Source: Luteibacter rhizovicinus
GTDB lineage: Bacteria; Pseudomonadota; Gammaproteobacteria; Xanthomonadales; Rhodanobacteraceae
Reading direction: 5' to 3'
Assembly (NCBI RefSeq): GCF_004342265.1
Contig: NZ_SMCS01000007.1
Coordinates: 124,001-188,000, forward strand
DNA: 64,000 nt
Below are positions 1 to 64,000 of the stretch, one piece after another. Under the pieces are notes generated by a model, which was given only the letters and a program-made list of their open reading frames with translations, did not search any database and was not told the origin of the DNA. How positions within the stretch are numbered: the first letter of the stretch is position 1; each line of letters opens with the position of its first letter. A program made the position numbers and the translations under genes.

Positions 1-645
1 GTACCCCACCTACCATTCGTACGGCCGGACATGGTGGGCAAACGCATGTTGATGCTCGTTGCCATGTGGCTTGACGATGCCAATGCGCCGGAAGGGCACG
101 AGATCGTCGAACGCCTGATTCGGATTGGAAAATCGCGCGTGGCCACCACGAATACGATCCCTTTCGCATCTTCCGTTCAAAGACTGATCGATGAGGAATT
201 TGGCAGTGGTCACCGCTACTACACGAAGGAAGCACATGTGATCGATCTGGCGGACGAGGCCATCGACACTCTTGTCGACTTCTGGAAGGACATGCCGATG
301 CATGGCGAGATCGAGGTCATCAATCTCGGCGGCGCTGTAAGCGATATAGCGGAGGAGGCCTCCGCCTTCTCGCATCGCCAGTACCTGTTATGGCTTAACT
401 TTGCGATGCGCTGGGACGATCCGCTCAAGGATCGGGATTACATCGAGCAGATAAAAAAAGTCGCTGGAGATCTCCGCCATTGGGTTGGCAAAGGCATCTA
501 CACCAATATGCTCAACTTCGACGAACAGGACCGGGTTATCGAAGCTCTTGGAGGCTCAGGTAAGTACGCGAAACTCGGAAGGATCAAAGCAAAGTACGAT
601 CCCACCAATTTTTTCCGGGTGAACTGCAACATCGAACCGTCGTGA
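1..645 (+). CDS. FAD-linked oxidase, C-terminal part (berberine-bridge type), truncated by window edge
   Basis: The frame is open from the first base, so the 5' part of the gene lies outside the window. About 214 residues are visible. The end, YDPTNFFRVNCNI, is the signature close of the berberine-bridge (BBE) domain of FAD-dependent oxidoreductases, where the last strand packs against the flavin. Preceding features (SHRQYLLWLNFAMRW, then a YTNMLNFDEQD segment) also fit that domain. The family oxidises alcohols, sugars or alkaloid-like substrates; the substrate here cannot be told. Codon use is more A/T-rich than in the genes to the right. The broken protease gene starts 13 nt downstream. Confidence 0.8.
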   Translation, partial: VPHLPFVRPDMVGKRMLMLVAMWLDDANAPEGHEIVERLIRIGKSRVATTNTIPFASSVQRLIDEEFGSGHRYYTKEAHVIDLADEAIDTLVDFWKDMPMHGEIEVINLGGAVSDIAEEASAFSHRQYLLWLNFAMRWDDPLKDRDYIEQIKKVAGDLRHWVGKGIYTNMLNFDEQDRVIEALGGSGKYAKLGRIKAKYDPTNFFRVNCNIEPS

Positions 646-658
646 ACCACATCGTTCC

Positions 659-1377
659 ATGAACAATTCACGACGCAATTCTCACGCACTGCGCAGGGCC
701 GATCGCTACATGCCGAAGAACTTCCCTATAGCGACCAATACGGGCGTTTCATTTGGTCAGCACTACGAAAAGACATCGCTGAATCCTTCCGCGAAACTGC
801 ATTCCGGCATATGCCATGGCCTTGCCCTGGCCTGGATCAGGAACGTGCACACCTGTTCGGATTTTTCCGGGAGAACCATCCCCTCGCGAACAGAAGGTGG
901 ACTGATGCACAACATGGTCAGCTACAACTTCAGCACGAGACGCCATGCCACAAGGACGGATACACGAACCACGTTGCGAGAGACGGCCGCCGCGGCTTAT
1001 GGAAGCGATCCCGACACCGTGTCGGAAATATTTTCCGAGCTACGCGACAAGTACACCATCCTAGGCTTCGTCGACATCGCTTACTGCGGAGCGAAATCTC
1101 CCTTCGATATCGTCATGTTCCTGCATTCCGAAATTTTCGTGAGCGGCCACATCAATACGTATCTTCTTATATCCGGCGGGCACGTCTTATATCCGGCGGG
1201 CACGTCGTGGCCGTGGGACTGAGTCCTGTCGAAGTGGCTTATTTCGACTCGAACCTCGGCATGAAAATCTACAGCCGCGAGGAAGGAATAAAGAACATGA
1301 CGATTTCACGGGATTTTGAGCATGGGCTCATGAACTACCACCACAAACGCCTTGCGGTCATAAAGATCCGCTACTGA
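659..1377 (+). pseudogene. YopT-type (peptidase C58) cysteine protease, frameshifted by a 20-bp duplication
   Basis: Read in the first frame, the protein carries SGICHGLALAWI (Cys52) and then, at the end, ISGGHV (His175), before running out of frame. Deleting one copy of the 20-nt tandem repeat near 1167 joins it to the second frame: GGHVVAVGL, then AYFDSNLG (Asp190), ending IKIRY. The repaired product would be 232 residues with a Cys-His-Asp triad in the order and spacing of the YopT/AvrPphB family. Those proteins are papain-like proteases often delivered into host cells by type III secretion. As written, the gene loses its Asp and C-terminus, so it is probably inactive unless the repeat contracts. 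No good Shine-Dalgarno is visible before the chosen ATG; a later in-frame ATG exists at 710. No secretion genes are in the window, so an effector role is inference. Confidence 0.72.
1165..1206 (+). repeat. 20-bp direct tandem duplication inside the protease gene
   Basis: The unit TTATATCCGGCGGGCACGTC occurs at 1167-1186 and again, without change, at 1187-1206; identity extends two bases further left. Twenty is not a multiple of three, so the second copy shifts the frame exactly where the catalytic His is encoded. Perfect identity suggests a recent event, or a slippage site that can revert. Confidence 0.95.
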
Positions 1378-1467
1378 GCAAGTGGCGCAAGGCCAGGGGC
1401 GGTCGCAACCGGCTACAGCGATCGCCACCGTACTGAACGGCGGCGGCTCGCATGGCGGCATGGGAGA

Positions 1468-1544
1468 TGGTGCGCCCGGAGGGATTCGAACCCCCGACCA
1501 ATGGCTTCGGAAGCCACTACTCTATCCGGCTGAGCTACGGGCGC
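1468..1544 (-). tRNA. tRNA-Arg (anticodon CCG)
   Basis: Read on the minus strand, the 77-nt sequence folds as a complete cloverleaf. The acceptor is GCGCCCG paired with CGGGCGC, with discriminator A and an encoded CCA. The D arm contains AGCTCAGCCGGATAGAG. The anticodon stem GTGGC/GCCAT encloses the loop TTCCGAA, giving anticodon CCG, and the T loop is GGTTCGAATCC. It decodes CGG, a common Arg codon in GC-rich genomes. Its 3' end points to the A/T-richer accessory genes on the left, the usual geometry of a tRNA used as an integration site. Confidence 0.95.
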
Positions 1545-1621
1545 AGGTACAGCGGACGCGTAGTGTAACGGAGATGGGTAAAGAGGTGTAGAAGCGGCCC
1601 CCTGTGCCTTGGTCTCCCATG

Positions 1622-1650
1622 AAAAACGGCGCCCTTTGGGGGGCGCCGTT
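1622..1650 (-). terminator. Rho-independent terminator of the M61 peptidase gene
   Basis: AACGGCGCCC (1625-1634) and GGGCGCCGTT (1641-1650) form a perfect 10-bp stem with a 6-nt loop. On the minus strand the stem runs into a short T tract. It lies six bases beyond the stop of the peptidase gene. Confidence 0.85.
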
Positions 1651-1655
1651 CGTTC

Positions 1656-3548
1656 TTACTTCGCCTTGTAGAGCTCGCCCAGCCAGTCGGGCTTGCTCTT
1701 TTCGCGTTCCAGATGCGGGTACTTCAGGCCTTCGTGGTAGTCGACCTTGATGGTCTTGTACTCATCGAAGTTCTTGACCAGCAGTTCGATCGGCGCCTTG
1801 TCCGTCTTCGCCGCCGTCACCGCGTCCTTCAGCACATCGCCGGAGAATTCCTTCCCGTTGACCGCGACCAGGTGCATGCCCGGCGAGAGGCCGGCGTTGA
1901 AGGCCGGACCGTCCCAGCGCACGTCGGAGATGTCGCCCTTCGCGGACACCGCCACACCCATCGAATAGGTCAGGTCGGCGAAGCTGCGACGCGCTTCGAA
2001 GGCCTTGACGGCATCGGACGGCTTGTCGGTGTAGACCAGCTTCCAGCCGCCGCGTTCGATACCGTCGATCGGGCCCTTGTGGCCGTCGATGCGCTCACGC
2101 AGATAGGACGCCCAGTCGTACGGAGCGATACCGTTGAGCGTGGAAACCACGTCCTCGAACGTATACGGATTGACCTTCCAGTCGCCGTCCTTCATACCGA
2201 AGAAGGCCTTGGCGAAATCGTCCAGCGAGCGCTTGTTCTTCGTCAGTTCGCGCAGACGCGTGTCGACATCGAGCCACACCATCTGGCCGCCCGAATAATA
2301 GTCTTCGCTCATCTGGTAGTTGCGATAGGACAGCGGACGACGCTGCGAGATCGTCGGATCGTTCGTCGTGTCCTGGATGTTGCGCCAGGACAGGCCGGGA
2401 CGGCCCTTGTCGTACGTGGCGGCGACGAAGGCGAGCATGTCGCGCGCCTGGTCCTGGGTCATCAGGCCCGAACGGGCGGCCACGACGTTGCCCCAGAACT
2501 GGGTCTGGCCTTCGTAGACCCACAGCAGGCTGTCGCCCATCGGAACGTTGAAGTTCGGCGTGGCCAGATCGGCGCCGCGACGGTATTTGCCGTCCCAGGA
2601 ATGGTTGTACTCGTGCGCGAGCAGGTCGCGGCCGAGCCAGTTCTTTTCCCACTCGGTGAAGTAACCCGGCGCAGCGCTGTTTTCGCTGGAGCGGTGGTGC
2701 TCCAGGCCGATGCCGCCGAGCTTGTCGGTCAGCGCCAGCAGGAAGTCGTAGTGGTTGTAGTGGCGCGCGCCGTACAGCTTGTCCATCTGCTGGACGAGCT
2801 TGCGATGGATTTCCAGCGCTTCGGGCTTGATTTCAAGCGACTTGGCGTTGTCGGCCACGATGTTCAGATGCACCGGCGAGCGGCCGTTCGGATCGAGATC
2901 CACGCGCTTGAAGTACTTGCCGGCGAAGATCGGCGAGTCGACGAGGTTGTTGAAATCGATCGGCTTGAACGTCACGGTGCTGCCGCTCTGGCTGGCGACT
3001 TCGAGCGCGCTGCCGAACTGGAAGCCTTCCGGCAGCTTGACCGTCGGCTCGACCTGGATGCGGTCGGCGTTATAACCGGCCGGGTACAGGGAGACCTGGT
3101 TCCACTGGACGTTGACGATTTCCGGCGTCATGACGACGCGGCCCTGGCGGGTGTCCTGCGGCGTCAGCGTCTGGAACTCGACGTCCACGCCCGCGGCGCC
3201 TTCCGGCACGGTGACGTGGAACGCATAGACGTTCAGCGGATCGCGTACCCATTCGATGCGCTTGCCACCGGCCGTGACCACCAGGCCCGCGAACTGATCG
3301 ATGGGACCGCTGGGCGAATGGTGGCCCGGAATCCACTCCGGGAACAGCAGCGTCAGCGGACCGGCCGGCGCGGGAATCGTTTCGCGAACACGCAGGATGC
3401 GGTGATCGAGATCGGTGGCGTCGACAGCGATCTTCAGGGTGCCGTTATAGGCGATGTCCTGCGGGGCGGGTACGTCGGCGTGGGCAGACGACGCGCCGAT
3501 GCCGGCAATAGCGGCCAGCAGCGCGGAGGCAAGGATGGTGGCTTTCAA
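1656..3548 (-). CDS. M61 family aminopeptidase with C-terminal PDZ domain, exported
   Basis: A 630-residue zinc peptidase of the M61 (glycyl aminopeptidase) family. A signal peptide (about residues 1-24, ending SSAHA) sends it to the periplasm. The N-terminal M61 beta domain is followed by the catalytic domain with LLAHEYNHSW (His312, Glu313, His316: zinc ligands and general base). A PDZ-like segment near residues 520-590 includes GPAFNAGLSPGMHLVAVNG. The start codon is TTG, chosen because AGGAGA sits five bases upstream and the signal peptide begins there. The family trims peptides with small N-terminal residues; the exact substrate is unknown. It is a single-gene unit ending in its own terminator. 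Confidence 0.88.
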   Translation of the reverse strand: MKATILASALLAAIAGIGASSAHADVPAPQDIAYNGTLKIAVDATDLDHRILRVRETIPAPAGPLTLLFPEWIPGHHSPSGPIDQFAGLVVTAGGKRIEWVRDPLNVYAFHVTVPEGAAGVDVEFQTLTPQDTRQGRVVMTPEIVNVQWNQVSLYPAGYNADRIQVEPTVKLPEGFQFGSALEVASQSGSTVTFKPIDFNNLVDSPIFAGKYFKRVDLDPNGRSPVHLNIVADNAKSLEIKPEALEIHRKLVQQMDKLYGARHYNHYDFLLALTDKLGGIGLEHHRSSENSAAPGYFTEWEKNWLGRDLLAHEYNHSWDGKYRRGADLATPNFNVPMGDSLLWVYEGQTQFWGNVVAARSGLMTQDQARDMLAFVAATYDKGRPGLSWRNIQDTTNDPTISQRRPLSYRNYQMSEDYYSGGQMVWLDVDTRLRELTKNKRSLDDFAKAFFGMKDGDWKVNPYTFEDVVSTLNGIAPYDWASYLRERIDGHKGPIDGIERGGWKLVYTDKPSDAVKAFEARRSFADLTYSMGVAVSAKGDISDVRWDGPAFNAGLSPGMHLVAVNGKEFSGDVLKDAVTAAKTDKAPIELLVKNFDEYKTIKVDYHEGLKYPHLEREKSKPDWLGELYKAK

Positions 3549-3712
3549 TGGGGTCTCCTAATGGTGCCTGGTTGCGCTCAGTCATCCTTGCGCGAGCTCG
3601 AAGGTCGCGCGGCCGGGTATCCCCCCGCGCAAGCGATCGATCCTAACGGCAGCACCCGTCCGCCCCACCCTGCCATAGGTCACGACTTACGCACTTGTCC
3701 GTCATCCGCGGA

Positions 3713-3718
3713 TAGAAT
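3713..3718 (+). promoter_or_regulatory. Candidate -10 box for the outer-membrane barrel gene
   Basis: TAGAAT (four or five matches to TATAAT) lies about 80 bases before the start codon. No convincing -35 is present at 16-18 bp. The call rests on the -10 and position alone. Confidence 0.3.
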
Positions 3719-3772
3719 GCCCCGCCCGCCGAGTGCGGGAATTCCGGCAAAGAGGTCGGGATACTCGATAAA

Positions 3773-3793
3773 ACAGGGAACAGGGAACAGGGA
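3773..3793 (+). repeat. Three tandem copies of a Shine-Dalgarno-containing heptamer
   Basis: ACAGGGA is repeated three times without change, the last copy ending six bases before the ATG of the outer-membrane protein gene. Each copy contains an AGGGA-like ribosome-binding core, so only the last is ideally spaced. A homogeneous heptamer array at this position could vary in copy number. Confidence 0.8.
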
Positions 3794-3799
3794 CTAAAC

Positions 3800-4414
3800 A
3801 TGCAAAAGGTACTGCTTTCGGTGGCTGCGGCCGCCGCGCTTTCGTTCGCCTCGTTCGGCGCGCATGCCGCCAGCCAGGGGGCCTTCGTCAATGCTTCGGT
3901 CGGTAGTTCACGCTACGACACCAGCGGCGACGACTTTTTCCAGGACAAGACCGATACGGCGTACGGCATCGCCATCGGCTACCGCTGGGCCGTGGATGCT
4001 CCATTCTACCTCGGCGTCGAAGGTGGCTACGCGAACCTCGGCAAGATGACCGGCAGGTACAACTACGGCCAGGTCGGAATGACGACCTCGCTCAAAGCGG
4101 ACACGATCCTGATCGGCGGTAACGCCAAGTGGGAACTGCCCTCGTCGTGGTTCATCACCGCGCGCCTGGGTCTGGCGCACTCGAAGTCGAAGCTTCGCGC
4201 CGACGCCTATGCGGGTTCCGCAACCGCCAGCGACAGCGTTTCGTCGACCGACAACGGCATCTACGCCGGTCTTGGCTTCGGATACGACTTCACGCCGAAC
4301 CTCGGCCTCGCGGTCACCTACGACCACTACTCGATGAAGGCTCAGCACATCATCGGTACGAAGCAGACCGTGAACTCCGGCGTGTTCGGTGGAACACTGG
4401 AATTCCGCTTCTGA
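3800..4414 (+). CDS. Small outer-membrane beta-barrel protein (OmpX/OmpA-barrel-like)
   Basis: A 204-residue protein with a clear signal peptide (residues 1-23, ending FGAHA). The mature chain alternates hydrophobic and polar residues and is rich in Gly/Tyr/aromatics (AYGIAIGYRW, LGVEGGYANLG, YAGLGFGYDF). It ends in Phe (GTLEFRF), the C-terminal signal recognised by the BAM assembly machinery. The size suits an eight-stranded barrel. Its role (adhesion, envelope stability or stress) cannot be told from sequence. Monocistronic, with its own terminator. Confidence 0.82.
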   Translation: MQKVLLSVAAAAALSFASFGAHAASQGAFVNASVGSSRYDTSGDDFFQDKTDTAYGIAIGYRWAVDAPFYLGVEGGYANLGKMTGRYNYGQVGMTTSLKADTILIGGNAKWELPSSWFITARLGLAHSKSKLRADAYAGSATASDSVSSTDNGIYAGLGFGYDFTPNLGLAVTYDHYSMKAQHIIGTKQTVNSGVFGGTLEFRF

Positions 4415-4432
4415 TAGCGGCTGTTCCGCAGT

Positions 4433-4464
4433 AAAAGAACGGCCGCTATTGCGGCCGTTCTTTT
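4433..4464. terminator. Bidirectional Rho-independent terminator
   Basis: AAAAGAACGGCCGC (4433-4446) and GCGGCCGTTCTTTT (4451-4464) form a perfect 14-bp stem with a TATT loop. There is a T tract in both directions. It serves the outer-membrane protein gene on the left and the permease gene on the right, which converge here. Confidence 0.93.
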
Positions 4465-4483
4465 ATGTATCAAGGATCAGGAA

Positions 4484-5995
4484 TCAGTCCGACTTGCCCA
4501 GCTTGCTATGCCGGATGCCGTACGCGAAGTACACGATCAGACCGATCGCCATCCAGATCGCGAAACGTTCGAACGTGATCCACGGCAAACCGTAAATCAG
4601 CGCGGCCGAGAACAGTATGCCGAGCGGTGCCACGAACCATACGGCAGGCGTGCGGAACTTGCGTTCCAGTTCCGGCTTGCGCACACGCAGCACCATCACC
4701 GATGCGCAGATCAGGATGAACGCGCTGAGCGTGCCGATGTTCACCAGCTCTGCCACTTCGCCGATCGGCAGCAAACCGGCAACCAGCGCCGTGAAAATGC
4801 CGAGGATCATGGTCGGACGCGCAGGCGTGCCGAAGCGCGGATGCACGCGCGAGAACCACGCGGGCAGCAAGCCGTCGCGCGACAGCGCGAACCAGATGCG
4901 CGCCGCGCCGAGCATGAAGGCAAACAGTACGCTGATGACGCCGATGACCGCGGCCACGGCAATGACATTGCTGAGCCACGGCAGGCCGATGGCGTTGAAC
5001 GCGTCGGACACCGACGCTTCGCCGCTGAGCGTCGAGTAAGGAACGATGCCGGTCAGCACCAGCGACACGGCGATATACAGCACCATCGCGACGGCCAGCG
5101 ACAACAGCACCGCGCGCGGAAGATCGCGCTGCGGCTCCTTCGCTTCCTCGGCGGCGGTGGTCAGCGTGTCGTAGCCGAAGACCGCGAAGAAGACGACGCT
5201 CGCACCCGTGAGTACACCGTGCCAACCGAAGTGGCCGATGCCCTTGGCATCGACGATGCGCTCCGGAATAAACGGGTGCCAGTTGGCCGTATTGATGAAG
5301 AATGCGCCGACACCGATCACGAGCATCACGCCGATGACCTTGATGCCGACAATCACTGTATTGAGGCGGGCGCCCCATTCGGTGCGGACGGAAAGCAGGA
5401 TAGCGACCAGGATCGAGATGCCGGCTGCGATCACGTTGAAGCGATGACCGTCGGTCGGACCCGCGACGGGATCGGATACCGGAATACCGACCGCGCCGAG
5501 TCCCTGCTGCCAGAAGTAGCGCATGGTGTCCGGACTCATGCTCTTCTGCGCCCATTCGGGCAGATGCACGCCCGCCGAGGCCATCAGCACCTGGACGTAT
5601 CCCGACCAGCCGATGGCGACCACCGCCACCACCAGCGCATATTCCAGCAGGAGGTCCCAGCCGATGATCCAGGCCGCCCCCTCGCCAAGTACCGCATAGC
5701 CATAGGTGTAGGCACTGCCGGTAACGGGGATCAGACCGGCGAATTCGGCGTAGCACAGGGCTGCGCAGGCGCTGCCCAGGCCGGCGATGATGAAGCTGAG
5801 CGCCACGGCCGGACCGGCGTTGACCGCCGCCTGCTGGCCGGCCAGCACGAAGATGCCGACGCCGATGATGCCGCCGATGCCGATGGCGGTGAGCTGCCAC
5901 AGACCGAGTACGCGGCGGAAGTCGCGACGCGCACCCACTTCCGCCTGCAGCTGCTCCACGGACTTGTGGCGCGTGAATTTCTGAAACACCGACAT
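4484..5995 (-). CDS. APC-superfamily amino acid permease
   Basis: About 503 residues with roughly twelve hydrophobic helices. The first carries IGIGGIIGVGIFVLAG, the conserved unwound-helix substrate motif of APC amino acid transporters. The ATG giving MSVFQKF was chosen because AAGGG stands seven bases upstream; a longer reading from TTG at 6037 has no better support. The YfnA/cationic amino acid transporter-like layout suggests proton-coupled amino acid uptake. The substrate is not assignable. Confidence 0.85.
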   Translation of the reverse strand: MSVFQKFTRHKSVEQLQAEVGARRDFRRVLGLWQLTAIGIGGIIGVGIFVLAGQQAAVNAGPAVALSFIIAGLGSACAALCYAEFAGLIPVTGSAYTYGYAVLGEGAAWIIGWDLLLEYALVVAVVAIGWSGYVQVLMASAGVHLPEWAQKSMSPDTMRYFWQQGLGAVGIPVSDPVAGPTDGHRFNVIAAGISILVAILLSVRTEWGARLNTVIVGIKVIGVMLVIGVGAFFINTANWHPFIPERIVDAKGIGHFGWHGVLTGASVVFFAVFGYDTLTTAAEEAKEPQRDLPRAVLLSLAVAMVLYIAVSLVLTGIVPYSTLSGEASVSDAFNAIGLPWLSNVIAVAAVIGVISVLFAFMLGAARIWFALSRDGLLPAWFSRVHPRFGTPARPTMILGIFTALVAGLLPIGEVAELVNIGTLSAFILICASVMVLRVRKPELERKFRTPAVWFVAPLGILFSAALIYGLPWITFERFAIWMAIGLIVYFAYGIRHSKLGKSD

Positions 5996-6096
5996 CGGGC
6001 AACCCTTGGGTACTGGCAATCGGGCGATGATAGCCAATCGCGCGGATCGGGGTTTCCGACGATCCTCAAGACCGCCCGGCGACCAGGCATACGGGT

Positions 6097-7215
6097 CTAG
6101 CGGGCGAGGGCTTTCCGGCCGATCGCGGGATCGTCGGTAAAGAACGCATCGATGCCCGTGGCCAGATAGGCACGGATTTCCGCGATCGAGCCCGCCTCGT
6201 TCCGCGCCGCGTCGCCGTCCGCGTTGCGGAAGTTGCGCGCCAGGAAATGGTTTTCCGGGCGGAAGGTGTAGGGATGCACCTGAAGATGCGCGGCGTGCGC
6301 ATCGCGCACCAGCGCCGAGGGCGTACCGAGGGAACCATCGGCAGTCAGCGGAATGATGCTGCGGACGGACGGACCGATCGCGTCCGCGTATGTCGCGACC
6401 TCTTTCAGTCCGGCGGGCGTCATCATGACCGCGTAAGTCGGCGCCGTCCGGTCGGCGGGATGCGCGTCGGGACTCTCCATCAGCTGGAGCAGCGTCACGT
6501 TCGGATGCGTCTTGCCGAGCTTGCCGCGCAGGTATTTCAAGTTGCCGACTTCGAACGACTGGATCTCCACCGGCGCGGTGCGGGTATACGTATGCGCATC
6601 GATCGTCGCGAGCGTCCTGTCTTCCATCGGCAGACCGATGCCGGCGAAGTACGTCGAATGCTTGATCTCCGGAATGATGCCGACCACCCGTCCGCGCGCG
6701 GCCGACTCGGCCGCGACGAAGTCGATGATCTCGTCGAAGGTCGGCACCTGGAACTGACCGTCGTAGTGCGCGTTGTCCTTGCGGATCTCCGGCAGGCGTT
6801 CGCGGGCGCGCAGCGTTTTCAGCTCGGCAAGCGTGAAATCCTCGGTGAACCAGCCGGTGACCGATACGCCGTCAATGGTCTTCGTCGCCCGCCGCGCGGC
6901 GAATTCCGGATGCGCGGCGACATCGGTCGTACCGGAAATTTCGTTCTCGTGCCGGGCGACCAGCGAGCCATCCTTCGTGGAAACGAGGTCGGGCTCGATG
7001 AAGTCCGCACCGTCCTCGATCGCTTTCGCATACGAAGCCAACGTGTGCTCGGGGCGCAGCGCACTGGCGCCGCGATGCCCGATTACGAGCACTTTGGCGG
7101 CCAGCGGCTTGTCGGCGGCTTCAACCTGGACGGACATCGCGAGCGTTCCCACAAGAGCGGCAAGAACGCAGGAGGATAGACGAATCGACGTACCCATGAC
7201 GCGACCGGCCATCAT
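6097..7215 (-). CDS. Glycerophosphodiester phosphodiesterase, periplasmic
   Basis: A 372-residue GDPD-family enzyme that hydrolyses glycerophosphodiesters to glycerol-3-phosphate and an alcohol. VIGHRGASALRPEHTLASY contains the catalytic HRG and the PE(N/H)T motif; DFIEPDLVSTKDG provides the metal-binding Glu and Asp; ARHENEISGTT carries the second catalytic His. A signal peptide precedes (about 35 residues, ending VEA). The start is the ATG that overlaps the TGA of the TonB receptor gene, implying translational coupling; ATG at 7197 is an alternative. Pairing with a receptor suggests uptake plus hydrolysis of a phosphodiester nutrient. Confidence 0.88.
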   Translation of the reverse strand: MMAGRVMGTSIRLSSCVLAALVGTLAMSVQVEAADKPLAAKVLVIGHRGASALRPEHTLASYAKAIEDGADFIEPDLVSTKDGSLVARHENEISGTTDVAAHPEFAARRATKTIDGVSVTGWFTEDFTLAELKTLRARERLPEIRKDNAHYDGQFQVPTFDEIIDFVAAESAARGRVVGIIPEIKHSTYFAGIGLPMEDRTLATIDAHTYTRTAPVEIQSFEVGNLKYLRGKLGKTHPNVTLLQLMESPDAHPADRTAPTYAVMMTPAGLKEVATYADAIGPSVRSIIPLTADGSLGTPSALVRDAHAAHLQVHPYTFRPENHFLARNFRNADGDAARNEAGSIAEIRAYLATGIDAFFTDDPAIGRKALAR

Positions 7216-9524
7216 CAGAAATCCGCCGACAGGGTGACGAAGCTCTCGCGCGGTGCGCTGGCATGGAACGCGAGGGCGCGGCCCGCCGGATCGGTACCGG
7301 CGAACGCCGTGAGGTTGGACGCGTAACGCTTGTCGGTGAGGTTCGTCACGTTCAGCGCCAGCGACAGGTCCTTCAGGCCGATCGTCGGGCCGAAATCGTA
7401 GCCCGCGCCGAAGTCGAAGGTGGTTGCGCCAGCGACGCTCTGGTCGTTGGTATAGGTGTAGTAGCGCTTGCCCGTGAACTTGCCGCGCAGGCTCGCGAAC
7501 CACGGACCGTTGCGCCAGCTGAGTTCGCTCGCGAACATCCTCTTCGGCGTATCGACGGTGGTCTTGCCCTTGACCGGAACGACCTGGCCATTGGCCACGT
7601 AGTTATCCTCGTAGGTTGAATGGTTGAACGAGGCTGAGTTGTACCATTCCAGACCGCGTATCGGCTTCCAGATAAAGGTGAATTCCGCGCCGCGGCTCTT
7701 CACCGAACCGACGTTCACGAAGGCCGTGTTGCACTCCGGACGCGTACCGACTTCGATGCTCGGGCAAGGATTCAGCGACAGCAGGCGATTGTCGAAGCGA
7801 ACGTCATAGACGGCGACAGACGCCTCGTAATAGCGGCCCGTGCTACGAAAACCGCCGTCCCATGTACGGGACTGCTCAGGCTTCAGCGCACCCTTCGTCC
7901 CATCGAACGCGGCCTGGCTTACCGAAAGCGGGCCACCGGCACCGCCGCCCTGGAACGCGGCGATATTCTTCGCATAGGACAGGAAGAGCTCCTGACCGGG
8001 CGCCAGCTGATAGGCCGCGCCGATCTGCGGCAACAACGCCTTGCCGGCGTCGATCCGGCCGTTGGCGTACGGGCTTTCGACGCCCGGCTGTTCGCGCGCC
8101 GTCATGCTGGTATGAGGGCTCTTAACGCCCACGTCGATGCTGAGCTTGTCATTGAACAGCTTGAAGCTATCCTGCAGGTAGGCCTGCTTCGTCGTAATGA
8201 CATAGTCCTGCGCGAACAGGCGACGATCGGGGTCGGTCAGATAGTGGTTGTCGCTGATCGGGCCGTCGATGTAATAGAAATTGCGCTCGACGTGATGATT
8301 GTTCTTTTCGTACCAGACGCCGCCTTCCAGGCGATGGCCGCCGATTTCATAGGTCAGCGATGCGATCGCGCCATTGCGGTTGATCGAGTAGTTGGTGCTG
8401 CGGATCGAAATCGGCAGTTCTTCGGGCGTACCCGGATTGGACTTCTGTCCCGGCGACCACCAGTGACCCTGGCCGGCGTCTTCATGGTGATAGACCTGCG
8501 TGTGCAGCGTGACGCCATCGGCCACCGCGAAGTCGCCGGCGATGTAATACAGATCGTCGCTACGCAGCGCGCGGCTCTGGTAGTACGCATCGTCGATATT
8601 GTCGACGCCACCGGAGAAACCGCAGCGCGCATCCTTCACGCCGCTCTTCGTGTACGCGGGCGCGCAGTAAGCCGCGGCAAGCGCGCGCTTCCAGTCGGGC
8701 GCGTAGAGATTCCAGTCCCAGCCGAGACCGCGCTGCATGCCGCTCTTCGACAGATAGGCGTAGTCCGCCTGGCTGGTACGCGACGTATCCGCGAAGGCCG
8801 TGATGCGGTTGCCTTCGCCGAATTCGTAAACCGCCTTGCCGTTGAACTGCTGCGTACTGGTGGGGGAATTCGGCTGCGCCCACATGTCCGCACCGGCATG
8901 CACGCCGGACAGGTACATGGAGAAACCGTGGTAGTCGCCCGTATCGATGCGCGCATAGGTGCGCCGGTTGTTGTCGCTGCCGAAGGTCTGCGCGACCTTG
9001 CCGCCGAAGGTCTTCGCCGGATCGGACGAGAAATACTGGATCGAGCCGCCGAGGTTGCTGGTGGAAGGCGTACCGAGCGAGCCGATACCTTCCGCGAGTT
9101 CGACGCTGGTGAGGTTCTCGGAAATCAGCGCGCGGCTGATGTTCAGGCCGTTGTAGTTGCCGTAGGCGTTATCGCCCAGCGGCAGGCCATCCATCGTGTA
9201 ACCGATTCGCGTGGCGTTGAAGCCGCGCAGGGTGATCGTCTGCGACTCTTCGTTCGCACCGAATGCATCGTTCGACTGCACCGACACGCCGGGCAGACGG
9301 TTCAACACCTTCTGCGGACTGGTACCGGGCGGCAGCACCTGCTGGTCCTGCGGCGTGATGCGCTGGACCTGCCGCGTTTCGCCCTGACCGATGACCGACA
9401 CTGCTTCGAGCTGTTGCGCCTTGTCGGTCTTGTTATCCGTCGTGGCGGGCACGTCCTGCGCGTGAACGACGCCTCCGAGAGACGCGGCGAGGGCAAGAGC
9501 GAGAATGCGGCGCTGATACATCAT
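7215..9524 (-). CDS. TonB-dependent outer-membrane receptor (phosphoester-linked operon)
   Basis: A 769-residue receptor with signal peptide (to VVHA), a TonB-box-like segment LEAVSVIGQG, a plug domain (VLNRLPGVSV, TLRGFNATRIGYTMDGLPLGDNAYG) and a long barrel ending in Phe (VTLSADF). Such receptors import bulky substrates across the outer membrane using TonB energy. The start ATG follows GGAG by eight bases. It is the first gene of a two-gene operon with the phosphodiesterase. By context its ligand is more likely a phosphorylated or phosphodiester compound than a siderophore, but this is inference. Confidence 0.87.
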   Translation of the reverse strand: MMYQRRILALALAASLGGVVHAQDVPATTDNKTDKAQQLEAVSVIGQGETRQVQRITPQDQQVLPPGTSPQKVLNRLPGVSVQSNDAFGANEESQTITLRGFNATRIGYTMDGLPLGDNAYGNYNGLNISRALISENLTSVELAEGIGSLGTPSTSNLGGSIQYFSSDPAKTFGGKVAQTFGSDNNRRTYARIDTGDYHGFSMYLSGVHAGADMWAQPNSPTSTQQFNGKAVYEFGEGNRITAFADTSRTSQADYAYLSKSGMQRGLGWDWNLYAPDWKRALAAAYCAPAYTKSGVKDARCGFSGGVDNIDDAYYQSRALRSDDLYYIAGDFAVADGVTLHTQVYHHEDAGQGHWWSPGQKSNPGTPEELPISIRSTNYSINRNGAIASLTYEIGGHRLEGGVWYEKNNHHVERNFYYIDGPISDNHYLTDPDRRLFAQDYVITTKQAYLQDSFKLFNDKLSIDVGVKSPHTSMTAREQPGVESPYANGRIDAGKALLPQIGAAYQLAPGQELFLSYAKNIAAFQGGGAGGPLSVSQAAFDGTKGALKPEQSRTWDGGFRSTGRYYEASVAVYDVRFDNRLLSLNPCPSIEVGTRPECNTAFVNVGSVKSRGAEFTFIWKPIRGLEWYNSASFNHSTYEDNYVANGQVVPVKGKTTVDTPKRMFASELSWRNGPWFASLRGKFTGKRYYTYTNDQSVAGATTFDFGAGYDFGPTIGLKDLSLALNVTNLTDKRYASNLTAFAGTDPAGRALAFHASAPRESFVTLSADF

Positions 9525-9555
9525 CGGTACAACTCCATCGGCCGCGAACGACCTT

Positions 9556-9581
9556 TGTCACGATTGAAGAGAATCGCGACA
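9556..9581. promoter_or_regulatory. Inverted repeat upstream of the TonB receptor/phosphodiesterase operon
   Basis: TGTCACGATT and AATCGCGACA form 10-bp arms with one mismatch around a 6-bp centre, about 32 bases before the receptor start codon. Dyads of this size usually bind dimeric regulators. The half-site core TCACGATT recurs in the dyad before the second TonB receptor at 43202. No match to the Pho-box consensus was convincing. Confidence 0.5.
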
Positions 9582-9658
9582 GAGTGGAGCGTGGATGTGT
9601 ACGAACTCTTACAGCGCGGTTGCAATGAGCGACAAGTGTGACTACGACACCCTTAACT

Positions 9659-9795
9659 GTAGGAGCCCGCTTGCGGGCGAAAGCCAACCGGGCGAGGAAG
9701 ACGGATGCTCACCTCCGCGAGCCCGACCTACGGGCTGCGGATGCCAACCACATCTTCACCGCTCCGTTGGCTTTCGCCCGCAAGCGGGCTCCTAC
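9659..9795 (+). repeat. 137-bp dispersed repeat, copy 1 (arms GCCCGC/GCGGGC)
   Basis: The element starts GTAGGAGCCCGCTTGCGGGC and ends with the reverse complement of that sequence. The arms extend about 30 bp each (through GAAAGCCAAC), enclosing a roughly 75-bp asymmetric core. Each arm is itself a small hairpin, as in REP/BIME elements. It lies between the receptor gene and the alkaline phosphatase gene. Same orientation as the copy at 41958. Confidence 0.9.
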
Positions 9796-9809
9796 AAAAA
9801 GCTGGCGGA

Positions 9810-11537
9810 TTAGTTCTTTTTTAGCCACGCCTCGTACGTCGGCCGGTTTACCGGCACGCCATCGGCGTTGCAGCTGCCGAGCTTGCATAGTTCGGCACGA
9901 ATCGTCGGCGCGTGCTGCACGATCACGTGGAAGATCGCGTTTTCCTCCAGCTCACCGTGGAACGCGGAAGCGCCGGGACCATGCGCGAAGATCGCGACAT
10001 CCTCGCCACCATGCGTTTCGGCCTTCATGGGATACGCCGACTCCTGCATGTAATCGGGTGCCGTGGTGTCCACATGCGTCAGGTCGGGCCGGCCTTTCGT
10101 CATCCCGGCATACGTCTTCGGATTGTGCGGAAAGCGCTTGCTGCCTTCGGGCTGAAGATCGGTCGCACCCGTGTAGCCCGGGCCATTGGCGAAGGTCAAC
10201 GTCGTATACGGCTGACCGGCGGCATCGCGGGCCATGCCGCCGCCACCTTCCTCGTCGTAGCTATCGGTGGCACCGCGCACCAGACCGAGGATCGGATTGC
10301 CGCGCGTCGGGTAGCCTGCGAAGGCCATCGTATGGCTGTGATCCGCCGTGACGACAATCAGCGTGTCGGATGCATCGGTGTTGTCGAGTGCTGCCTGCAC
10401 CGCGTCGGCCATGGAAATGGTCTCGTCCAGCGCGCGATATGCGTTGCCGGCATGCAGGGCGTGATCGATGCGGCCACCTTCGACCATCAGGAAGAATCCA
10501 TTGGGATTCTTTTTCAGCACCTTGATGGCGCTCGCGGTCATTTCCGCCAGGCTGGGCTCGCCGGCTTTATCTTTCGGTCGATCATGCTCGTAGTTCAGAT
10601 GCGATGGCTCGAAAAGGCCGAGCACATGGGTGGTCTTCGACAGGTCGAGCGCCTTGAACTGCGCTTCGTTCCACACGTACTCGCCACCCGGATGCTTCGC
10701 CTTCCATTCGGCGATCAGGTCGCGCTTGTCCAGGCGCTGACCTGTCTTATTCGGATATTCCGGATCGGGGACACCGGCAGGCAGGAATTCGGTACGACCG
10801 CCGCCCATGGCGACGGTGAGGCCGCTGGCGACAGGGAAGTCCACCAGCTGTGCCGCGAAATCCTTGCAGCCCTGCGCACGCGCGCTTTCGGGAATGTTGG
10901 CGTCGACTTCCCAGTTGCGCTCGGGCAGGTGGCCATACGTTGCGGCCGGCGTCGCATGCGTGATGCGTGTGGTGGTCACGGCACCGGTGGCCATGCCCGC
11001 GGCGGCGGCCAGTTCGAGCGTACTGACCAGCTCCTGCCCCTTCGAGGCGGCGCAATCCTGCCGCTTCGGCACCTGCGAGATACCGATGAAACCCGCGCGG
11101 GTTTTCACGCCCGACATGATCGAGGTCATCGTGCCCGCCGAATCGGGCGTCTGCTGATCGGTTTCGTAGGTGCGGCTGAGCGCGCTGAACGGGAAATTCT
11201 CGAAACTCAGCCGGTAGCTTTCGCCATCCACGCCCTTCAACTGGCCCGCACGGATATGCGATGCCGCGATGGTCGGGATGCTCATGCCGTCACCCAGGAA
11301 GACGATGATGTTCTTCGCCCGCTGACCGCCGGCATTCGCCTCGCGCGACGCCTGCGCGGCCTGCGCCGCGCCGTTGCGGAACCACCATTCCGGGGTTTCC
11401 TGGGCGGGGCGCTGAATGGCCGGTACATCGATGGCGGCCGTTGGCGTGTTCCGCGGCGCGGACGTGGCACAGCCCGCGAGCAGCGTGATGGACGCGCTCA
11501 GCAGGCCGAGCCGGAGACTCGTCGGAGTGGACTTCAT
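9810..11537 (-). CDS. phoA: Alkaline phosphatase, lipoprotein
   Basis: About 575 residues of the PhoA family, a phosphomonoesterase using two zinc and one magnesium ions. Visible are the metal site FLGDGMSIPT, the nucleophile loop TPDSAGTMTSIMSG (Ser), GRIDHALHAGN and TADHSHTMAF. The N-terminus MKSTPTSLRLG...LLAGC has a lipobox with Cys23, so it is probably anchored as a lipoprotein. That start was preferred to an upstream in-frame codon because AAGGA precedes it and the lipobox fits. It is divergent from the pyrophosphatase gene across a 74-bp gap. It releases phosphate from organic esters in the periplasm or at the cell surface. Confidence 0.9.
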   Translation of the reverse strand: MKSTPTSLRLGLLSASITLLAGCATSAPRNTPTAAIDVPAIQRPAQETPEWWFRNGAAQAAQASREANAGGQRAKNIIVFLGDGMSIPTIAASHIRAGQLKGVDGESYRLSFENFPFSALSRTYETDQQTPDSAGTMTSIMSGVKTRAGFIGISQVPKRQDCAASKGQELVSTLELAAAAGMATGAVTTTRITHATPAATYGHLPERNWEVDANIPESARAQGCKDFAAQLVDFPVASGLTVAMGGGRTEFLPAGVPDPEYPNKTGQRLDKRDLIAEWKAKHPGGEYVWNEAQFKALDLSKTTHVLGLFEPSHLNYEHDRPKDKAGEPSLAEMTASAIKVLKKNPNGFFLMVEGGRIDHALHAGNAYRALDETISMADAVQAALDNTDASDTLIVVTADHSHTMAFAGYPTRGNPILGLVRGATDSYDEEGGGGMARDAAGQPYTTLTFANGPGYTGATDLQPEGSKRFPHNPKTYAGMTKGRPDLTHVDTTAPDYMQESAYPMKAETHGGEDVAIFAHGPGASAFHGELEENAIFHVIVQHAPTIRAELCKLGSCNADGVPVNRPTYEAWLKKN

Positions 11538-11611
11538 GCAAGTTCCTTCGATTGTGACAGCCCGGGAGGGTACCGCCCCGCGCACTCAAACTGAAACATA
11601 TGTGAAGGACC

Positions 11612-13591
11612 ATGGCCAATTGCCCGCTATCCTCCCTGCCAATGACCTCGCTCCGTTCCCTGCTCGTCTGCTTCGCCGTGGCCGTCGCCGCGGTATCCGC
11701 CACGGCCGCTGTCGCCGCACCCGCGCGTCGCGTGATCGTCTTTGTCTGGGACGGCATGCGCCCGGACGCCATCAGCGAAGACGACACGCCGAACCTGAAG
11801 GCGTTGGCGGATCGCGGCGTGTTCTTCGCGGACAACCACGCGACGTATCCGACCTTCACCATGGTCAACGCGTCCAGCTTCGCGACAGGTTCGTTCCCGG
11901 GAACGATCGGCTTCTTCGGCAATCGCTTCTGGGCACCGGGCGGCAAAGGGCTGGATGCGAAGGGCGGCGCGATCGACTTCGCCTCGCCGGTCTATACGGA
12001 AGACTATGCGGTGCTCCGGGCCCTGGACGAATACTACGACCACGAGCTGTTGCAGGTGCCGAACCTGCTTTCGCGCGCGCAGAAAGCCGGGCTGAAAACC
12101 GCCGTTGTCGGCAAGTCGGGACCGGCTTTCCTGCAGGATTACCACGAAGGCGGCGTGATCCTGGACGAAAACGTCGCGCTACCGCTGGCCTTCGCGAAAC
12201 GCCTGCAGAAAGCCGGGCGTCCCCTGCCCGCCAACGCCGTCAATGCCTATCCATCGGATCGTTTCTCGCTGGAACCGGACAATGACAGGCCGACCGCGCA
12301 GGCACCGGCAGTCATGCTGAAAGACGGTGTCTCGTCCGACCCGACCGACGGGGCGGGCACGCCGTCGACCGCGTCGAATGCGTATCTGATGGACACCTTC
12401 CTCGGCTATATCCTGCCCGTCGAGAAGCCGGACGTGAGCTTCGTCTGGCTACGCAATCCGGATGCGACCGAACATCTTTACGGCGTCGGCTCGCCGAACT
12501 TCCACGTCGCGTTGCGCGCGCAGGACGAACTGTTGGGCAAGCTCGAAGCGAAGCTGCGCGAACTGGGACTCGATGCCGATACGGATCTGATCGTCGTGTC
12601 CGATCATGCGCACAGCAACATCGCGGGACCGGCCGACCTGTTTCCCTTGCGCGTCGTTAACGACGGTCGCGTCGCCGGCATCGATGCCGACTGGGGTTAT
12701 TCGGTGTCCGGCGCGGTGCGACTCGCCGATGAAATGACCCGCGCGGGCTTCGCTGCATTCGACGGTTTCGGCTGCATCCACGCACCCGTGATGTCGGGCA
12801 TTCGCGCCGATGGCACGCCATTGCGTCCCACGCGCTACGACGACGATGGACGTCTGTGCGGCAAGCCGGGCCCGTATACGACGCCGTCGTACAAGTTGCC
12901 GGCGACCCTGCCCAAAGGCGCGTTCGTCCTCGCACCCAACGGCGGCAGCGAATATCTCTACCAGCCCGAGCACGACGCCGCGCTCGTGCTTCGCGCGGTG
13001 CGTTTCCTGCAGAGCCGCCAACCCTTCGGCGCGATCTTCGTGGATCAGCGCTACGGACATATCCCGGGCACGCTGCCGCTGGCCAGCGTGCATCTTGAAA
13101 ATCGCCGTTCGCCCGACATCATCGCCAGCTACGACTACGATGCGCATGCCGTCGTGCAGGGTTTCCGCGGCACGCTTTACAGCAGCATGTCGAACGAACG
13201 CGGTATGCACGGAAGTTTCAGCCCCGTGGATGTGCACAACACGCTGATCGCGAGCGGCCCGCATTTCCGTCGGGGCATGCGCGACGAATTGCCCAGCGGC
13301 AATGTGGACCTGGCGCCGACGCTGGCGAACGTTCTTGGCGTGAAGCTCGACCGCACGGATGGCCGTGTGCTGCGGGAAGCGCTGGAAGGCGGCGAAGGCC
13401 GGGCGGTCGATGCGTATCGCGTATCGCCCGCCGACGTGCGGACCGACGAGGCAACGGGCCTGTCGATGCAGCGCATCGACGGCAGCGCATCGCCAGCCAC
13501 GACGTACCGCTTCACGTTGAAGACGAAACAACTGGAAGACGGCGGCCGGAAGTACATCTACTTCGACGAGGCGAAAGCCGAGCGCCACTGA
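11612..13591 (+). CDS. Type I phosphodiesterase/nucleotide pyrophosphatase-family enzyme, exported
   Basis: About 659 residues of the alkaline phosphatase superfamily (NPP/PF01663 type). VFVWDGMRPDAI supplies the first metal Asp. NHATYPTFTMVNASSFATG has the nucleophile Thr of the TYPT motif. VVSDHAHSNI and HGSFSPVDVHNTLIASGP provide the second metal site. A signal peptide ends at VAAAP. A second in-frame ATG at 11642 also gives a good signal peptide; neither start has ideal Shine-Dalgarno spacing. It probably hydrolyses nucleotide or other phosphodiesters in the periplasm. It is divergent from phoA. Confidence 0.82.
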   Translation: MANCPLSSLPMTSLRSLLVCFAVAVAAVSATAAVAAPARRVIVFVWDGMRPDAISEDDTPNLKALADRGVFFADNHATYPTFTMVNASSFATGSFPGTIGFFGNRFWAPGGKGLDAKGGAIDFASPVYTEDYAVLRALDEYYDHELLQVPNLLSRAQKAGLKTAVVGKSGPAFLQDYHEGGVILDENVALPLAFAKRLQKAGRPLPANAVNAYPSDRFSLEPDNDRPTAQAPAVMLKDGVSSDPTDGAGTPSTASNAYLMDTFLGYILPVEKPDVSFVWLRNPDATEHLYGVGSPNFHVALRAQDELLGKLEAKLRELGLDADTDLIVVSDHAHSNIAGPADLFPLRVVNDGRVAGIDADWGYSVSGAVRLADEMTRAGFAAFDGFGCIHAPVMSGIRADGTPLRPTRYDDDGRLCGKPGPYTTPSYKLPATLPKGAFVLAPNGGSEYLYQPEHDAALVLRAVRFLQSRQPFGAIFVDQRYGHIPGTLPLASVHLENRRSPDIIASYDYDAHAVVQGFRGTLYSSMSNERGMHGSFSPVDVHNTLIASGPHFRRGMRDELPSGNVDLAPTLANVLGVKLDRTDGRVLREALEGGEGRAVDAYRVSPADVRTDEATGLSMQRIDGSASPATTYRFTLKTKQLEDGGRKYIYFDEAKAERH

Positions 13592-13605
13592 TTCCTCGTA
13601 CGCCC

Positions 13606-13668
13606 TTCGCGCGCAGGCGCGCTCCCACAGGGTTGCGACAACCTTGTGGGAGCGCGCCTGCGCGCGAA
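13606..13668. repeat. REP-like palindromic pair after the pyrophosphatase gene
   Basis: A left arm beginning TTCGCGCGCAGGCGCGCTCC and its near-perfect reverse complement (about 30 bp, one or two mismatches) are joined by a few bases. The arm resembles the end of the 137-bp elements, but with GCGCGC/GCGCGC and CTGC instead of TTGC. Read either way it forms a long hairpin, so it may also stop transcription, although there is no T tract. Confidence 0.75.
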
Positions 13669-13765
13669 AGCCAACGAAGCAACGAAGCCGTCTCCCATCC
13701 GAGCGCCCAACCTCCAATCCTGCTAGCTTGCGCACCCAATGGCCCTATTCCTACGGAACACCCCC

Positions 13766-15760
13766 ATGTTCAAACCCATCGCCCTGGCCACGCTATCGGC
13801 CGCCCTGCTTGCCGCATGCGCCGGCACACCCTCCGGCAAAGCCGCCGCACCGGCCGCGGCGCCACAGGGCGCACGTGTCGACCTCGCCATTCTGGAGACG
13901 ACCGATGTGCATTCGAACGTCCTGAGCTACGACTACTACAAGCAGAAAGACGACCCGACGCTGGGCTACGAACGTGTCGCGACGCTGATCCGCAACGCGC
14001 GCAGGGAATTCCCCAATACGCTGCTGTTCGATAGCGGCGACACGATCCAGGGCACGGTGCTGGCCGACTATCAGTCGACGGTGAAACCCATTGGCTGCGA
14101 CACCGAGCTTTCGATGTATCGCGCGATGGACGCGCTCGGTTACGACGGCGGCACCGCCGGCAATCATGAGTTCAACTACGGCCTGTCGTTCCTGTCGCAG
14201 GTCACCGGCACGCCGATGAATGTCGACGGTGGCAGCGACAAGGCCTGCGCAGGCCCGCATTTCCCGCTGGTGCTGTCGAACGTTTACAGCGCGCGCGACG
14301 GCAAGCCGATCTTCAAGCCATGGACGATCGTCGAAAAAACAGTCGCCGCGACGACGCCCGACGGCAAGATCGTCAACGTGACGCTACGCGTGGGGATCAT
14401 CGGCTTCACGCCGCCACCGATCATGGACTGGGACAAGCGCAACCTCGTTGGCAAGGTCACCGTCGATGGCGTCGTCGAAGCCGCGAAGCGCTACATGCCC
14501 GAACTCAAGGCGCAGCATCCCGACCTCGTCGTCGCGATCCTGCACGGCGGCCTGAGCACCTCGCCGTATACCCCGAAAGAAGAGAACGGCGGCTGGTATC
14601 TGGCGGGCGTACCGGGCATCGACGCATTGCTGCTGGGACACTCGCATACCGAATTCCCCGGCCCCCATTACGAGGGCATGGCCGAAGTCGACGCGAAGCG
14701 CGGCATCGTCCGTGGCGTGCCCGCCGTGATGGGTGGGTTCTTCGGCAAGGATCTCGGCGTCATCCGCATGAAGCTCACGCGCGAGAACGGCCAGTGGGTC
14801 GTCGATCGTGCCGCGAGCCAGAGCGAAGTGCGTCCGATCTGCGCGAAGAAGAACGACTGCGTCGCGCCCGATCCGTCCATCGCACCGTTGGTGCGCGACG
14901 CTCACGAAGCCGCCGTTGCGTATGTGAATACGCCGATTGGCAGCAGCGACCATCGCATGAGCAGTTTCTTCGCGGACGTCGGCGATATGTCGGCGTTATC
15001 GGTGGTCAACGCGGCGCAGCGCGACTACGCCAGCGAGGCGATTGCTCGCGAACACCCCGAGTTGAAGGACGTGCCGGTTCTATCGGCCGCCGCCGCGTTC
15101 CGCACCGGTTTCGGCGGACCGGAAGACTTTACCGATGTAGCCGCTGGCCCGCTGACCATCCGCAACGCAGCCGACCTGTATTTCTATCCGAACACGCTGG
15201 CCGCGGTGAAAGTCGACGGCAAAGGCCTGAAGGCGTGGCTGGAAAACAGTGCGCAGCGCTTCAACCGCATCGATCCGAAGGCCACCGCCGCCCAGCCGTT
15301 GATCGGACATAAATTGCCCGGCTACAACTTCGATCAGATCCAGGGCGGCATCCACTACGTCATCGATCTGTCGAAGCCGGAAGGCGAACGCATTGTCGAC
15401 CTGCGCTACAAGGGTAAGCCGGTGAAGCCGGGCCAGCCCTTCATCGTCGTCACCAATAATTATCGCGCCAGCGGCGGCGGCAACTTCCCCGGCCTGGACG
15501 GCAGCAATATCGTGCTGAGTGCGCCGGACGGCAATCGCGAGGTGGTCATCCACTGGCTCGAAGCGAAGAAGGCGTTGAAGCGCGGCGATGTCGAGAAGAC
15601 CTCGTGGCGGTTCGCGCCGCTTAAAACGGCGGGTGAGGTGACCTTCGTGTCTTCGGCCGGCAAGGAAGACGTCGCTCGGGATGCCGGTCTGCGGAATATT
15701 CGTCAGTTGAAGGACAACGAGGACGGCACGGCGGTTTACGCGATCGATTTGTCGAAGTAA
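13766..15760 (+). CDS. CpdB-like 2',3'-cyclic-nucleotide phosphodiesterase / nucleotidase, lipoprotein
   Basis: About 664 residues of the 5'-nucleotidase/CpdB family. The N-terminal metallophosphatase domain shows ILETTDVHSN, LFDSGDTIQG, GTAGNHEFNYG, VAILHGG and LLGHSHTEFPG, the full set of metal ligands. The C-terminal nucleotide-binding domain shows VVTNNYRASGGGNFPG, with the Phe-type base clamp. MFKPIALATLSAALLAAC is a lipoprotein signal with Cys18, which is why this ATG was preferred over one nine codons upstream. It converts cyclic and mono-nucleotides to nucleosides plus phosphate. It extends the phosphate-scavenging set to its left. Confidence 0.88.
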   Translation: MFKPIALATLSAALLAACAGTPSGKAAAPAAAPQGARVDLAILETTDVHSNVLSYDYYKQKDDPTLGYERVATLIRNARREFPNTLLFDSGDTIQGTVLADYQSTVKPIGCDTELSMYRAMDALGYDGGTAGNHEFNYGLSFLSQVTGTPMNVDGGSDKACAGPHFPLVLSNVYSARDGKPIFKPWTIVEKTVAATTPDGKIVNVTLRVGIIGFTPPPIMDWDKRNLVGKVTVDGVVEAAKRYMPELKAQHPDLVVAILHGGLSTSPYTPKEENGGWYLAGVPGIDALLLGHSHTEFPGPHYEGMAEVDAKRGIVRGVPAVMGGFFGKDLGVIRMKLTRENGQWVVDRAASQSEVRPICAKKNDCVAPDPSIAPLVRDAHEAAVAYVNTPIGSSDHRMSSFFADVGDMSALSVVNAAQRDYASEAIAREHPELKDVPVLSAAAAFRTGFGGPEDFTDVAAGPLTIRNAADLYFYPNTLAAVKVDGKGLKAWLENSAQRFNRIDPKATAAQPLIGHKLPGYNFDQIQGGIHYVIDLSKPEGERIVDLRYKGKPVKPGQPFIVVTNNYRASGGGNFPGLDGSNIVLSAPDGNREVVIHWLEAKKALKRGDVEKTSWRFAPLKTAGEVTFVSSAGKEDVARDAGLRNIRQLKDNEDGTAVYAIDLSK

Positions 15761-15792
15761 GTAGCGGACGCGAATGGTCGTGCAGCCTCATT

Positions 15793-15834
15793 CCCCCTCA
15801 CGGTCGCCCCTGCGCATGAGCGACGGTGAGGGGG
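15793..15834. terminator. Imperfect inverted repeat, possible terminator after the nucleotidase gene
   Basis: CCCCCTCACGGTCGC and GCGACGGTGAGGGGG pair over 15 positions with a single mismatch around a 12-nt loop, 33 bases after the stop codon. There is no T tract, so a Rho-independent role is uncertain. It also sits just upstream of the threonine promoter. Confidence 0.45.
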
Positions 15835-15859
15835 AGTGGCGCGATTCGCTCCCCTTCGC

Positions 15860-15889
15860 TTGACAGCCGGCCCTGCACCAGCCTAAGTT
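15860..15889 (+). promoter_or_regulatory. Promoter of the threonine operon
   Basis: A perfect -35 TTGACA (15860-15865) is followed after 18 bp by TAAGTT as -10. Transcription would begin at about 15895-15897, which coincides with the leader-peptide ATG. There is no purine-rich ribosome-binding site between -10 and ATG, so the message may be leaderless. Confidence 0.6.
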
Positions 15890-15895
15890 CAACCC

Positions 15896-16042
15896 ATGTA
15901 TCTCCCCGCCCACGCCCATAGCTCCAAGCCAGCCGTCCATACGGCAGGCAAGCTCGCGTCCGGCGCTCGTTCCATCACCGCCACGTCCACCACGACCACG
16001 ACGACTACCACCGTCCTGGGACGGGAGCACGTGCGCGACTAG
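15896..16042 (+). CDS. thrL: Threonine operon leader peptide (attenuator peptide)
   Basis: A 48-residue open frame whose middle reads SITATSTTTTTTTTV: ten Thr codons (ACC, ACG, ACT) in thirteen positions, plus Ile and Val. It ends 101 bases before homoserine dehydrogenase. This is the hallmark of a thr attenuator peptide: stalling at Thr (and Ile) codons reports low charged tRNA. It is longer than the enterobacterial ThrL and has a long non-repetitive N-terminal half. No function beyond regulation is expected. Confidence 0.85.
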   Translation: MYLPAHAHSSKPAVHTAGKLASGARSITATSTTTTTTTTVLGREHVRD

Positions 16043-16138
16043 GTTTCAGTCGCAACCGGCCCCGCCCTCGCAAGGGATGGGTCCGGTGCTCGGCACACGA
16101 AACTTCTCCCACGCGAACAGGGGCCTCTCACCGGAGGC
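16011..16138 (+). promoter_or_regulatory. Threonine attenuator region with three candidate hairpins
   Basis: CCGTCC-TG-GGACGG (16011-16024) lies right after the Thr codons and would be disrupted or freed by a stalled ribosome. A 14-bp imperfect stem, ACCGGCCCCGCCCT with its partner ending GTCCGGT (16055-16087), is the terminator candidate but lacks a T tract. GCCTC/GAGGC (16123-16138) hides the GGAGG ribosome-binding site of the first structural gene. Control could therefore be at translation initiation as well as termination; which is used is not decided by sequence. Confidence 0.55.
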
Positions 16139-16143
16139 AACCC

Positions 16144-17292
16144 GTGTCCAGCGTCATCGCAGTACCCGAAAGTCCTTATCTTCGCGCTCCGCGGCGCGCG
16201 TTGGCGTCCCCACTCGTCGTCCATATCGGCGTGATCGGCCCCGGCAAAGTGGGCACCGCCCTGCTTGCCCAGCTCAAGGACGCAGCCCCCCGGCTCCTCC
16301 GCGATGCGGGCCTGTCCCTGCATCTGCGTGCCGTCACCGACAGCAGGCACATGTGGCTGGACTGCGACGACGAAGCCCTCAACGGCCGCGCCCACGGCGC
16401 GCAGACCTGGCGCCCCGCCGATCTCGACGCCTTCGCGGCGTACGTGCGTGGCGAGGGCAACGCCGTGGCGCTGCTGGCCGATTGCAGCGCCAGCGATATC
16501 GTCGCGGACCACTACCCGGTCTGGCTCGGCGCGGGCATGCACGTCGTGACGCCGAACAAACGCGCCGGCAGCGGAGATATCGCGCGCTGGCACGCCATCC
16601 ACGAGGCGGCCGCCGCCGGATCGGCGCATTTCGGCTACGAAGGAACGGTCGGCGCCGGGTTGCCGGTGATCCAGACGCTGCGGGATCTGCTAGACACGGG
16701 CGACGAACTGGTCGCTGTCGAAGGCATGCTGTCGGGCACGCTGGCGTGGCTTTTCAACCGTTACGACGGCAGCATGCCCTTCTCCGCGCTGGTGCGCGAA
16801 GCCCATGACCTGGGCTATACGGAACCGGACCCGCGCGAGGACCTTTCCGGCGTGGACGTGGCGCGCAAGCTGGTGATCCTGGCGCGCGAAGCGGGCCTGA
16901 AACTCGCCCTGAAGGACGTGCGGATCAGCAGTCTCGTCCCGGCACACCTGGCGGAAGTGTCCCGCGACGAATTCATGGAAAGAATCGGCGAACTCGACGG
17001 CGCCATGATCGTCCGCCACGCCAGCGCCGCGGCAGCCGGCGGCGTGCTGCGGCACGTGGCGAGACTGGACCGGACCGGCGCGTCCGTCGTCCTGGAGCGC
17101 GTGCCGCGCGACCACACGTTCGCCAATGCGCGCCTGACCGACAACGTGCTGCGTTTCTCCACACGCCGTTACTGCGACAATGCACTGGTCGTGCAGGGTC
17201 CGGGTGCCGGTCCGGAAGTCACGGCCGCGGCGGTCTTCACCGATCTGCTGCGCGTGGCCGGCGCGATGGGAGTAAAACGATGCGCATGCTGA
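16144..17292 (+). CDS. Homoserine dehydrogenase, monofunctional
   Basis: A 382-residue enzyme reducing aspartate-semialdehyde to homoserine. [13 protein letters not shown] is the NAD(P)-binding loop. [34 protein letters not shown] and [25 protein letters not shown] are typical of the ThrA/MetL dehydrogenase half, including the catalytic Asp and Lys. It lacks the aspartokinase domain found fused in many gammaproteobacteria, and also the C-terminal ACT domain of stand-alone Hom. The start is GTG with GGAGG seven bases upstream. First structural gene of the threonine operon; its end overlaps the kinase start. Confidence 0.9.
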
Positions 17293-18233
17293 AAGAAACC
17301 TTCTCCGTTCCGCGTGCCGACATGGCCAGCGCGGAGGCCTTCGCAAGCGTCGGCAACGTCGGCATCGGATTCGACATTCTCGGGCACTGCGTAGCCGGCG
17401 CGGGCGATCGCGCCGACGTGCGGCGCATCGACGAACCCGTCGTCCGCATTGCCAGCATCGACGGCGTGGTCCTCGACCTTCCGCTGCGCGCCGAAGACAA
17501 CACGGCCGGTGCGGCACTGATCTCCCTCCGCCGCGCGCTCGACCTGCCCTTCGGCTTCGAACTGACGCTGCACAAGGGCATCGCGCTCGGGTCCGGCATG
17601 GGCGGTTCCGCGGCTTCCTGTGTCGCCGCGCTCGTCGCCGCCAATGAATTGCTGGACGAACCGCTGTCGCGCGAAGCGCTGTATCCGTACGCGCTGGATG
17701 GCGAAGCGGTGGCCAGCGGCAGCCGGCATGGCGACAACCTCGGACCCATGCTGCTCGGCGGGCTGGTGCTCTCCACGCACGACCGGCTCGTCCGCATTCC
17801 GGTGCCCGCCGAATGGCATTGCGCGCTGGTGCATCCGCACTACGTGCTGGAAACGCGACGCGCCCGCGCGGCGCTGGCCGGTTCGTACGAACTGGGCAAC
17901 TTCGTTGCGCAGAGCGCCAATCTGGCGCTGGTCCTCGCAGGCTGCTATCGAGGCGAAGCGGCGCTGGTGCGCGAAGGACTTTCCGATGTACTCGTCGAAC
18001 CGCGTCGTGCGCCGCTTATTCCCGGTTTCGCGCAGGTGAAGCAGGCCGCGCTGGACCATGGCGCGATGGGCGCCAGTATTTCCGGCGCGGGACCGAGCGT
18101 ATTCGGCTGGTTCGAGGATGCGGGCAGCGCGGAGCGCGCCTCGCTCGCGATGGCCAGCGCGTTTGCCGATGCCGGTTATGCCAGCGACAGACTCGTCGCC
18201 CCCGTCGACGGCCCCGCCGCCAGGGTGGGTTGA
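17280..18233 (+). CDS. thrB: Homoserine kinase (GHMP type)
   Basis: A 317-residue GHMP kinase phosphorylating homoserine. The ATP loop is [16 protein letters not shown], and the C-terminal glycine motif is [15 protein letters not shown]. The ATG overlaps the preceding gene by 13 bases; another ATG two codons later is possible. Length and motif order match ThrB. Confidence 0.92.
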
Positions 18234-18235
18234 CC

Positions 18236-19540
18236 ATGCGCTTCGTCAGTACCCGCGGCGGTGCCGCGGACGCCAGCCTTTCCGAAGCCATCAACGCCGG
18301 GCTCGCACCCGATGGCGGACTCTACGTTCCGGCGAACATGCCAATACTGGATCCGGCGACCTTTGCCGAAGGCGATTCGCTTGCGCAGACTGCCGAACGC
18401 CTGCTGGCACCGTTCTTCGCGGGCGATCTTCTCGCATCCGAACTGCCCGCCATCTGCGCGGAGGCCTTCGCGTTCGACGCACCGCGCAGAAAACTGGCGA
18501 TGCCCGCCACGCACCTGCTCGAGCTGTTCCATGGCCCCACGTCCGCATTCAAGGACTTCGGCGCGCGCTTCCTCGCCGCATGCATGCGGCGGTTACGTGC
18601 GGGAACCGACCGTCCGCTCACCATTCTTGTCGCCACATCCGGCGACACCGGCGCGGCGGTCGGCGCGGCTTTCCATCGGGTGCCCGGCATTCGCGTTGCC
18701 ATTCTCTATCCCGATCGCCGGGTCTCGCCCCGGCAGGCACACCAGTTGGGAAGCTTCGGAGGCAATGTGGATGCGCTGCGTGTGTCCGGCAGCTTCGACG
18801 ATTGCCAGCGCATGGTGAAAGCGGCGCTCGGCGACCGCGACCTGCAAGCCTCTACGCCGATGAGTTCCGCCAATAGCATCAGCCTCGGACGTCTCCTGCC
18901 CCAGATGGCGTATTACGCCCATGCCGCGCTGGCCCACCGGCGCGCCAGCGGCGAGACATTGAATGTGATCGTTCCCACCGGGAACCTGGGCAACGCCGTG
19001 GCCTGTCTTTGGGTACGCGCCATGGGTCTGCCGATAGGCGAGGTCGTCTTCGCCTGCAACGCGAACGACACACTGCCCCAGTTCTACGCCGGTTCGCCAT
19101 ACCGGGGGCGCGACGCCATCGCGACGATCGCCAATGCGATGGACGTGGGCGCGCCAAGCAACTTCGAACGTTTGGCTCATCTCTTCGGCGGTGAAAACGA
19201 AGCGCGCGCGAAAGGTCATGCGGAAAGCGTCGACGATGCGGAAATTCGCGACGTCGTACTTCGCTATGCGCGCAGCGATGGCGACATTTTCTGTCCCCAC
19301 ACGGCAACGGCGATACGCGTCCTCGAACGCCGCCGCCTGGCGGGCGACACCCGCGCGTGGACCGTTGTCGCCACGGCACATCCGGCAAAATTCGACACCA
19401 TCGTCGAACCGCTGGTCGGCCGCACTATAGACGTGCCGCACGCGCTGGGCGCGATGCTTCGCCGGGATGCCTTCGCCGCGCCGATGGCGGCCGATACCGA
19501 CGTATTTCGCCGCTGGCTAAGAAGCCACACTCCCCTGTAG
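18236..19540 (+). CDS. thrC: Threonine synthase
   Basis: A 434-residue PLP enzyme converting O-phosphohomoserine to threonine. GPTSAFKDFGARF carries the PLP lysine; ATSGDTGAAVGAAF and VPTGNLGNAVA are phosphate- and PLP-binding loops. The N-terminus MRFVSTRG is the classic family start. The ATG is two bases after the thrB stop. It closes the threonine operon; an imperfect hairpin lies at the stop codon. Confidence 0.94.
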   Translation: MRFVSTRGGAADASLSEAINAGLAPDGGLYVPANMPILDPATFAEGDSLAQTAERLLAPFFAGDLLASELPAICAEAFAFDAPRRKLAMPATHLLELFHGPTSAFKDFGARFLAACMRRLRAGTDRPLTILVATSGDTGAAVGAAFHRVPGIRVAILYPDRRVSPRQAHQLGSFGGNVDALRVSGSFDDCQRMVKAALGDRDLQASTPMSSANSISLGRLLPQMAYYAHAALAHRRASGETLNVIVPTGNLGNAVACLWVRAMGLPIGEVVFACNANDTLPQFYAGSPYRGRDAIATIANAMDVGAPSNFERLAHLFGGENEARAKGHAESVDDAEIRDVVLRYARSDGDIFCPHTATAIRVLERRRLAGDTRAWTVVATAHPAKFDTIVEPLVGRTIDVPHALGAMLRRDAFAAPMAADTDVFRRWLRSHTPL

Positions 19541-19568
19541 GAACGCGTGCAAGCGCACTTCTACAGGG
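19533..19568. repeat. Degenerate REP-like hairpin at the thrC stop
   Basis: CCCTGTAG (19533-19540) pairs with CTACAGGG (19561-19568) around GAACGCGTGCAAGCGCACTT, which continues the stem imperfectly. It resembles a decayed single arm of the 137-bp elements. It covers the stop codons of both thrC and the convergent small gene, so it may separate the two transcripts. Confidence 0.5.
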
Positions 19569-19785
19569 AAGGCTCGCTTCGATGTCGAGCCGCAGCCTGC
19601 CGCTGGGCGTCTTGCCTGAAATAGATCAAAGAGAACCCACAGACAAGCAGGTAGCAAATCGCTCCTACTACAAAGAACACAGCGTCATGATCGACGTTGT
19701 CGAACTGCCCCCTATCAGACATGGCTAACAACGTAAGCGCAAACCCCACACAGCACGCAAGCCAGCTTTTCACCCAGTCCTTCAT
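19561..19785 (-). CDS. Small two-helix membrane protein, unknown function
   Basis: A 74-residue protein, MKDWVKSWLACC..., with two hydrophobic segments (about residues 8-24 and 36-57) joined by a polar loop (DRGQFDNVDHD). It has a basic, hydrophilic C-terminus. The ATG follows GAGGGA by five bases. It is not recognised as a member of a named family. Convergent with thrC. Confidence 0.6.
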   Translation of the reverse strand: MKDWVKSWLACCVGFALTLLAMSDRGQFDNVDHDAVFFVVGAICYLLVCGFSLIYFRQDAQRQAAARHRSEPSL

Positions 19786-19912
19786 ACGTCCCTCGCTCAC
19801 CTGAAATGAAGGCTGCCGTGCCTTCCTGCGGACCAGGCAATCTAACGGGCGCGATTGCGCGTGGCTGTCGGGCTAGTCTGAAAACAGAGTCCATCGTTGC
19901 GCAGGCACCCCT

Positions 19913-20049
19913 GTAGGAGCCCGCTTGCGGGCGAAAACCAACGAAGCGGAGATGCCGTGCGTGACATCCGCAGCCAGAACACCGGGCTCGCGAAGGTGAG
20001 CATCCATCTTCCCCGCCCTGTTGGCTTTCGCCCGCAAGCGGGCTCCTAC
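19913..20049 (-). repeat. 137-bp dispersed repeat, copy 2 (arms GCCCGC/GCGGGC)
   Basis: Same inverted-repeat ends as copy 1, but the asymmetric core is in the opposite orientation (it reads ...ACATCCGCAGCC...CGGGCTCGC...GTGAGCATCC on the plus strand). One arm differs by one base (GAAAACCAAC). It occupies most of the gap between the small membrane protein gene and argS; nothing else is seen there beyond the argS -10. Confidence 0.9.
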
Positions 20050-20085
20050 ATGGAGAGAGCGCGTACCGCGGAATCCCCTAGCCGC

Positions 20086-20091
20086 TATCAT
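20086..20091 (+). promoter_or_regulatory. Candidate -10 box for argS
   Basis: TATCAT lies 30 bases before the argS start. The -35 position (GTACCG) is a poor match, so this is a weak call. Confidence 0.3.
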
Positions 20092-20121
20092 CCCCGGTCG
20101 AACTCCAGGGAAATAAACGCC

Positions 20122-21879
20122 ATGTCGCACCACTCCGACGCCACGCTGGCCAGCCGGGTCGACCGTCTGCTGGAGGCCGCTTTCCGCGCCTGCGGACTGC
20201 CGGCCGATACCGCGCGCTCGGTGCCGGCCTCGCGGCCGGAGCTTGGCGACCTGCAGTGCAACGGAGCGATGCCGCTGGCGAAAACACTGGGGCGTCCGCC
20301 GCGCGATATCGCCAGCGATGTCGCCGCGAAACTCCGCGACGATGCCGCATTCGAATCCGTCGACATTGCCGGTCCGGGCTTTATCAACCTGCGCCTTTCG
20401 ACCACGTTCCTGGCTACCAGTGCCGAAGACCAGTTGGCGACCGACGATGCAGGCATCGTCCGCCAGAATGCACAACGCGTCCTCATCGACTTCGGCGGTC
20501 CGAACGTTGCCAAACCGCTGCATGTCGGCCACCTGCGTTCGCTGGTGATCGGCGAGAGTCTTCGCCGCATTCTCGGCGCGCTGGGACACCACACCATCGG
20601 CGATGTGCATCTGGGCGACTGGGGTCTGCAGATGGGCATGCTGATTGCCGAAATCCGCCGCCGCTGGCCCGACCTTCCCTGCTTCCTGCCCGAACCGGCG
20701 CTGCCGGAAGGCTCGCTTCCGTTGGGCATGGACGACCTGCAGAAGCTGTATCCGGAAGCCGCTGCCGCCTGCAAGGCCGACCCCGCACGGATGGAAGAAG
20801 CCCGCGAGGCCACCGCCGCATTGCAGGCCGGGCATGTCGGCTACATGCTGTTGTGGCGCGCGATCCGCACGATTTCGCTGGACGCGCAGCGTCGCGATTT
20901 CGACTCGCTCGATGTGCATTTCGACGTGCTGCTCGGCGAAAGCGACGTGCAATCGCTGATTCCCGGCATGCTGGACGATCTGCGCCGCCGCCATATCGCC
21001 GTCGAAAGCGAGGGCGCGCTGGTGATCGAAGTCGCGGAAGCGTCGGACGGTAAACCGATGCCGCCGCTGCTGGTGGCCAAGTCGGACGGTGCGGCACTGT
21101 ACGCCACGACCGATCTGGCGACGATCCTCGACCGCGCAAAGCGCGACAAGCCCGATCGCATCGTCTATGTCGTGGATCAGCGCCAGGCGTTGCACTTCGA
21201 GCAGGTGTTCCGCGCCGCGCACCGCGCCGGCTATGCCGACGGTATCGAGCTGTTCCATGCTGGCTTCGGTACGGTGAACGGCCCCGACGGCAAGCCGTAC
21301 AAGACCCGGCAAGGCGGCGTGGCCCAGTTGGGCGACCTGCTCAGCGACGCAATCGACAAGGCCCGGGAACGGCTGGCGGAAAACACCGAGGTGGACGACC
21401 GCGAGGCCCTGGCCCGCCTCGTCGGCATGGCCGCCATCAAATTCGCGGACCTGTCGAGCTACCGCACCTCGGGCTATATCTTCGATCCCGAACGCATGGT
21501 CTCCTTCGAGGGCCGCACCGGTCCCTACGTGCAATACGCGTGCGTGCGCATCTGCTCGATCCTCGGCCGTGCCATCGAACGCGGTGCCGCGACCGGTGCC
21601 ATTGTCGTGGATGCCCCGGCGGAACGCGCGCTGGTCCTCGACTGCGCCCGCTTCCCGGACGTAGTGACCTCGGCGGCCGCGAACCTCGCACCCAACGAAA
21701 TCGCCGACTACGTCTTCGGCCTGGCCCAGACCTTCAGCCGCTTCTACAACGAATGCCCGGTGCTGGCAGCAGACGCCGAAGCCACCCGCGCGTCGCGTCT
21801 GGCGCTGTGCGCGCTGACGCGACAGGTGCTTGCGAAGGGTCTGTGGCTGCTTGGGATCGCGGTTCCGGAGCGGATGTAG
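20122..21879 (+). CDS. argS: Arginyl-tRNA synthetase
   Basis: A 585-residue class I synthetase charging tRNA-Arg. KPLHVGHLRSLVIG (HVGH at residues 134-137) is the HIGH signature. The KMSKS position carries KTRQGG (from Lys394), a variant usual for ArgS. The N-terminal Add-1 domain and C-terminal DALR anticodon-binding domain are of normal length. The ATG giving MSHHSDATL was chosen because CAGGGA precedes it and longer readings run into the repeat. Monocistronic. Confidence 0.95.
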   Translation: MSHHSDATLASRVDRLLEAAFRACGLPADTARSVPASRPELGDLQCNGAMPLAKTLGRPPRDIASDVAAKLRDDAAFESVDIAGPGFINLRLSTTFLATSAEDQLATDDAGIVRQNAQRVLIDFGGPNVAKPLHVGHLRSLVIGESLRRILGALGHHTIGDVHLGDWGLQMGMLIAEIRRRWPDLPCFLPEPALPEGSLPLGMDDLQKLYPEAAAACKADPARMEEAREATAALQAGHVGYMLLWRAIRTISLDAQRRDFDSLDVHFDVLLGESDVQSLIPGMLDDLRRRHIAVESEGALVIEVAEASDGKPMPPLLVAKSDGAALYATTDLATILDRAKRDKPDRIVYVVDQRQALHFEQVFRAAHRAGYADGIELFHAGFGTVNGPDGKPYKTRQGGVAQLGDLLSDAIDKARERLAENTEVDDREALARLVGMAAIKFADLSSYRTSGYIFDPERMVSFEGRTGPYVQYACVRICSILGRAIERGAATGAIVVDAPAERALVLDCARFPDVVTSAAANLAPNEIADYVFGLAQTFSRFYNECPVLAADAEATRASRLALCALTRQVLAKGLWLLGIAVPERM

Positions 21880-21998
21880 CTCCACAACAAGGCATCCCCT
21901 ACACCTGAAGTTGTATTTCGCCCCGGGAAAGCCAGGTCTAGTGTCGTCTCCTGGTAGCACGTCGTCGACGTGCTACCCGCACCCACGGGAGACGAATC

Positions 21999-22172
21999 AT
22001 GACCAAGAGAGCTTACGAAGACGCATACGACGAGGGTATTCCGTACATCGAGGCTTCGGGTGGCGACCCGGAGGACGAGGATGAGGAAGAGCTCAACCCG
22101 CCCGATAAAGAGAACGACTTCTCAGGGGGCAAGCAAGTGCCAGAGTACGATCAAGGTAACTTGCCCCGATGA
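21999..22172 (+). CDS. Small acidic protein, 57 residues, unknown
   Basis: MTKRAYEDAYDEGIPYIEASGGDPEDEDEEEL... is highly acidic, with a run of Asp/Glu around residues 25-31 and no membrane segment. GGGAGA stands eight bases before the ATG. It looks translated but belongs to no family recognised here. It has its own short gap on each side. Confidence 0.55.
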   Translation: MTKRAYEDAYDEGIPYIEASGGDPEDEDEEELNPPDKENDFSGGKQVPEYDQGNLPR

Positions 22173-22319
22173 CCGACGTCATCGGCTGCGATATTCCGCG
22201 CGCCGATAACCCATAGAAACAGGCAACAACAGGATACGGATGGATTTTCGCCCGGGCCATCGGGTTGAATAGGATGATCGTGGCGTGACCGGGCGCATAA
22301 AGCGCTTGAGAAAAACTTC

Positions 22320-22350
22320 TTGACCTCAAGCGCACTCGAGGTCGTAGAGT
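22320..22350 (+). promoter_or_regulatory. SoxR/MerR-type promoter-operator with 19-bp spacer
   Basis: -35 TTGACC and -10 TAGAGT are separated by 19 bp, the stretched spacing used by MerR-family activators. The spacer region holds the dyad CCTCAAGCGCACTCGAGG (22324-22341), which differs from the SoxR box CCTCAAGTTAACTTGAGG only in the centre and one arm base. The -10 ends 43 bases before the ATG of the next gene. No MerR-family gene is in the window. Confidence 0.7.
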
Positions 22351-22393
22351 CACGCCCATCCTCCCTCTTGCCCGCACGGAGAGCCCCTCCCAG

Positions 22394-22678
22394 ATGTTCA
22401 AGTTATCCATCAGCTCGAAGACCATCAAACCACAGGAAATCGCGGGCACATGGGTGACCGCGCATGGGTATGTCCGCCAGGAACTGCGGGTCGACGGGCG
22501 CTACGACGAGGCTCGTGGCTTCCGTACGTCGGCGTATCGCGGAACCTGGACCGTTACCGGTAACCGAATCGATTATCTCGACGATCTGGGTTTCACCGCC
22601 CAGGCCGAAGTGATCGACGGCGTGCTTCACCACGCTGGCATGCGCCTTTACCGCGTCGATAGCGGCATCGCCGCCTGA
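22394..22678 (+). CDS. Atu4866-like small protein
   Basis: A 94-residue protein matching in style the Atu4866 family: GTWVTAHGYVRQELRVDGRYDEARG, then YRGTWTVTGNRIDYLDDLGFTAQAEVIDGVLHHAGMRLYR. Those proteins fold as small beta-barrels and often accompany redox enzymes; their biochemical role is not established. It stands alone behind a SoxR-type operator, suggesting induction by redox-cycling compounds. Confidence 0.7.
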   Translation: MFKLSISSKTIKPQEIAGTWVTAHGYVRQELRVDGRYDEARGFRTSAYRGTWTVTGNRIDYLDDLGFTAQAEVIDGVLHHAGMRLYRVDSGIAA

Positions 22679-22808
22679 GAGTAGCCAGAAACGCTCGTCG
22701 CCAGACCAAGCCCCACGCATCTCACGTAACAAGCGGCTTCGACGACAAGACCACTCGAAAACAATTGGCCGTCCAGACGTCCTGGCAAAAAAGTTTCGGC
22801 CGAAAGTG

Positions 22809-22838
22809 TTGACAGCTACTGACGGACTGACATACGGT
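22809..22838 (+). promoter_or_regulatory. Promoter of the branched-chain amino acid operon
   Basis: TTGACA (22809-22814), an 18-bp spacer and TACGGT as -10. The predicted start, about 22844-22846, falls on the leader-peptide ATG. The design is the same as for the threonine operon: consensus -35, weak -10, no Shine-Dalgarno before the leader. Confidence 0.6.
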
Positions 22839-22845
22839 CGACAAC

Positions 22846-22977
22846 ATGACGCAGCGCACCACCAGCCGCAACGCCCTAATCAACCGTCTCCCGACGGTCG
22901 GCGTTCCGCTGCGTCTTCGCGGCCTCCTTCTTCTTGCCCTTGTACTCGTACTTATTACCAGCGGAGGTGCGGGGTAA
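22846..22977 (+). CDS. Leu/Val/Ile leader peptide of the branched-chain operon
   Basis: A 43-residue frame containing GLLLLALVLVLITS, eleven branched-chain residues in twelve positions. The codons there (CTC, CTT, GTA, ATT) are ones the neighbouring GC-rich genes seldom use, which would sharpen ribosome stalling. The stop codon lies inside the antiterminator sequence. Its only likely role is to sense charged Leu, Val and Ile tRNAs. It resembles ilvL/leuL peptides in role but not in sequence. Confidence 0.88.
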   Translation: MTQRTTSRNALINRLPTVGVPLRLRGLLLLALVLVLITSGGAG

Positions 22978-23050
22978 GGGCGCTCAGGTGTAAATAAACC
23001 AACCTGACAACTCAAAACCCCGCACCCGGTAACGGATGCGGGGTTTTTTT
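22966..23050 (+). terminator. Transcription attenuator: antiterminator plus Rho-independent terminator
   Basis: The terminator is AAAACCCCGCA (23014-23024) paired with TGCGGGGTTTT (23037-23047), extended by CCG/CGG around a GTAA loop and followed by a run of Ts. The competing antiterminator is GGTGCGGGGT at 22966-22975, perfectly complementary over 10 bp to ACCCCGCACC at 23017-23026. A ribosome stalled at the Leu/Val/Ile codons leaves 22966-22975 free to pair, so transcription continues. One that reaches the stop codon covers it and the terminator forms. Confidence 0.92.
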
Positions 23051-23061
23051 TGGAGTGGAAA

Positions 23062-24648
23062 ATGACAGCAGCAGAGCAAAACCAGGCCACCGAAAGCGCG
23101 GAAAGCGACGTAGGCGGACGCGTGAAGATCTTCGACACGACGTTGCGCGACGGCGAACAGGCGCCGGGCTTCTCCATGGACCGGAGGGCGAAATTGCGCA
23201 TGGCGCATGCCCTGGAAGACCTGGGCGTCGACATCATCGAAGCAGGATTCCCGCAAGCCTCACCCGATGATTTCGCCGCCGTGTCCGAAATCGCCAGAGC
23301 GTTGCGACAACCTACGGTCTGCGCACTGGCACGATGTCAGGACGGCGATATCGATAGTGCGGGACGCGCACTGGAACCGGCCCAACGCTCTCGTATCCAT
23401 CTGTTTCTGTCCACCAGTCCGCTGCATCGCGAGCACAAGCTCGGCAAGAGCAAGAACGAAGTCATCGACATAGCAGTAAACGCCATTCGCCGCGCAGCCA
23501 GCGTGTGCCACGAAGTCGAATTTTCCGCAGAAGACGCCCTGCGCACCGAACCCGACTTCCTCGTCGAAGTGTTCAACGCCGCGATCGAAGCCGGCGCCAC
23601 CACGCTGAATGCCCCCGACACCGTCGGCTACGTCACCCCCTTCGAGATCTTCGACCTGTTTACGTATCTGCGCAAAAACGTGCGCGGAGCGGAACGCGTC
23701 GTCTTTTCATCGCACTGTCACGACGACCTGGGCATGGCGGTCGCGAATAGTCTCGCCGCGATCAGCGCCGGTGCGCGGCAGGTGGAATGCACGATCAACG
23801 GTATCGGCGAACGCGCCGGCAACGCCGCGCTGGAAGAAGTGGTCATGGCGCTGCACACCCGCGCGCCGCACTTTCGCATGGACACCGGTATCGTCACCCG
23901 GAATCTGTATCCGACCTCGCGCCTGCTCGCGCAGGTGACGGGGCAGCCTGTCCCGCGCAACAAAGCGATCGTCGGCGACAACGCGTTCGCCCACGAATCG
24001 GGCATTCACCAGCACGGCATGATGAAGCATCGCGGCACGTACGAAATCATGCGGCCGGAGGACGTTGGCGCAACGACATCGCTGGTGCTTGGCAAGCATT
24101 CGGGTCGTCATGCGCTGCGTCAGCGCGTGACCGATCTGGGTCACACCCTCGACGAAACCGCACTGGACGTCGTGTTCGAACGCTTCAAGGCACTGGCCGA
24201 TCGCAAGCGCACGGTGACCGACGAAGACATCGATGCCCTGGCTAGCGGCGTCGATCCCGAGCATGCCGGTCCATGGCGTTTCACCCATCTTCATACCAGC
24301 TCGCATCTGGGCGGCGGCGCCTCCGCGTCGTTGAAGCTGACGCACGAAGACGGCCACACCGTGAGCGAAGCCGCCATCGGCGAAGGCCCCATCGACGCGA
24401 TGCTTCGTGCCGTGGAACGTGCAACCGGCGAGAGCATTTCGCTGGAGGATTTCAACGTGAGCGCTGTAAGGGAAGGCGGCGACGCAGAAGGTCATGCAAC
24501 CCTGACAGCGCGGCACGACGGCAGCACCTATCGTGGCAGCGGCGTCAGCACGGACATCATCGAGGCAACCGCGCAGGCCGTGCTTTCCATCGTCAACCGC
24601 ATCGCGCGCAAGACGCCTCGTCTCGCCGCAACGGCAGCCCATTCGTAA
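23062..24648 (+). CDS. leuA: 2-isopropylmalate synthase
   Basis: A 528-residue enzyme condensing acetyl-CoA with 2-ketoisovalerate, the first committed leucine step. FDTTLRDGEQAPGFSM is the family signature; FSSHCHDDLG supplies the metal His pair; NGIGERAGNAALEEV follows. The C-terminal third (from about residue 390) is the LeuA allosteric domain expected to bind leucine. ATG was chosen over an in-frame TTG at 23050 because GGAG lies six bases before it and the TTG is inside the terminator. First structural gene of a nine-gene operon. Confidence 0.95.
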   Translation: MTAAEQNQATESAESDVGGRVKIFDTTLRDGEQAPGFSMDRRAKLRMAHALEDLGVDIIEAGFPQASPDDFAAVSEIARALRQPTVCALARCQDGDIDSAGRALEPAQRSRIHLFLSTSPLHREHKLGKSKNEVIDIAVNAIRRAASVCHEVEFSAEDALRTEPDFLVEVFNAAIEAGATTLNAPDTVGYVTPFEIFDLFTYLRKNVRGAERVVFSSHCHDDLGMAVANSLAAISAGARQVECTINGIGERAGNAALEEVVMALHTRAPHFRMDTGIVTRNLYPTSRLLAQVTGQPVPRNKAIVGDNAFAHESGIHQHGMMKHRGTYEIMRPEDVGATTSLVLGKHSGRHALRQRVTDLGHTLDETALDVVFERFKALADRKRTVTDEDIDALASGVDPEHAGPWRFTHLHTSSHLGGGASASLKLTHEDGHTVSEAAIGEGPIDAMLRAVERATGESISLEDFNVSAVREGGDAEGHATLTARHDGSTYRGSGVSTDIIEATAQAVLSIVNRIARKTPRLAATAAHS

Positions 24649-24661
24649 AGGAGACCGTTCC

Positions 24662-25612
24662 ATGCAAGCCCCGACTCATCTCTGGCACAACGGCCGCATC
24701 AAGGCATGGCACGAGGCGACCGTGCATGTGGGCGCCCACGCGCTGCACTACGGCTCGTCGGTGTTCGAAGGCGTGCGCGTCTATTCGACGCCCGACGGCC
24801 CGCGCTATTTCCGCCTGGAAGAACATACCGAGCGTCTGTTCAATTCCGCGCGCGTTTACGACCTGACCATCCCATACGACGCGGACGCGATCAACCGTGC
24901 CTGCCGCGAAGTGATCGCCGCGAACGGTCTGGAATCGGCCTATGTGCGCCCGATCGTTTACCGCAGCGGCTTCACTTTCAGCCTGGCTCCGCCGCTGGAT
25001 ACCGCCGTCGACGTCGCGATTATCGCCCTGCCCTGGGGCGCTTACCACGGTGCCGATGCGATCGAGAATGGCGTCGACGTCTGCGTGTCGTCGTGGAATC
25101 GCGCCGCCCCGAATACCTTCCCCAGCGGCGCCAAGGCCGGTGGCAACTATCTGAATAGCCAGCTCATCGCCCGCGAAGCCATCAACGGCGGTTACGCCGA
25201 AGGCATCGCGCTGGGCACCGATGGCTTGCTGAGCGAAGGCGCTGGCGAAAACCTGTTCGTGGTCCGGAACGGCAAGCTGTACACGCCGCCGTCCGCCGCG
25301 AGCATTCTCTGCGGCATTACCCGGGACAGCGTGCTGACGCTTGCCCGCGAGCGCGGCATCGACGTCATCGAGCAGGCGCTGCCGCGCGAAATGCTGTATT
25401 TCGCGGACGAAGTATTCATGACCGGCACGGCCGCCGAAGTCACGGCCGTGCGTTCGGTCGACCGCAAGCCCGTGGGCTCGGGTAAGCCCGGACCGATCAC
25501 GCGTCAGATCCAGCAGGACTTCTTCGGCCTGTTCGATGGACGCACGGAAGACAAATGGGGTTGGCTGACGCCCATCGAGAACGACGTCGCCGCCGGGAGG
25601 GTCGCCGCATGA
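24662..25612 (+). CDS. ilvE: Branched-chain amino acid aminotransferase
   Basis: A 316-residue class IV PLP aminotransferase, making Leu, Ile and Val from their keto acids. [37 protein letters not shown] (with the PLP Lys) and [15 protein letters not shown] are the family landmarks. AAGGAG precedes the ATG. Its stop overlaps the leuC start (ATGA). Placement between leuA and leuC is unusual. Confidence 0.93.
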
Positions 25613-27024
25613 GCGCCCGTACCCTGTTCGACAAGCTGTGGGATTCGCACCAGGTCGTCGCCGAAAGCGCGACGACACCGGGTGTGCTGTATATCGATCT
25701 GCACCTGGTGCACGAAGTCACCTCGCCGCAGGCATTCGACGAACTGCGTTCGCGCGGCCTGAGCGTTCGCCGCCGCGACCGCACGCTGGCGACGCTGGAT
25801 CATTCCACGCCCACGCTGCCGCCCGATGCGAACGGCAAGCGCCCGTATTACACGCCCGAAGCGGAAGCCCAGGTCGCGATGCTGGAAAAGAACGTCGTCG
25901 ACTTCGGCATCGACCTGATGGGTTGGGACAGCCCGAATCGCGGCATCGTGCATGTGGCCGGTCCCGAAGTCGGCGCCACGCAGCCGGGCATGACGATCGT
26001 CTGCGGCGACAGCCACACCGCGACGCACGGCGCGTTCGGCGCGTTGGCCTTCGGTATCGGCACGACCGAAGTCGGCCACGTGCTGGCCACGCAATGCCTG
26101 CTTCAGCGCAAGCCTAAGTCGCTGGCCATCCGCGTCGACGGCGCATTGCAGCCGGGCGTCACCGCGAAGGATCTGATCCTGCACATCATCGGTCGCATCG
26201 GCATCGGCGGCGGCACCGGTTATGTCATCGAGTACACCGGCGAAGCCGTTCGCGCGCTGTCGATGGAAGAGCGCATGACGGTCTGCAACATGTCGATCGA
26301 AGCTGGCGCACGCGCCGGACTGATCGCACCGGACGACACGACATTCGAATGGCTGGAAGGCCGCGAGCGTGTGCCGAAGGGCGAAGCATGGAATCGCGCC
26401 GTCGCGCAGTGGCGCACGCTGACCACGGATGCGGGCGCTCGCTACGACAGCGAAGTCCGCATCGACGCATCGACGATCCAGCCCAGCGTCACCTACGGCA
26501 CGCACCCGGGCATGGTCGTTGCGATCAACGCGCCCGTGCCCGCGGCTGCCGATGCACTGGAGCAGCGCGCACTCGATTACATGAAGGTCACGGCGGGCAA
26601 ACCCATGGCCGGCGAAGCGGTCGACGTCGTCTTCATTGGCAGCTGCACGAACGCGCGCCTGTCCGATCTGCGCGCGGCCGCTCAGATCATGCGCGGTCGC
26701 CAGGTGGCGGCCGGCGTCCGCATGCTGGTGGTTCCCGGCTCCGAACAGGTGCGGCGCGATGCGGAAAGCGAAGGCCTGCACCAGGTGTTCCGCGATGCCG
26801 GTGCCGAGTGGCGCGAGCCGGGCTGCTCGATGTGCATCGCCATGAACGGCGATCTCGCCCAACCGGGCCAGCTTGTCGTGTCCACCAGCAACCGGAATTT
26901 CGAGGGTCGTCAGGGCAAGGGGGCGCGAACCGTACTCGCCAGTCCGCTGGTCGCCGCCGCATCCGCCATCGCGGGTCGTGTCGCCGATCCTCGCGAATAT
27001 ATCGAACAGGAAGCCGCCGCATGA
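25609..27024 (+). CDS. leuC: 3-isopropylmalate dehydratase, large subunit
   Basis: A 471-residue aconitase-family subunit carrying the [4Fe-4S] cluster. [39 protein letters not shown] and [13 protein letters not shown] provide the three cluster Cys residues. It pairs with LeuD to isomerise 2- to 3-isopropylmalate. The ATG overlaps the ilvE stop, and its own stop overlaps leuD by four bases, implying coupled translation. Confidence 0.95.
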
Positions 27025-27617
27025 GCAAGACCACCCAACCGCTCGCCTACGTGCATTCGCGCACGGCGGTTCTGGCGAACGAAAACATCGACACCGACCG
27101 CATCATCCCCGCGCGATTCCTGACGACGACGGAACGCACGGGTCTGGGCAAGCATTGCTTCGAGGACTGGCGTTACGCCGCCGACGGCAGCGATAACCCG
27201 GCCTTCGTGCTGAACCAGCCCGTGTCGCGCGGCTGCGCCATCATCGTTGCCGGCCACAACTTCGGCTGCGGCTCGTCGCGCGAGCATGCGCCGTGGGCGC
27301 TGCTGGACTACGGCATCCGCGCGGTGATCTCCAGCGAAATCGCGGACATCTTTCGTGGCAACGCGCTCAAGAACGGCCTGCTCGCCATCGTGGTGAGCGA
27401 ACCGGAGCATCGCTGGCTGATCGAGAACCCCGGCATCGAACTGCGCATCGACGTCGCCGAAGGCACGATCCGCCTGCCCGACGGCGGCAACATCCATTTC
27501 GATCTGGACGCCTTCGCACGGCATTGCCTGCTGAACGGTGTGGACCAGCTGGGTTTCCTGAGCCAACAGGAAGAAGCCATCAGCGCATACGAAACACGCA
27601 TGGAGCAAGCCGCATGA
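27021..27617 (+). CDS. leuD: 3-isopropylmalate dehydratase, small subunit
   Basis: A 198-residue swivel-domain subunit. [13 protein letters not shown] and [17 protein letters not shown] are diagnostic of LeuD. Normal length. Overlaps both neighbours by four bases. Confidence 0.95.
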
Positions 27618-28678
27618 AAGCCTCGATCGTCGTATTGCCCGGCGACGGCATCGGTCCGGAAGTCGCCTCCGCCGGCGTCGCCGTACTGCGCCAGATCGCC
27701 GAACGTTTCGGCCACGATTTCACCTTCACCGAGCACGCGATCGGCGGCGACGCCATCGACCGCTTCGGCGACCCGCTGCCGCCCGCCACGCGCGAAGCGT
27801 GCCTGGCCGCGGACGCGATTCTGCTTGGTGCGGTCGGCGGCCCGAAGTGGTCCGATCCCAACGCGCCCGTACGTCCTGAGCAAGGCCTGCTGGCCATGCG
27901 CAAACTGCTCGGCGTATTCGCGAACGTGCGACCGCTGAAACTGCATCCGCGCGCGGCGGCGCTGTCGCCGTTGAAACCGGAGCGCACGAAGGGCGTCGAC
28001 CTGGTCTTCATTCGCGAACTCACGGGCGGCATCTATTTTGGCGCGAAGACGCGCACGGACGATGCGGCGACCGACGAGTGCCGCTACACCGTGGGCGAGA
28101 TCGAGCGCGTCATGCGGCATGCCTTCGATCTGGCGCGTACGCGCCGGAAGAAAGTCACGTCGGTGGACAAGGCCAATGTGCTGGAGACCTCGCGCCTGTG
28201 GCGTTCCGTCGCCACGCGTATCGCCGCGGACTATCCGGATGTCGAACTCGAACACCAGTTGGTGGACTCGATGGCGATGCACCTGCTGACCCGTCCCGCC
28301 GATTACGACGTGATCGTGACCGAGAACATGTTCGGCGACATCCTGACCGACGAAGCGTCGGTGCTGGCCGGATCGCTGGGCCTGTCGCCGTCGGCATCGC
28401 TGGGCGGCCCGGGCGCGGGCGTCTACGAGCCGATCCATGGCTCCGCGCCGGATATCGCGGGCAAGGCGCTAGCCAATCCACTGGGCACGATTCTCAGCGT
28501 CGCGATGCTGCTGCGTCATTCGCTGGGACTCTCCACCGAAGCAGACACGGTGGAAGCCGCTGTCGACTACGTCATGGAAAACGGCAACCTCACGCGCGAC
28601 CTCGGCGGCGATGCGACCACGCACGCGGTTACCCGCGCGGTGCTGGATGCCTGTGAAGCAAAGGCGGAGGCCGCATGA
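27614..28678 (+). CDS. leuB: 3-isopropylmalate dehydrogenase
   Basis: A 354-residue NAD-dependent beta-decarboxylating dehydrogenase. [12 protein letters not shown] at the start, [29 protein letters not shown] (catalytic Lys/Asp), [14 protein letters not shown] and [12 protein letters not shown] are all present. It completes the leucine branch in the order leuC-leuD-leuB. Four-base overlaps on both sides. Confidence 0.95.
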
Positions 28679-30441
28679 ACGAGAAGAAGATCCCCATCCG
28701 CACGCTGCGTAGCGATGCGATCAAGACCGGTCCCGACCGTGCGCCCGCCCGCGCCATGCTGCGTGCCACCGGCCTGGACGACGAGGCCATCGCGCGGCCG
28801 ATGGTCGCCATCGTGCACAGCTGGTCCAATGTCTCGCCGTGCAACCTCAACCTGCGCGAACTGGCCGAAGCGGCCGCCAATGGCGTGCGCGCCGCGGGCG
28901 GCACGCCGGTCGAGTTCAACACCATCGCGGTCACCGACGGTATCGCCATGGGTACGTCGGGCATGCGCGCTTCGCTGGTCAGCCGCGAGCTGATCACTGA
29001 CTCGATCGAGCTGGCCGTCGACGGCCACTGTCTCGATGCGATGGTCGTTCTGTGCGGTTGCGACAAGACGATTCCCGCCGCGGCCATGGCGCTAGCGCGC
29101 CTGAATATCCCCGGTGTCGCGCTTTACGGCGGCAGCATCGCGCACGGCAATCACAACGGTTGTCCGATCACCGTGCAGGAAGTGTTCGAAGCGGTCGGCG
29201 CGCATGGTGCCGGCAAGATCGACGACGCCGAACTGGAAGACGTGGAACGTCATGCCTGCCCCGGCGCCGGTGCCTGCGGCGGTCAGTTCACCGCCAACAC
29301 GATGGCCATGGTGCTGACGACGCTGGGTCTTTCCCCCGTCGGCCTCAACGATATTCCCGCGACCGCTCCGGAAAAGCTGGCGGCGGCGCATCGTTGCGGC
29401 GAGCTGGCGATGGAATGCCTGAATGAAAATCGCCGCCCGAGCGATGTCCTGACGCCCGCCGCATTCCATAACGCGGCGCGCATGGTCGCGGCAACGGCGG
29501 GTTCGACCAACGCGGTGCTGCACCTTCTCGCGATTGCCCACGAGGCACGCGTACCGTTGACGATCGAAGACTTCGAACCCGCATCCGCGAAGACTCCGGT
29601 CATTGCGGACCTGAAGCCCGGCGGCCGTTACAGCGCCGTGGAACTGACCGCCGCCGGCGGCACGGCGATCGTCGCGCGCGAACTGCGCACGGCCGGCATG
29701 CTGACCGATACGCCCACCGTCACCGGTCGCTCGCTGTTCGCCGAACTGGACGCCGCACCCGCGGCGACCGAGGGACAGCAGGTCGTGCGCGATATGGCGC
29801 ATGCCCTGAAGCCACGCGGCGGCTACAGCATTCTGTACGGCAATCTCTCGCCCGAAGGCTGCATCCTCAAACTGGCAGGCCATGGCCGCCTGAGTCATGC
29901 GGGTCCGGCACGCGTGTTCGAAAGCGAGGAAGAAGCTTTCGCCGCCGTGCAGGCGGGCAAGATCCGTTCGGGCGACGTCATGGTCATCCGCAACGAAGGT
30001 CCCGCAGGCGGACCGGGCATGCGTGAAATGCTGGCCGTGACGGCGGCGCTGGTCGGACGCGGTCTGGGTAACGACGTCGCGCTGATCACCGATGGACGTT
30101 TCAGCGGCGCGACCCACGGTTTCATGGTCGGTCACATCGCACCCGAAGCGGCTCGCGGCGGCCCCATCGCCCTGCTCCGCGAAGGCGATGCGATCTTCAT
30201 CGATGCCGGTACGCGCGAACTGCGCACCGATGCCGACCTCACCGCACGCCGCGCCAGCTGGCGTCCCGCACCGCCGAAAGTCACCCGGGGCGTACTGGCC
30301 AAGTACGCGCGGCTGGTGGGCTCGGCCGCCGAAGGCGCGGTGACGCAGGCCTTCGAAGACGACGAAGACATCGCACCGCCAACGCGCCGCAAACAAGAAG
30401 ATTCCGCCGACGACCTGACCCAAGCCCTGATCGGCAACTGA
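28675..30441 (+). CDS. ilvD: Dihydroxy-acid dehydratase
   Basis: A 588-residue Fe-S dehydratase giving the keto acids of valine and isoleucine. [16 protein letters not shown] and [21 protein letters not shown] carry the cluster Cys residues; [16 protein letters not shown] and GDAIFIDA mark the C-terminal domain. The ATG overlaps the leuB stop. The fusion point of the leu and ilv blocks is therefore translationally coupled. Confidence 0.94.
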
Positions 30442-30495
30442 TCCATCCGAACTCCGCGCGCATCGCGCACACCCTTCGCACCTGGAGAAAACGAC

Positions 30496-31521
30496 GTGAC
30501 CGAGAAACAAGCCACCATTGCCCCGCTGCAGAACGCCCGCATCGCCGTCCTCGGCTATGGCAGCCAGGGCCGCGCGCATGCACTGAACCTGAAGGATTCC
30601 GGCCTCGACGTCGTCGTGGGCCTGCGCCCCGGCGGCCCCTCGTGGAATCGCGCCTATCTCGACGGCTTTGCGGTCGCCGAACCTTCCGAAGCCGTTCGCG
30701 GCGCCGACCTGATTGCGGTACTGACGCCCGACATGGTCCAGCCCCAGCTCTATCGCGAATCCATCGAGCCGAACATCAAGCCCGGCGCCGCACTGCTGTT
30801 CGCGCATGGCTTCAACGTGCATTTCGGTCAGATCGAACCACGCAAGGACATCGATGTCGTGCTGGTCGCTCCGAAGGGACCGGGCGCGCTGGTTCGTCGC
30901 GAATATGAAATCGGCCGTGGCGTGCCCTGCCTGTTCGCCGTCCACCAGGACGCGACGGGTAACGCGGAAGAAAAAGCGACGTCTTACGCGGCCGGCATCG
31001 GCGGCGCGCGCGCCATGCTGATTCAGACCGACTTCAAGGAAGAGACCGAAACCGATCTGTTCGGCGAACAGGCCGTGCTGTGCGGCGGCGCGAGCGAACT
31101 GGTCATCAAGGGTTTCGAAACGCTGGTCGAAGCGGGTTACCGCCCGGAGATCGCGTACTACGAAGTCATGCACGAACTGAAGCTGATCGTCGACCTGTTC
31201 TACGAAGGCGGCATCGCGCGCATGCTGGAATTCGTCTCCGAAACGGCCCAGTACGGCGACTACACGCGCGGCCCCCGCGTGATCGACGACGGTGTGAAGG
31301 AGCGCATGAAGGGCGTTCTGAAGGACATTCAGGATGGCACCTTCGCCCGCGAATGGACGGCCGAATACAAGGCCGGCTTGCCCAACTACAAGGCATTCAA
31401 GCAGCGCGACCTCGAGCACCCGATCGAGCAGGTCGGCGCCCGTCTGCGCGCACGCATGCCGTGGCTGCAGGCGGCACGCCCGGAAGCCACGGCGGTCGAG
31501 CCGGCCAAGGCAGCCGAGTAA
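30496..31521 (+). CDS. ilvC: Ketol-acid reductoisomerase, class I
   Basis: A 341-residue NADPH enzyme isomerising and reducing acetohydroxy acids. [19 protein letters not shown] is the nucleotide loop; [25 protein letters not shown] and [15 protein letters not shown] carry the two-metal site. The start is GTG with GGAG upstream; no ATG fits better. A strong hairpin follows in the 107-bp gap before ilvB. Confidence 0.94.
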
Positions 31522-31531
31522 GCAGTGTCAT

Positions 31532-31558
31532 GCCGGCGGTCGGAGCGCGACCGCCGGC
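31532..31558 (+). other. Intercistronic hairpin between ilvC and ilvB
   Basis: GCCGGCGGTC and GACCGCCGGC form a perfect 10-bp stem with a 7-nt loop, ten bases after the ilvC stop, with no T tract. It could protect the upstream mRNA or partly reduce read-through into ilvB. Confidence 0.6.
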
Positions 31559-31628
31559 GTCTGCAAGAAGCACTGGATCTTCTTCAACAGGCCGCCGGCC
31601 AGACCGGCGATACGCAAGGATTCTTTGA

Positions 31629-33503
31629 GTGAATGCGCAACTGGATTCCATCGGCGACATTAGCCGGCCCTCTTCCCACCCCTTGGCCGGACAGGCCATG
31701 ACAGGTGCCGACATCGTTGTTCAGGTGCTGGCCGACGAGGGCCTCGACGTGCTGTTCGGCTATTCCGGCGGCGCGATCCTTCCGGTATACGACGCCGTCT
31801 TTCGTTACAACGAAAGCAATCCACGCGACGACGGCAGCGAGCCGCTGCCACTTATCGTGCCCGCCAACGAACAGGGCGCGTGTTTCATGGCCGCCGGCTA
31901 TGCCCGCGCATCGGGACAGGTCGGCGTGGCATTGGTCACCTCGGGTCCCGGCGCAACCAATGCCGTCACTCCCGTGCGCGATTCCATGGCCGACTCGGTG
32001 CCGCTGATCGTGATCTGCGGTCAGGTACCGACCGCGGCGATCGGCACGGACGCATTCCAGGAAGCGCCGATCACCACGATCATGGGCGCGTGCGCCAAGC
32101 ATGTGTTCCTTGTCACCGACGCCTCCTCGCTGGAAGCGACGCTACGCACGGCTTTTCATATCGCGCGCAGCGGACGTCCCGGCCCTGTCGTCATCGATAT
32201 TCCGAAAGACGTGCAGAACGCGCCGCTGATCTTCCAGGGTAATCGCGAACTGCCGGTGCGCGGCTACCGGGCGCGACTGCGCACGGTGCAGGACGCAACG
32301 ATCGACGATGCCCACTGCGCCGCGTTCTTCGCCGCGCTGGGTCGCGCCGAGCGTCCGCTGATCTACGCGGGTGGCGGCATCATCTCCGCCGGCGCGGCGG
32401 ATGCCTTGCGCGCGTTCGCACGGACGTTCGGTATTCCCGTCACCACGACCCTGATGGGTATCGGTGGATTCGACACCACCGATCCGCTCGCGCTGCACAT
32501 GCTCGGCATGCATGGCACGGCTTACGCGAATTACGCCATGGACGACTGCGATTTCGTGTTTGCACTGGGCGCGCGCTTCGACGATCGCGTGGTCGGCGTG
32601 CCGGCCGAGTTCGCGCCACGGGCGAAGACGATCGCGCAGATCGATATCGACCCTGCTGAAATAGGCAAGGTGAAACAGGTGGACTGGCATCATATCGGCC
32701 ACCTCGACGGCGCCCTTCAGCGTCTGCTTCGCTATGGCCAGCGACAGGGATTCCGTCCGCGCGAAGACGGTCGCTACGATGCGTGGCACAAGCATATTGC
32801 CGCACTGAAGAAAACCCATGCGCTCAACTACCAGCGCGACGGAGACCTCATCCAGCCGTACGCCGTGATCGAGGCGATCAACCGCATCACCGACGGCCGC
32901 GCCATCATCACGACGGGCGTCGGACAGCACCAGATGTGGTCCGCGCAGTATTTCGATTTCCGCGAGCCACGACGCTGGCTGACCTCCGGCTCGATGGGAA
33001 CGATGGGCTTTGGCCTGCCCGCGGCTATCGGCGCGCAGTTCGCGCGACGCGACCTGACCGTGATCGATATCGATGGCGACGCCAGCATCCGCATGAATAT
33101 CGGCGAGCTGGAAACCGTCACGACGTATGGTCTTCCGGTGAAGGTCGTCGTGCTGAACAACGCTGGCGACGGCATGGTTCGGCAGTGGCAGAAGCTGTTC
33201 TTCAAGGGGCGCTTCTCGGCATCGGACAAGAGCCTGCACAAGAAAGACTTCGTTCGCGCCGCGCAGGCGGATGGATTCGAATGGGCCCGTCGCCTGGACG
33301 ATCCCGCGCGAATCGACGAGACCGTGGCGGATTTCCTGGCTTTCGCCGGGCCGGCGTTTCTGGAAGTCGTCATCGATCCCGATGCGGGCGTGTATCCCAT
33401 GGTGGGACCGGGCGCGACCTATGCGCAGATGATCACGGGCGACTGGATTGCCAGCCGTTCGGAAGCGGTGGCCGATACCGCCGAACCGACAGGGATGTTC
33501 TGA
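31629..33503 (+). CDS. ilvB: Acetolactate synthase, large subunit
   Basis: A 624-residue thiamine-diphosphate enzyme joining pyruvate with pyruvate or 2-ketobutyrate. VLFGYSGGAILPVYDA precedes VPANEQGACFMAAGYARASG (catalytic Glu). The FAD/middle domain is followed by the ThDP motif DIDGDASIRMN, then NNAGDGMVRQWQ. The N-terminus has about 23 residues before MTGADIVVQVL, where many homologues begin. GTG was taken because AAGGA lies upstream; ATG at 31698 is the alternative. ilvB and ilvG cannot be told apart by sequence alone. Confidence 0.92.
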   Translation: MNAQLDSIGDISRPSSHPLAGQAMTGADIVVQVLADEGLDVLFGYSGGAILPVYDAVFRYNESNPRDDGSEPLPLIVPANEQGACFMAAGYARASGQVGVALVTSGPGATNAVTPVRDSMADSVPLIVICGQVPTAAIGTDAFQEAPITTIMGACAKHVFLVTDASSLEATLRTAFHIARSGRPGPVVIDIPKDVQNAPLIFQGNRELPVRGYRARLRTVQDATIDDAHCAAFFAALGRAERPLIYAGGGIISAGAADALRAFARTFGIPVTTTLMGIGGFDTTDPLALHMLGMHGTAYANYAMDDCDFVFALGARFDDRVVGVPAEFAPRAKTIAQIDIDPAEIGKVKQVDWHHIGHLDGALQRLLRYGQRQGFRPREDGRYDAWHKHIAALKKTHALNYQRDGDLIQPYAVIEAINRITDGRAIITTGVGQHQMWSAQYFDFREPRRWLTSGSMGTMGFGLPAAIGAQFARRDLTVIDIDGDASIRMNIGELETVTTYGLPVKVVVLNNAGDGMVRQWQKLFFKGRFSASDKSLHKKDFVRAAQADGFEWARRLDDPARIDETVADFLAFAGPAFLEVVIDPDAGVYPMVGPGATYAQMITGDWIASRSEAVADTAEPTGMF

Positions 33504-33986
33504 ATGCGCCACCTGATTTCCATTCTGTTGCAGAACGAAGCCGGCGCATTGGCACGCGTGGCGGGGCTGTTTGCGTCGCGCGGCTACAACATCGAATCAC
33601 TGACCGTGGCGGCAACGCCGGATGCCGAAGTGTCGCGGCTTACGCTGGTCATCTTCGGCGACGACGGCGTGGTCGACCAGATCATCAAGCAGTCGCGCAA
33701 ACTGGTGGACGTGATCGATATCGCCGAACTCACGCGGCGGGAGCATGTCGAGCGCGAATTGCTCGTAGCCCGCGTGGATGGTGCGCATGATCGCATCGAT
33801 GCCTGCATCGCCCAGCATGGGGCACGTGTGCTGGAGCGGCATGGCACGAATACGCTTGTCGAGTTCACCGGCCGCCCGGATGAGGTGGACCGGTGTCTGG
33901 ATGCCTTCGCCAGAATCGGCGAAGTGAGCGATCACGCGCGCAGCGGCATCGCGGCGCTCGAGCGTGCTTCGGTAGCCGTGGTGTAA
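33504..33986 (+). CDS. ilvN: Acetolactate synthase, regulatory small subunit
   Basis: A 160-residue ACT-domain subunit: MRHLISILLQNEAGALARVAGLFASRGYNIESLTV is the valine-binding ACT core, followed by the C-terminal IlvH/N domain (VERELLVARV, LVEFTGRPDEVDRCLDAF). The ATG follows the ilvB stop with no gap. The length is closer to IlvH than to the short IlvN. Last gene of the operon; a 137-bp repeat follows. Confidence 0.92.
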   Translation: MRHLISILLQNEAGALARVAGLFASRGYNIESLTVAATPDAEVSRLTLVIFGDDGVVDQIIKQSRKLVDVIDIAELTRREHVERELLVARVDGAHDRIDACIAQHGARVLERHGTNTLVEFTGRPDEVDRCLDAFARIGEVSDHARSGIAALERASVAVV

Positions 33987-33996
33987 CACCCTCTGC

Positions 33997-34133
33997 GTAG
34001 GAGCCCGCTTGCGGGCGAAAGCCAACGGAGCGGAGATGCCATGCGTGACATCCGCAGCCCATAGATCGGGCTCGCGGAGGTGAGCATCCGTCTTCCTCGC
34101 CCTGTTGGCTTTCGCCCGCAAGCGGGCTCCTAC
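33997..34133 (-). repeat. 137-bp dispersed repeat, copy 3 (arms GCCCGC/GCGGGC)
   Basis: Core in the same orientation as copy 2 and nearly identical to the reverse complement of copy 1. It fills the gap between ilvN and the convergent SDR gene, so its hairpins may act as the operon's end signal. Confidence 0.9.
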
Positions 34134-34149
34134 AACGAGGCGCAGGTGA

Positions 34150-34749
34150 TCAGTGGATTTTGTAGACCCGCCCCGTCTCCGCACCTTCGACACTGCGACT
34201 GAACGCCAGCGCCGCACGTGCCGCCGGTACCGGCTCGAAACCACGGAAGTACGGCCCGTAGCTTCCCATCGATTCGGTCAGTATCGTCGGGCTGACCGCG
34301 TTGATGCGGATACCGCGCGGCAGTTCGATGGCGGCGGCGCGAACGAATGCCTCCACCGCACCGTTGACCATGCTTGCCGAAACACCCTGCACGATAGGTT
34401 GATCGGTAAGAATGCCGGTGATAAGCGTGAAGGAACCGCCATCGCGGAGATGCGCGACGCCTTCCCGCACCAGCCGCACCTGTCCCATCAGCTTGTCGTT
34501 GATGCCACGGGCGAACTGTTCTTCGGTGAACGTATCCAGCGGACCGAAGTGCACGCTGCCGGCGGCACATACGATGGCGTCCAGCGGGCCCGTCTTCTCG
34601 AACAGGGCGCGCACGCTGGCCGGATCGGCAATATCGACGCGAAGGTCGCCGCTCTGGCGGCCCGCCGAAACGATTTCGTGACGCTGGCCAAGCTCGGCCA
34701 CTACGGCATGACCCAATGTACCGCCCGCACCGACGATGAGAATTTTCAT
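34150..34749 (-). CDS. Atypical short-chain dehydrogenase/reductase
   Basis: A 199-residue Rossmann protein. MKILIVGAGGTLGHAVVAEL binds the nucleotide and VCAAGSVHFGP corresponds to the NAG motif. At the catalytic site, where classical SDRs read YxxxK, this one reads VSASMVNGAVEAF: both Tyr and Lys are absent. That matches a known atypical SDR subgroup of unknown function. AAGGAG precedes the ATG. Divergent from the AraC regulator gene. Confidence 0.8.
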   Translation of the reverse strand: MKILIVGAGGTLGHAVVAELGQRHEIVSAGRQSGDLRVDIADPASVRALFEKTGPLDAIVCAAGSVHFGPLDTFTEEQFARGINDKLMGQVRLVREGVAHLRDGGSFTLITGILTDQPIVQGVSASMVNGAVEAFVRAAAIELPRGIRINAVSPTILTESMGSYGPYFRGFEPVPAARAALAFSRSVEGAETGRVYKIH

Positions 34750-34856
34750 GGAAACTCCTTGTTCGAAACGTGGGGAATGGGGCCTTCGTCACCCTACCTC
34801 AACCGGTGCTGCGGTCGCGGCATGACAGGTACCCCGGCGAGGGCTACGCTCGGGAC

Positions 34857-35783
34857 ATGAACCGCCGCGCCACCCAGATCCTGCCGCCGCCACTCGCCGA
34901 TACCACGGCGCTCGGACCCGAGCAGGACCTGCTTGGCCTTTCGGACGGGCCGTCGATCCACTATCTGGAACATGGCTCGCGTAGCCGGCTTATCCGCTGG
35001 CACTACCATCCGGCATACGAACTCCATCTGATCGTCGCCACGCATGGCACTGCGTACGTGGGCGATCATGAAGGGCCTTTCTGTCCTTACACGCTGGTGC
35101 TCACCGGCCCTAATGTTCCGCACAACTGGATCACGGATCCTTCATGCGAACCGATAGCGCTACGAGACCGCGTGATCCTGTTTCCGGAATCGTTCGTCCA
35201 TCGCTGCATTGAGTTTTATCCGTCCGCGCCACACATCGCGTCGTTGCTTCTGAATGAAGCGCGCTACGGTCTCGTCTTTTCTTCGGAACTCGGACGCCGG
35301 CTCGAGCCGCTGTTCAAGCGCGTGGCGGACCATCCGGGCCTGCGTCGCATCGCCAGTTTCTTCGAACTTGTCGAAGCGCTCGCGGAAGACACGACACGGC
35401 GACCGCTAAGCAGTCGCCCTTTCCAGGCCAGTTCCGATCCCGGTCAATCGTTACGGTTGCACCGTGCCGTCAACTACATCGATAACAATTACGCCAGCGA
35501 CATTTCGCTGCAAACAATCGCCCGTCTTCTCGACATGTCGGGAAGTGCGTTCTCGCGATTCTTCCACCAGCATACGGGCTACCGGTTCATCGACTACGTG
35601 AACCAGACCCGCGTGCAACGTGCCTGCGCGCGCCTGGCCGAATCCGAGGCCCACATCACCGACATTTGTTACGAGGTCGGCTTCAGCAATCTGTCGAACT
35701 TCAATCGCCGTTTCCTCGCGATGACCGGAAGCACGCCGCGCGAATATCGGTTGCGTCATCGGAACATGTCGCGCGAGACATGA
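34857..35783 (+). CDS. mtlR: AraC-family regulator of the mannitol operon (MtlR-like)
   Basis: A 308-residue protein. The N-terminal cupin sensing domain (IRWHYHPAYELHLIVATHGTAYVGDHEG) is followed by two helix-turn-helix units (DISLQTIARLLDMSGSAFSRFFHQHTG and ITDICYEVGFSNLSNFNRRF), ending in the AraC signature. This ATG was preferred over an upstream in-frame codon because the recognisable domain begins soon after it. It stands just upstream of, and parallel to, the transport operon, as MtlR does in Pseudomonas. The inducer is probably a polyol. Confidence 0.8.
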   Translation: MNRRATQILPPPLADTTALGPEQDLLGLSDGPSIHYLEHGSRSRLIRWHYHPAYELHLIVATHGTAYVGDHEGPFCPYTLVLTGPNVPHNWITDPSCEPIALRDRVILFPESFVHRCIEFYPSAPHIASLLLNEARYGLVFSSELGRRLEPLFKRVADHPGLRRIASFFELVEALAEDTTRRPLSSRPFQASSDPGQSLRLHRAVNYIDNNYASDISLQTIARLLDMSGSAFSRFFHQHTGYRFIDYVNQTRVQRACARLAESEAHITDICYEVGFSNLSNFNRRFLAMTGSTPREYRLRHRNMSRET

Positions 35784-35812
35784 CGCACTGCGGAATCAAA
35801 GCAGGTTAAGTC

Positions 35813-35952
35813 GCATACTTTCTTGCCAATAATCCATGCTGCGTAGCCGCATAATGGCGTTGTACCGCACACGCTCGTGCAAAAAAGTACGCATTTGCGA
35901 GTCAAACGAATACCGCATGTATTGGTGAGCGTGCGGCGCGCGCCTCTATAAA
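35813..35952 (+). promoter_or_regulatory. Candidate activator-dependent promoter of the mannitol operon
   Basis: The -10 candidate TATAAA (35947-35952) has no good -35, as expected for an activated promoter. Four GCAT half-sites preceded by C (35813, 35849, 35891, 35915) lie upstream; the last is just beyond the -35 position. Spacings of 36, 42 and 24 bp leave the true operator undecided. Confidence 0.4.
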
Positions 35953-35995
35953 GACGGACGTCCCGTGTCGGACGGCTGGCGTTATGGAGGTATCG

Positions 35996-37363
35996 ATGAA
36001 CGACCTACGGAACAGGCTGAGTTCGTTCGTGCTGGCGGCATCGATCGCCACGGCATCCGGTATCGCCGCGCCCGCGCTCGCCGACACCACACTGACGATA
36101 GGCACCGTCAACAACGCCGACATGGTGCGCATGCAGGCGCTCTCTTCCGAATACGAGAAGTCGCATGCCGGCGTACACCTGAACTGGGTCGTCCTCGAAG
36201 AGAACACGCTACGGCAGCGCCTCACGACCGATATCGCCACGCACGGTGGGCAGTTCGACGTCGTCACCATCGGTGCCTATGAGGCGCCGCTCTGGGGCGC
36301 GCAACACTGGCTGCAGCCGCTGGACAATCTACCCGCGAGTTATGACGTCAACGACATCTTCGCGAATGTGCGCGAGCAACTAACCGTCGACAAACATCTG
36401 TATGCCGTGCCGTTCTACGCCGAGGCCAGCATCACCTACTACCGCAGCGACCTGTTCGCGCAGCACGGCCTGACCATGCCGCCCTCGCCTACATGGGATC
36501 AGATGCGCGACTTCGCCGCGAAGCTGCACGATCCCGAGCATGGTATGTACGGCATCTGCCTGCGTGGCAAGGCCGGCTGGGGCGAGAACATGGCCTTGCT
36601 CGGGACCATCGTAAACAGCTACGGCGGCCGCTGGTTCGACGAACAATGGCGGCCGCAGATCGATACGCCGCCGTGGCACCAGGCGGTCAATTTCTACGTC
36701 GGCCTGCTTTCGAAATATGGCCCGCCCGGCCCCAGCGACAACGGATTCAATGAGAATCTCGCGCTGTTCGCGGCGGGCCGATGCGCAATGTGGGTCGATG
36801 CCAGCGTCGGCGGCGGCACGGTTTCCGATCCGAAGGAAAGCCGCGTCGCTGGCAAGGTAGGCTACGCGCGGGCACCGCATCAGGTAACCGACCGCGGATC
36901 GGCTTGGCTATGGGTATGGTCGCTGGCGATTCCCGCCAGTTCGAAGCAGACCGATGCGGCGCGCGACTTCATTCTCTGGGCAACGTCGCGCGAGTATCTG
37001 GAACTGGTCGCGGCACGCTACGGCGAAGCGGCCACGCCGCCGGGTACACGCGAGTCGACCTATGCATCCCAGGCATACCTGAAAGCGGCCCCTTTCGCGC
37101 AGGTCACCTACGATTCGCTGCGCGCCGTCGATCCCGCGCATCCGACGCTGCTGCCCGTGCCATACAAGGGCATCCAGATCGTCTCCATCCCCGAATTTCA
37201 GGCCGTCGCCAGCCTTGTCGGCCGTCTCGTGGCCGGGGCGCTGGCCGGGCGAGGCAACGTGGACGACGTACTGCATACCTCGCAGAACGCGGTGAATCGC
37301 ACGATGAAGCGCGCGGGTTACTACGACGCGCCAGTCGTTCCCAAGAAGGAGGCGCAGCCATGA
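35996..37363 (+). CDS. mtlE: Polyol ABC transporter, substrate-binding protein
   Basis: About 455 residues; family 1 solute-binding protein with a signal peptide ending ALA. TLTIGTVNNADMVRMQ, YAVPFYAEASITYYRSDLF, GLTMPPSPTWDQMRDFA and AMWVDASVGGG are typical of sorbitol/mannitol-binding proteins (SmoE/MtlE). The ATG was chosen because GGAGG stands five bases before it. It captures the polyol in the periplasm and delivers it to the two permeases that follow. Confidence 0.85.
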   Translation: MNDLRNRLSSFVLAASIATASGIAAPALADTTLTIGTVNNADMVRMQALSSEYEKSHAGVHLNWVVLEENTLRQRLTTDIATHGGQFDVVTIGAYEAPLWGAQHWLQPLDNLPASYDVNDIFANVREQLTVDKHLYAVPFYAEASITYYRSDLFAQHGLTMPPSPTWDQMRDFAAKLHDPEHGMYGICLRGKAGWGENMALLGTIVNSYGGRWFDEQWRPQIDTPPWHQAVNFYVGLLSKYGPPGPSDNGFNENLALFAAGRCAMWVDASVGGGTVSDPKESRVAGKVGYARAPHQVTDRGSAWLWVWSLAIPASSKQTDAARDFILWATSREYLELVAARYGEAATPPGTRESTYASQAYLKAAPFAQVTYDSLRAVDPAHPTLLPVPYKGIQIVSIPEFQAVASLVGRLVAGALAGRGNVDDVLHTSQNAVNRTMKRAGYYDAPVVPKKEAQP

Positions 37364-38235
37364 GTACGCATCGTCGCAAGCGTTCCGAACGGCTGCTCGC
37401 GCAACCCGCGATCGTCATGCTGCTGGTATGGATGATCGTCCCGCTGGCGATGACGCTGTACTTCTCGACTCAGTACTTCAACCTGCTCTACCCGAACAAA
37501 TCGTCGTTCGTCGGACTCGAGAACTTCGCGTACTTCTTTACGTATCCGAGTTTCTGGACCAGCGTGCTCAACACGATCCTGCTCGTCGGCAGCGTGCTCG
37601 TGATTACCGTGGTCGGCGGCGTGCTTATCAGCGTACTGGTCGACGATCACTTCCCCGGACAGGGCATCGTCCGCATGCTCCTGATCTCGCCGTTCTTCAT
37701 CATGCCAACGGTCGCCGCACTGGTCTGGAAAAACCTGCTGATGAATCCCGTCTCGGGCTTCCTCGCCTGGCTATGGAGGCTGTTCGGACTGACGCCGGTG
37801 AACTGGTTCGCGGACTGGCCCCTGCTTTCGGTGATTGTCGTCGTCGCATGGGAATGGCTTCCCTTCGCCATCCTGATCTTCGTCACCGCGCTGCAATCGA
37901 TGGACCGCGAACAGAAAGAAGCCGCGCAGATGGACGGCGCGCGCAGCGTCGCGATCTTCCGCCACCTCACGCTCCCGCATCTTGCCCGCCCCATCGCCGT
38001 CGTGGTGATGATCGAGGCGATCTTCCTGCTCAACGTGTTCGCCGAGATCTTCGTCACGACCAACGGCGGCCCGGGCGATGCGACGACGAACGTTCCGTTC
38101 CTCGTCTATACCCAGGCGCTGGTCGAATTCGATGTCGGCGCGGCTTCGGCCGGCGGACTGGTGGCCGTGGTACTGGCCAACATCATGGCGATCTTCCTGA
38201 TCCGCCTCATCGGCAAGTCGCTGACCGCGCGCTAA
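37360..38235 (+). CDS. mtlF: Polyol ABC transporter, permease 1
   Basis: A 291-residue MalF-type permease with about six transmembrane helices. The EAA loop reads EAAQMDGARSVAIFRHLTLPHL, the contact with the ATPase. The ATG overlaps the binding-protein stop by four bases. Confidence 0.86.
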   Translation: MSTHRRKRSERLLAQPAIVMLLVWMIVPLAMTLYFSTQYFNLLYPNKSSFVGLENFAYFFTYPSFWTSVLNTILLVGSVLVITVVGGVLISVLVDDHFPGQGIVRMLLISPFFIMPTVAALVWKNLLMNPVSGFLAWLWRLFGLTPVNWFADWPLLSVIVVVAWEWLPFAILIFVTALQSMDREQKEAAQMDGARSVAIFRHLTLPHLARPIAVVVMIEAIFLLNVFAEIFVTTNGGPGDATTNVPFLVYTQALVEFDVGAASAGGLVAVVLANIMAIFLIRLIGKSLTAR

Positions 38236-38247
38236 GAGGATCCGACC

Positions 38248-39078
38248 ATGGCAAAGAAACCCACACGCCGCCTCGCCCGCACTGTTCGCGCCATCGCTTC
38301 CTGGCTCGTCGGTCTGATCGTGTTCTTTCCGATCCTGTGGATGCTGCTGACGAGCTTCAAGACGGAGCTGGACGCGTTTAGCATGCCGCCGCATTTCGTA
38401 TTCGCACCCACGCTGGAAAATTACGAACAGATACTAAAGCGCGCGAACTATCTGCATTACGCGTGGAACTCGATCGTTACCGCCGGTGGCGCGACGATAC
38501 TCGGCATGCTGGTAGCCGTGCCTGCCGCGTTCGCCTTCGCTTACCACCCGACCCTGCGCACGAAAAACATCCTGCTCTGGATGCTGTCGACGAAGATGCT
38601 TCCGGGTGTCGGCGTATTGGTGCCAATCTACCTGATCTGCCGCGACCTCAACATGCTGGACTCGCGTACCGCGTTGATCGTGATTTTCGCGCTGATCAAC
38701 CTGCCGATCATGGTGTGGATGATCTACACCTATTTCCGCGACATACCCATCGATATCCTCGAGGCGGCGCGCATGGACGGCGCGGGGACGTGGAAGACGA
38801 TGTCGCGCGTGCTGATTCCCATCAGTCGCGGTGGACTGGCGTCGACAGCGCTGCTCTGCCTCATCCTTTCTTGGAACGAATCGTTCTGGTCGCTCAACCT
38901 CACGACGAGCAACGCCGCGCCGCTGTCGGCGCTGGTAGCTTCGTTCTCGAGTCCCGAAGGCCTTTTCTGGGCCAAACTTTCCGCTGTATCGACCCTCGCC
39001 TGCGCGCCCATCCTGGTGCTTGGCTGGCTGTCCCAGCGCCAGCTCGTTCGCGGCCTCACCTTCGGCGCAGTCAAGTAG
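38248..39078 (+). CDS. mtlG: Polyol ABC transporter, permease 2
   Basis: A 276-residue MalG-type permease. The EAA loop is EAARMDGAGTWKTMSRVLIPISRGG. Several helices flank it, and FKTELDAFSMPPHFVFAPTLENY is the typical periplasmic segment. AGAGGA precedes the ATG. It pairs with the preceding permease to form the channel. Confidence 0.86.
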   Translation: MAKKPTRRLARTVRAIASWLVGLIVFFPILWMLLTSFKTELDAFSMPPHFVFAPTLENYEQILKRANYLHYAWNSIVTAGGATILGMLVAVPAAFAFAYHPTLRTKNILLWMLSTKMLPGVGVLVPIYLICRDLNMLDSRTALIVIFALINLPIMVWMIYTYFRDIPIDILEAARMDGAGTWKTMSRVLIPISRGGLASTALLCLILSWNESFWSLNLTTSNAAPLSALVASFSSPEGLFWAKLSAVSTLACAPILVLGWLSQRQLVRGLTFGAVK

Positions 39079-39086
39079 GAGTTGCC

Positions 39087-40163
39087 ATGTCTCGCCTCGT
39101 CATTCGCTCGCTGCGCAAATCGTTCGACGGCACCGACATCATCAAGGGTGTCGACCTGGTCGTGGAAAATCGCGAGTTCTGCGTATTCCTCGGACCGTCC
39201 GGCTGTGGAAAGTCGACCCTGCTTCGCCTGATCGCCGGGCTGGAAGACGTCGACGAGGGCCAGATCCTCCTCGACGAGGACGACATCACGGATCTTCCGG
39301 CGGTGCGCCGCGATCTGGCCATGGTTTTCCAGTCCTATGCGCTTTATCCGCATATGACGGTGCGCGACAACATGTCGTTCGCGCTGAAGCTCGCGAAGGC
39401 CGATAACGCCACCATCGATGCGAAGGTGGGCAAGGCCGCGAAGATCCTTGCGCTCGAACCGCTGCTTGACCGCAAACCCGCCGCGCTCTCGGGCGGTCAG
39501 CGACAGCGCGTCGCCATCGGTCGCGCCATCGTGCGCGAGCCACGCGTGTTCCTGTTCGACGAGCCGCTCTCCAATCTGGATGCCGCGCTGCGCGTGCAGA
39601 CGCGTCTTGAGATCGCGCGACTGCATCAGGAACTCAACGCCACGATGGTGTACGTGACCCACGATCAGGTCGAAGCGATGACGCTGGCCGATAAGGTCGC
39701 GGTATTCAATGAAGGCCGCATCGAGCAGGTCGGATCGCCACTGGATCTGTACAGAAGACCGGTCAATCGATTCGTAGCCGGCTTCCTCGGCATGCCGCAG
39801 ATGAATTTCCTGCCACTGACGACGGCTAACGGCGGTTACACGCTGGCCAATGGCGCGGCGGTGGCGCTACCTGCCGGACTCGATGCCGGTAGTGGAGCGA
39901 CGCTGGGTATCCGGCCTGAGCACCTTGTCATCTGCGAGGGTGACGATGCGCGACCGGGCGTGCGCCTCGACGGCAAGCTGACCGTCGTCGAACGGCTCGG
40001 CAGCGAAACCTATGCGTATGTGGATATTCCATCGATCGGCACGCTGACCGTGCGAGCTGAGGGCGATTTCGAGCGGGGCGCCGGACGCGGCGTCTGCGTA
40101 CGCCTCGATACCACGCACGCGCATCTGTTCGACGCCAAAGGCGTCGCCATCCACCATCCGTGA
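39087..40163 (+). CDS. mtlK: Polyol ABC transporter, ATP-binding protein
   Basis: A 358-residue MalK/UgpC-type ATPase. Walker A GPSGCGKSTLL, signature LSGGQRQRVAIGRAI, Walker B VFLFDEPLSNLDA and the switch His in THDQ are intact. The C-terminal TOBE/OB domain contains LGIRPEHLVI. AGGAG precedes the ATG. It energises the two permeases. Confidence 0.9.
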   Translation: MSRLVIRSLRKSFDGTDIIKGVDLVVENREFCVFLGPSGCGKSTLLRLIAGLEDVDEGQILLDEDDITDLPAVRRDLAMVFQSYALYPHMTVRDNMSFALKLAKADNATIDAKVGKAAKILALEPLLDRKPAALSGGQRQRVAIGRAIVREPRVFLFDEPLSNLDAALRVQTRLEIARLHQELNATMVYVTHDQVEAMTLADKVAVFNEGRIEQVGSPLDLYRRPVNRFVAGFLGMPQMNFLPLTTANGGYTLANGAAVALPAGLDAGSGATLGIRPEHLVICEGDDARPGVRLDGKLTVVERLGSETYAYVDIPSIGTLTVRAEGDFERGAGRGVCVRLDTTHAHLFDAKGVAIHHP

Positions 40164-40170
40164 AATCCAC

Positions 40171-41646
40171 ATGTCCGTGAAGCTGAGCGACAGCACACTC
40201 GATCGTCTGCCCGATGGCGTTATCGCGCCCGCCTATCGTCGTGCCGATGTAAGGCCCGGCATCGCTCATATCGGCGTCGGTGCATTTCATCGGGCACACC
40301 TTGCGATGTATACCGAGCGTTGCCTGGCCGATACGGACCAGCACGGCTGGGGCATTCTCGGCATCAATCTGCTGGAGCACGATCGACCGCTCGCGGAAGC
40401 GCTGACCTCGCAGGATGGTCTTTACTCGGTTACCGAGTACGACCCCACGGGCGGGCGTGTCAGTCACGTCGTTGGCGCCATGATCGAGTATCTCTATGCA
40501 CCCGATGCACCGTCGCGCGTGCTGGACCGGCTTGCCGATGCGTCGATATGCATCGTGTCGCTGACCATCACGGAAGGTGGCTATCTCATCGACGAGCACG
40601 GCACGTTCCGGCTCGACGAGGAAACCGTCGTACACGACCTGGCCCATCCGGACGATCCGCGCGGCGTTTTCGGTTTCATCGTTGGCGCACTGGAACGGCG
40701 CCGCGCGGCCGGCATGGCACCATTCACCGTGATGTCCTGCGACAACCTGCGCCACAACGGCGACCAGGCACGTCGCGCCTGCCTTGCATTCGCCGCCGCG
40801 CGCTCGAAGGAGCTTGCCGCGTGGATCGAGCGCGAAGTGAATTTTCCGAATGCGATGGTCGACCGCATCACCCCCGCAACCACGCCGGAGCGCCGCGACG
40901 AACTCAACGCGGCAACGGGCCTCGACGACAGGGCACCCGTCGTTTGCGAAGACTTCATCCAGTGGGTACTCGAGGATCGTTTTCCGCTCGGACGCCCGGC
41001 ATGGGAGCGTCATGGCGTGCAAGTGGTCGAAGACGTCACACCGTATGAGGAAGCCAAGATCCGGCTGCTCAACGGATCGCATCAGATGCTGTCGTATCCG
41101 GCGTTCCTGTCGGGACATCGACGCGTGGATGTCGCCGTCTCCGACCCGTTGTTCCACGGGTATCTGAAGTCTTTTCTCGACAAGGATGCGGGTGTCTGGC
41201 TCCGCTCGTTGCCCGGCATGGAGCTCGAAAGCTATAAACGGACGCTGCTGGAACGTTTCGAGAATCCCTCGATTGCCGATCAGCTCGATCGGTTATGCCT
41301 GGACGGCGGCTCGAAGATTCCGGGCTTCATCCAGCCGACGCTGAATGCGTGTCTCGAGCACGGACACGATGCGGACCGGATCGCGTTTCTGTTGGCCGCA
41401 TTCGACCGGTATGTACGTGTCGGTCGCGACGACCATGGTCAGACCTATCCCCTGCGCGAGCCGAATGCGATGCGCCTGATCCAGCCGCTGATCGACAGCG
41501 GATCGCCGATGGCGCTGATCGGAAGCGTCGAATTACTGGGGCCGCTGCCAGCCGCAAATGCCGATTTCGTGAGGCGCTATCTGGGATATGTGGACAAGCT
41601 GGCCAAGGATGGCGTCCGGAAAACCATGGAAGAAATGGACGTCTAA
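40171..41646 (+). CDS. mtlD: Mannitol/polyol 2-dehydrogenase
   Basis: A 491-residue long-chain dehydrogenase of the mannitol dehydrogenase family, oxidising the imported polyol to a ketose such as fructose with NAD. HIGVGAFHRAHLAMYTERCL is the nucleotide-binding entry; NLRHNGDQAR, FPNAMVDRITP and IRLLNGSHQMLSYPAFLSG hold the catalytic Lys-type region and His. Last gene of the operon. The fructokinase and xylulokinase that follow in Pseudomonas mtl operons are missing, so the ketose must be phosphorylated by enzymes encoded elsewhere. Confidence 0.87.
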   Translation: MSVKLSDSTLDRLPDGVIAPAYRRADVRPGIAHIGVGAFHRAHLAMYTERCLADTDQHGWGILGINLLEHDRPLAEALTSQDGLYSVTEYDPTGGRVSHVVGAMIEYLYAPDAPSRVLDRLADASICIVSLTITEGGYLIDEHGTFRLDEETVVHDLAHPDDPRGVFGFIVGALERRRAAGMAPFTVMSCDNLRHNGDQARRACLAFAAARSKELAAWIEREVNFPNAMVDRITPATTPERRDELNAATGLDDRAPVVCEDFIQWVLEDRFPLGRPAWERHGVQVVEDVTPYEEAKIRLLNGSHQMLSYPAFLSGHRRVDVAVSDPLFHGYLKSFLDKDAGVWLRSLPGMELESYKRTLLERFENPSIADQLDRLCLDGGSKIPGFIQPTLNACLEHGHDADRIAFLLAAFDRYVRVGRDDHGQTYPLREPNAMRLIQPLIDSGSPMALIGSVELLGPLPAANADFVRRYLGYVDKLAKDGVRKTMEEMDV

Positions 41647-41764
41647 ATCCCGGATGACCTCAGGCGTCGCCACTGGCATGCAATGCGTTTCACCGCACCT
41701 TATCGATAGCTTCACCCTTCCTGTAGGAACCTGAGCTTGTCCCTGCGCGAGGGAGGAACCGAAC

Positions 41765-41938
41765 ATGCCCACCAATCCAACCAGTCCCGGTCCACCGTTC
41801 GCCGAACCCGGCAAACAACGCCCCGACAGCGAGATCCGGCGACCCGGCAGCTACCGACCGGCACGCGAAGCGGACCCCGAGCCGCTTGCGCTCGACGATC
41901 CTGAAGAAGAAGCCAATTACCTACCGTTACACCAGTAA
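41765..41938 (+). CDS. Small proline-rich protein, 57 residues, unknown
   Basis: MPTNPTSPGPPFAEPGKQRPDSEIRRPGSYRP... is Pro/Arg-rich in the first half and acidic later (ALDDPEEEANYL). GGAGG is well placed before the ATG. It looks disordered, with no membrane or known domain. It stands alone between mtlD and a 137-bp repeat. Confidence 0.5.
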   Translation: MPTNPTSPGPPFAEPGKQRPDSEIRRPGSYRPAREADPEPLALDDPEEEANYLPLHQ

Positions 41939-41957
41939 CCAGCGCGAGACCTGACTT

Positions 41958-42094
41958 GCAGGAGCGCGCTTGCGCGCGAAAGCCAACAAGGCGAGGAAGA
42001 CCGATGCTCACCTTCGCGAGCCCGATTTACGGGCTGCGGATGCTACCCACAGCTTCACCGCTCCGTTGGCTTTCGCGCGCAAGCGCGCTCCTAC
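41958..42094 (+). repeat. 137-bp dispersed repeat, copy 4 (arms GCGCGC/GCGCGC)
   Basis: Same core and orientation as copy 1, but each stem changes from GCCCGC/GCGGGC to GCGCGC/GCGCGC, keeping base pairing (compensatory change), and the left end reads GCAGGAGC. It lies between the small proline-rich gene and ubiA. Confidence 0.9.
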
Positions 42095-42154
42095 AAAAAG
42101 GCGTGTGACCGACCTCGCAAACGCCGGACGGGACCGGTCGGCTAAACTGGGCCG

Positions 42155-43171
42155 ATGAGCCCGACGCCCCGCAAACCTTCCAGCCGCCCCAAGGCGCCCG
42201 CGACAACGGCCAAGCGCCGCCCCATTGCCGCGCCCGCGCGCCAGACGCGGCCAGCCGATGCTTCGACGCGAGCCGAGAAGACGCTGGACTGGCTGCTCCG
42301 TCCACTCCCGCCGCACCTGCGCGAGAAAGCCCACGCCTACCTGGTACTCACGCGCATGGATCGCCCCGTGGGGGCGCTGCTCCTGTTGTGGCCGACCTGG
42401 TGGGCACTATGGCTCGCCGCGAAAGACTTCCCGCCCGTGGGACCGCTCTTCATTTTCACCATCGGCGTTTTCGCCATGCGTGCGGCGGGCTGCGCGATCA
42501 ACGACTATGCCGACCGCAAACTCGATCCACAGGTGGCGCGCACGGCGGGGAGGCCCATTGCTTCCGGTCGCGTCACCCCGCGCGAGGCATTGATCGTCTT
42601 CGCATCGCTGCTCGTCCTGTCCTTCGTGCTGGTGCTGTTCACCAACAAGCTGACGATCCTGCTCTCCTTCGCCGGCGCGGCGCTGGCGGCGATCTATCCG
42701 TTCACCAAGCGCTACACGCACCTGCCCCAGGTCGTGCTGGGCGCGGCATTCGGCTGGTCCATTCCGATGGCGTTCGCCGCCGTGACCAACCACGTCCCGC
42801 CGCAGGCCTGGCTGCTGTTTATCGGAAACATCATCTGGTCGGTGATCTACGACACGGAATACGCGATGGTCGATCGCGACGACGATATCAAGGTCGGCGC
42901 GAAGTCGACCGCGATCCTGTTCGGCGACGCGGATCTCGCGATTATCGGCATTCTCATGGGGACGTTCCTCGTCACGATGCTGCTGGTCGGCACGCGCGCG
43001 GCACTGGGCTGGCCTTACTGGATTGCCCTGCTCGCCGCAGCGGGACTGTTCGCGTGGCAGCAATGGATCATGCGCGGGCGCGCACGCGAGGCGTGCCTGA
43101 CCGCCTTCCGCAATAACAACTGGCTAGGCCTCGCGCTCTGGGTCGGCATTGTGATCGCGCTCGCACTTTAA
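42155..43171 (+). CDS. ubiA: 4-hydroxybenzoate polyprenyltransferase
   Basis: A 338-residue membrane prenyltransferase of ubiquinone synthesis. The two Asp-rich motifs are GCAINDYADRKLD and YDTEYAMVDRDDD, binding the prenyl diphosphate through Mg. About eight helices follow. The first 45 residues are a Pro/Arg/Lys-rich extension that most homologues lack; no later start with a good ribosome-binding site was preferred. Monocistronic. Confidence 0.92.
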   Translation: MSPTPRKPSSRPKAPATTAKRRPIAAPARQTRPADASTRAEKTLDWLLRPLPPHLREKAHAYLVLTRMDRPVGALLLLWPTWWALWLAAKDFPPVGPLFIFTIGVFAMRAAGCAINDYADRKLDPQVARTAGRPIASGRVTPREALIVFASLLVLSFVLVLFTNKLTILLSFAGAALAAIYPFTKRYTHLPQVVLGAAFGWSIPMAFAAVTNHVPPQAWLLFIGNIIWSVIYDTEYAMVDRDDDIKVGAKSTAILFGDADLAIIGILMGTFLVTMLLVGTRAALGWPYWIALLAAAGLFAWQQWIMRGRAREACLTAFRNNNWLGLALWVGIVIALAL

Positions 43172-43201
43172 TCCACCTTGTTGCATGCCGATGACAAAGA
43201 C

Positions 43202-43219
43202 ATCGTGAATTTTCACGAT
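43202..43219. promoter_or_regulatory. Perfect 8-bp dyad upstream of the second TonB receptor gene
   Basis: ATCGTGAATTTTCACGAT is a perfect inverted repeat with a TT centre, 85 bases before the start codon. Its half-site TCACGAT also occurs in the dyad before the first TonB receptor. A regulator-binding site is likely; its protein is unknown. Confidence 0.55.
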
Positions 43220-43274
43220 TGAAACCCCGTGGTCATCCACACTGAGTCGTCGCGTCACAACCAAAAACCAACAT

Positions 43275-43294
43275 GTCGGTTCCCCGGAACCGAC
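43275..43294. promoter_or_regulatory. Second palindrome next to the TonB receptor start codon
   Basis: GTCGGTTCCCCGGAACCGAC has perfect 9-bp arms with a CC centre and ends nine bases before the ATG. In RNA it forms a strong hairpin where a ribosome-binding site would be expected, and no clear Shine-Dalgarno is seen outside it. It could be an operator or a translational control element. Confidence 0.5.
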
Positions 43295-43303
43295 TGACCC
43301 GAC

Positions 43304-45796
43304 ATGCATACCATCCTGCTTCGCCGTGCCGTGCGCATGGCGCTCGTAAGCCCGTTCGCGTTTGCCCTGGCCTTTCCCGCTTTCGCGCAGGACAGCGCGC
43401 CGGAAAAGAAAACCACGGACATGGACAACGTCGTGGTGACGGCGCGCTCCGGCACCGAAACCCGTACCAAGGCGGAAACCAGCTACTCGGTCACCACGAT
43501 CGACGAAGACCGGTTACGCATGCAGGCGCCCACGAGCGTCACGGAAGCGATGAAGTCGGTGCCCGGCTTCTGGGTGGAATCGTCCGGCGGCGAAGCCAGT
43601 GGCAATATCCGGGCGCGCGGCATTCCCGTCGACGGTTACGGCTCGGTAAACCTGCTCGAAGACGGCATCCCCGTACAGCACGACCCGGCGCTGGGTTATC
43701 TCAACGCCGACCAGGCGTTCCGCCTGGACGAAACCATCGAGCGGATCGAAGTGGTTCGCGGCGGTCCCTCGTCGGTGTTCTATTCGAATGCCCCGGCCGG
43801 CGCGATCAATTTCATTCCTCGCCAGGTCGGCGATACGCCCGATGGACTGATCAAATACACCGTCGGCAATTATTCGTTGAACCGGCTCGACTTCTGGTAC
43901 GGCACGCCGGTCGGCGGCGGCTGGAAGCTCGGCGTGGGTGGGTTCTGGCGGCAGGATAACGGCGTACGCAGCCCGGGCTTCGACGCGAACAAGGGCGGGC
44001 AGCTTCGCGCGAATCTGTCGCGCGATCTCGATGGCGGCCATGTCAGCTTCGATGTGAAGCATATGGACGACAAGGTCGCGCTCTACCTCGGCATTCCCAT
44101 GCGGACGAATGCCAGCGGCGATATTCGTCCCGTGCCCGGTTTCAACGGCAATTACGGCACGCTGGCCGGCCCCGATACCCAGCACGTCATGATGAAGGAA
44201 GGCGACGGAAGCCTGTACAACTTCGACAACAGCGAAGGTACCCACGTCAAGCGCACGCAGCTGACGTTCAAGTTCGATCACGACCTTGGCGGCGACTGGA
44301 AGCTTGCCGAAAGCATGCGTTACAGCACGACCGACACCCAGCGTAACGGCGTATTTCCGAACACGCTGCAAAGCGCGACGTCGTTTCTGGCGGCGCAGAA
44401 CAAATACCTCTCGGGGTATCCGGGTGCGACGGGCTATCAACTGCGCTACGTCGACAATCCATCGCAGATCTACAACAACGCCAACCAGAACGGCAACGGT
44501 CTGGTCGTCGTCGGCGGCCTGCGCGGCGTGACGATGCCGGTGGACGAGTTCATCAACGATACGCGCGTGCTGCGCAAATTCGACATCGGCGGGCAGTCGC
44601 ACGACGTCACGTTTGGCTATTACTACGCGCGCTTCAATCAGGATTTCGACCGTTATTCATCGAGCGTCCTGATGGATGCAAAGGACAATGCGCAGCTGCT
44701 CGACCTGGTCGCGGTCGACGCGAATGGCCGCCCCGTCGGCACGCTTACCGACCATGGCGTCTACCGTTACGGCTACGAGTGGGAACACGCCAGCGGCACG
44801 TCGACGACGAACGCATTCTACCTTTCGGACGAATGGCAGGTCACCGACAAGCTGCGCATCGACGGCGGCGCGCGCTGGGAAAAAGTGAATGTCGCGGGCA
44901 ATACCGAACTCAAGCAGACGGTGAATCAGGGAACGTTCGCAACGTCGACCATCCTCACGGGCAATGGCCAGTTCGTTCACTACGACCAGAGCTTCGACAA
45001 GCTCGGCTGGACCCTTGGCGCGAACTATCAGTTCGACGGGCACCAGGGCATCTTCGCCCGCTACACGCCGACATTCCGCCTGCCGAGCCTGAGCTCGTAC
45101 ATCACGAGCCCGACGGCAACGCCCATTATCCAGACGATGAAACTCGCCGAGGCGGGCTGGAAGTACAGCGACCGCTTTGCGGATCTGTATGCGACGGCGT
45201 TCTACACCAAGTACAACAATGTTTCCTTCAGCAACTACGTATTCAATCTGAATGGCAGCGCATCGACTGCACAGACAGGCTACGCGGATACGAAGACGTA
45301 CGGCCTGGAACTGGAAGGCACGCTGTATCCGTCGAGCCTGTTCGACGTGCAGTTCAACGCGACGCTGCAGCAACCGGAGTACAAGGGGTTGCGTTATACG
45401 GAAGTCGTCGCCGGGAATCCGGTCCTTCGCGACTACCAGGACAATCAGCTGATCCGCGTACCGAAGGTCAGCTACCGCATCGTTCCCGGCGTGAACCTGA
45501 TGGACGGAAAGCTGCGATTGCAGGTGTCGTTCGAGCATGAAGGCAAGCGCTACGTCGATACCGCGAATTCCGTCGTTCTGCCCGCGTATAACGTGATCGG
45601 TGCCAGCGCGCGCTACGACGCCACCCAGCAACTGTCGCTGTTCCTCTATGCCGACAACATCACCAACTCGCTTGGCCTGACCGAAGGCAATCCGCGCGCC
45701 GGTGAATTGGCGAGCTCCGATGCGGGCGCGAACACATTCATCGCCCGGCCGCTGCTGGGTCGCTCGTTCCGTCTCGCCGCGATGTACCGGTTCTAA
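43304..45796 (+). CDS. TonB-dependent outer-membrane receptor (with PHP phosphoesterase)
   Basis: An 830-residue receptor: signal peptide ending AFA, TonB box region DMDNVVVTARSG, and a plug with SVPGFWVESSGGEASGNIRARGIPVDGYGSVNLLEDG and VVRGGPSSVFYSNAPAGAINF. The large barrel ends RLAAMYRF (C-terminal Phe). It is first in an operon with a PHP-domain hydrolase 14 bases downstream. The import ligand is not known; the pairing suggests a compound the hydrolase then cleaves. Confidence 0.88.
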   Translation: MHTILLRRAVRMALVSPFAFALAFPAFAQDSAPEKKTTDMDNVVVTARSGTETRTKAETSYSVTTIDEDRLRMQAPTSVTEAMKSVPGFWVESSGGEASGNIRARGIPVDGYGSVNLLEDGIPVQHDPALGYLNADQAFRLDETIERIEVVRGGPSSVFYSNAPAGAINFIPRQVGDTPDGLIKYTVGNYSLNRLDFWYGTPVGGGWKLGVGGFWRQDNGVRSPGFDANKGGQLRANLSRDLDGGHVSFDVKHMDDKVALYLGIPMRTNASGDIRPVPGFNGNYGTLAGPDTQHVMMKEGDGSLYNFDNSEGTHVKRTQLTFKFDHDLGGDWKLAESMRYSTTDTQRNGVFPNTLQSATSFLAAQNKYLSGYPGATGYQLRYVDNPSQIYNNANQNGNGLVVVGGLRGVTMPVDEFINDTRVLRKFDIGGQSHDVTFGYYYARFNQDFDRYSSSVLMDAKDNAQLLDLVAVDANGRPVGTLTDHGVYRYGYEWEHASGTSTTNAFYLSDEWQVTDKLRIDGGARWEKVNVAGNTELKQTVNQGTFATSTILTGNGQFVHYDQSFDKLGWTLGANYQFDGHQGIFARYTPTFRLPSLSSYITSPTATPIIQTMKLAEAGWKYSDRFADLYATAFYTKYNNVSFSNYVFNLNGSASTAQTGYADTKTYGLELEGTLYPSSLFDVQFNATLQQPEYKGLRYTEVVAGNPVLRDYQDNQLIRVPKVSYRIVPGVNLMDGKLRLQVSFEHEGKRYVDTANSVVLPAYNVIGASARYDATQQLSLFLYADNITNSLGLTEGNPRAGELASSDAGANTFIARPLLGRSFRLAAMYRF

Positions 45797-45810
45797 TTGG
45801 AGATGTGCTT

Positions 45811-47310
45811 ATGGGGATGACCATGAAACACTGGTTCTGTATCGCTCTTATCGGGTTCGCCAGCATGAGCATTCATGCTGAGGTGCGACCCGATGCGGTG
45901 CTTCATGGCGAGCTTTCCGGCAAGGACAACCGGACGTATCGCGAGGTGCCGTTCGACGTACCCGAAGGCACGTCCCGCATCACGATCGATGTCGACTACA
46001 CCGGGCGCGACGAGCGCACCACGATCGACATCGGATTGCTGGGGCCGGGCGGTTTCGCCGGACAGGACGGCTTCCGCGGCTGGAGCGGCGGAAGCAAACG
46101 CGTCTTCACCGTGTCGGCGACGGATGCGACCGCATCGTTCCTGCCCGGCGCGATTCGTGCCGGGCGCTGGACGCTGTTGCTGGGTATCCCGAATATCCGG
46201 CCCCCGTCCCATGCCACGTATACGGCACGCGTATGGTTCGGCACGGATACCCATGAACCATGGGGCCCAGCCGATCCGCTGACGCCTCCGCTACGCCGCG
46301 AGGCAGGCTGGTATCGCGGCGATCTGCACATGCATACGGCGCATAGCGATGGCGGCTGCCCCACGCAAAGCGGCGCGGCGAAAGTGCCTTGCCCGCTGTT
46401 CCTGACGGTGGCGAAGGCCGCCCAGCGCGGTCTCGACTTCATCGCCATCAGCGATCACAACACCATGTCGCAAGTGTCGGAGATGCGCGAGCTGCAACCG
46501 TACTTCGACCGGATGCTGCTGATGCCCGCACGCGAAATCACAACGTTTCAGGGTCATGCGAATCTGTTCGGCGTGTCCCGTCCCGTGGATTTTCGCGTCG
46601 GCAGCGCGGCAGTTCCCGACTGGAATGCCTTGCTCGGCGATGTCGCGAAGGCAGGCGGTCTCATTTCGATCAATCATCCGAAGCGTCCCAATGACGAGAC
46701 CTGCATGGGCTGCGGCTGGACGCCCGAGCGTCCCGTCGACATGGATCGCATCCAGGCCGTGGAGGCCGTGAACGGTTCTGACGTGGGTGGCGCGAGTTCG
46801 GGCATTCCTTTCTGGGAGGCCCAACTGGATGCGGGCCATCGTCCGACGGCGATCGGCGGCAGCGATAGCCACGATGCCGGATCGATCGGTACACCGACGA
46901 CCGTCGTACGCGCCGGCGATCTGTCGATGCCGGCGGTACTGGACGGTATTCGCGCGGGGCATGTGTTCGTGGATATCGAGGGCGCGGCGGACCGGATGCT
47001 GGATCTGCGGACGGTGGCGGCGGGCAAGACGATCTCGATGGGCGACGAGGTCGCCGTGAAGCCGGGCTCGGTGTTGCGCTTCGTCGTGCATACGGAAGGC
47101 GTCGCGGGCAGTCGCGTCGAACTGATCGATAACGGTCGCGCGCTCGCCACGCCTATGAATACCGCCGTGCAGGGATCGCGCGACGATCGGACCGTCGACT
47201 GGACGGCCGATGGCAAACCTCATTGGATTCGCGCGAATGTACGTGCGGCGGACGGTCGTCTGTTGCTGCTGGGCAATCCGATTTACGTCAACCGGTCAAT
47301 GTCCCGGTAA
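45811..47310 (+). CDS. PHP-domain (CehA/McbA-like) metallohydrolase, exported
   Basis: About 499 residues with a signal peptide ending IHA, an N-terminal beta-sandwich domain, then a PHP domain. Metal motifs appear in order: GDLHMHTAHSDGG, IAISDHNTMS, PAREITTFQGHANLFG, ISINHPKRPND and IGGSDSHDAG. This set supports a tri-metal phosphoesterase or hydrolase of the CehA/McbA branch. ATG with GGAG upstream was chosen; a GTG two codons earlier is possible. Its last 15 bases overlap the convergent comF gene. It acts in the periplasm, probably on the ligand of the receptor. Confidence 0.82.
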   Translation: MGMTMKHWFCIALIGFASMSIHAEVRPDAVLHGELSGKDNRTYREVPFDVPEGTSRITIDVDYTGRDERTTIDIGLLGPGGFAGQDGFRGWSGGSKRVFTVSATDATASFLPGAIRAGRWTLLLGIPNIRPPSHATYTARVWFGTDTHEPWGPADPLTPPLRREAGWYRGDLHMHTAHSDGGCPTQSGAAKVPCPLFLTVAKAAQRGLDFIAISDHNTMSQVSEMRELQPYFDRMLLMPAREITTFQGHANLFGVSRPVDFRVGSAAVPDWNALLGDVAKAGGLISINHPKRPNDETCMGCGWTPERPVDMDRIQAVEAVNGSDVGGASSGIPFWEAQLDAGHRPTAIGGSDSHDAGSIGTPTTVVRAGDLSMPAVLDGIRAGHVFVDIEGAADRMLDLRTVAAGKTISMGDEVAVKPGSVLRFVVHTEGVAGSRVELIDNGRALATPMNTAVQGSRDDRTVDWTADGKPHWIRANVRAADGRLLLLGNPIYVNRSMSR

Positions 47311-48000
47311 CGGGGCGCGGGCCAGCGCCCAGACGTCGACGCGCGCCACGCCAGCCCGGCACAGGACGCGCGCGCATTCGGCCAGCGTCGCACCCGTGGT
47401 CATCACATCGTCGACGAGAGCGACGTGCTCCACCCCGGGCGCGGCGCGCAGACGGAAGGCGCCATGCACGTTCTTCCGTCGCGCGACCGCATCGAGTTCG
47501 GTCTGCGCATCGGTCGCGCGTCGGCGCGCCAGCAGGTCGTGACGTAAAGGCAGATCGAGCGCACGAGCCAGCGGACGCGCGAGTTCCAGCGCCTGGTTGT
47601 AGCCGCGACGACGCAGTCGCGCGGTGTGCAGGGGAACGGGGACGATTAGCTGCGGACGTTCCGTGGATGGGGCGGCCTCGCACCAGCGCCCGGCCAGCAC
47701 CCGCCCGCAGGCAAGGCTGCCGCCGAACTTGAACCGGCTTTCCAGCACATCGAGGGGCCACGCATAGACGAAGGGTACCCATGCGGCGGTCCACGGCGGC
47801 GGACGACGCTGGCACTGACCGCACAACTCGACGGTATACGCCAGCGGCAACGCGCAACGCATGCAACGACTATCGTTGCGAGGCAGCTGTGCGGCGCACG
47901 CGGCGCACATATCCACGACGCCATCGCCGCTGTCGCCGCACAGCACGCAGCGCGGCGGAAGGATCAGGCGTTCCAGTATCCGAAACGGTTTGTTGAGCAT
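47296..48000 (-). CDS. comF: ComF-family protein
   Basis: A 234-residue protein. A Cys-rich zinc finger-like N-terminus (PPRCVLCGDSGDG, CAACAAQL, CMRCALPL, CGQC) is followed by a phosphoribosyltransferase domain with VALVDDVMTTGATLAECARVL. ComF proteins help DNA uptake in naturally competent bacteria; GntX is the related name. The ATG giving MLNKPF was preferred over a longer reading because the family starts there. Confidence 0.86.
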   Translation of the reverse strand: MLNKPFRILERLILPPRCVLCGDSGDGVVDMCAACAAQLPRNDSRCMRCALPLAYTVELCGQCQRRPPPWTAAWVPFVYAWPLDVLESRFKFGGSLACGRVLAGRWCEAAPSTERPQLIVPVPLHTARLRRRGYNQALELARPLARALDLPLRHDLLARRRATDAQTELDAVARRKNVHGAFRLRAAPGVEHVALVDDVMTTGATLAECARVLCRAGVARVDVWALARAPLPGH

Positions 48001-48029
48001 GTGGCGACGCGTCCTTGCGTCCGGTGGGA

Positions 48030-48236
48030 TCAGCCGCGCGGTTTGAAGAGCGCCGCGTCGATGATCGACCAGAGGTGGATGATCCAGCCCAGCCAGATGA
48101 TCCAGAGCACGGCGGCGAGCACGAACATGATCAGCGCCTTGAACGGCCGGCCCTGCACCAGTTGTCCGAGTCCGGGAATGAAAAAGCTGCAAATCGCGGC
48201 CAGTACGTTGCCGGAACTGCCTTGTCCTGCGGTCAT
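48030..48236 (-). CDS. Small hydrophobic membrane protein, unknown
   Basis: A 68-residue protein, MTAGQGSSGNVLAAICSFFIPGLGQLVQGRP..., with two membrane segments (SFFIPGLGQLV and the long IMFVLAAVLWIIWLGWIIHLW). The IPGLGQ...G(R/K) motif resembles TM2-like/small YqaE-type membrane proteins, but no firm family is assigned. It lies 29 bases upstream of comF on the same strand, so they may be cotranscribed. Confidence 0.6.
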   Translation of the reverse strand: MTAGQGSSGNVLAAICSFFIPGLGQLVQGRPFKALIMFVLAAVLWIIWLGWIIHLWSIIDAALFKPRG

Positions 48237-48294
48237 GCGCCTTGTCCTCGTTAAGGTTGTCCCGTGGTCATGGTAAGGCATCCCGCGGGGGCAT

Positions 48295-48330
48295 ACTGTC
48301 AACCTGCATACGCATACGAAGGTTGACAGT
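48295..48330. promoter_or_regulatory. BirA-type biotin operator before bioB
   Basis: ACTGTCAACC and GGTTGACAGT are perfect inverted 10-mers separated by 16 bp, the half-site and spacing recognised by biotin-protein ligase repressors (BirA). It lies 49 bases before the bioB ATG. The repressor is expected to be a class II BirA with a DNA-binding domain, encoded elsewhere. Confidence 0.85.
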
Positions 48331-48378
48331 TCAGGTTCGGGCTTCCCACACTTCGCGTATCAAGCCACGGAGACACCC

Positions 48379-49386
48379 ATGCCCGCAGCCATCCACCACG
48401 ACTGGACCCGCGCCGAGGTCGAAGCACTTTTTGCTTTACCGTTCAACGACCTGCTGTTCCAGGCACAGACCGTGCACCGCGCCAACCATGATCCGAACGC
48501 CGTCCAGGTGTCGACCTTGCTGTCGATCAAGACGGGTGGCTGCCCGGAGGACTGCGCGTATTGTCCGCAGGCCGCACGCTATGCGACAGGGGTGAAAGCG
48601 GAAAAGTTGATGAGCGTCGAGGCTGTCGTCGCGCGCGCGCAGGCCGCGAAGGACGCCGGGGCGAGTCGGTTCTGCATGGGCGCGGCATGGCGTTCGCCCA
48701 AGGATCGCGATGTCGAAAAGGTCGCGGATATCGTCAGCGCCGTGAAAGCGCTGGGTCTGCAGACCTGCGCGACGCTGGGCATGCTGACCCAGCCGCAGGC
48801 GAATCGCCTGAAGACAGCGGGTCTGGATTTCTATAACCACAATCTCGATACCGCGCCGGAGTTCTACGGCGAGGTTATCCATACGCGCGAATATCAGGAC
48901 CGCCTCGATACCCTGGAATGCGTGCGCGAAGCTGGCCTGAAAACCTGCTGCGGCGGCATCGTCGGCATGGGCGAGTCGCGCGCTCAGCGAGCGGGGCTAT
49001 TACAGACACTGGCGAATCTTCCCGAACATCCCGAGTCCGTGCCGATCAACCAGCTGGTGCAGGTCCCGGGCACGCCGCTCGCCGGCACCGAGGCGCTGGA
49101 CCCGTTCGAGTTCGTGCGCAGCATTGCCGTGGCGCGCATCCTGATGCCCGAATCCGTGGTGCGCCTGTCGGCCGGACGCGAGTCGATGGACGACGCGCTG
49201 CAGGCGCTGTGTTTCGCCGCGGGTGCCAATTCGATTTTCTACGGCGAGAAACTGCTGACCACGGGTAACCCCGACGTCGAGCACGATCGCCGGCTGTTCG
49301 AGCGTCTGGGCCTGAAACCGCTGGAAGTCGAGATCGAACCGGGCACCGTGCACGCCGACATCGTCGAACGCGCCGACGCGGCGTGA
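48379..49386 (+). CDS. bioB: Biotin synthase
   Basis: A 335-residue radical SAM enzyme inserting sulfur into dethiobiotin. [16 protein letters not shown] is the CxxxCxxC cluster motif, and [12 protein letters not shown] and [19 protein letters not shown] are family signatures (Arg for the second cluster). GGAG precedes the ATG. Its stop overlaps the GTG of bioF. Confidence 0.95.
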
Positions 49387-50585
49387 GCCGGATCGACCTG
49401 CTGGCACGGCTGGAAACGGCGCGCGCGGCACGCGAGGAAGCCGGACTGCTGCGTCGGTTGCGCACCGTCGACGCGCGCGAGGGTGCGTTGCGCCGTATCG
49501 GCGAACGCACCCTGGTCGATTTCTGCAGCAACGATTATCTCGGCCTCGCGGACCATCCTGACCTGGTCGCGGCACTGACCGCCGCGGCGGGTCGCGACGG
49601 CGTCGGTAGCGGCGCGGCGCATCTGGTTTCCGGACATCACCGCGAACACGCCGCGCTGGAGGAACAGCTTGCCGACTGGACGGGACGCGAACGCGCGCTG
49701 CTGTTTTCGACCGGCGTCATGGCCAATCTCGGCGCGATGCAGGCTCTGCTCGGCGCCGGCAACGTCGCTGCGCGCGGGGCATCGGTCTGCGTGCAGGACC
49801 GGCTGAACCACGCAAGCCTGATCGATGGTGCATTGCTGGCGGGCTCGCGGCTGCAGCGTTACGCGCATGGCGACGTGGACGACGCCATGCGTGCGCTGCG
49901 GGCAGAGCCGGATCGTGGCGCGCTGCTCGCTACCGACGGCGTTTTCAGCATGGATGGCGATGTCGCGCCGCTGCGTGAACTGGCCGGCATCTGCCGCGAC
50001 GAAGGCGCCGTGCTGTATGTGGACGACGCGCACGGACTGGGCGTGCTGGGGCCGCGGGGTGCCGGATCTCTCGCCGAAGCGGGGCTTTCCCAGGCGGATG
50101 CTCCCTTGCTGATGGGGACGCTGGGCAAGGCCCTTGGCTGTGCCGGGGCTTTTGTCGCCGGCCCTGCCGCCATGATCGACGGTATCGTCCAGTTCGCACG
50201 CACCTACATCTATACGACCGCGATGCCGCCCGCCCTGGCCGCGGCGACACGGGTGGCACTGACTATCGCCCGAAACGATACGGAGGGCCGCCGGAAGCGG
50301 TTGGGCATCCATATCGCCCGGTTTCGCGCCGGCGCGGAAGCGCTGGGCTTGCCAGTCATGCCGTCGCGGACGGCGATCCAGCCCCTGCTGCTCGGCGATC
50401 CGGAATTTGCCATGAAGGCTGCGACACGACTCGAAGACCGGGGCTATCTGGTCACGGCGATCCGGCCGCCCACGGTGCCGGCTGGCTCGGCACGGCTCCG
50501 CGTGACGCTTTCGGCGGCGCATGAGGCCGACCAGATCGACGGATTGCTCGAGGCGCTGAACGCCGCGATAGGCGCTCATCCGTGA
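49383..50585 (+). CDS. bioF: 8-amino-7-oxononanoate synthase
   Basis: A 400-residue PLP alpha-oxoamine synthase joining pimeloyl-ACP (or CoA) with alanine. [49 protein letters not shown] and [18 protein letters not shown] (PLP Lys) are all intact. The GTG start overlaps bioB. Confidence 0.94.
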
Positions 50586-50676
50586 CCCTTTTTCGCGAAA
50601 CCGACGCTCTCTTCGATCGGGTGCGGCACCGGCTCTCTGCGGGAGCGCACCCGGGCGGGACCGTTCGGGCCCCGCT

Positions 50677-50684
50677 GCTATAAT
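50677..50684 (+). promoter_or_regulatory. Extended -10 promoter for trhO
   Basis: TGCTATAAT is a perfect extended -10 (TGnTATAAT), with TATAAT at 50679-50684. It starts transcription about 15 bases before the chosen trhO ATG. An internal promoter here would let trhO-bioH-bioC be expressed apart from BirA control. Confidence 0.6.
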
Positions 50685-50706
50685 GCCCATCCGCACGACC
50701 CTTCCC

Positions 50707-51450
50707 ATGCCGATGTCGATCCTCAATATTTCCGCCTATAAGTTCGTCGGTCTGGACGACTGCGCGGCTCTGCGCGTGGCGTTCCAGTCGCGCTGCGACG
50801 CGCTTGAGCTGAAGGGCACGATCCTGGTCGCGCCGGAGGGTATCAATATCTTCCTGGCCGCGCCGCGCGATCGCATCGAAGCGTTCATGACCTGGCTGCG
50901 CGAGGACACACGCTTCGCGGACATCGTGCCGAAGGAGAGCCTTTCGGACGCCGCGCCCTTCAATCGCATGCGCGTGCGCCTGAAGAAGGAAATCATCACG
51001 ATGCGCGCGCCGCTGATCCGTCCGGAAGCCGGACGTGCTCCCGCGGTCGCGCCGGGTGACCTGCGCCGCTGGCTGGACCAGGGCCACGACGATTCGGGTC
51101 GTCCCGTCGTGTTGCTGGATACGCGCAACGATTACGAAGTGGACGTTGGCACGTTCGAGAACGTTGTCGATTACCGCCTGCCCAGCTTTACGGCATTTCC
51201 CGAAGCAGTGGCAGCGGACCGCGACCGTTTCGCCGGCAAGACCGTCGTGTCGTTCTGCACGGGTGGCATCCGCTGCGAAAAGGCGGCCATCCATATGCGC
51301 GATGTCGGCATCGATCACGTGTACCAGCTCGAAGGCGGCATTCTGAAATATTTCGAGGAAGTGGGCGGCGCGCACTGGCGTGGCGACTGCTTCGTCTTCG
51401 ACGATCGCGGCGCGGTCGATCCCACGCTCGCGCCGAGCGCCGACGCATGA
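50707..51450 (+). CDS. trhO: tRNA uridine(34) hydroxylase, rhodanese-like
   Basis: A 247-residue TrhO (YceA) protein. The N-terminal domain reads [28 protein letters not shown] and [10 protein letters not shown]; the rhodanese domain carries [18 protein letters not shown] and the active-site loop [12 protein letters not shown] with its Cys. It makes 5-hydroxyuridine at tRNA position 34 using oxygen. An earlier ATG at 50683 overlaps the -10 box, so a downstream start (50707 or 50713) is more likely. Its stop overlaps bioH. Confidence 0.88.
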
Positions 51451-52220
51451 GCGATCTGGCAATCGAGGTACGCGGCACAGGGCCTGTTCCGCTGGTATTA
51501 ATCCATGGATGGGCCATGCACGGCGGCATTTTCGCGCCGCTGGCCGATCTGCTGGAAAGCGCATTCACGATGTACCTCGTCGACCTGCCCGGTCACGGAA
51601 ATTCGCGAAACAGCGGGATTCCGCTCGAGCCACGCGCCTGCGCGGACGCCATCGCAGCCGCGACGCCGCCGGCGGTCTGGCTCGGCTGGTCGCTTGGCGG
51701 ACTGGTGGCGCTTACCGCGGCACTCGAACGGCACGAACACGTCCTCGGTCTGACCATGCTGTGTTCCACGCCAAAGTTCGTACGCGACGACACCTGGCCG
51801 TACGGCAACGATGCTTCGATGGTGCGTCAGCTGGCTGCCGATCTGAAAACCGACTATCGCGCGACGCTGGAACGCTTCATCGCACTGGAAGCCATGGGCA
51901 GCGCCGACCCGCGCGCCGAGGCCCGGCGACTGCGCGAAGAAACATTCGCGCGCGGCGAACCGGACCCTCGTGTGCTCCAGGAAGGCATTCGCCTGCTGGA
52001 AACCACCGACATGCGCGACCGGCTTCCCGAACTGGTGCCCGCCAGCCTGTGGATGGCGGGACATCGCGATCGCCTCGTGCATCCCTCTGCCATGAAGTGG
52101 TCGGCGAATGCATGCGGCGGCGACTTCAACGACATAGCCCATGCGGGACACGCACCTTTCATCGGCCACGCCGATGCCATGGCCGACGCCCTGCAATCCT
52201 TTATTGGCGCACTCGCATGA
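51447..52220 (+). CDS. bioH: Pimeloyl-ACP methyl ester esterase
   Basis: A 257-residue alpha/beta hydrolase. [18 protein letters not shown], the nucleophile elbow [11 protein letters not shown] (Ser), [12 protein letters not shown] (Asp) and [14 protein letters not shown] (His) match BioH. It frees pimeloyl-ACP from the methyl ester made via BioC. Four-base overlaps with trhO and bioC. Confidence 0.9.
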
Positions 52221-53095
52221 CCGATTTCCATTTCGACCGCCGACAGGTGCGCCACAATTTTGGCCGCGCCGCCGGCACGTACGAGCAGCATGACGTGCTT
52301 CAGCGCGAGGTTCAGGCGTCGCTGATCGAACGGCTGGACATCTATGAACAGACGCCGGAACGCGTACTCGATGTCGGCGCGGGCACGGGTCGTGGCACGG
52401 CGCTGCTAAAGAAAAAGTATCCCAAGGCGCAGGTTATCGCGATCGATCTCGCGCTACCGATGCTGCGCCGCGCGAAAGAACATACAGGCTGGTTGAAGCC
52501 GTTTTCGCGCGTTTGCGCGGACGCGTACTCGCTGCCGGTTCCCGACCATAGCGTCGACGTGCTGCATTCGAATCTCTGTTTTCAATGGTGCGACGACGTC
52601 GCGCGCTTGTTTACCGAATGCGCCCGCGTACTGAAGCCGGGCGGTCTGCTGACCTTCTCGACGTTCGGCCCGGATACGTTGAAGGAGCTGCGCGAGGCTT
52701 GGGCACAATCCGACGAGTTCGCGCACGTGGCCCGATTCCTCGACATGCACGATGTCGGCGATGCGATGCTGACCTCCGGACTGCGCGATCCGGTGCTGTT
52801 CGCGGAGCGCTATACGCTCACCTATCCCGACCCGCAGGCTCTGCTGCGCGAACTGAAGGGATTGGGCGCCACGAACGCCGATAGCGCGCGCTCGCGCGGG
52901 CTTACCGGCAAGCAACATTACCGTCGTATGCTCGACGCTTACGAAGCCATGCGCGTCGACGGCACGATCCCATCCACCTGGGAAGTCGTAACCGCGCATG
53001 CGTTCGGACCGCCGGTGGGACAGTCGCGTCGTACGGAAGGCGGCGAGATCGCGAGCTTCCCGATCGATAGCCTGCGCGGCTCGCGGCGTCGCTGA
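52217..53095 (+). CDS. bioC: Malonyl-ACP O-methyltransferase
   Basis: A 292-residue SAM methyltransferase starting the pimelate pathway. VRHNFGRAAGTYEQHDVLQREV is the BioC N-terminal signature; VLDVGAGTGRGT binds SAM; DVLHSNLCFQWCDD and LTFSTFGPDTLKELREAW follow. It overlaps bioH by four bases and ends the biotin operon. Confidence 0.93.
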   Translation: MTDFHFDRRQVRHNFGRAAGTYEQHDVLQREVQASLIERLDIYEQTPERVLDVGAGTGRGTALLKKKYPKAQVIAIDLALPMLRRAKEHTGWLKPFSRVCADAYSLPVPDHSVDVLHSNLCFQWCDDVARLFTECARVLKPGGLLTFSTFGPDTLKELREAWAQSDEFAHVARFLDMHDVGDAMLTSGLRDPVLFAERYTLTYPDPQALLRELKGLGATNADSARSRGLTGKQHYRRMLDAYEAMRVDGTIPSTWEVVTAHAFGPPVGQSRRTEGGEIASFPIDSLRGSRRR

Positions 53096-53191
53096 GCATA
53101 TAAACCCGATCTTCGAGGCAATCTGCCTGCCGCAGCTCGCCAGCATTGCGCGAGCCTGCCTTCTAGGCTGGTAGCTATGATGAAGCAGCCA

Positions 53192-53749
53192 TCAGCGGTA
53201 GCTGTGACAATCGACGAGGTGGTCGTTGACCATGCCCGTTGCCTGCATCAACGCGTAGCAGATCGTACTGCCTGCGAAACTGAAGCCACGTTTCTTCAGC
53301 GCCGCGCTCATGGCATCCGATTCCACGGATCGCGCGGGCACGTCCGATGCGCACTGCCAGGCATTGACGATGGTCTGGCCGCCCACGAACGACCACAGAT
53401 ACGTCGTCAGAGAACCATGCTCGGCCACGACCGCCACGGCGGCACGTGCGTTCTTTCGCGTGGAGCCGATTTTCAGCCGGTTCCGGATCAGGCCCGGATC
53501 ACGCATGAGTTGGGTCATTTCGTCGTCCGACATGGCCGCGATGCGCTCGATGTCATAACCATGGAAAGCACGGCGATAATTGTCGCGCTTCGCAAGCACG
53601 GTACGCCACGACAGTCCGGCCTGGGCCCCTTCCAGCAGCAGAAACTCAAACAGCGCGCGATCGTCGCGAACCGGTACGCCCCATTCCCTGTCGTGGTATT
53701 CGCGTTCTATGTCGCTTTGGTCCGCCCATGCACAGCGCTTGATATTCAC
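53192..53749 (-). CDS. tag: DNA-3-methyladenine glycosylase I
   Basis: A 185-residue base-excision enzyme removing 3-methyladenine. RCAWADQSDIEREYHDREWG, FEFLLLEGAQAGLSWRTVL and the C-terminal NDHLVDCH give the zinc ligands (Cys, His, His, Cys) and the aromatic pocket. The start is GTG, fixed by AGGAG seven bases upstream. Convergent with bioC. Confidence 0.92.
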   Translation of the reverse strand: MNIKRCAWADQSDIEREYHDREWGVPVRDDRALFEFLLLEGAQAGLSWRTVLAKRDNYRRAFHGYDIERIAAMSDDEMTQLMRDPGLIRNRLKIGSTRKNARAAVAVVAEHGSLTTYLWSFVGGQTIVNAWQCASDVPARSVESDAMSAALKKRGFSFAGSTICYALMQATGMVNDHLVDCHSYR

Positions 53750-53829
53750 GGCATTCTCCTTTGTGCGGACGGAGAATATCCAAGCTATCGCAGCGATAAT
53801 GTCCGCTTTGAGCATCGGTGTCCGTGCGC

Positions 53830-54723
53830 ATGAATGAAGATTCCCCACGTCGGAACGCTGTCGTCGCATTGGGCATCACCGTCGTCATTTGGGCGTATAG
53901 CTGGATCGTGATGAAGCAGGTCCTGCGTTATGCCGGCCCATTCGACTTTGCCGCCCTGCGTTATTCGCTCGGCGCAGCGCTGCTTTTCGGGGTACTGCTG
54001 GCAACCCGCCAGCCATTGCGCCCACCGCCGATTCTGTCGACGGCACTCGTAGGGCTTAGCCAGACAGCGGCCTTCCAGGGGCTGGGCCAACTGGCGCTGG
54101 TCAGCGGTGGCGCGGGGCATGTCGCACTGCTCGCGTACGCAATGCCGTTCTGGGCCGTGCTGCTCGCATGGGTGCTGCTGGACGAGCGTCCCACACGCCG
54201 CCATGTCGTGGGCCTGCTGCTCGCGGCACTGGGCCTGACCTGCGTCATCGAACCCTGGCATGGCCTGGGCAGCACCATCAGTACGATATGCGCGCTGGCC
54301 GGCGGTGGATTCTGGGCGCTGGGCACGGTACTCAGCAAACGGATATTCCGCATGCACAATCCGGCGCCGCTGACCCTCACCGCATGGCAGATGATGTTCG
54401 GCGCGATTGCCCTTGTCGTCGTGGCCTTGTGCGTCCCGCAGCGCGAGATCGACTGGACGCCGGCCTTCCTGGGCGGACTCGCCTATAGCGTGATCCTGGC
54501 GTCCAGCGTCGCGTGGGGCTTATGGCTGTTCGTGGTCAAACGTCTGTCGACCGCGGTCGCGTCGGTTGCCAGCCTGGCCGTACCGGTCACCAGCGTACTG
54601 ATGGCCTGGGTCATCCTGGGGGAACGCCCGACACCCATGGAGGGTGTCGGCGTCGTCTTCATTCTTGCCGGCCTGGTCGCTGTCACCGGTGTCGGCTTTG
54701 GCCGCCGCGCCGGCCGCTCCTGA
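53830..54723 (+). CDS. EamA/DMT-superfamily transporter
   Basis: About 297 residues with ten predicted helices in two EamA repeats. The first opens ALGITVVIWAYSWIVMKQVLRYAGPFDFAALRY; the second ends LAVPVTSVLMAWVILGERPTPMEGVGVVFILAGL. Such proteins export amino acids or metabolites. The ATG is uncertain, since ribosome-binding signals are weak and an in-frame GTG lies four codons earlier. Confidence 0.82.
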   Translation: MNEDSPRRNAVVALGITVVIWAYSWIVMKQVLRYAGPFDFAALRYSLGAALLFGVLLATRQPLRPPPILSTALVGLSQTAAFQGLGQLALVSGGAGHVALLAYAMPFWAVLLAWVLLDERPTRRHVVGLLLAALGLTCVIEPWHGLGSTISTICALAGGGFWALGTVLSKRIFRMHNPAPLTLTAWQMMFGAIALVVVALCVPQREIDWTPAFLGGLAYSVILASSVAWGLWLFVVKRLSTAVASVASLAVPVTSVLMAWVILGERPTPMEGVGVVFILAGLVAVTGVGFGRRAGRS

Positions 54724-54729
54724 CGCGAG

Positions 54730-55674
54730 TCACCAGGGCAGCGCGTCCAGATCGACGTTGCCGCCGGTCAACACCGCGCCGACGCGCCGTCCCGCGAAAC
54801 GCCCGGGATAACGCAGCAACGCCGCCAGCACCGTGGAGCTGGAAGGCTCCACGACGATCTTCAGCTCGGACCAGAGCAGTTTCATCGCGGCAATGGTTTC
54901 GGCGTCGGACACGGGCAGCATCTCGACCGCGTGTTCGCGCAACGCTTCGAAATTCGGCTCCCCGATCAGCGTGCGCAGGCCGTCGCTGATCGTATCGGGC
55001 ACGAACGGGCCGACACGATGTCCGTCGCGCAACGAACGAAATGCGTCGTCGGCACCTGAGGGTTCGGCACCGAAGAGACGAATCGCCGGATCGATGCCGT
55101 GTGCGGCAATCGAGCAACCGGCCGCGAGACCGCCACCGCCAACGGGGAACAGCACCGCGTCGAGACCGGGAACCTGTCGCAGCAGCTCGGGAACCAGCGT
55201 GCCCTGCCCCGCGATGACACGGGCATCGGCATACGGATGGACCAGGTCAGCGCCCGTGGCGGCCTGTATTTCGGCGGCCGCCGCCTCGCGCGAGGCTTGC
55301 GTGGGCGCACATCGGTGGATGGTCGCGCCCGCGGCAACGATGGCGTCGACCTTGGTCTGCACGGCACCGTCGGGGACGATGATATGTGCAGGAATTCCCC
55401 GGGATTTCGCCGCCAGCGCCAGCGCGTTGCCGTGGTTTCCCGACGAATGGGTCACGACGCCCTTCGACGCGACGGCATCGTCGAGCGACCAGACGGCATT
55501 CGACGCTCCCCGGAATTTAAACGCGCCACCGCGTTGCAGGTTTTCGCACTTGAAGTAAACGGGAACGCCGACAAGCGCGTCGATACGATCGCTACGCATG
55601 ACAGGTGTGACGACGGCATGGGGCGCGATGCGGGCGGCGGCCGAACGGATGTCGTCCAGGCTGGGTAGCATCAT
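54730..55674 (-). CDS. PLP-dependent threonine/serine dehydratase-like enzyme
   Basis: A 314-residue fold-type II enzyme. YFKCENLQRGGAFKFRGASNAV holds the PLP Lys, THSSGNHGNALALAAK is the substrate loop, and LFPVGGGGLAAG binds the phosphate. It lacks the C-terminal ACT domain of biosynthetic IlvA, so serine racemase, hydroxyaspartate dehydratase or a catabolic dehydratase are all possible. The ATG overlaps the epimerase stop, implying a two-gene operon. Confidence 0.8.
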   Translation of the reverse strand: MMLPSLDDIRSAAARIAPHAVVTPVMRSDRIDALVGVPVYFKCENLQRGGAFKFRGASNAVWSLDDAVASKGVVTHSSGNHGNALALAAKSRGIPAHIIVPDGAVQTKVDAIVAAGATIHRCAPTQASREAAAAEIQAATGADLVHPYADARVIAGQGTLVPELLRQVPGLDAVLFPVGGGGLAAGCSIAAHGIDPAIRLFGAEPSGADDAFRSLRDGHRVGPFVPDTISDGLRTLIGEPNFEALREHAVEMLPVSDAETIAAMKLLWSELKIVVEPSSSTVLAALLRYPGRFAGRRVGAVLTGGNVDLDALPW

Positions 55675-56675
55675 GCGCGGAACTCCACGCCGCATACGAA
55701 ACGACGCTCGTCACCGGGCGCCAGCGTCACCAGCGGCTTGCAGTCGTCGCGATTGAAGGCGTCGGCCATGCACTCCATGGGTTCGAGCGCTACCGCGCGG
55801 CGCGCATCGCGATTCACCGTGTCCGCCGTAAAGGCCAGCATGACGCCATGCTCCTGCCAGACAGCAATGGAGACGCCCGTCTTCGGATCGCGCAGACGGG
55901 TGCGGGCACGCCCATCCGTATCGAGACGCAGATCGGCATAGGTATGGTTGAGTTCGATGTCGCCGATCGCGCGCGGCGTACGGAAGTCGAACGAACGATC
56001 CGCTTTGTCCAGCGCCTGCCATGCGCGCGTGCCGGGCAGAGGGATGTAGTCGGCGTCCGTGGCGATCAGTGTGTCGGCGGGAATGGTCAGTTCCCATTCC
56101 GCGATGGGCCCATCGGATAGACGGAAGTAAGGATGCCAACCAAAGAAGGTCGGCGCGGGGTGATCGCCGACGTTGCGGGTTTTCGCCTCGACGGTGAGAC
56201 CACTGTCGTCCAGCGTGAAGGTCACCGCGATGTCGATGGCGAAGGGATAGCCAGCGTGCGTACCCAGCCGGATCGAATGGCTGACCAGGGTAACGGAGGC
56301 GGATTTGTCGTCCGCGTATTCCCGCTGCACGTCGAATACGACGTTGCGCAGGAATCCATGGCGGATCGCCCGATCCGCACCCTCAGCGCCAGGCGCGAGG
56401 TCATACGTGTTGCCCTCGAACGTATACCGGGCATCGGCTACGCGATTGGCGAACGGCGTCATGATGGCGAAGCGGGAGCCCTTCTGGGTCGCAAGTTCCT
56501 GCGGATCGCGAAAGCCGTCGGCAATGTTGCGCAGGCGAGGACCCACGGGCAGTTCGATGGCCAGGACGGTCGCGCCACGCCGGGCGATTCGCACACTCCG
56601 GTCGCCGTCCGCATCGACGAGAACCAGCAGCGGCTCGTCTCCGAGCGATGCATGACCAGTGGTAAAGCGGGACAT
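55671..56675 (-). CDS. Aldose 1-epimerase family protein
   Basis: A 334-residue galactose mutarotase-fold protein. FANRVADARYTFEG, NAIRHGFL-type AIRHGFLRNV, FFGWHPYFRLSDG (catalytic His) and LEPMECMADAFNR (catalytic Glu region) are visible. It interconverts sugar anomers. First gene of the pair with the PLP enzyme; the link between their substrates is unclear. Confidence 0.85.
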   Translation of the reverse strand: MSRFTTGHASLGDEPLLVLVDADGDRSVRIARRGATVLAIELPVGPRLRNIADGFRDPQELATQKGSRFAIMTPFANRVADARYTFEGNTYDLAPGAEGADRAIRHGFLRNVVFDVQREYADDKSASVTLVSHSIRLGTHAGYPFAIDIAVTFTLDDSGLTVEAKTRNVGDHPAPTFFGWHPYFRLSDGPIAEWELTIPADTLIATDADYIPLPGTRAWQALDKADRSFDFRTPRAIGDIELNHTYADLRLDTDGRARTRLRDPKTGVSIAVWQEHGVMLAFTADTVNRDARRAVALEPMECMADAFNRDDCKPLVTLAPGDERRFVCGVEFRA

Positions 56676-56742
56676 GGAGGCTTCCTTTTGACGAATCCGA
56701 CCGCATGTTAGCCTGCCTGTTCAGCCTTCACATGCCCCCTCC

Positions 56743-59391
56743 ATGAACGATCGCGCCGACGCCGCAACCTCCGTCATCCACCTTGTCGATTACCGCGCCC
56801 CCGCCTGGCACGTCGAACACGTCGAGCTCGATTTCGACCTCGGAATCGACCGGACGGACGTCGTAGCGAAACTCGATCTGCGGCGCATGGCGAACGAACC
56901 GCTTCGCCTGAACGGCGAAGGCCTGGAACTGCTTTCGGTCAGTGTGGACGGTCGCCAGCTCGGACCAAACGACTACATCCTCGGTAACGGTACGCTGGAA
57001 ATTGCGATCGATGTGGACCGGTGCGTCGTCGAAACCCGCGTCGGCCTTCGTCCCGCCGAGAATACGGCGCTGGAAGGGCTGTACCTGTCGGGCAGCCGCG
57101 ACACAGGCTTTTTGCTGACCCAGTGCGAAGCCGAAGGCTTCCGGCACATTACGTTCTTCCCCGATCGGCCGGATGTCCTCTCGAAGTACACGGTGACGTT
57201 GCGCGCCGATCGCGAACGCTTTCCCGTCCTCCTCGCGGGCGGCAACCCCGATGGCGAGGGTGAACTGGAAGGTGGCCGCCACTGGGCGCGCTTCGTCGAT
57301 CCACACCCGAAGCCGAGTTACCTGTTCGCCCTGGTGGCGGGCCGGTTGGCACGCATCAGCCAGGACTACACCACTGCGGACGGTCGCCCCGTCGCCCTGC
57401 ATATCTGGGCCGAAGCCGACGTCATCGATCGCTGCCACTACGCGATGGATTCGCTCGTGCGCTCGATGCGCTGGGACGAGGAAACCTATGGGCGCAATTA
57501 CGACCTCGATGTTTTCCATGTCGTCGCCACGCACGACTTCAACATGGGTGCGATGGAAAACAAGGGCCTGAACATCTTCAACGCGAAGTATCTGCTGGCC
57601 GACGCCGACTCCGGTACCGACGACGAATATCGTCACGTCGAAGCCGTGGTAGCTCACGAGTACTTCCATAACTGGAGCGGCAACCGCGTCACCTGCCGCG
57701 ACTGGTTCCAGCTAAGTCTGAAAGAAGGTCTGACCGTTTTCCGCGAGCAGAGCTTTTCGGCCGATATGAATTCCGCGCCGCTGAAACGCATCGAAGACGT
57801 GGCACTGCTTCGCCGTGCGCAGTTCCCCGAAGATGCGGGTCCGCTTTCGCATCCGGTCCGGCCGGCCGAATACAGCGAGATCAATAATTTCTACACCGCG
57901 ACGGTGTACGAGAAAGGCTCCGAACTGGTGCGCATGCTTGCCGGCCGCCTGGGTAAGGATGGCTTCCGCCGCGGCATGGATCTGTATTTCGAACGCAACG
58001 ATGGCGACGCCGCGACGATCGAAGACTTCCTCTCCGCATTGGGCGAAGCCAACGACATCGACCTCACACCCTATCTCGCGTGGTACGGACAGGCGGGCAC
58101 GCCACGCCTGTCTGCCAGCGGGCAATACGACGCCGATGCGCGGCGCTATACGCTGAAACTTCGCCAGCGCACGCCGGCGGGTCCGGGTCAGGCCGAAAAG
58201 CGGTCGCTGCCGATTCCCGTGAAGCTCGCACTGTTCGCGACCGACGGACGCATGTTGCCGCTCAAGCTTCGCGACGGAACCGGACCGGTCGATACCGAAC
58301 TCACGGTAGTCATCGATCAGGCCGAAGCCACCTACGTATTCGACGACGTCGACGTTGCACCAGTGCCGTCGCTGCTGCGCGGCTTCTCCGCACCGGTCAT
58401 TCTGGAGTTCGACTACGCGCCCGACGAACTGGCGGTGCTGTTGCAGCACGATGTCGACGGCTTCAATCGCTGGGAAGCGGGACAGCAACTCGCGGCACTT
58501 GCTTACGACGACCTGCGCGACGGAAAGCAGGACAGCGCAGCCGTTACGGCATGGACCGGCGCGCTCGCCACGCTGTTCGGCAACGAGGCAATCGACGATG
58601 CGCTGCTGGCGGAGTTGCTGACACCGCCCGGCGAAATCGAACTCGTGGAGCGCCAGGCCGAGCGCGATCCGGACCGTATCCGCGCGACACGGAAATCCTT
58701 GCTTGCCGCGCTTGCCTCCCGCATCGGCGCGTCGAAACTTCGCCAGCGATACCAAAGTCTGCACGCACGCACCACCGGCGCCCTCGACGCGCAAAGTCAG
58801 GCAGCTCGCCAGCTCAAACGGCGGATGCTGGACCTGATCGCGGCCGTCGACGAATCGGACGCGCGCACCCTTGCACTGGCGCAGTACAACGAAGCACCGG
58901 GGATGACCGACCGCCTTGCCGCTCTGACCATCCTGGCGACCACCAGCACGGACGGTGCGGCGGCTTCGATCGCGCATTTTCGCGAGCGCTACGCGGACAA
59001 CGCCCTGGCACTCGACAAGTGGTTCGCCGTGCAGGCGCAGTTGCCGGGCGATGACGCACTGGCCCGCGTACAGGCGCTGGAACGAGATGCGACCTTTACG
59101 TTGCGCAATCCGAATCGCGTCCAGGCCCTGATCGGCTTGTTCGCCCGCGCCAATCCCACGGGATTTCACCGGGCCGACGGTGCGGCTTATCGCTGGCTGG
59201 CCGAACGGCTGGTGACGCTGGACGGACTCAACCCCCAGGTTGCCGCTCGCGTGGCGACGGCCTTCAACGGCTGGAAGCGGCTCGAACCCGTACGCAGGGA
59301 AGCGGCACACGCAGTGGTGGCGGAACTAGCGGGACGCAGCGATCTGTCGCGGGACCTGACCGACATCCTGGGCCGGGTGGCCCTGGGCTGA
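56743..59391 (+). CDS. pepN: Aminopeptidase N
   Basis: An 882-residue M1 zinc aminopeptidase. The exopeptidase motif GAMENKGLNIF (269-273 for GAMEN) is followed by VAHEYFHNWSGNRVTCRDWFQLSLKEGLT, with zinc ligands His305 and His309, Glu306 as base and the later Glu. The length and the C-terminal helical domain match bacterial PepN. It degrades cytoplasmic peptides. Monocistronic; divergent from the epimerase gene. Confidence 0.95.
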   Translation: MNDRADAATSVIHLVDYRAPAWHVEHVELDFDLGIDRTDVVAKLDLRRMANEPLRLNGEGLELLSVSVDGRQLGPNDYILGNGTLEIAIDVDRCVVETRVGLRPAENTALEGLYLSGSRDTGFLLTQCEAEGFRHITFFPDRPDVLSKYTVTLRADRERFPVLLAGGNPDGEGELEGGRHWARFVDPHPKPSYLFALVAGRLARISQDYTTADGRPVALHIWAEADVIDRCHYAMDSLVRSMRWDEETYGRNYDLDVFHVVATHDFNMGAMENKGLNIFNAKYLLADADSGTDDEYRHVEAVVAHEYFHNWSGNRVTCRDWFQLSLKEGLTVFREQSFSADMNSAPLKRIEDVALLRRAQFPEDAGPLSHPVRPAEYSEINNFYTATVYEKGSELVRMLAGRLGKDGFRRGMDLYFERNDGDAATIEDFLSALGEANDIDLTPYLAWYGQAGTPRLSASGQYDADARRYTLKLRQRTPAGPGQAEKRSLPIPVKLALFATDGRMLPLKLRDGTGPVDTELTVVIDQAEATYVFDDVDVAPVPSLLRGFSAPVILEFDYAPDELAVLLQHDVDGFNRWEAGQQLAALAYDDLRDGKQDSAAVTAWTGALATLFGNEAIDDALLAELLTPPGEIELVERQAERDPDRIRATRKSLLAALASRIGASKLRQRYQSLHARTTGALDAQSQAARQLKRRMLDLIAAVDESDARTLALAQYNEAPGMTDRLAALTILATTSTDGAAASIAHFRERYADNALALDKWFAVQAQLPGDDALARVQALERDATFTLRNPNRVQALIGLFARANPTGFHRADGAAYRWLAERLVTLDGLNPQVAARVATAFNGWKRLEPVRREAAHAVVAELAGRSDLSRDLTDILGRVALG

Positions 59392-59400
59392 CCCGATCGG

Positions 59401-59586
59401 TCAGTTCGCGTAGTCGAGCAAGACTTCGCGAAGCTGGGCCATGCGCTGCTCGATACGGGGGCGCAACGCGTCGCTCTCGCTGCCGGACTGCACGGCCAGG
59501 TGTTCCATCGCCATTTCCAGCTGGCCCAGTTCGATGAGCAGGTCGTGGTGGCGGAAGTCGGGCTCGATGGCGATAACGGCGTTCAT
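59401..59586 (-). CDS. Small helical protein, 61 residues, unknown
   Basis: MNAVIAIEPDFRHHDLLIELGQLEMAMEHLAVQ...RIEQRMAQLREVLLDYAN is mostly amphipathic helix. GGAGG precedes the ATG, so it is probably translated. It is convergent with pepN, ten bases from its stop. No family recognised. Confidence 0.6.
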   Translation of the reverse strand: MNAVIAIEPDFRHHDLLIELGQLEMAMEHLAVQSGSESDALRPRIEQRMAQLREVLLDYAN

Positions 59587-59800
59587 GACGTCCTCCGGCA
59601 CTGCCGACCTGGGTAACGTAGCTGTGCAACCGCCGTGCCATGGTCGCCGGAGCAAACAATGAGTGTGAACCACGTCACATTCAACCTGGCCAGAAGTGCA
59701 CAAAACTGACGCTGTGCGTCACGAATTGCCGATTTCGGGTAGGGACTGAACGGAAAAGTCACACATGGTTCACTTAATCGGCGCTAACTTAACCCCAACG
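59587..59800. other. Intergenic stretch without a recognised gene
   Basis: This part of the 726-bp gap before mnmG is A/T-richer than its neighbours and contains several short TCAC/GTGA words, but no open frame with a ribosome-binding site. It is upstream of the small helical protein gene, whose promoter it should contain. Nothing more can be supported. Confidence 0.5.
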
Positions 59801-59829
59801 AAAAAAGCCGCGACTTAGCGCCGCGGCTT
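59801..59829 (-). terminator. Rho-independent terminator of the candidate small RNA
   Basis: An 8-bp stem (59805-59812 with 59822-59829), 9-nt loop and T tract on the minus strand. On the plus strand the T run is interrupted, so the minus strand is favoured. Confidence 0.75.
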
Positions 59830-59930
59830 GTCTTTCGTGCCAGTCATCCGGTTTCTGGCGCCCGGCAACACGGTCATCCTGGATTCCCCCTGTTCCTGAG
59901 ACCGCCGGGCGCCAGATCTCATTCTCGGAT
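59801..59930 (-). ncRNA. Candidate GGA-rich small RNA with its own terminator
   Basis: Read on the minus strand, perfect 13-bp arms TCTGGCGCCCGGC and GCCGGGCGCCAGA (59904-59916 with 59854-59866) close a 37-nt loop with three GGA motifs (CAGGAA, GGGGGAA, CAGGAT). A fourth, CCGGAT, lies in the linker. Then comes the stem AAGCCGCG/CGCGGCTT (59805-59829), which runs into a T tract. GGA in exposed loops is how Rsm/Csr small RNAs bind CsrA. The 5' end and promoter are not fixed; no coding frame fits. Confidence 0.5.
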
Positions 59931-60090
59931 CGAATGGGGCATCCCTGCCCGCATCCCGCTTCCTTCCTCCGGCACGCGACCAAACCCCTGTCGTTCGGTC
60001 TCGGCGCGCGTCTTATCGCGCAGCGTCTGCCCGGGAGAAGTGCGGGATTCTTGAAGCAGGGATCATGCCACCAGCCCCATGCCCGCTCTT

Positions 60091-60225
60091 GCAGGAGCGC
60101 TCTTGCGCGCGATTCCCCGCGGAGCCGGACGCCGACGATCGCAGCAGTCCAGCTAGCAAACCGCTCGCGTCATCGAAGGAACAAGCGTCTCGCTCCGCAG
60201 GGGATCGCGCGCAAGCGCGCTCCAA
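60091..60225. repeat. Related inverted-repeat element before mnmG (different core)
   Basis: The outer arms GCAGGAGCGCTCTTGCGCGC and GCGCGCAAGCGCGCTCC resemble the ends of the 137-bp family. The next segment, ATTCCCCGCGGAGC, pairs with GCTCCGCAGGGGAT instead of the GAAAGCCAAC arm, and the core is different. At about 135 bp it looks like a sister family. Confidence 0.7.
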
Positions 60226-60274
60226 CACAAGAGGCTCTCCAAGCAGCAGTCATACAGACACCAGCGGAAACGCC

Positions 60275-60280
60275 TAAAAT
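60275..60280 (+). promoter_or_regulatory. Candidate -10 box for mnmG
   Basis: TAAAAT, five of six matches to consensus, lies 32 bases before the mnmG ATG. No good -35 was seen. Confidence 0.4.
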
Positions 60281-60312
60281 AGCGTCCCGGCCTTAAGCCC
60301 GAGCCCAATGCC

Positions 60313-62187
60313 ATGCTTCACAACGAAACCTATGACGTGATCGTGGTCGGCGGCGGCCACGCCGGCACCGAAGCCGCGCTTGCGGCTGCTCGCGTAGGCG
60401 CCCGCACACTGCTGCTCAGCCACAACATCGAAACCATCGGTCAGATGAGCTGCAATCCGGCGATCGGCGGCATCGGCAAGGGACATCTGGTCAAGGAAAT
60501 CGACGCATTGGGCGGCGCCATGGGCCACGCCGCCGATCGCGCAGGCATCCAGTGGCGCACACTCAACGCGTCCAAGGGACCGGCGGTACGCGCCACGCGC
60601 TGCCAGGCCGACCGCGCGCTTTACAAGTCGGCGATTCGCCACATCGTCGAAACCCAGCCCAATCTGCAGCTTTTCCAGCAAGCGGTGGACGACCTGTTAC
60701 TCGAGAACGGTCGTGTCGTCGGCGTACGCACGCAGATGGGCCTCGATTTTCACGCCGCCACCGTTGTACTGACCGCGGGAACGTTCCTCGCGGGCAAGAT
60801 CCATATCGGTCCTGCGCAATATGCCGGTGGACGCGCGGGCGATCCGCCCGCGTCCACGCTGGCCGCTCGCCTGCGCGAATTGCCCGTGGCCGCCGACCGC
60901 CTGAAAACCGGCACGCCGCCGCGCATCGACAGCCGCAGCATCGATTTTTCGGCGCTGGAAGAACAGCCGGGCGACGATCCCGCACCCCACTTCTCCTTCA
61001 TGGGCTCGGCGCGCGAACACCCGCGACAGGTCAGTTGCTGGATCACGCACACCAGCGAGGCGACGCACGACCTCATTCGCGGCTCGCTCGATCGCTCGCC
61101 GCTGTATAGCGGCCAGATCGAAGGCGTGGGTCCGCGATACTGTCCGTCCATCGAAGACAAGGTCGTGCGCTTCGCCGAGAAATCGTCGCACCAGATCTTC
61201 GTGGAACCGGAAGGTCTCGACACATTCGAGATCTATCCCAACGGCATCTCGACATCGCTGCCGTTCGACGTGCAGTACGCCCTGGTGCGCTCCATTCGCG
61301 GGTTCGAGAACGCGCACATCACGCGTCCCGGCTACGCCATCGAATACGACTACTTCGATCCGCGCGGACTGCATCCGTGGCTGGAAACGAAGAACATCCC
61401 GGGCCTGTATTTCGCGGGCCAGATCAATGGCACGACCGGCTACGAAGAAGCGGGCGCCCAAGGATTGATCGCCGGCATGAACGCCGCGCTGGCCACGCGC
61501 GGCGAAGCGCCGTGGTACCCGCGTCGCGACGAAGCCTATATCGGCGTGCTGATCGACGACCTCACCACGAACGGCACGATCGAGCCCTACCGCATGTTCA
61601 CGTCGCGCGCCGAGTACCGGCTGCACCTTCGCGAAGACAATGCCGACCTGCGCCTGACCCCCGAAGGCCACGCCCGCGGCGTCGTGCCCGACGATCGCTT
61701 CCATCGCCTGGAAAACAAGCGGGAAGCCGTCGAACGCGAGACCGCGCGCCTGCGTGGCATCTGGGCAGCCCCCACGAACACTTTAGGCGCGGCGGTGGAA
61801 CGCTCGCTGGGCATCGCCGTCAGTCGCGAGACGCATGCACTCGACCTGCTGCGCCGCCCCGAGATGAACTACGTCGCCCTGACCGCGGTCGCCGAGCTGG
61901 GACCGGCGGTCGACGATCCGGAAGTGGCGGGACAAGTCGAGGTACAGGCCAAGTACGCCGGCTATCTCGAGCGCCAGCGCGAAGAGATCGAGCGTCAACG
62001 CCGGCACGAGACCACGGTCATTCCGTCCGGGTTCGACTATGACCGCGTACGCGGACTGTCGACCGAGGTCCTGGGCAAGCTCAAGCGCACCCTGCCTGAA
62101 ACCATCGGTCAGGCCGCACGCATCAGCGGCGTGACGCCGGCAGCGATCTCGTTGCTGCTGGTACACCTGAAACGTCGCGCCGCCTGA
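60313..62187 (+). CDS. mnmG: tRNA uridine-5-carboxymethylaminomethyl modification enzyme MnmG (GidA)
   Basis: A 624-residue FAD enzyme that, with MnmE, modifies U34 of several tRNAs. [21 protein letters not shown] binds [59 protein letters not shown] and [22 protein letters not shown] are signatures. The C-terminal helical domain is complete. Monocistronic by spacing. Confidence 0.96.
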
Positions 62188-62245
62188 TCGGTCGTCCGCG
62201 CCGCCTATGGCATGATGCGCGGAGAATAGCCGCGCGAGCAGAACG

Positions 62246-63004
62246 ATGACCAAGCAGGTCTGGATTGGACGACAGGGCGAACGCCTCGGGCCTTATACCG
62301 AGGACGAGGTTCGTGCATGGTTGCGCGACAGAACGTATCGCCCGGACGAACTCGGCTGGTACGAGGGCATGACCGAGTGGCGCCCGCTCGGCGAGCTCTT
62401 TCCGGACGCGCGGCCCGAACCCGGTCCGGCGACGGCTCCGCCCTCCCCGCCCCCGTTTCTCGGCATCACCGACGTGGCGGAACCGCTCTACGCCGGATTC
62501 TGGCTGCGCTTCGCGGCCTGGGTGATCGACTACCTCATCCTGCTCGTGCCCTTCACGGTCATCGCACTGTCGATGGGACTGGCCGGCGCGGCCAGCCACT
62601 TCATGGACGTGGTAGGCAGCGACCGTGTGAACGCGATGTCGGGTTATGTCGCCGCGCTGCGGCCGATCAGCCTGGCGACGACGATTGCCGGCTTCATCTA
62701 CTACGCCGCCTTCGAATGCTCGAAGTGGCAGGCGACGCCCGGCAAGCTGGCCGTGGGCCTTCGCGTAACCGACATGCAGGGCGAACGCCTCTCGTTCGGC
62801 CGCAGCATTGGCCGCAACGCCGTTCGCCTGGTGAACGTGGTCATCTGGCTGATTCCCATGATCTGCTACCTCGTCGCCGCATGGACGGAACGCAAGCAGG
62901 GCGTGCACGACATGCTCGCGGGCACGCTGGTCCTGCAAGGGCGCGTGGGCGAAGTCGCTGCCGCGGCGCCGCCCTATAACGGCGGCGGTTCGTTCAACGC
63001 CTGA
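62246..63004 (+). CDS. GYF_2 plus RDD-family membrane protein
   Basis: A 252-residue protein. An N-terminal GYF_2-like domain (IGRQGERLGPYTEDEVRAWL, GWYEGMTEWRPLGELF) is joined by a Pro-rich linker to an RDD domain (AGFWLRFAAWVIDYLILLVPF, then the helix pair with ATPGKLAVGLRVTDMQG). RDD proteins include transporters and membrane proteins of unknown role. The partner of the GYF domain is not predictable. Confidence 0.82.
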   Translation: MTKQVWIGRQGERLGPYTEDEVRAWLRDRTYRPDELGWYEGMTEWRPLGELFPDARPEPGPATAPPSPPPFLGITDVAEPLYAGFWLRFAAWVIDYLILLVPFTVIALSMGLAGAASHFMDVVGSDRVNAMSGYVAALRPISLATTIAGFIYYAAFECSKWQATPGKLAVGLRVTDMQGERLSFGRSIGRNAVRLVNVVIWLIPMICYLVAAWTERKQGVHDMLAGTLVLQGRVGEVAAAAPPYNGGGSFNA

Positions 63005-63034
63005 CCGGCACGCCGGAGGCGTCTCCTGTGCGGC

Positions 63035-63084
63035 TTGCTATCATCGGCGGCTGGAATCGCAGCAAGCGGCCGTCCGGCCGCCGC
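63035..63084 (+). promoter_or_regulatory. Extended -10 promoter and leader hairpin of tex
   Basis: TTGCTATCAT (63035-63044) is an extended -10 (TGnTATCAT). Downstream, GCGGCCG/CGGCCGC (63066-63081) forms a tight hairpin in the short untranslated leader before the tex ribosome-binding site. Confidence 0.45.
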
Positions 63085-63095
63085 ACAGGAACGAC

Positions 63096-64000
63096 ATGCA
63101 GAGCATCGAAGAACGTATTGCCCATGACATCGCCGCAAAAACCGAACAGGTACGCGCGGCGGTAGAACTGCTGGACGGTGGCGCCACGGTCCCCTTCATC
63201 GCCCGCTACCGAAAGGAAGTCACCGGCGGTCTGGACGACATCCAGCTGCGCTTGCTCGAAGAGCGCCTGCGCTACCTGCGCGAACTGGAAGATCGCCGCG
63301 CCGCGATCGTCGACAGCATCGTCGAACAGGGCAAGATGACCGACGCGCTGAAGGCCGACATCATGTCCGCCGACACCAAGGCCCGTCTCGAAGACCTTTA
63401 TCTGCCCTACAAGCCCAAGCGCCGCACGAAGGCGCAGATCGCGCGCGAAGCCGGTCTGGAGCCCCTGGCTACCGGCCTGCGCGAAGACCCCACGCAGAAC
63501 CCCGAAGCGCTGGCCGCCGGTTTCGTCGATGCTGAAAAGGGCGTCGCCGACACGAAGGCCGCACTGGATGGCGCCCGCGCGATCCTGATGGAAACTATTG
63601 CCGAAGACGCCGGCCTGGTCGGCGAACTTCGCGACTGGCTATGGGACAAGGGTCAGATCCGGGCGAAGGTCGTTGCCGGCAAGGAAAACGAGGGCGCGAA
63701 GTTCCGCGACTACTTCGACCACTGCGAACCGGTCGGCAAAATTCCTTCGCACCGCCTGCTGGCGCTGATGCGCGCGCGTAACGAAGGCGTGCTGGAGATC
63801 GACCTCAACCCGGCGCTGGACGCCGATCAGGGCCATGCCGAAGGCGAGGGCCGCGTGGCCGCGCATGCCGGTATCCTCGATCGTGGCCGCGCCGCGGACA
63901 CCTGGCTGCGCGAAACCGTTCGCCTGACGTGGCGGGTGAAGCTGCACCTGCATCTGACGCTGGACCTGTTCGGACGCGTCCGCGAGGGTGCGGAAGACGA
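63096..64000 (+). CDS. tex: Tex-family RNA-binding transcription accessory protein, 5' part
   Basis: The frame continues to the window edge; about 301 residues are visible of the usual 770 or so. MQSIEERIAHDIAAKTEQVRAAVELLDGGATVPFIARYRKEVTGGLDD is the conserved Tex N-terminus, followed by LEDLYLPYKPKRRTKAQIAREAGLEPLA. AGGA precedes the ATG. Tex binds nucleic acids through a C-terminal S1 domain (outside the window) and affects expression of virulence or stress genes in several bacteria. Confidence 0.93.
   Translation, partial: MQSIEERIAHDIAAKTEQVRAAVELLDGGATVPFIARYRKEVTGGLDDIQLRLLEERLRYLRELEDRRAAIVDSIVEQGKMTDALKADIMSADTKARLEDLYLPYKPKRRTKAQIAREAGLEPLATGLREDPTQNPEALAAGFVDAEKGVADTKAALDGARAILMETIAEDAGLVGELRDWLWDKGQIRAKVVAGKENEGAKFRDYFDHCEPVGKIPSHRLLALMRARNEGVLEIDLNPALDADQGHAEGEGRVAAHAGILDRGRAADTWLRETVRLTWRVKLHLHLTLDLFGRVREGAED

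Follow-up and report, generated by a model that had tools for sequence, protein, structure and literature searches.

The threonine (hom-thrB-thrC) and leucine/isoleucine/valine (leuA) loci of Luteibacter rhizovicinus are each preceded by a leader peptide gene, and comparison with related genomes makes it very probable that each site is a ribosome-mediated attenuator with a leader peptide translated from a leaderless transcript. Both lie in the stretch of DNA analysed here (the window: 64,000 nt, positions 124,001 to 188,000 of contig NZ_SMCS01000007.1), and their features are listed in Table 1. RNA polymerase at the TTGACA/TAnnnT promoter would take the A of this peptide's ATG as its first nucleotide, the 5′-terminal AUG would recruit a ribosome without Shine–Dalgarno (SD) pairing, and stalling of this ribosome on the Thr codons or on the Leu/Val/Ile codons would steer the folding of the downstream RNA.

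The thr leader promoter consists of TTGACA, 18 nt, TAAGTT, CAACCC and the leader ATG, while that of the leu/ilv leader reads TTGACA, 18 nt, TACGGT, CGACAAC and ATG. This is exactly the arrangement given in the original prediction (TTGACA, 18 bp, TAnnnT, 6–7 nt, then the leader ATG with no SD) for 15860–15898 and 22809–22848. The intervals between the −10 hexamer and the start codon (6 and 7 nt) fall within the 6–8 nt expected of a leaderless transcript, and no SD was seen before the leader ATG at either site in the window. The −10 elements of both leaders are weak and vary across relatives; the equivalent position of the thr leader is occupied by TAACGT, TACCGT and others. A generic sigma-70 scan called no promoter at either leader, because it requires four of the six TATAAT bases and both −10 hexamers match three.

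Table 1. Features of the thr and leu/ilv attenuator regions (window coordinates).
Feature	Position	Strand	Basis or remark
−35 hexamer TTGACA, thr leader promoter	15860..15865	+	sequence; TTGAC position kept in relatives
−10 hexamer TAAGTT, thr leader	15884..15889	+	sequence; 6 nt between last T and ATG
thr leader peptide ORF, 48 aa, 8 consecutive Thr codons	15896..16042	+	predicted +1 = A15896
GC-rich hairpin 3′ of thr leader, terminator position, no U-run	16055..16087	+	sequence, relatives
Hairpin GCCTC...GAGGC over hom SD	16123..16138	+	folding of relatives
hom, homoserine dehydrogenase, 382 aa, GTG start, GGAGG upstream	16144..17292	+	
thrB, homoserine kinase	17280..18233	+	
Open frame containing thrC, threonine synthase, in its later part	17813..19540	+	match from residue 215
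−35 hexamer TTGACA, leu/ilv leader promoter	22809..22814	+	sequence; 30/30 family loci
−10 hexamer TACGGT, leu/ilv leader	22833..22838	+	sequence; 7 nt between last T and ATG
leu/ilv leader peptide ORF, 43 aa, LLLLALVLVLI	22846..22977	+	predicted +1 = A22846
Possible 5′-end stem, 22848–22856 / 22907–22915	22848..22915	+	weak or absent in several genera
Region 2 (GGAGGTGCGGGG), antiterminator half, end of leader ORF	22963..22974	+	read from sequence; relatives similar
leu attenuator terminator, stem-loop + T8	23018..23051	+	sequence
leuA, 2-isopropylmalate synthase, first gene of leu/ilv cluster	23062..24648	+	

The occurrence of the pattern at two leaders is not due to chance. TTGACAN{17,18}TANNNTN{6,8}ATG has two matches in the window and none in 100 dinucleotide shuffles, and the whole 4.47-Mb genome holds three matches, two of them the thr and leu/ilv leaders; the reversed pattern gave none, and a control with the ATG shifted to 26–28 nt gave two. 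Across 23 Luteibacter genomes the strict pattern matched 54 times: 46 matches are these two leaders, two per genome, and the other 8 lie elsewhere. The shifted control (ATG 26–28 nt after the −10) matched 45 times in the same genomes, 8 of these being sporadic, so that the count alone shows no excess of leaderless spacing (54 versus 45) and it is the recurrence of sites that distinguishes the two.

The layout is also conserved in relatives. When leader ORFs were chosen by composition alone, with no preset distance, TTGAC was found 35–38 nt upstream of the leader ATG in all 30 thr and all 30 leu loci of the family. Among 80 thr loci on named contigs, 71 carry such an ORF and 70 of these have TTGAC at the same distance; removal of 14 duplicate family loci leaves 56 of 57 other loci, from Lysobacter, Stenotrophomonas, Dokdonella, Arenimonas and other genera. 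Over many genera the TTGAC–ATG distance stays at 35–38 nt, with spacer and peptide varying. The thr leaders range from 22 to 52 aa and all have their ATG at the promoter, which shows that peptide length does not set this distance. GTG replaces the leader ATG at an equal distance in two genomes (L162, L218). Outside family f1, the thr leader was found at 3 of 14 loci, all in family f2, and a branched-chain amino acid (BCAA) leader upstream of leuA in 2 of 15 regions (family f7), with further candidates in G059 and G039 (family f4) and a doubtful one in G051. BCAA leaders upstream of ilvC were found in 3 of 12 regions (f2) in one set and 2 of 6 (f7) in another, an equivalent layout being present upstream of ilvC in all three f2 genomes and upstream of ilvC-leuA in both f7 genomes.

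The near-constant distance, the GTG replacements and the identity of the base at −1 together argue strongly for the original placement of +1 on the leader ATG. The −1 base is a pyrimidine in all 36 thr and all 35 leu family leaders (71/71), and in 56 of 59 new loci, giving the pyrimidine–purine context expected for initiation on the A. A gap of 6–8 nt after the −10 is compatible with a start 1–3 nt upstream, and transcription may be imagined to begin 1–5 nt before the ATG; the few nucleotides ahead of the start codon could then hold no SD, and translation would still be SD-independent. Such a start would fit the differences of up to 3 nt in the TTGAC–ATG distance among loci and the frequent purine at −2 of the leu leaders (29 of 35), but it is unlikely in view of the −1 pyrimidine, and the C or T at −2 in 30 of 36 thr leaders makes the A the better start there. 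Far less probable still are conventional leadered transcripts from a true promoter at least 20 nt further upstream, with the TTGACA box secondary or not the operon promoter. The poor −10 hexamers, and their rejection by the generic scan, would suit such an arrangement; against it stand the near-fixed position of TTGAC across genera despite a variable spacer, and the scarcity of strong SD sequences. Between −20 and −4, the longest exact match to the SD core is 0–3 nt in 51 of 71 leaders, as expected of leaderless mRNAs, 4 nt in 10 and 5 nt in 10. At least some of the SD-like matches lie within the −10 hexamer (TAAGG), as judged by eye.

It is also rather doubtful that this lineage, like actinobacteria, just has many leaderless starts, of which the two leaders would be unremarkable samples. 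Lineages with frequent leaderless mRNAs do exist, the available parts of the sources giving 33% for Corynebacterium glutamicum (PMC3890552) and 17% for Streptomyces lividans (PMC8079986). At two of the 14 strict TTGACA/TAnnnT sites in the L. rhizovicinus genome (L318, L321) a long frame opens with a GTG placed 8 nt past the −10; an ATG also follows 32 and 44 nt past the −10, and both sites go uncounted by the ATG pattern. An ATG at leaderless distance occurs, however, at only 3 of the 14 sites, two being these leaders, and a genome-wide leaderless habit is not visible, since the 8 other matches in the 23 Luteibacter genomes equal the 8 sporadic matches of the shifted control. This survey covered TTGACA-containing promoters and ATG starts. 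The proposed general rule for the lineage should be narrowed: across many related genera it covers the thr and BCAA leaders, but within the 23 Luteibacter genomes 46 of the 54 strict matches are these leaders, and the 18 his, 16 phe and 16 trp loci scanned in Luteibacter yielded no attenuator that could follow it. The search for further attenuators covered the regions upstream of hisG, pheS and trpE. There was no His-rich leader upstream of hisG in 30 loci; of the 26 pheS loci scanned, the 16 from Luteibacter lacked a Phe leader, and none of 26 trpE loci was preceded by a convincing Trp leader. Two ORFs before hisG overlap the short gene preceding it, and W-containing ORFs before trpE were put down to chance, both judged by eye.

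Similar thr leaders occur in all 36 family genomes possessing a thr-type hom gene. The Thr-rich leader with competing hairpins agrees with Rfam family RF00506, but the intrinsic terminator with a U-run is missing: a T5 run was found in none of the 36 family loci and in one of 59 new loci (L221). The RF00506 score is 14.6 bits against a gathering cut-off of 55 (E. coli thrL, 122.1). Between the leader end and region 3, 86.3% of 541 cells are paired and 11 cells are changed on both sides. None of 500 shuffles scored as high for paired share, both-side changes or covariation score, while 82 and 287 of 500 did so for pair counts and pair-type counts, respectively. Region 3/region 4 pairing is weaker. 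Since the hairpins are present and the U-run is missing, output at hom would probably be through Rho-dependent termination, or control of initiation at a hidden SD. In minimum free energy folds of the last 40 nt, 75 of 81 sequences have at least 3 of the 4 nt of the hom SD core paired. A switch of SD exposure by ribosome position was considered and rejected, equilibrium folding of the 81 sequences giving no change: the mean unpaired probability is 0.19 with the ribosome stalled, 0.20 at the stop codon and 0.19 without a ribosome, and exposure is higher by more than 0.1 in 3 sequences when stalled and 9 at the stop. This result, like the missing U-run, counts against the attenuator reading of the thr leader. 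The true start of thrC lies inside the open frame listed in Table 1.

The leu/ilv leader was found in all 35 family loci examined, and in G011 by pattern. It places a run of regulatory codons before the pathway operon, as expected of an attenuator, and the sequence can be read as an antiterminator and a U-tailed terminator that are mutually exclusive (GGTGCGGGG / CCCCGCACC / TGCGGGG + T8), one or other of which would set leuA output. A run of T5 or longer lies within 117 nt of the leader stop codon in 34 of 35 family loci. The possible stem at the 5′ end is clear only in Luteibacter and a few genera, shows changes in both arms in G032 and G029, and is weak elsewhere. The search for it takes the best partner and is thereby biased toward pairing; 25 of 35 scores lie above the 95th percentile of shuffled queries. 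Such a stem would shut the mRNA immediately after the first two start-codon bases, AU.

For attenuation to work, a ribosome must follow the polymerase closely, and in the textbook examples from enterobacteria the mRNAs are leadered. If a broad group of genera keeps its thr and BCAA leaders leaderless while no genome-wide habit of this kind is visible, the part played by 5′-AUG initiation in attenuation becomes directly testable, and the conserved promoter–ATG layout offers a simple way to search for leaders of this type. The nearly always absent U-run of the thr attenuator, together with a conserved hairpin over the next SD, is a second testable departure. A wider proposal can be made, though we think it improbable as a whole: that amino-acid attenuators as a class moved to 5′-AUG initiation in these genera, with the ribosome loading once the first bases emerge, the leu 5′ stem (from nucleotide 3) allowing roughly a single ribosome onto each transcript, and the thr intrinsic terminator given up for translational or Rho control at the hidden hom/thrA SD.

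Leaderless amino-acid leaders are already known in actinobacteria and rhizobia. Among the literature matches listed, in which subscription papers are thinly covered, none described a leaderless attenuator from Xanthomonas, Stenotrophomonas or the rest of the order. Polycysteine leaderless short ORFs of mycobacteria are reportedly amino-acid-responsive attenuators (Canestrari, 2020); these respond to cysteine, as opposed to Thr and Leu/Val/Ile in Luteibacter. Sinorhizobium meliloti, an alphaproteobacterium, provides the rhizobial precedent of a leaderless trpL, correctly cited in the original prediction. There the leader ORF's ATG forms the 5′ end of the attenuator RNA, as is predicted for Luteibacter, but the peptide is a 14 aa Trp leader, and both it and the RNA have further activity in trans (PMC7298713, in the part available). 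The accessible text of PMC4633059 gives a candidate cysA2 uORF in mycobacteria. In S. lividans, the leader peptides leuL1, leuL2, trpL1, trpL2, ilvL, thrL and metL are leaderless, short and contain regulatory codons, as in Luteibacter, and leuL1, trpL2 and thrL are described without a typical U-rich terminator, like the Luteibacter thr leader; they belong to a different phylum, are 12–29 aa long (43–48 aa in Luteibacter) and, unlike the Luteibacter leaders, include thrL upstream of thrS and leuL2 upstream of leuS (PMC8079986, from the portion available). The BCAA leader of the C. glutamicum ilvBNC attenuator is treated as a leaderless mRNA in the available part of PMC11857589, where a three-hairpin model includes a hairpin, H1, said to block translation initiation; the proposed leu 5′ stem would be comparable, but outside Luteibacter only a few genera show it clearly. 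In E. coli K-12, TTGAC lies 79 nt from the thrL ATG (36 nt in Luteibacter) and the nearest TTGAC upstream of ilvL is 365 nt away; the thrL hairpin is followed by a T run, unlike that of the Luteibacter thr leader. The E. coli thrL and ilvL leaders carry regulatory codons of the same kinds and related hairpins (GTGCGGG / CCCGCACC at thrL).

Both amino acid leaders of the window have the layout originally claimed for them, exact to the base: TTGACA, 18 bp, TAAGTT (thr) or TACGGT (leu), a further 6 or 7 nt, respectively, and then the ATG of the leader peptide (MYLPAHAHSSKPAVHTAGKLASGARSITATSTTTTTTTTVLGREHVRD for thr, MTQRTTSRNALINRLPTVGVPLRLRGLLLLALVLVLITSGGAG for leu). Taking the A of the ATG as +1 places the last T of the −10 box at −7 or −8 and, as also claimed, no Shine-Dalgarno (SD) sequence is visible at either site. 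Luteibacter belongs to the Rhodanobacteraceae, Lysobacterales (NCBI taxonomy), and the nearest same-genus genome, of Luteibacter sp. Sphag1AF, shows 83% protein identity.

Features of the thr and leu leader regions (window positions)
Feature	Position	Description
thr leader	15896–16042	48 aa; upstream of hom-thrB-thrC
hom	16144–17292	homoserine dehydrogenase alone
Dyad	22320–22350	TTGACCTCAAGCGCACTCGAGGTCGTAGAGT; near-perfect, within promoter-like stretch with 19-bp spacer
Atu4866-family gene	22394	downstream of the dyad
leu leader	22846–22977	43 aa; upstream of leuA, then aminotransferase, leuC, leuB, ilvD, ilvC, TPP-enzyme gene
leuA	23062–24648	528 aa

A thr-type hom gene was found in 36 of the 37 family genomes searched (G023 has only a paralogue), and all 36 carry a Thr-rich leader with its ATG 35–38 nt past TTGAC. 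The leu leader has the TTGAC-ATG layout at 35/35 family loci fetched, and in the 36th genome with LeuA (G011) it was present by the strict pattern TTGACAN{17,18}TANNNTN{6,8}ATG. The distance was fixed beforehand in these two scans; when leader ORFs were picked by composition alone, the comparison of both promoters in relatives again gave 35–38 nt, at 30/30 thr and 30/30 leu family loci. Among 80 named contigs scanned in this way, 70 of 71 thr loci showed the same distance (56/57 independent of the family loci, as 14 are duplicates). In the other nine contigs no ATG-initiated ORF of this kind was present, and for five of the nine the upstream sequence was shorter than 1.6 kb. The single miss, L218, has a GTG 36 nt from TTGAC, and locus L162 has one at 38. 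The named genera include Lysobacter, Luteimonas, Stenotrophomonas, Xanthomonas, Pseudoxanthomonas, Dokdonella, Rudaea, Tahibacter and Arenimonas. The design also occurs upstream of ilvC in 3/3 genomes of one more distant family (f2) and of ilvC-leuA in 2/2 of another (f7). No leader was found in 11/14 thr regions of the more distant families, in 10/15 leuA-upstream regions (three further being candidates or doubtful) and in 9/12 and 4/6 ilvC regions in two sets, so the claim of conservation stops short of the whole order. In G026, G030 and G035, as in the majority of genomes at greater distance, the frame matching hom exceeds 800 aa, a length that suggests fusion to aspartokinase.

All 71 family leaders have a pyrimidine at −1 (C in 68), as do 56/59 new loci, and the leader ATG would thus lie in the context of a pyrimidine-purine start. 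The longest SD-core match in the 71 leaders is 0–3 nt in 51, 4 nt in 10 and 5 nt in 10. Although the thr peptide varies from 22 to 52 aa, its ATG remains at the promoter, an argument for taking this codon as the start; in E. coli K-12 thrL, in contrast, TTGAC and ATG are 79 nt apart. The prediction that both leaders are leaderless, with +1 on the ATG, is well supported by sequence comparison.

The strict pattern has two matches in the window versus none in 100 shuffles, and three genome-wide versus two with the ATG shifted 20 nt further on. The TTGACAN{17,18}TANNNT boxes number 14 genome-wide against 10 for the reversed pattern, so the box by itself is hardly above chance; one of the 11 other sites lies upstream of a tRNA-Leu. 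The third genome match (L137 1501–1610, G000:C5:300553) starts a 23-codon frame, a 468-aa frame beginning 95 nt past its −10, and may be a chance occurrence. At two other loci with strict promoters, L318 and L321, GTG codons 8 nt past the −10 start long frames of 218 and 160 aa, and alternative ATGs lie 32 and 44 nt past the −10; these are possible GTG leaderless genes.

Across 23 Luteibacter genomes the strict pattern matched 54 times (46 thr and leu leaders, two per genome, and 8 others) and its reverse once. A control with the ATG 26–28 nt past the −10 gave 45 matches, and there is therefore no excess by count alone. Read by eye, the control rows comprised 22 cases of one recurring ordinary-leader promoter, 15 of a second ATG inside the leu leader and 8 sporadic ones, so that the 8 other leaderless-spacing matches are no more than background. 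Among strong −35 promoters (the survey covered TTGACA promoters only), the leaderless layout belongs to the thr and leu leaders. The general rule proposed for this lineage thus held in part: the layout extends across many genera, but within Luteibacter it is mainly that of two leaders. The recurring control promoter (G000:C2:88257–88316; TTGACA...TAGCTTTTGC...GACGGGGAAC...ATG) has an ordinary leader and is found in 22/23 Luteibacter genomes. No his, phe or trp attenuators were seen in 18, 16 and 16 Luteibacter loci scanned, and a His leader was absent upstream of hisG at L084 (1100–1500). The short gene before hisG at this locus resembles, by eye, a TrpR-type regulator.

Downstream of its start, the leu leader is a predicted attenuator of the ordinary kind. 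The ORF end, GGTGCGGGG, is able to pair with CCCCGCACC, which alternatively pairs with TGCGGGG, followed by T8; a T5 run follows the leader at 34/35 family loci. The 5′ bases GACGCAGCG are able to pair with CGCTGCGTC about 50 nt downstream, and nt 3–11 are mostly paired in 30/35 leu leaders versus 6/36 thr leaders. Both strands of this stem are changed in G032 and G029, and pairing is poor in several genera. A report on C. glutamicum ilvBNC describes a hairpin said to block initiation (PMC11857589).

The thr leader lacks the T5 run at 36/36 family loci and 58/59 new loci, the one with a run (L221) seemingly having a different leader. Region 3 is able to pair with the leader end (86.3% of 541 cells, 11 double changes) and with the strand covering the next SD (79.8% of 639 cells, 18 double changes). 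For both, 0/500 shuffles, which leave the relatedness of the sequences in place, reached the paired percentage, double-change cells or covariation score; the changed-pair count was reached by 82/500 and 249/500, and the pair-type count by 287/500 and 217/500, respectively. Pairing of region 3 with region 4 is weaker (79.1% of 617 cells), the double-change count being reached by 14/500 shuffles and the covariation score by 27/500, with the slid control higher. In 15860–16146 and its relatives, the hairpin over the hom/thrA SD pairs the SD in 75/81 (mean z only −1.39), and folding did not reveal ribosome-dependent exposure of the hom SD. Given a missing T5 run, a paired SD and no such exposure, the candidate outputs of the thr attenuator are termination by Rho, a terminator lacking the U-run, and control of initiation. 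With the Rfam Thr_leader model, the site reaches 14.6 bits, the cut-off being 55.

Leaderless attenuator peptides are described in reports on S. lividans (PMC8079986) and C. glutamicum (PMC11857589), and the rhizobial precedent cited in the original prediction appears likewise in that on S. meliloti (PMC7298713). None of the literature matches listed reported leaderless attenuators in this order. The thr and leu leaders would accordingly represent a variant, well supported by their sequences, of a kind already known elsewhere.

In the four other Luteibacter leuA loci read (L051, L053, L056 and L063), LeuA is 402–408 aa from the match start, and same-genus matches stop at query residue 393–402 in 21/22. 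The part absent from the shorter proteins is the LeuA_dimer allosteric domain (residues 385–514). The dyad upstream of the Atu4866-family gene resembles a SoxR/MerR-type operator and is a candidate for one.
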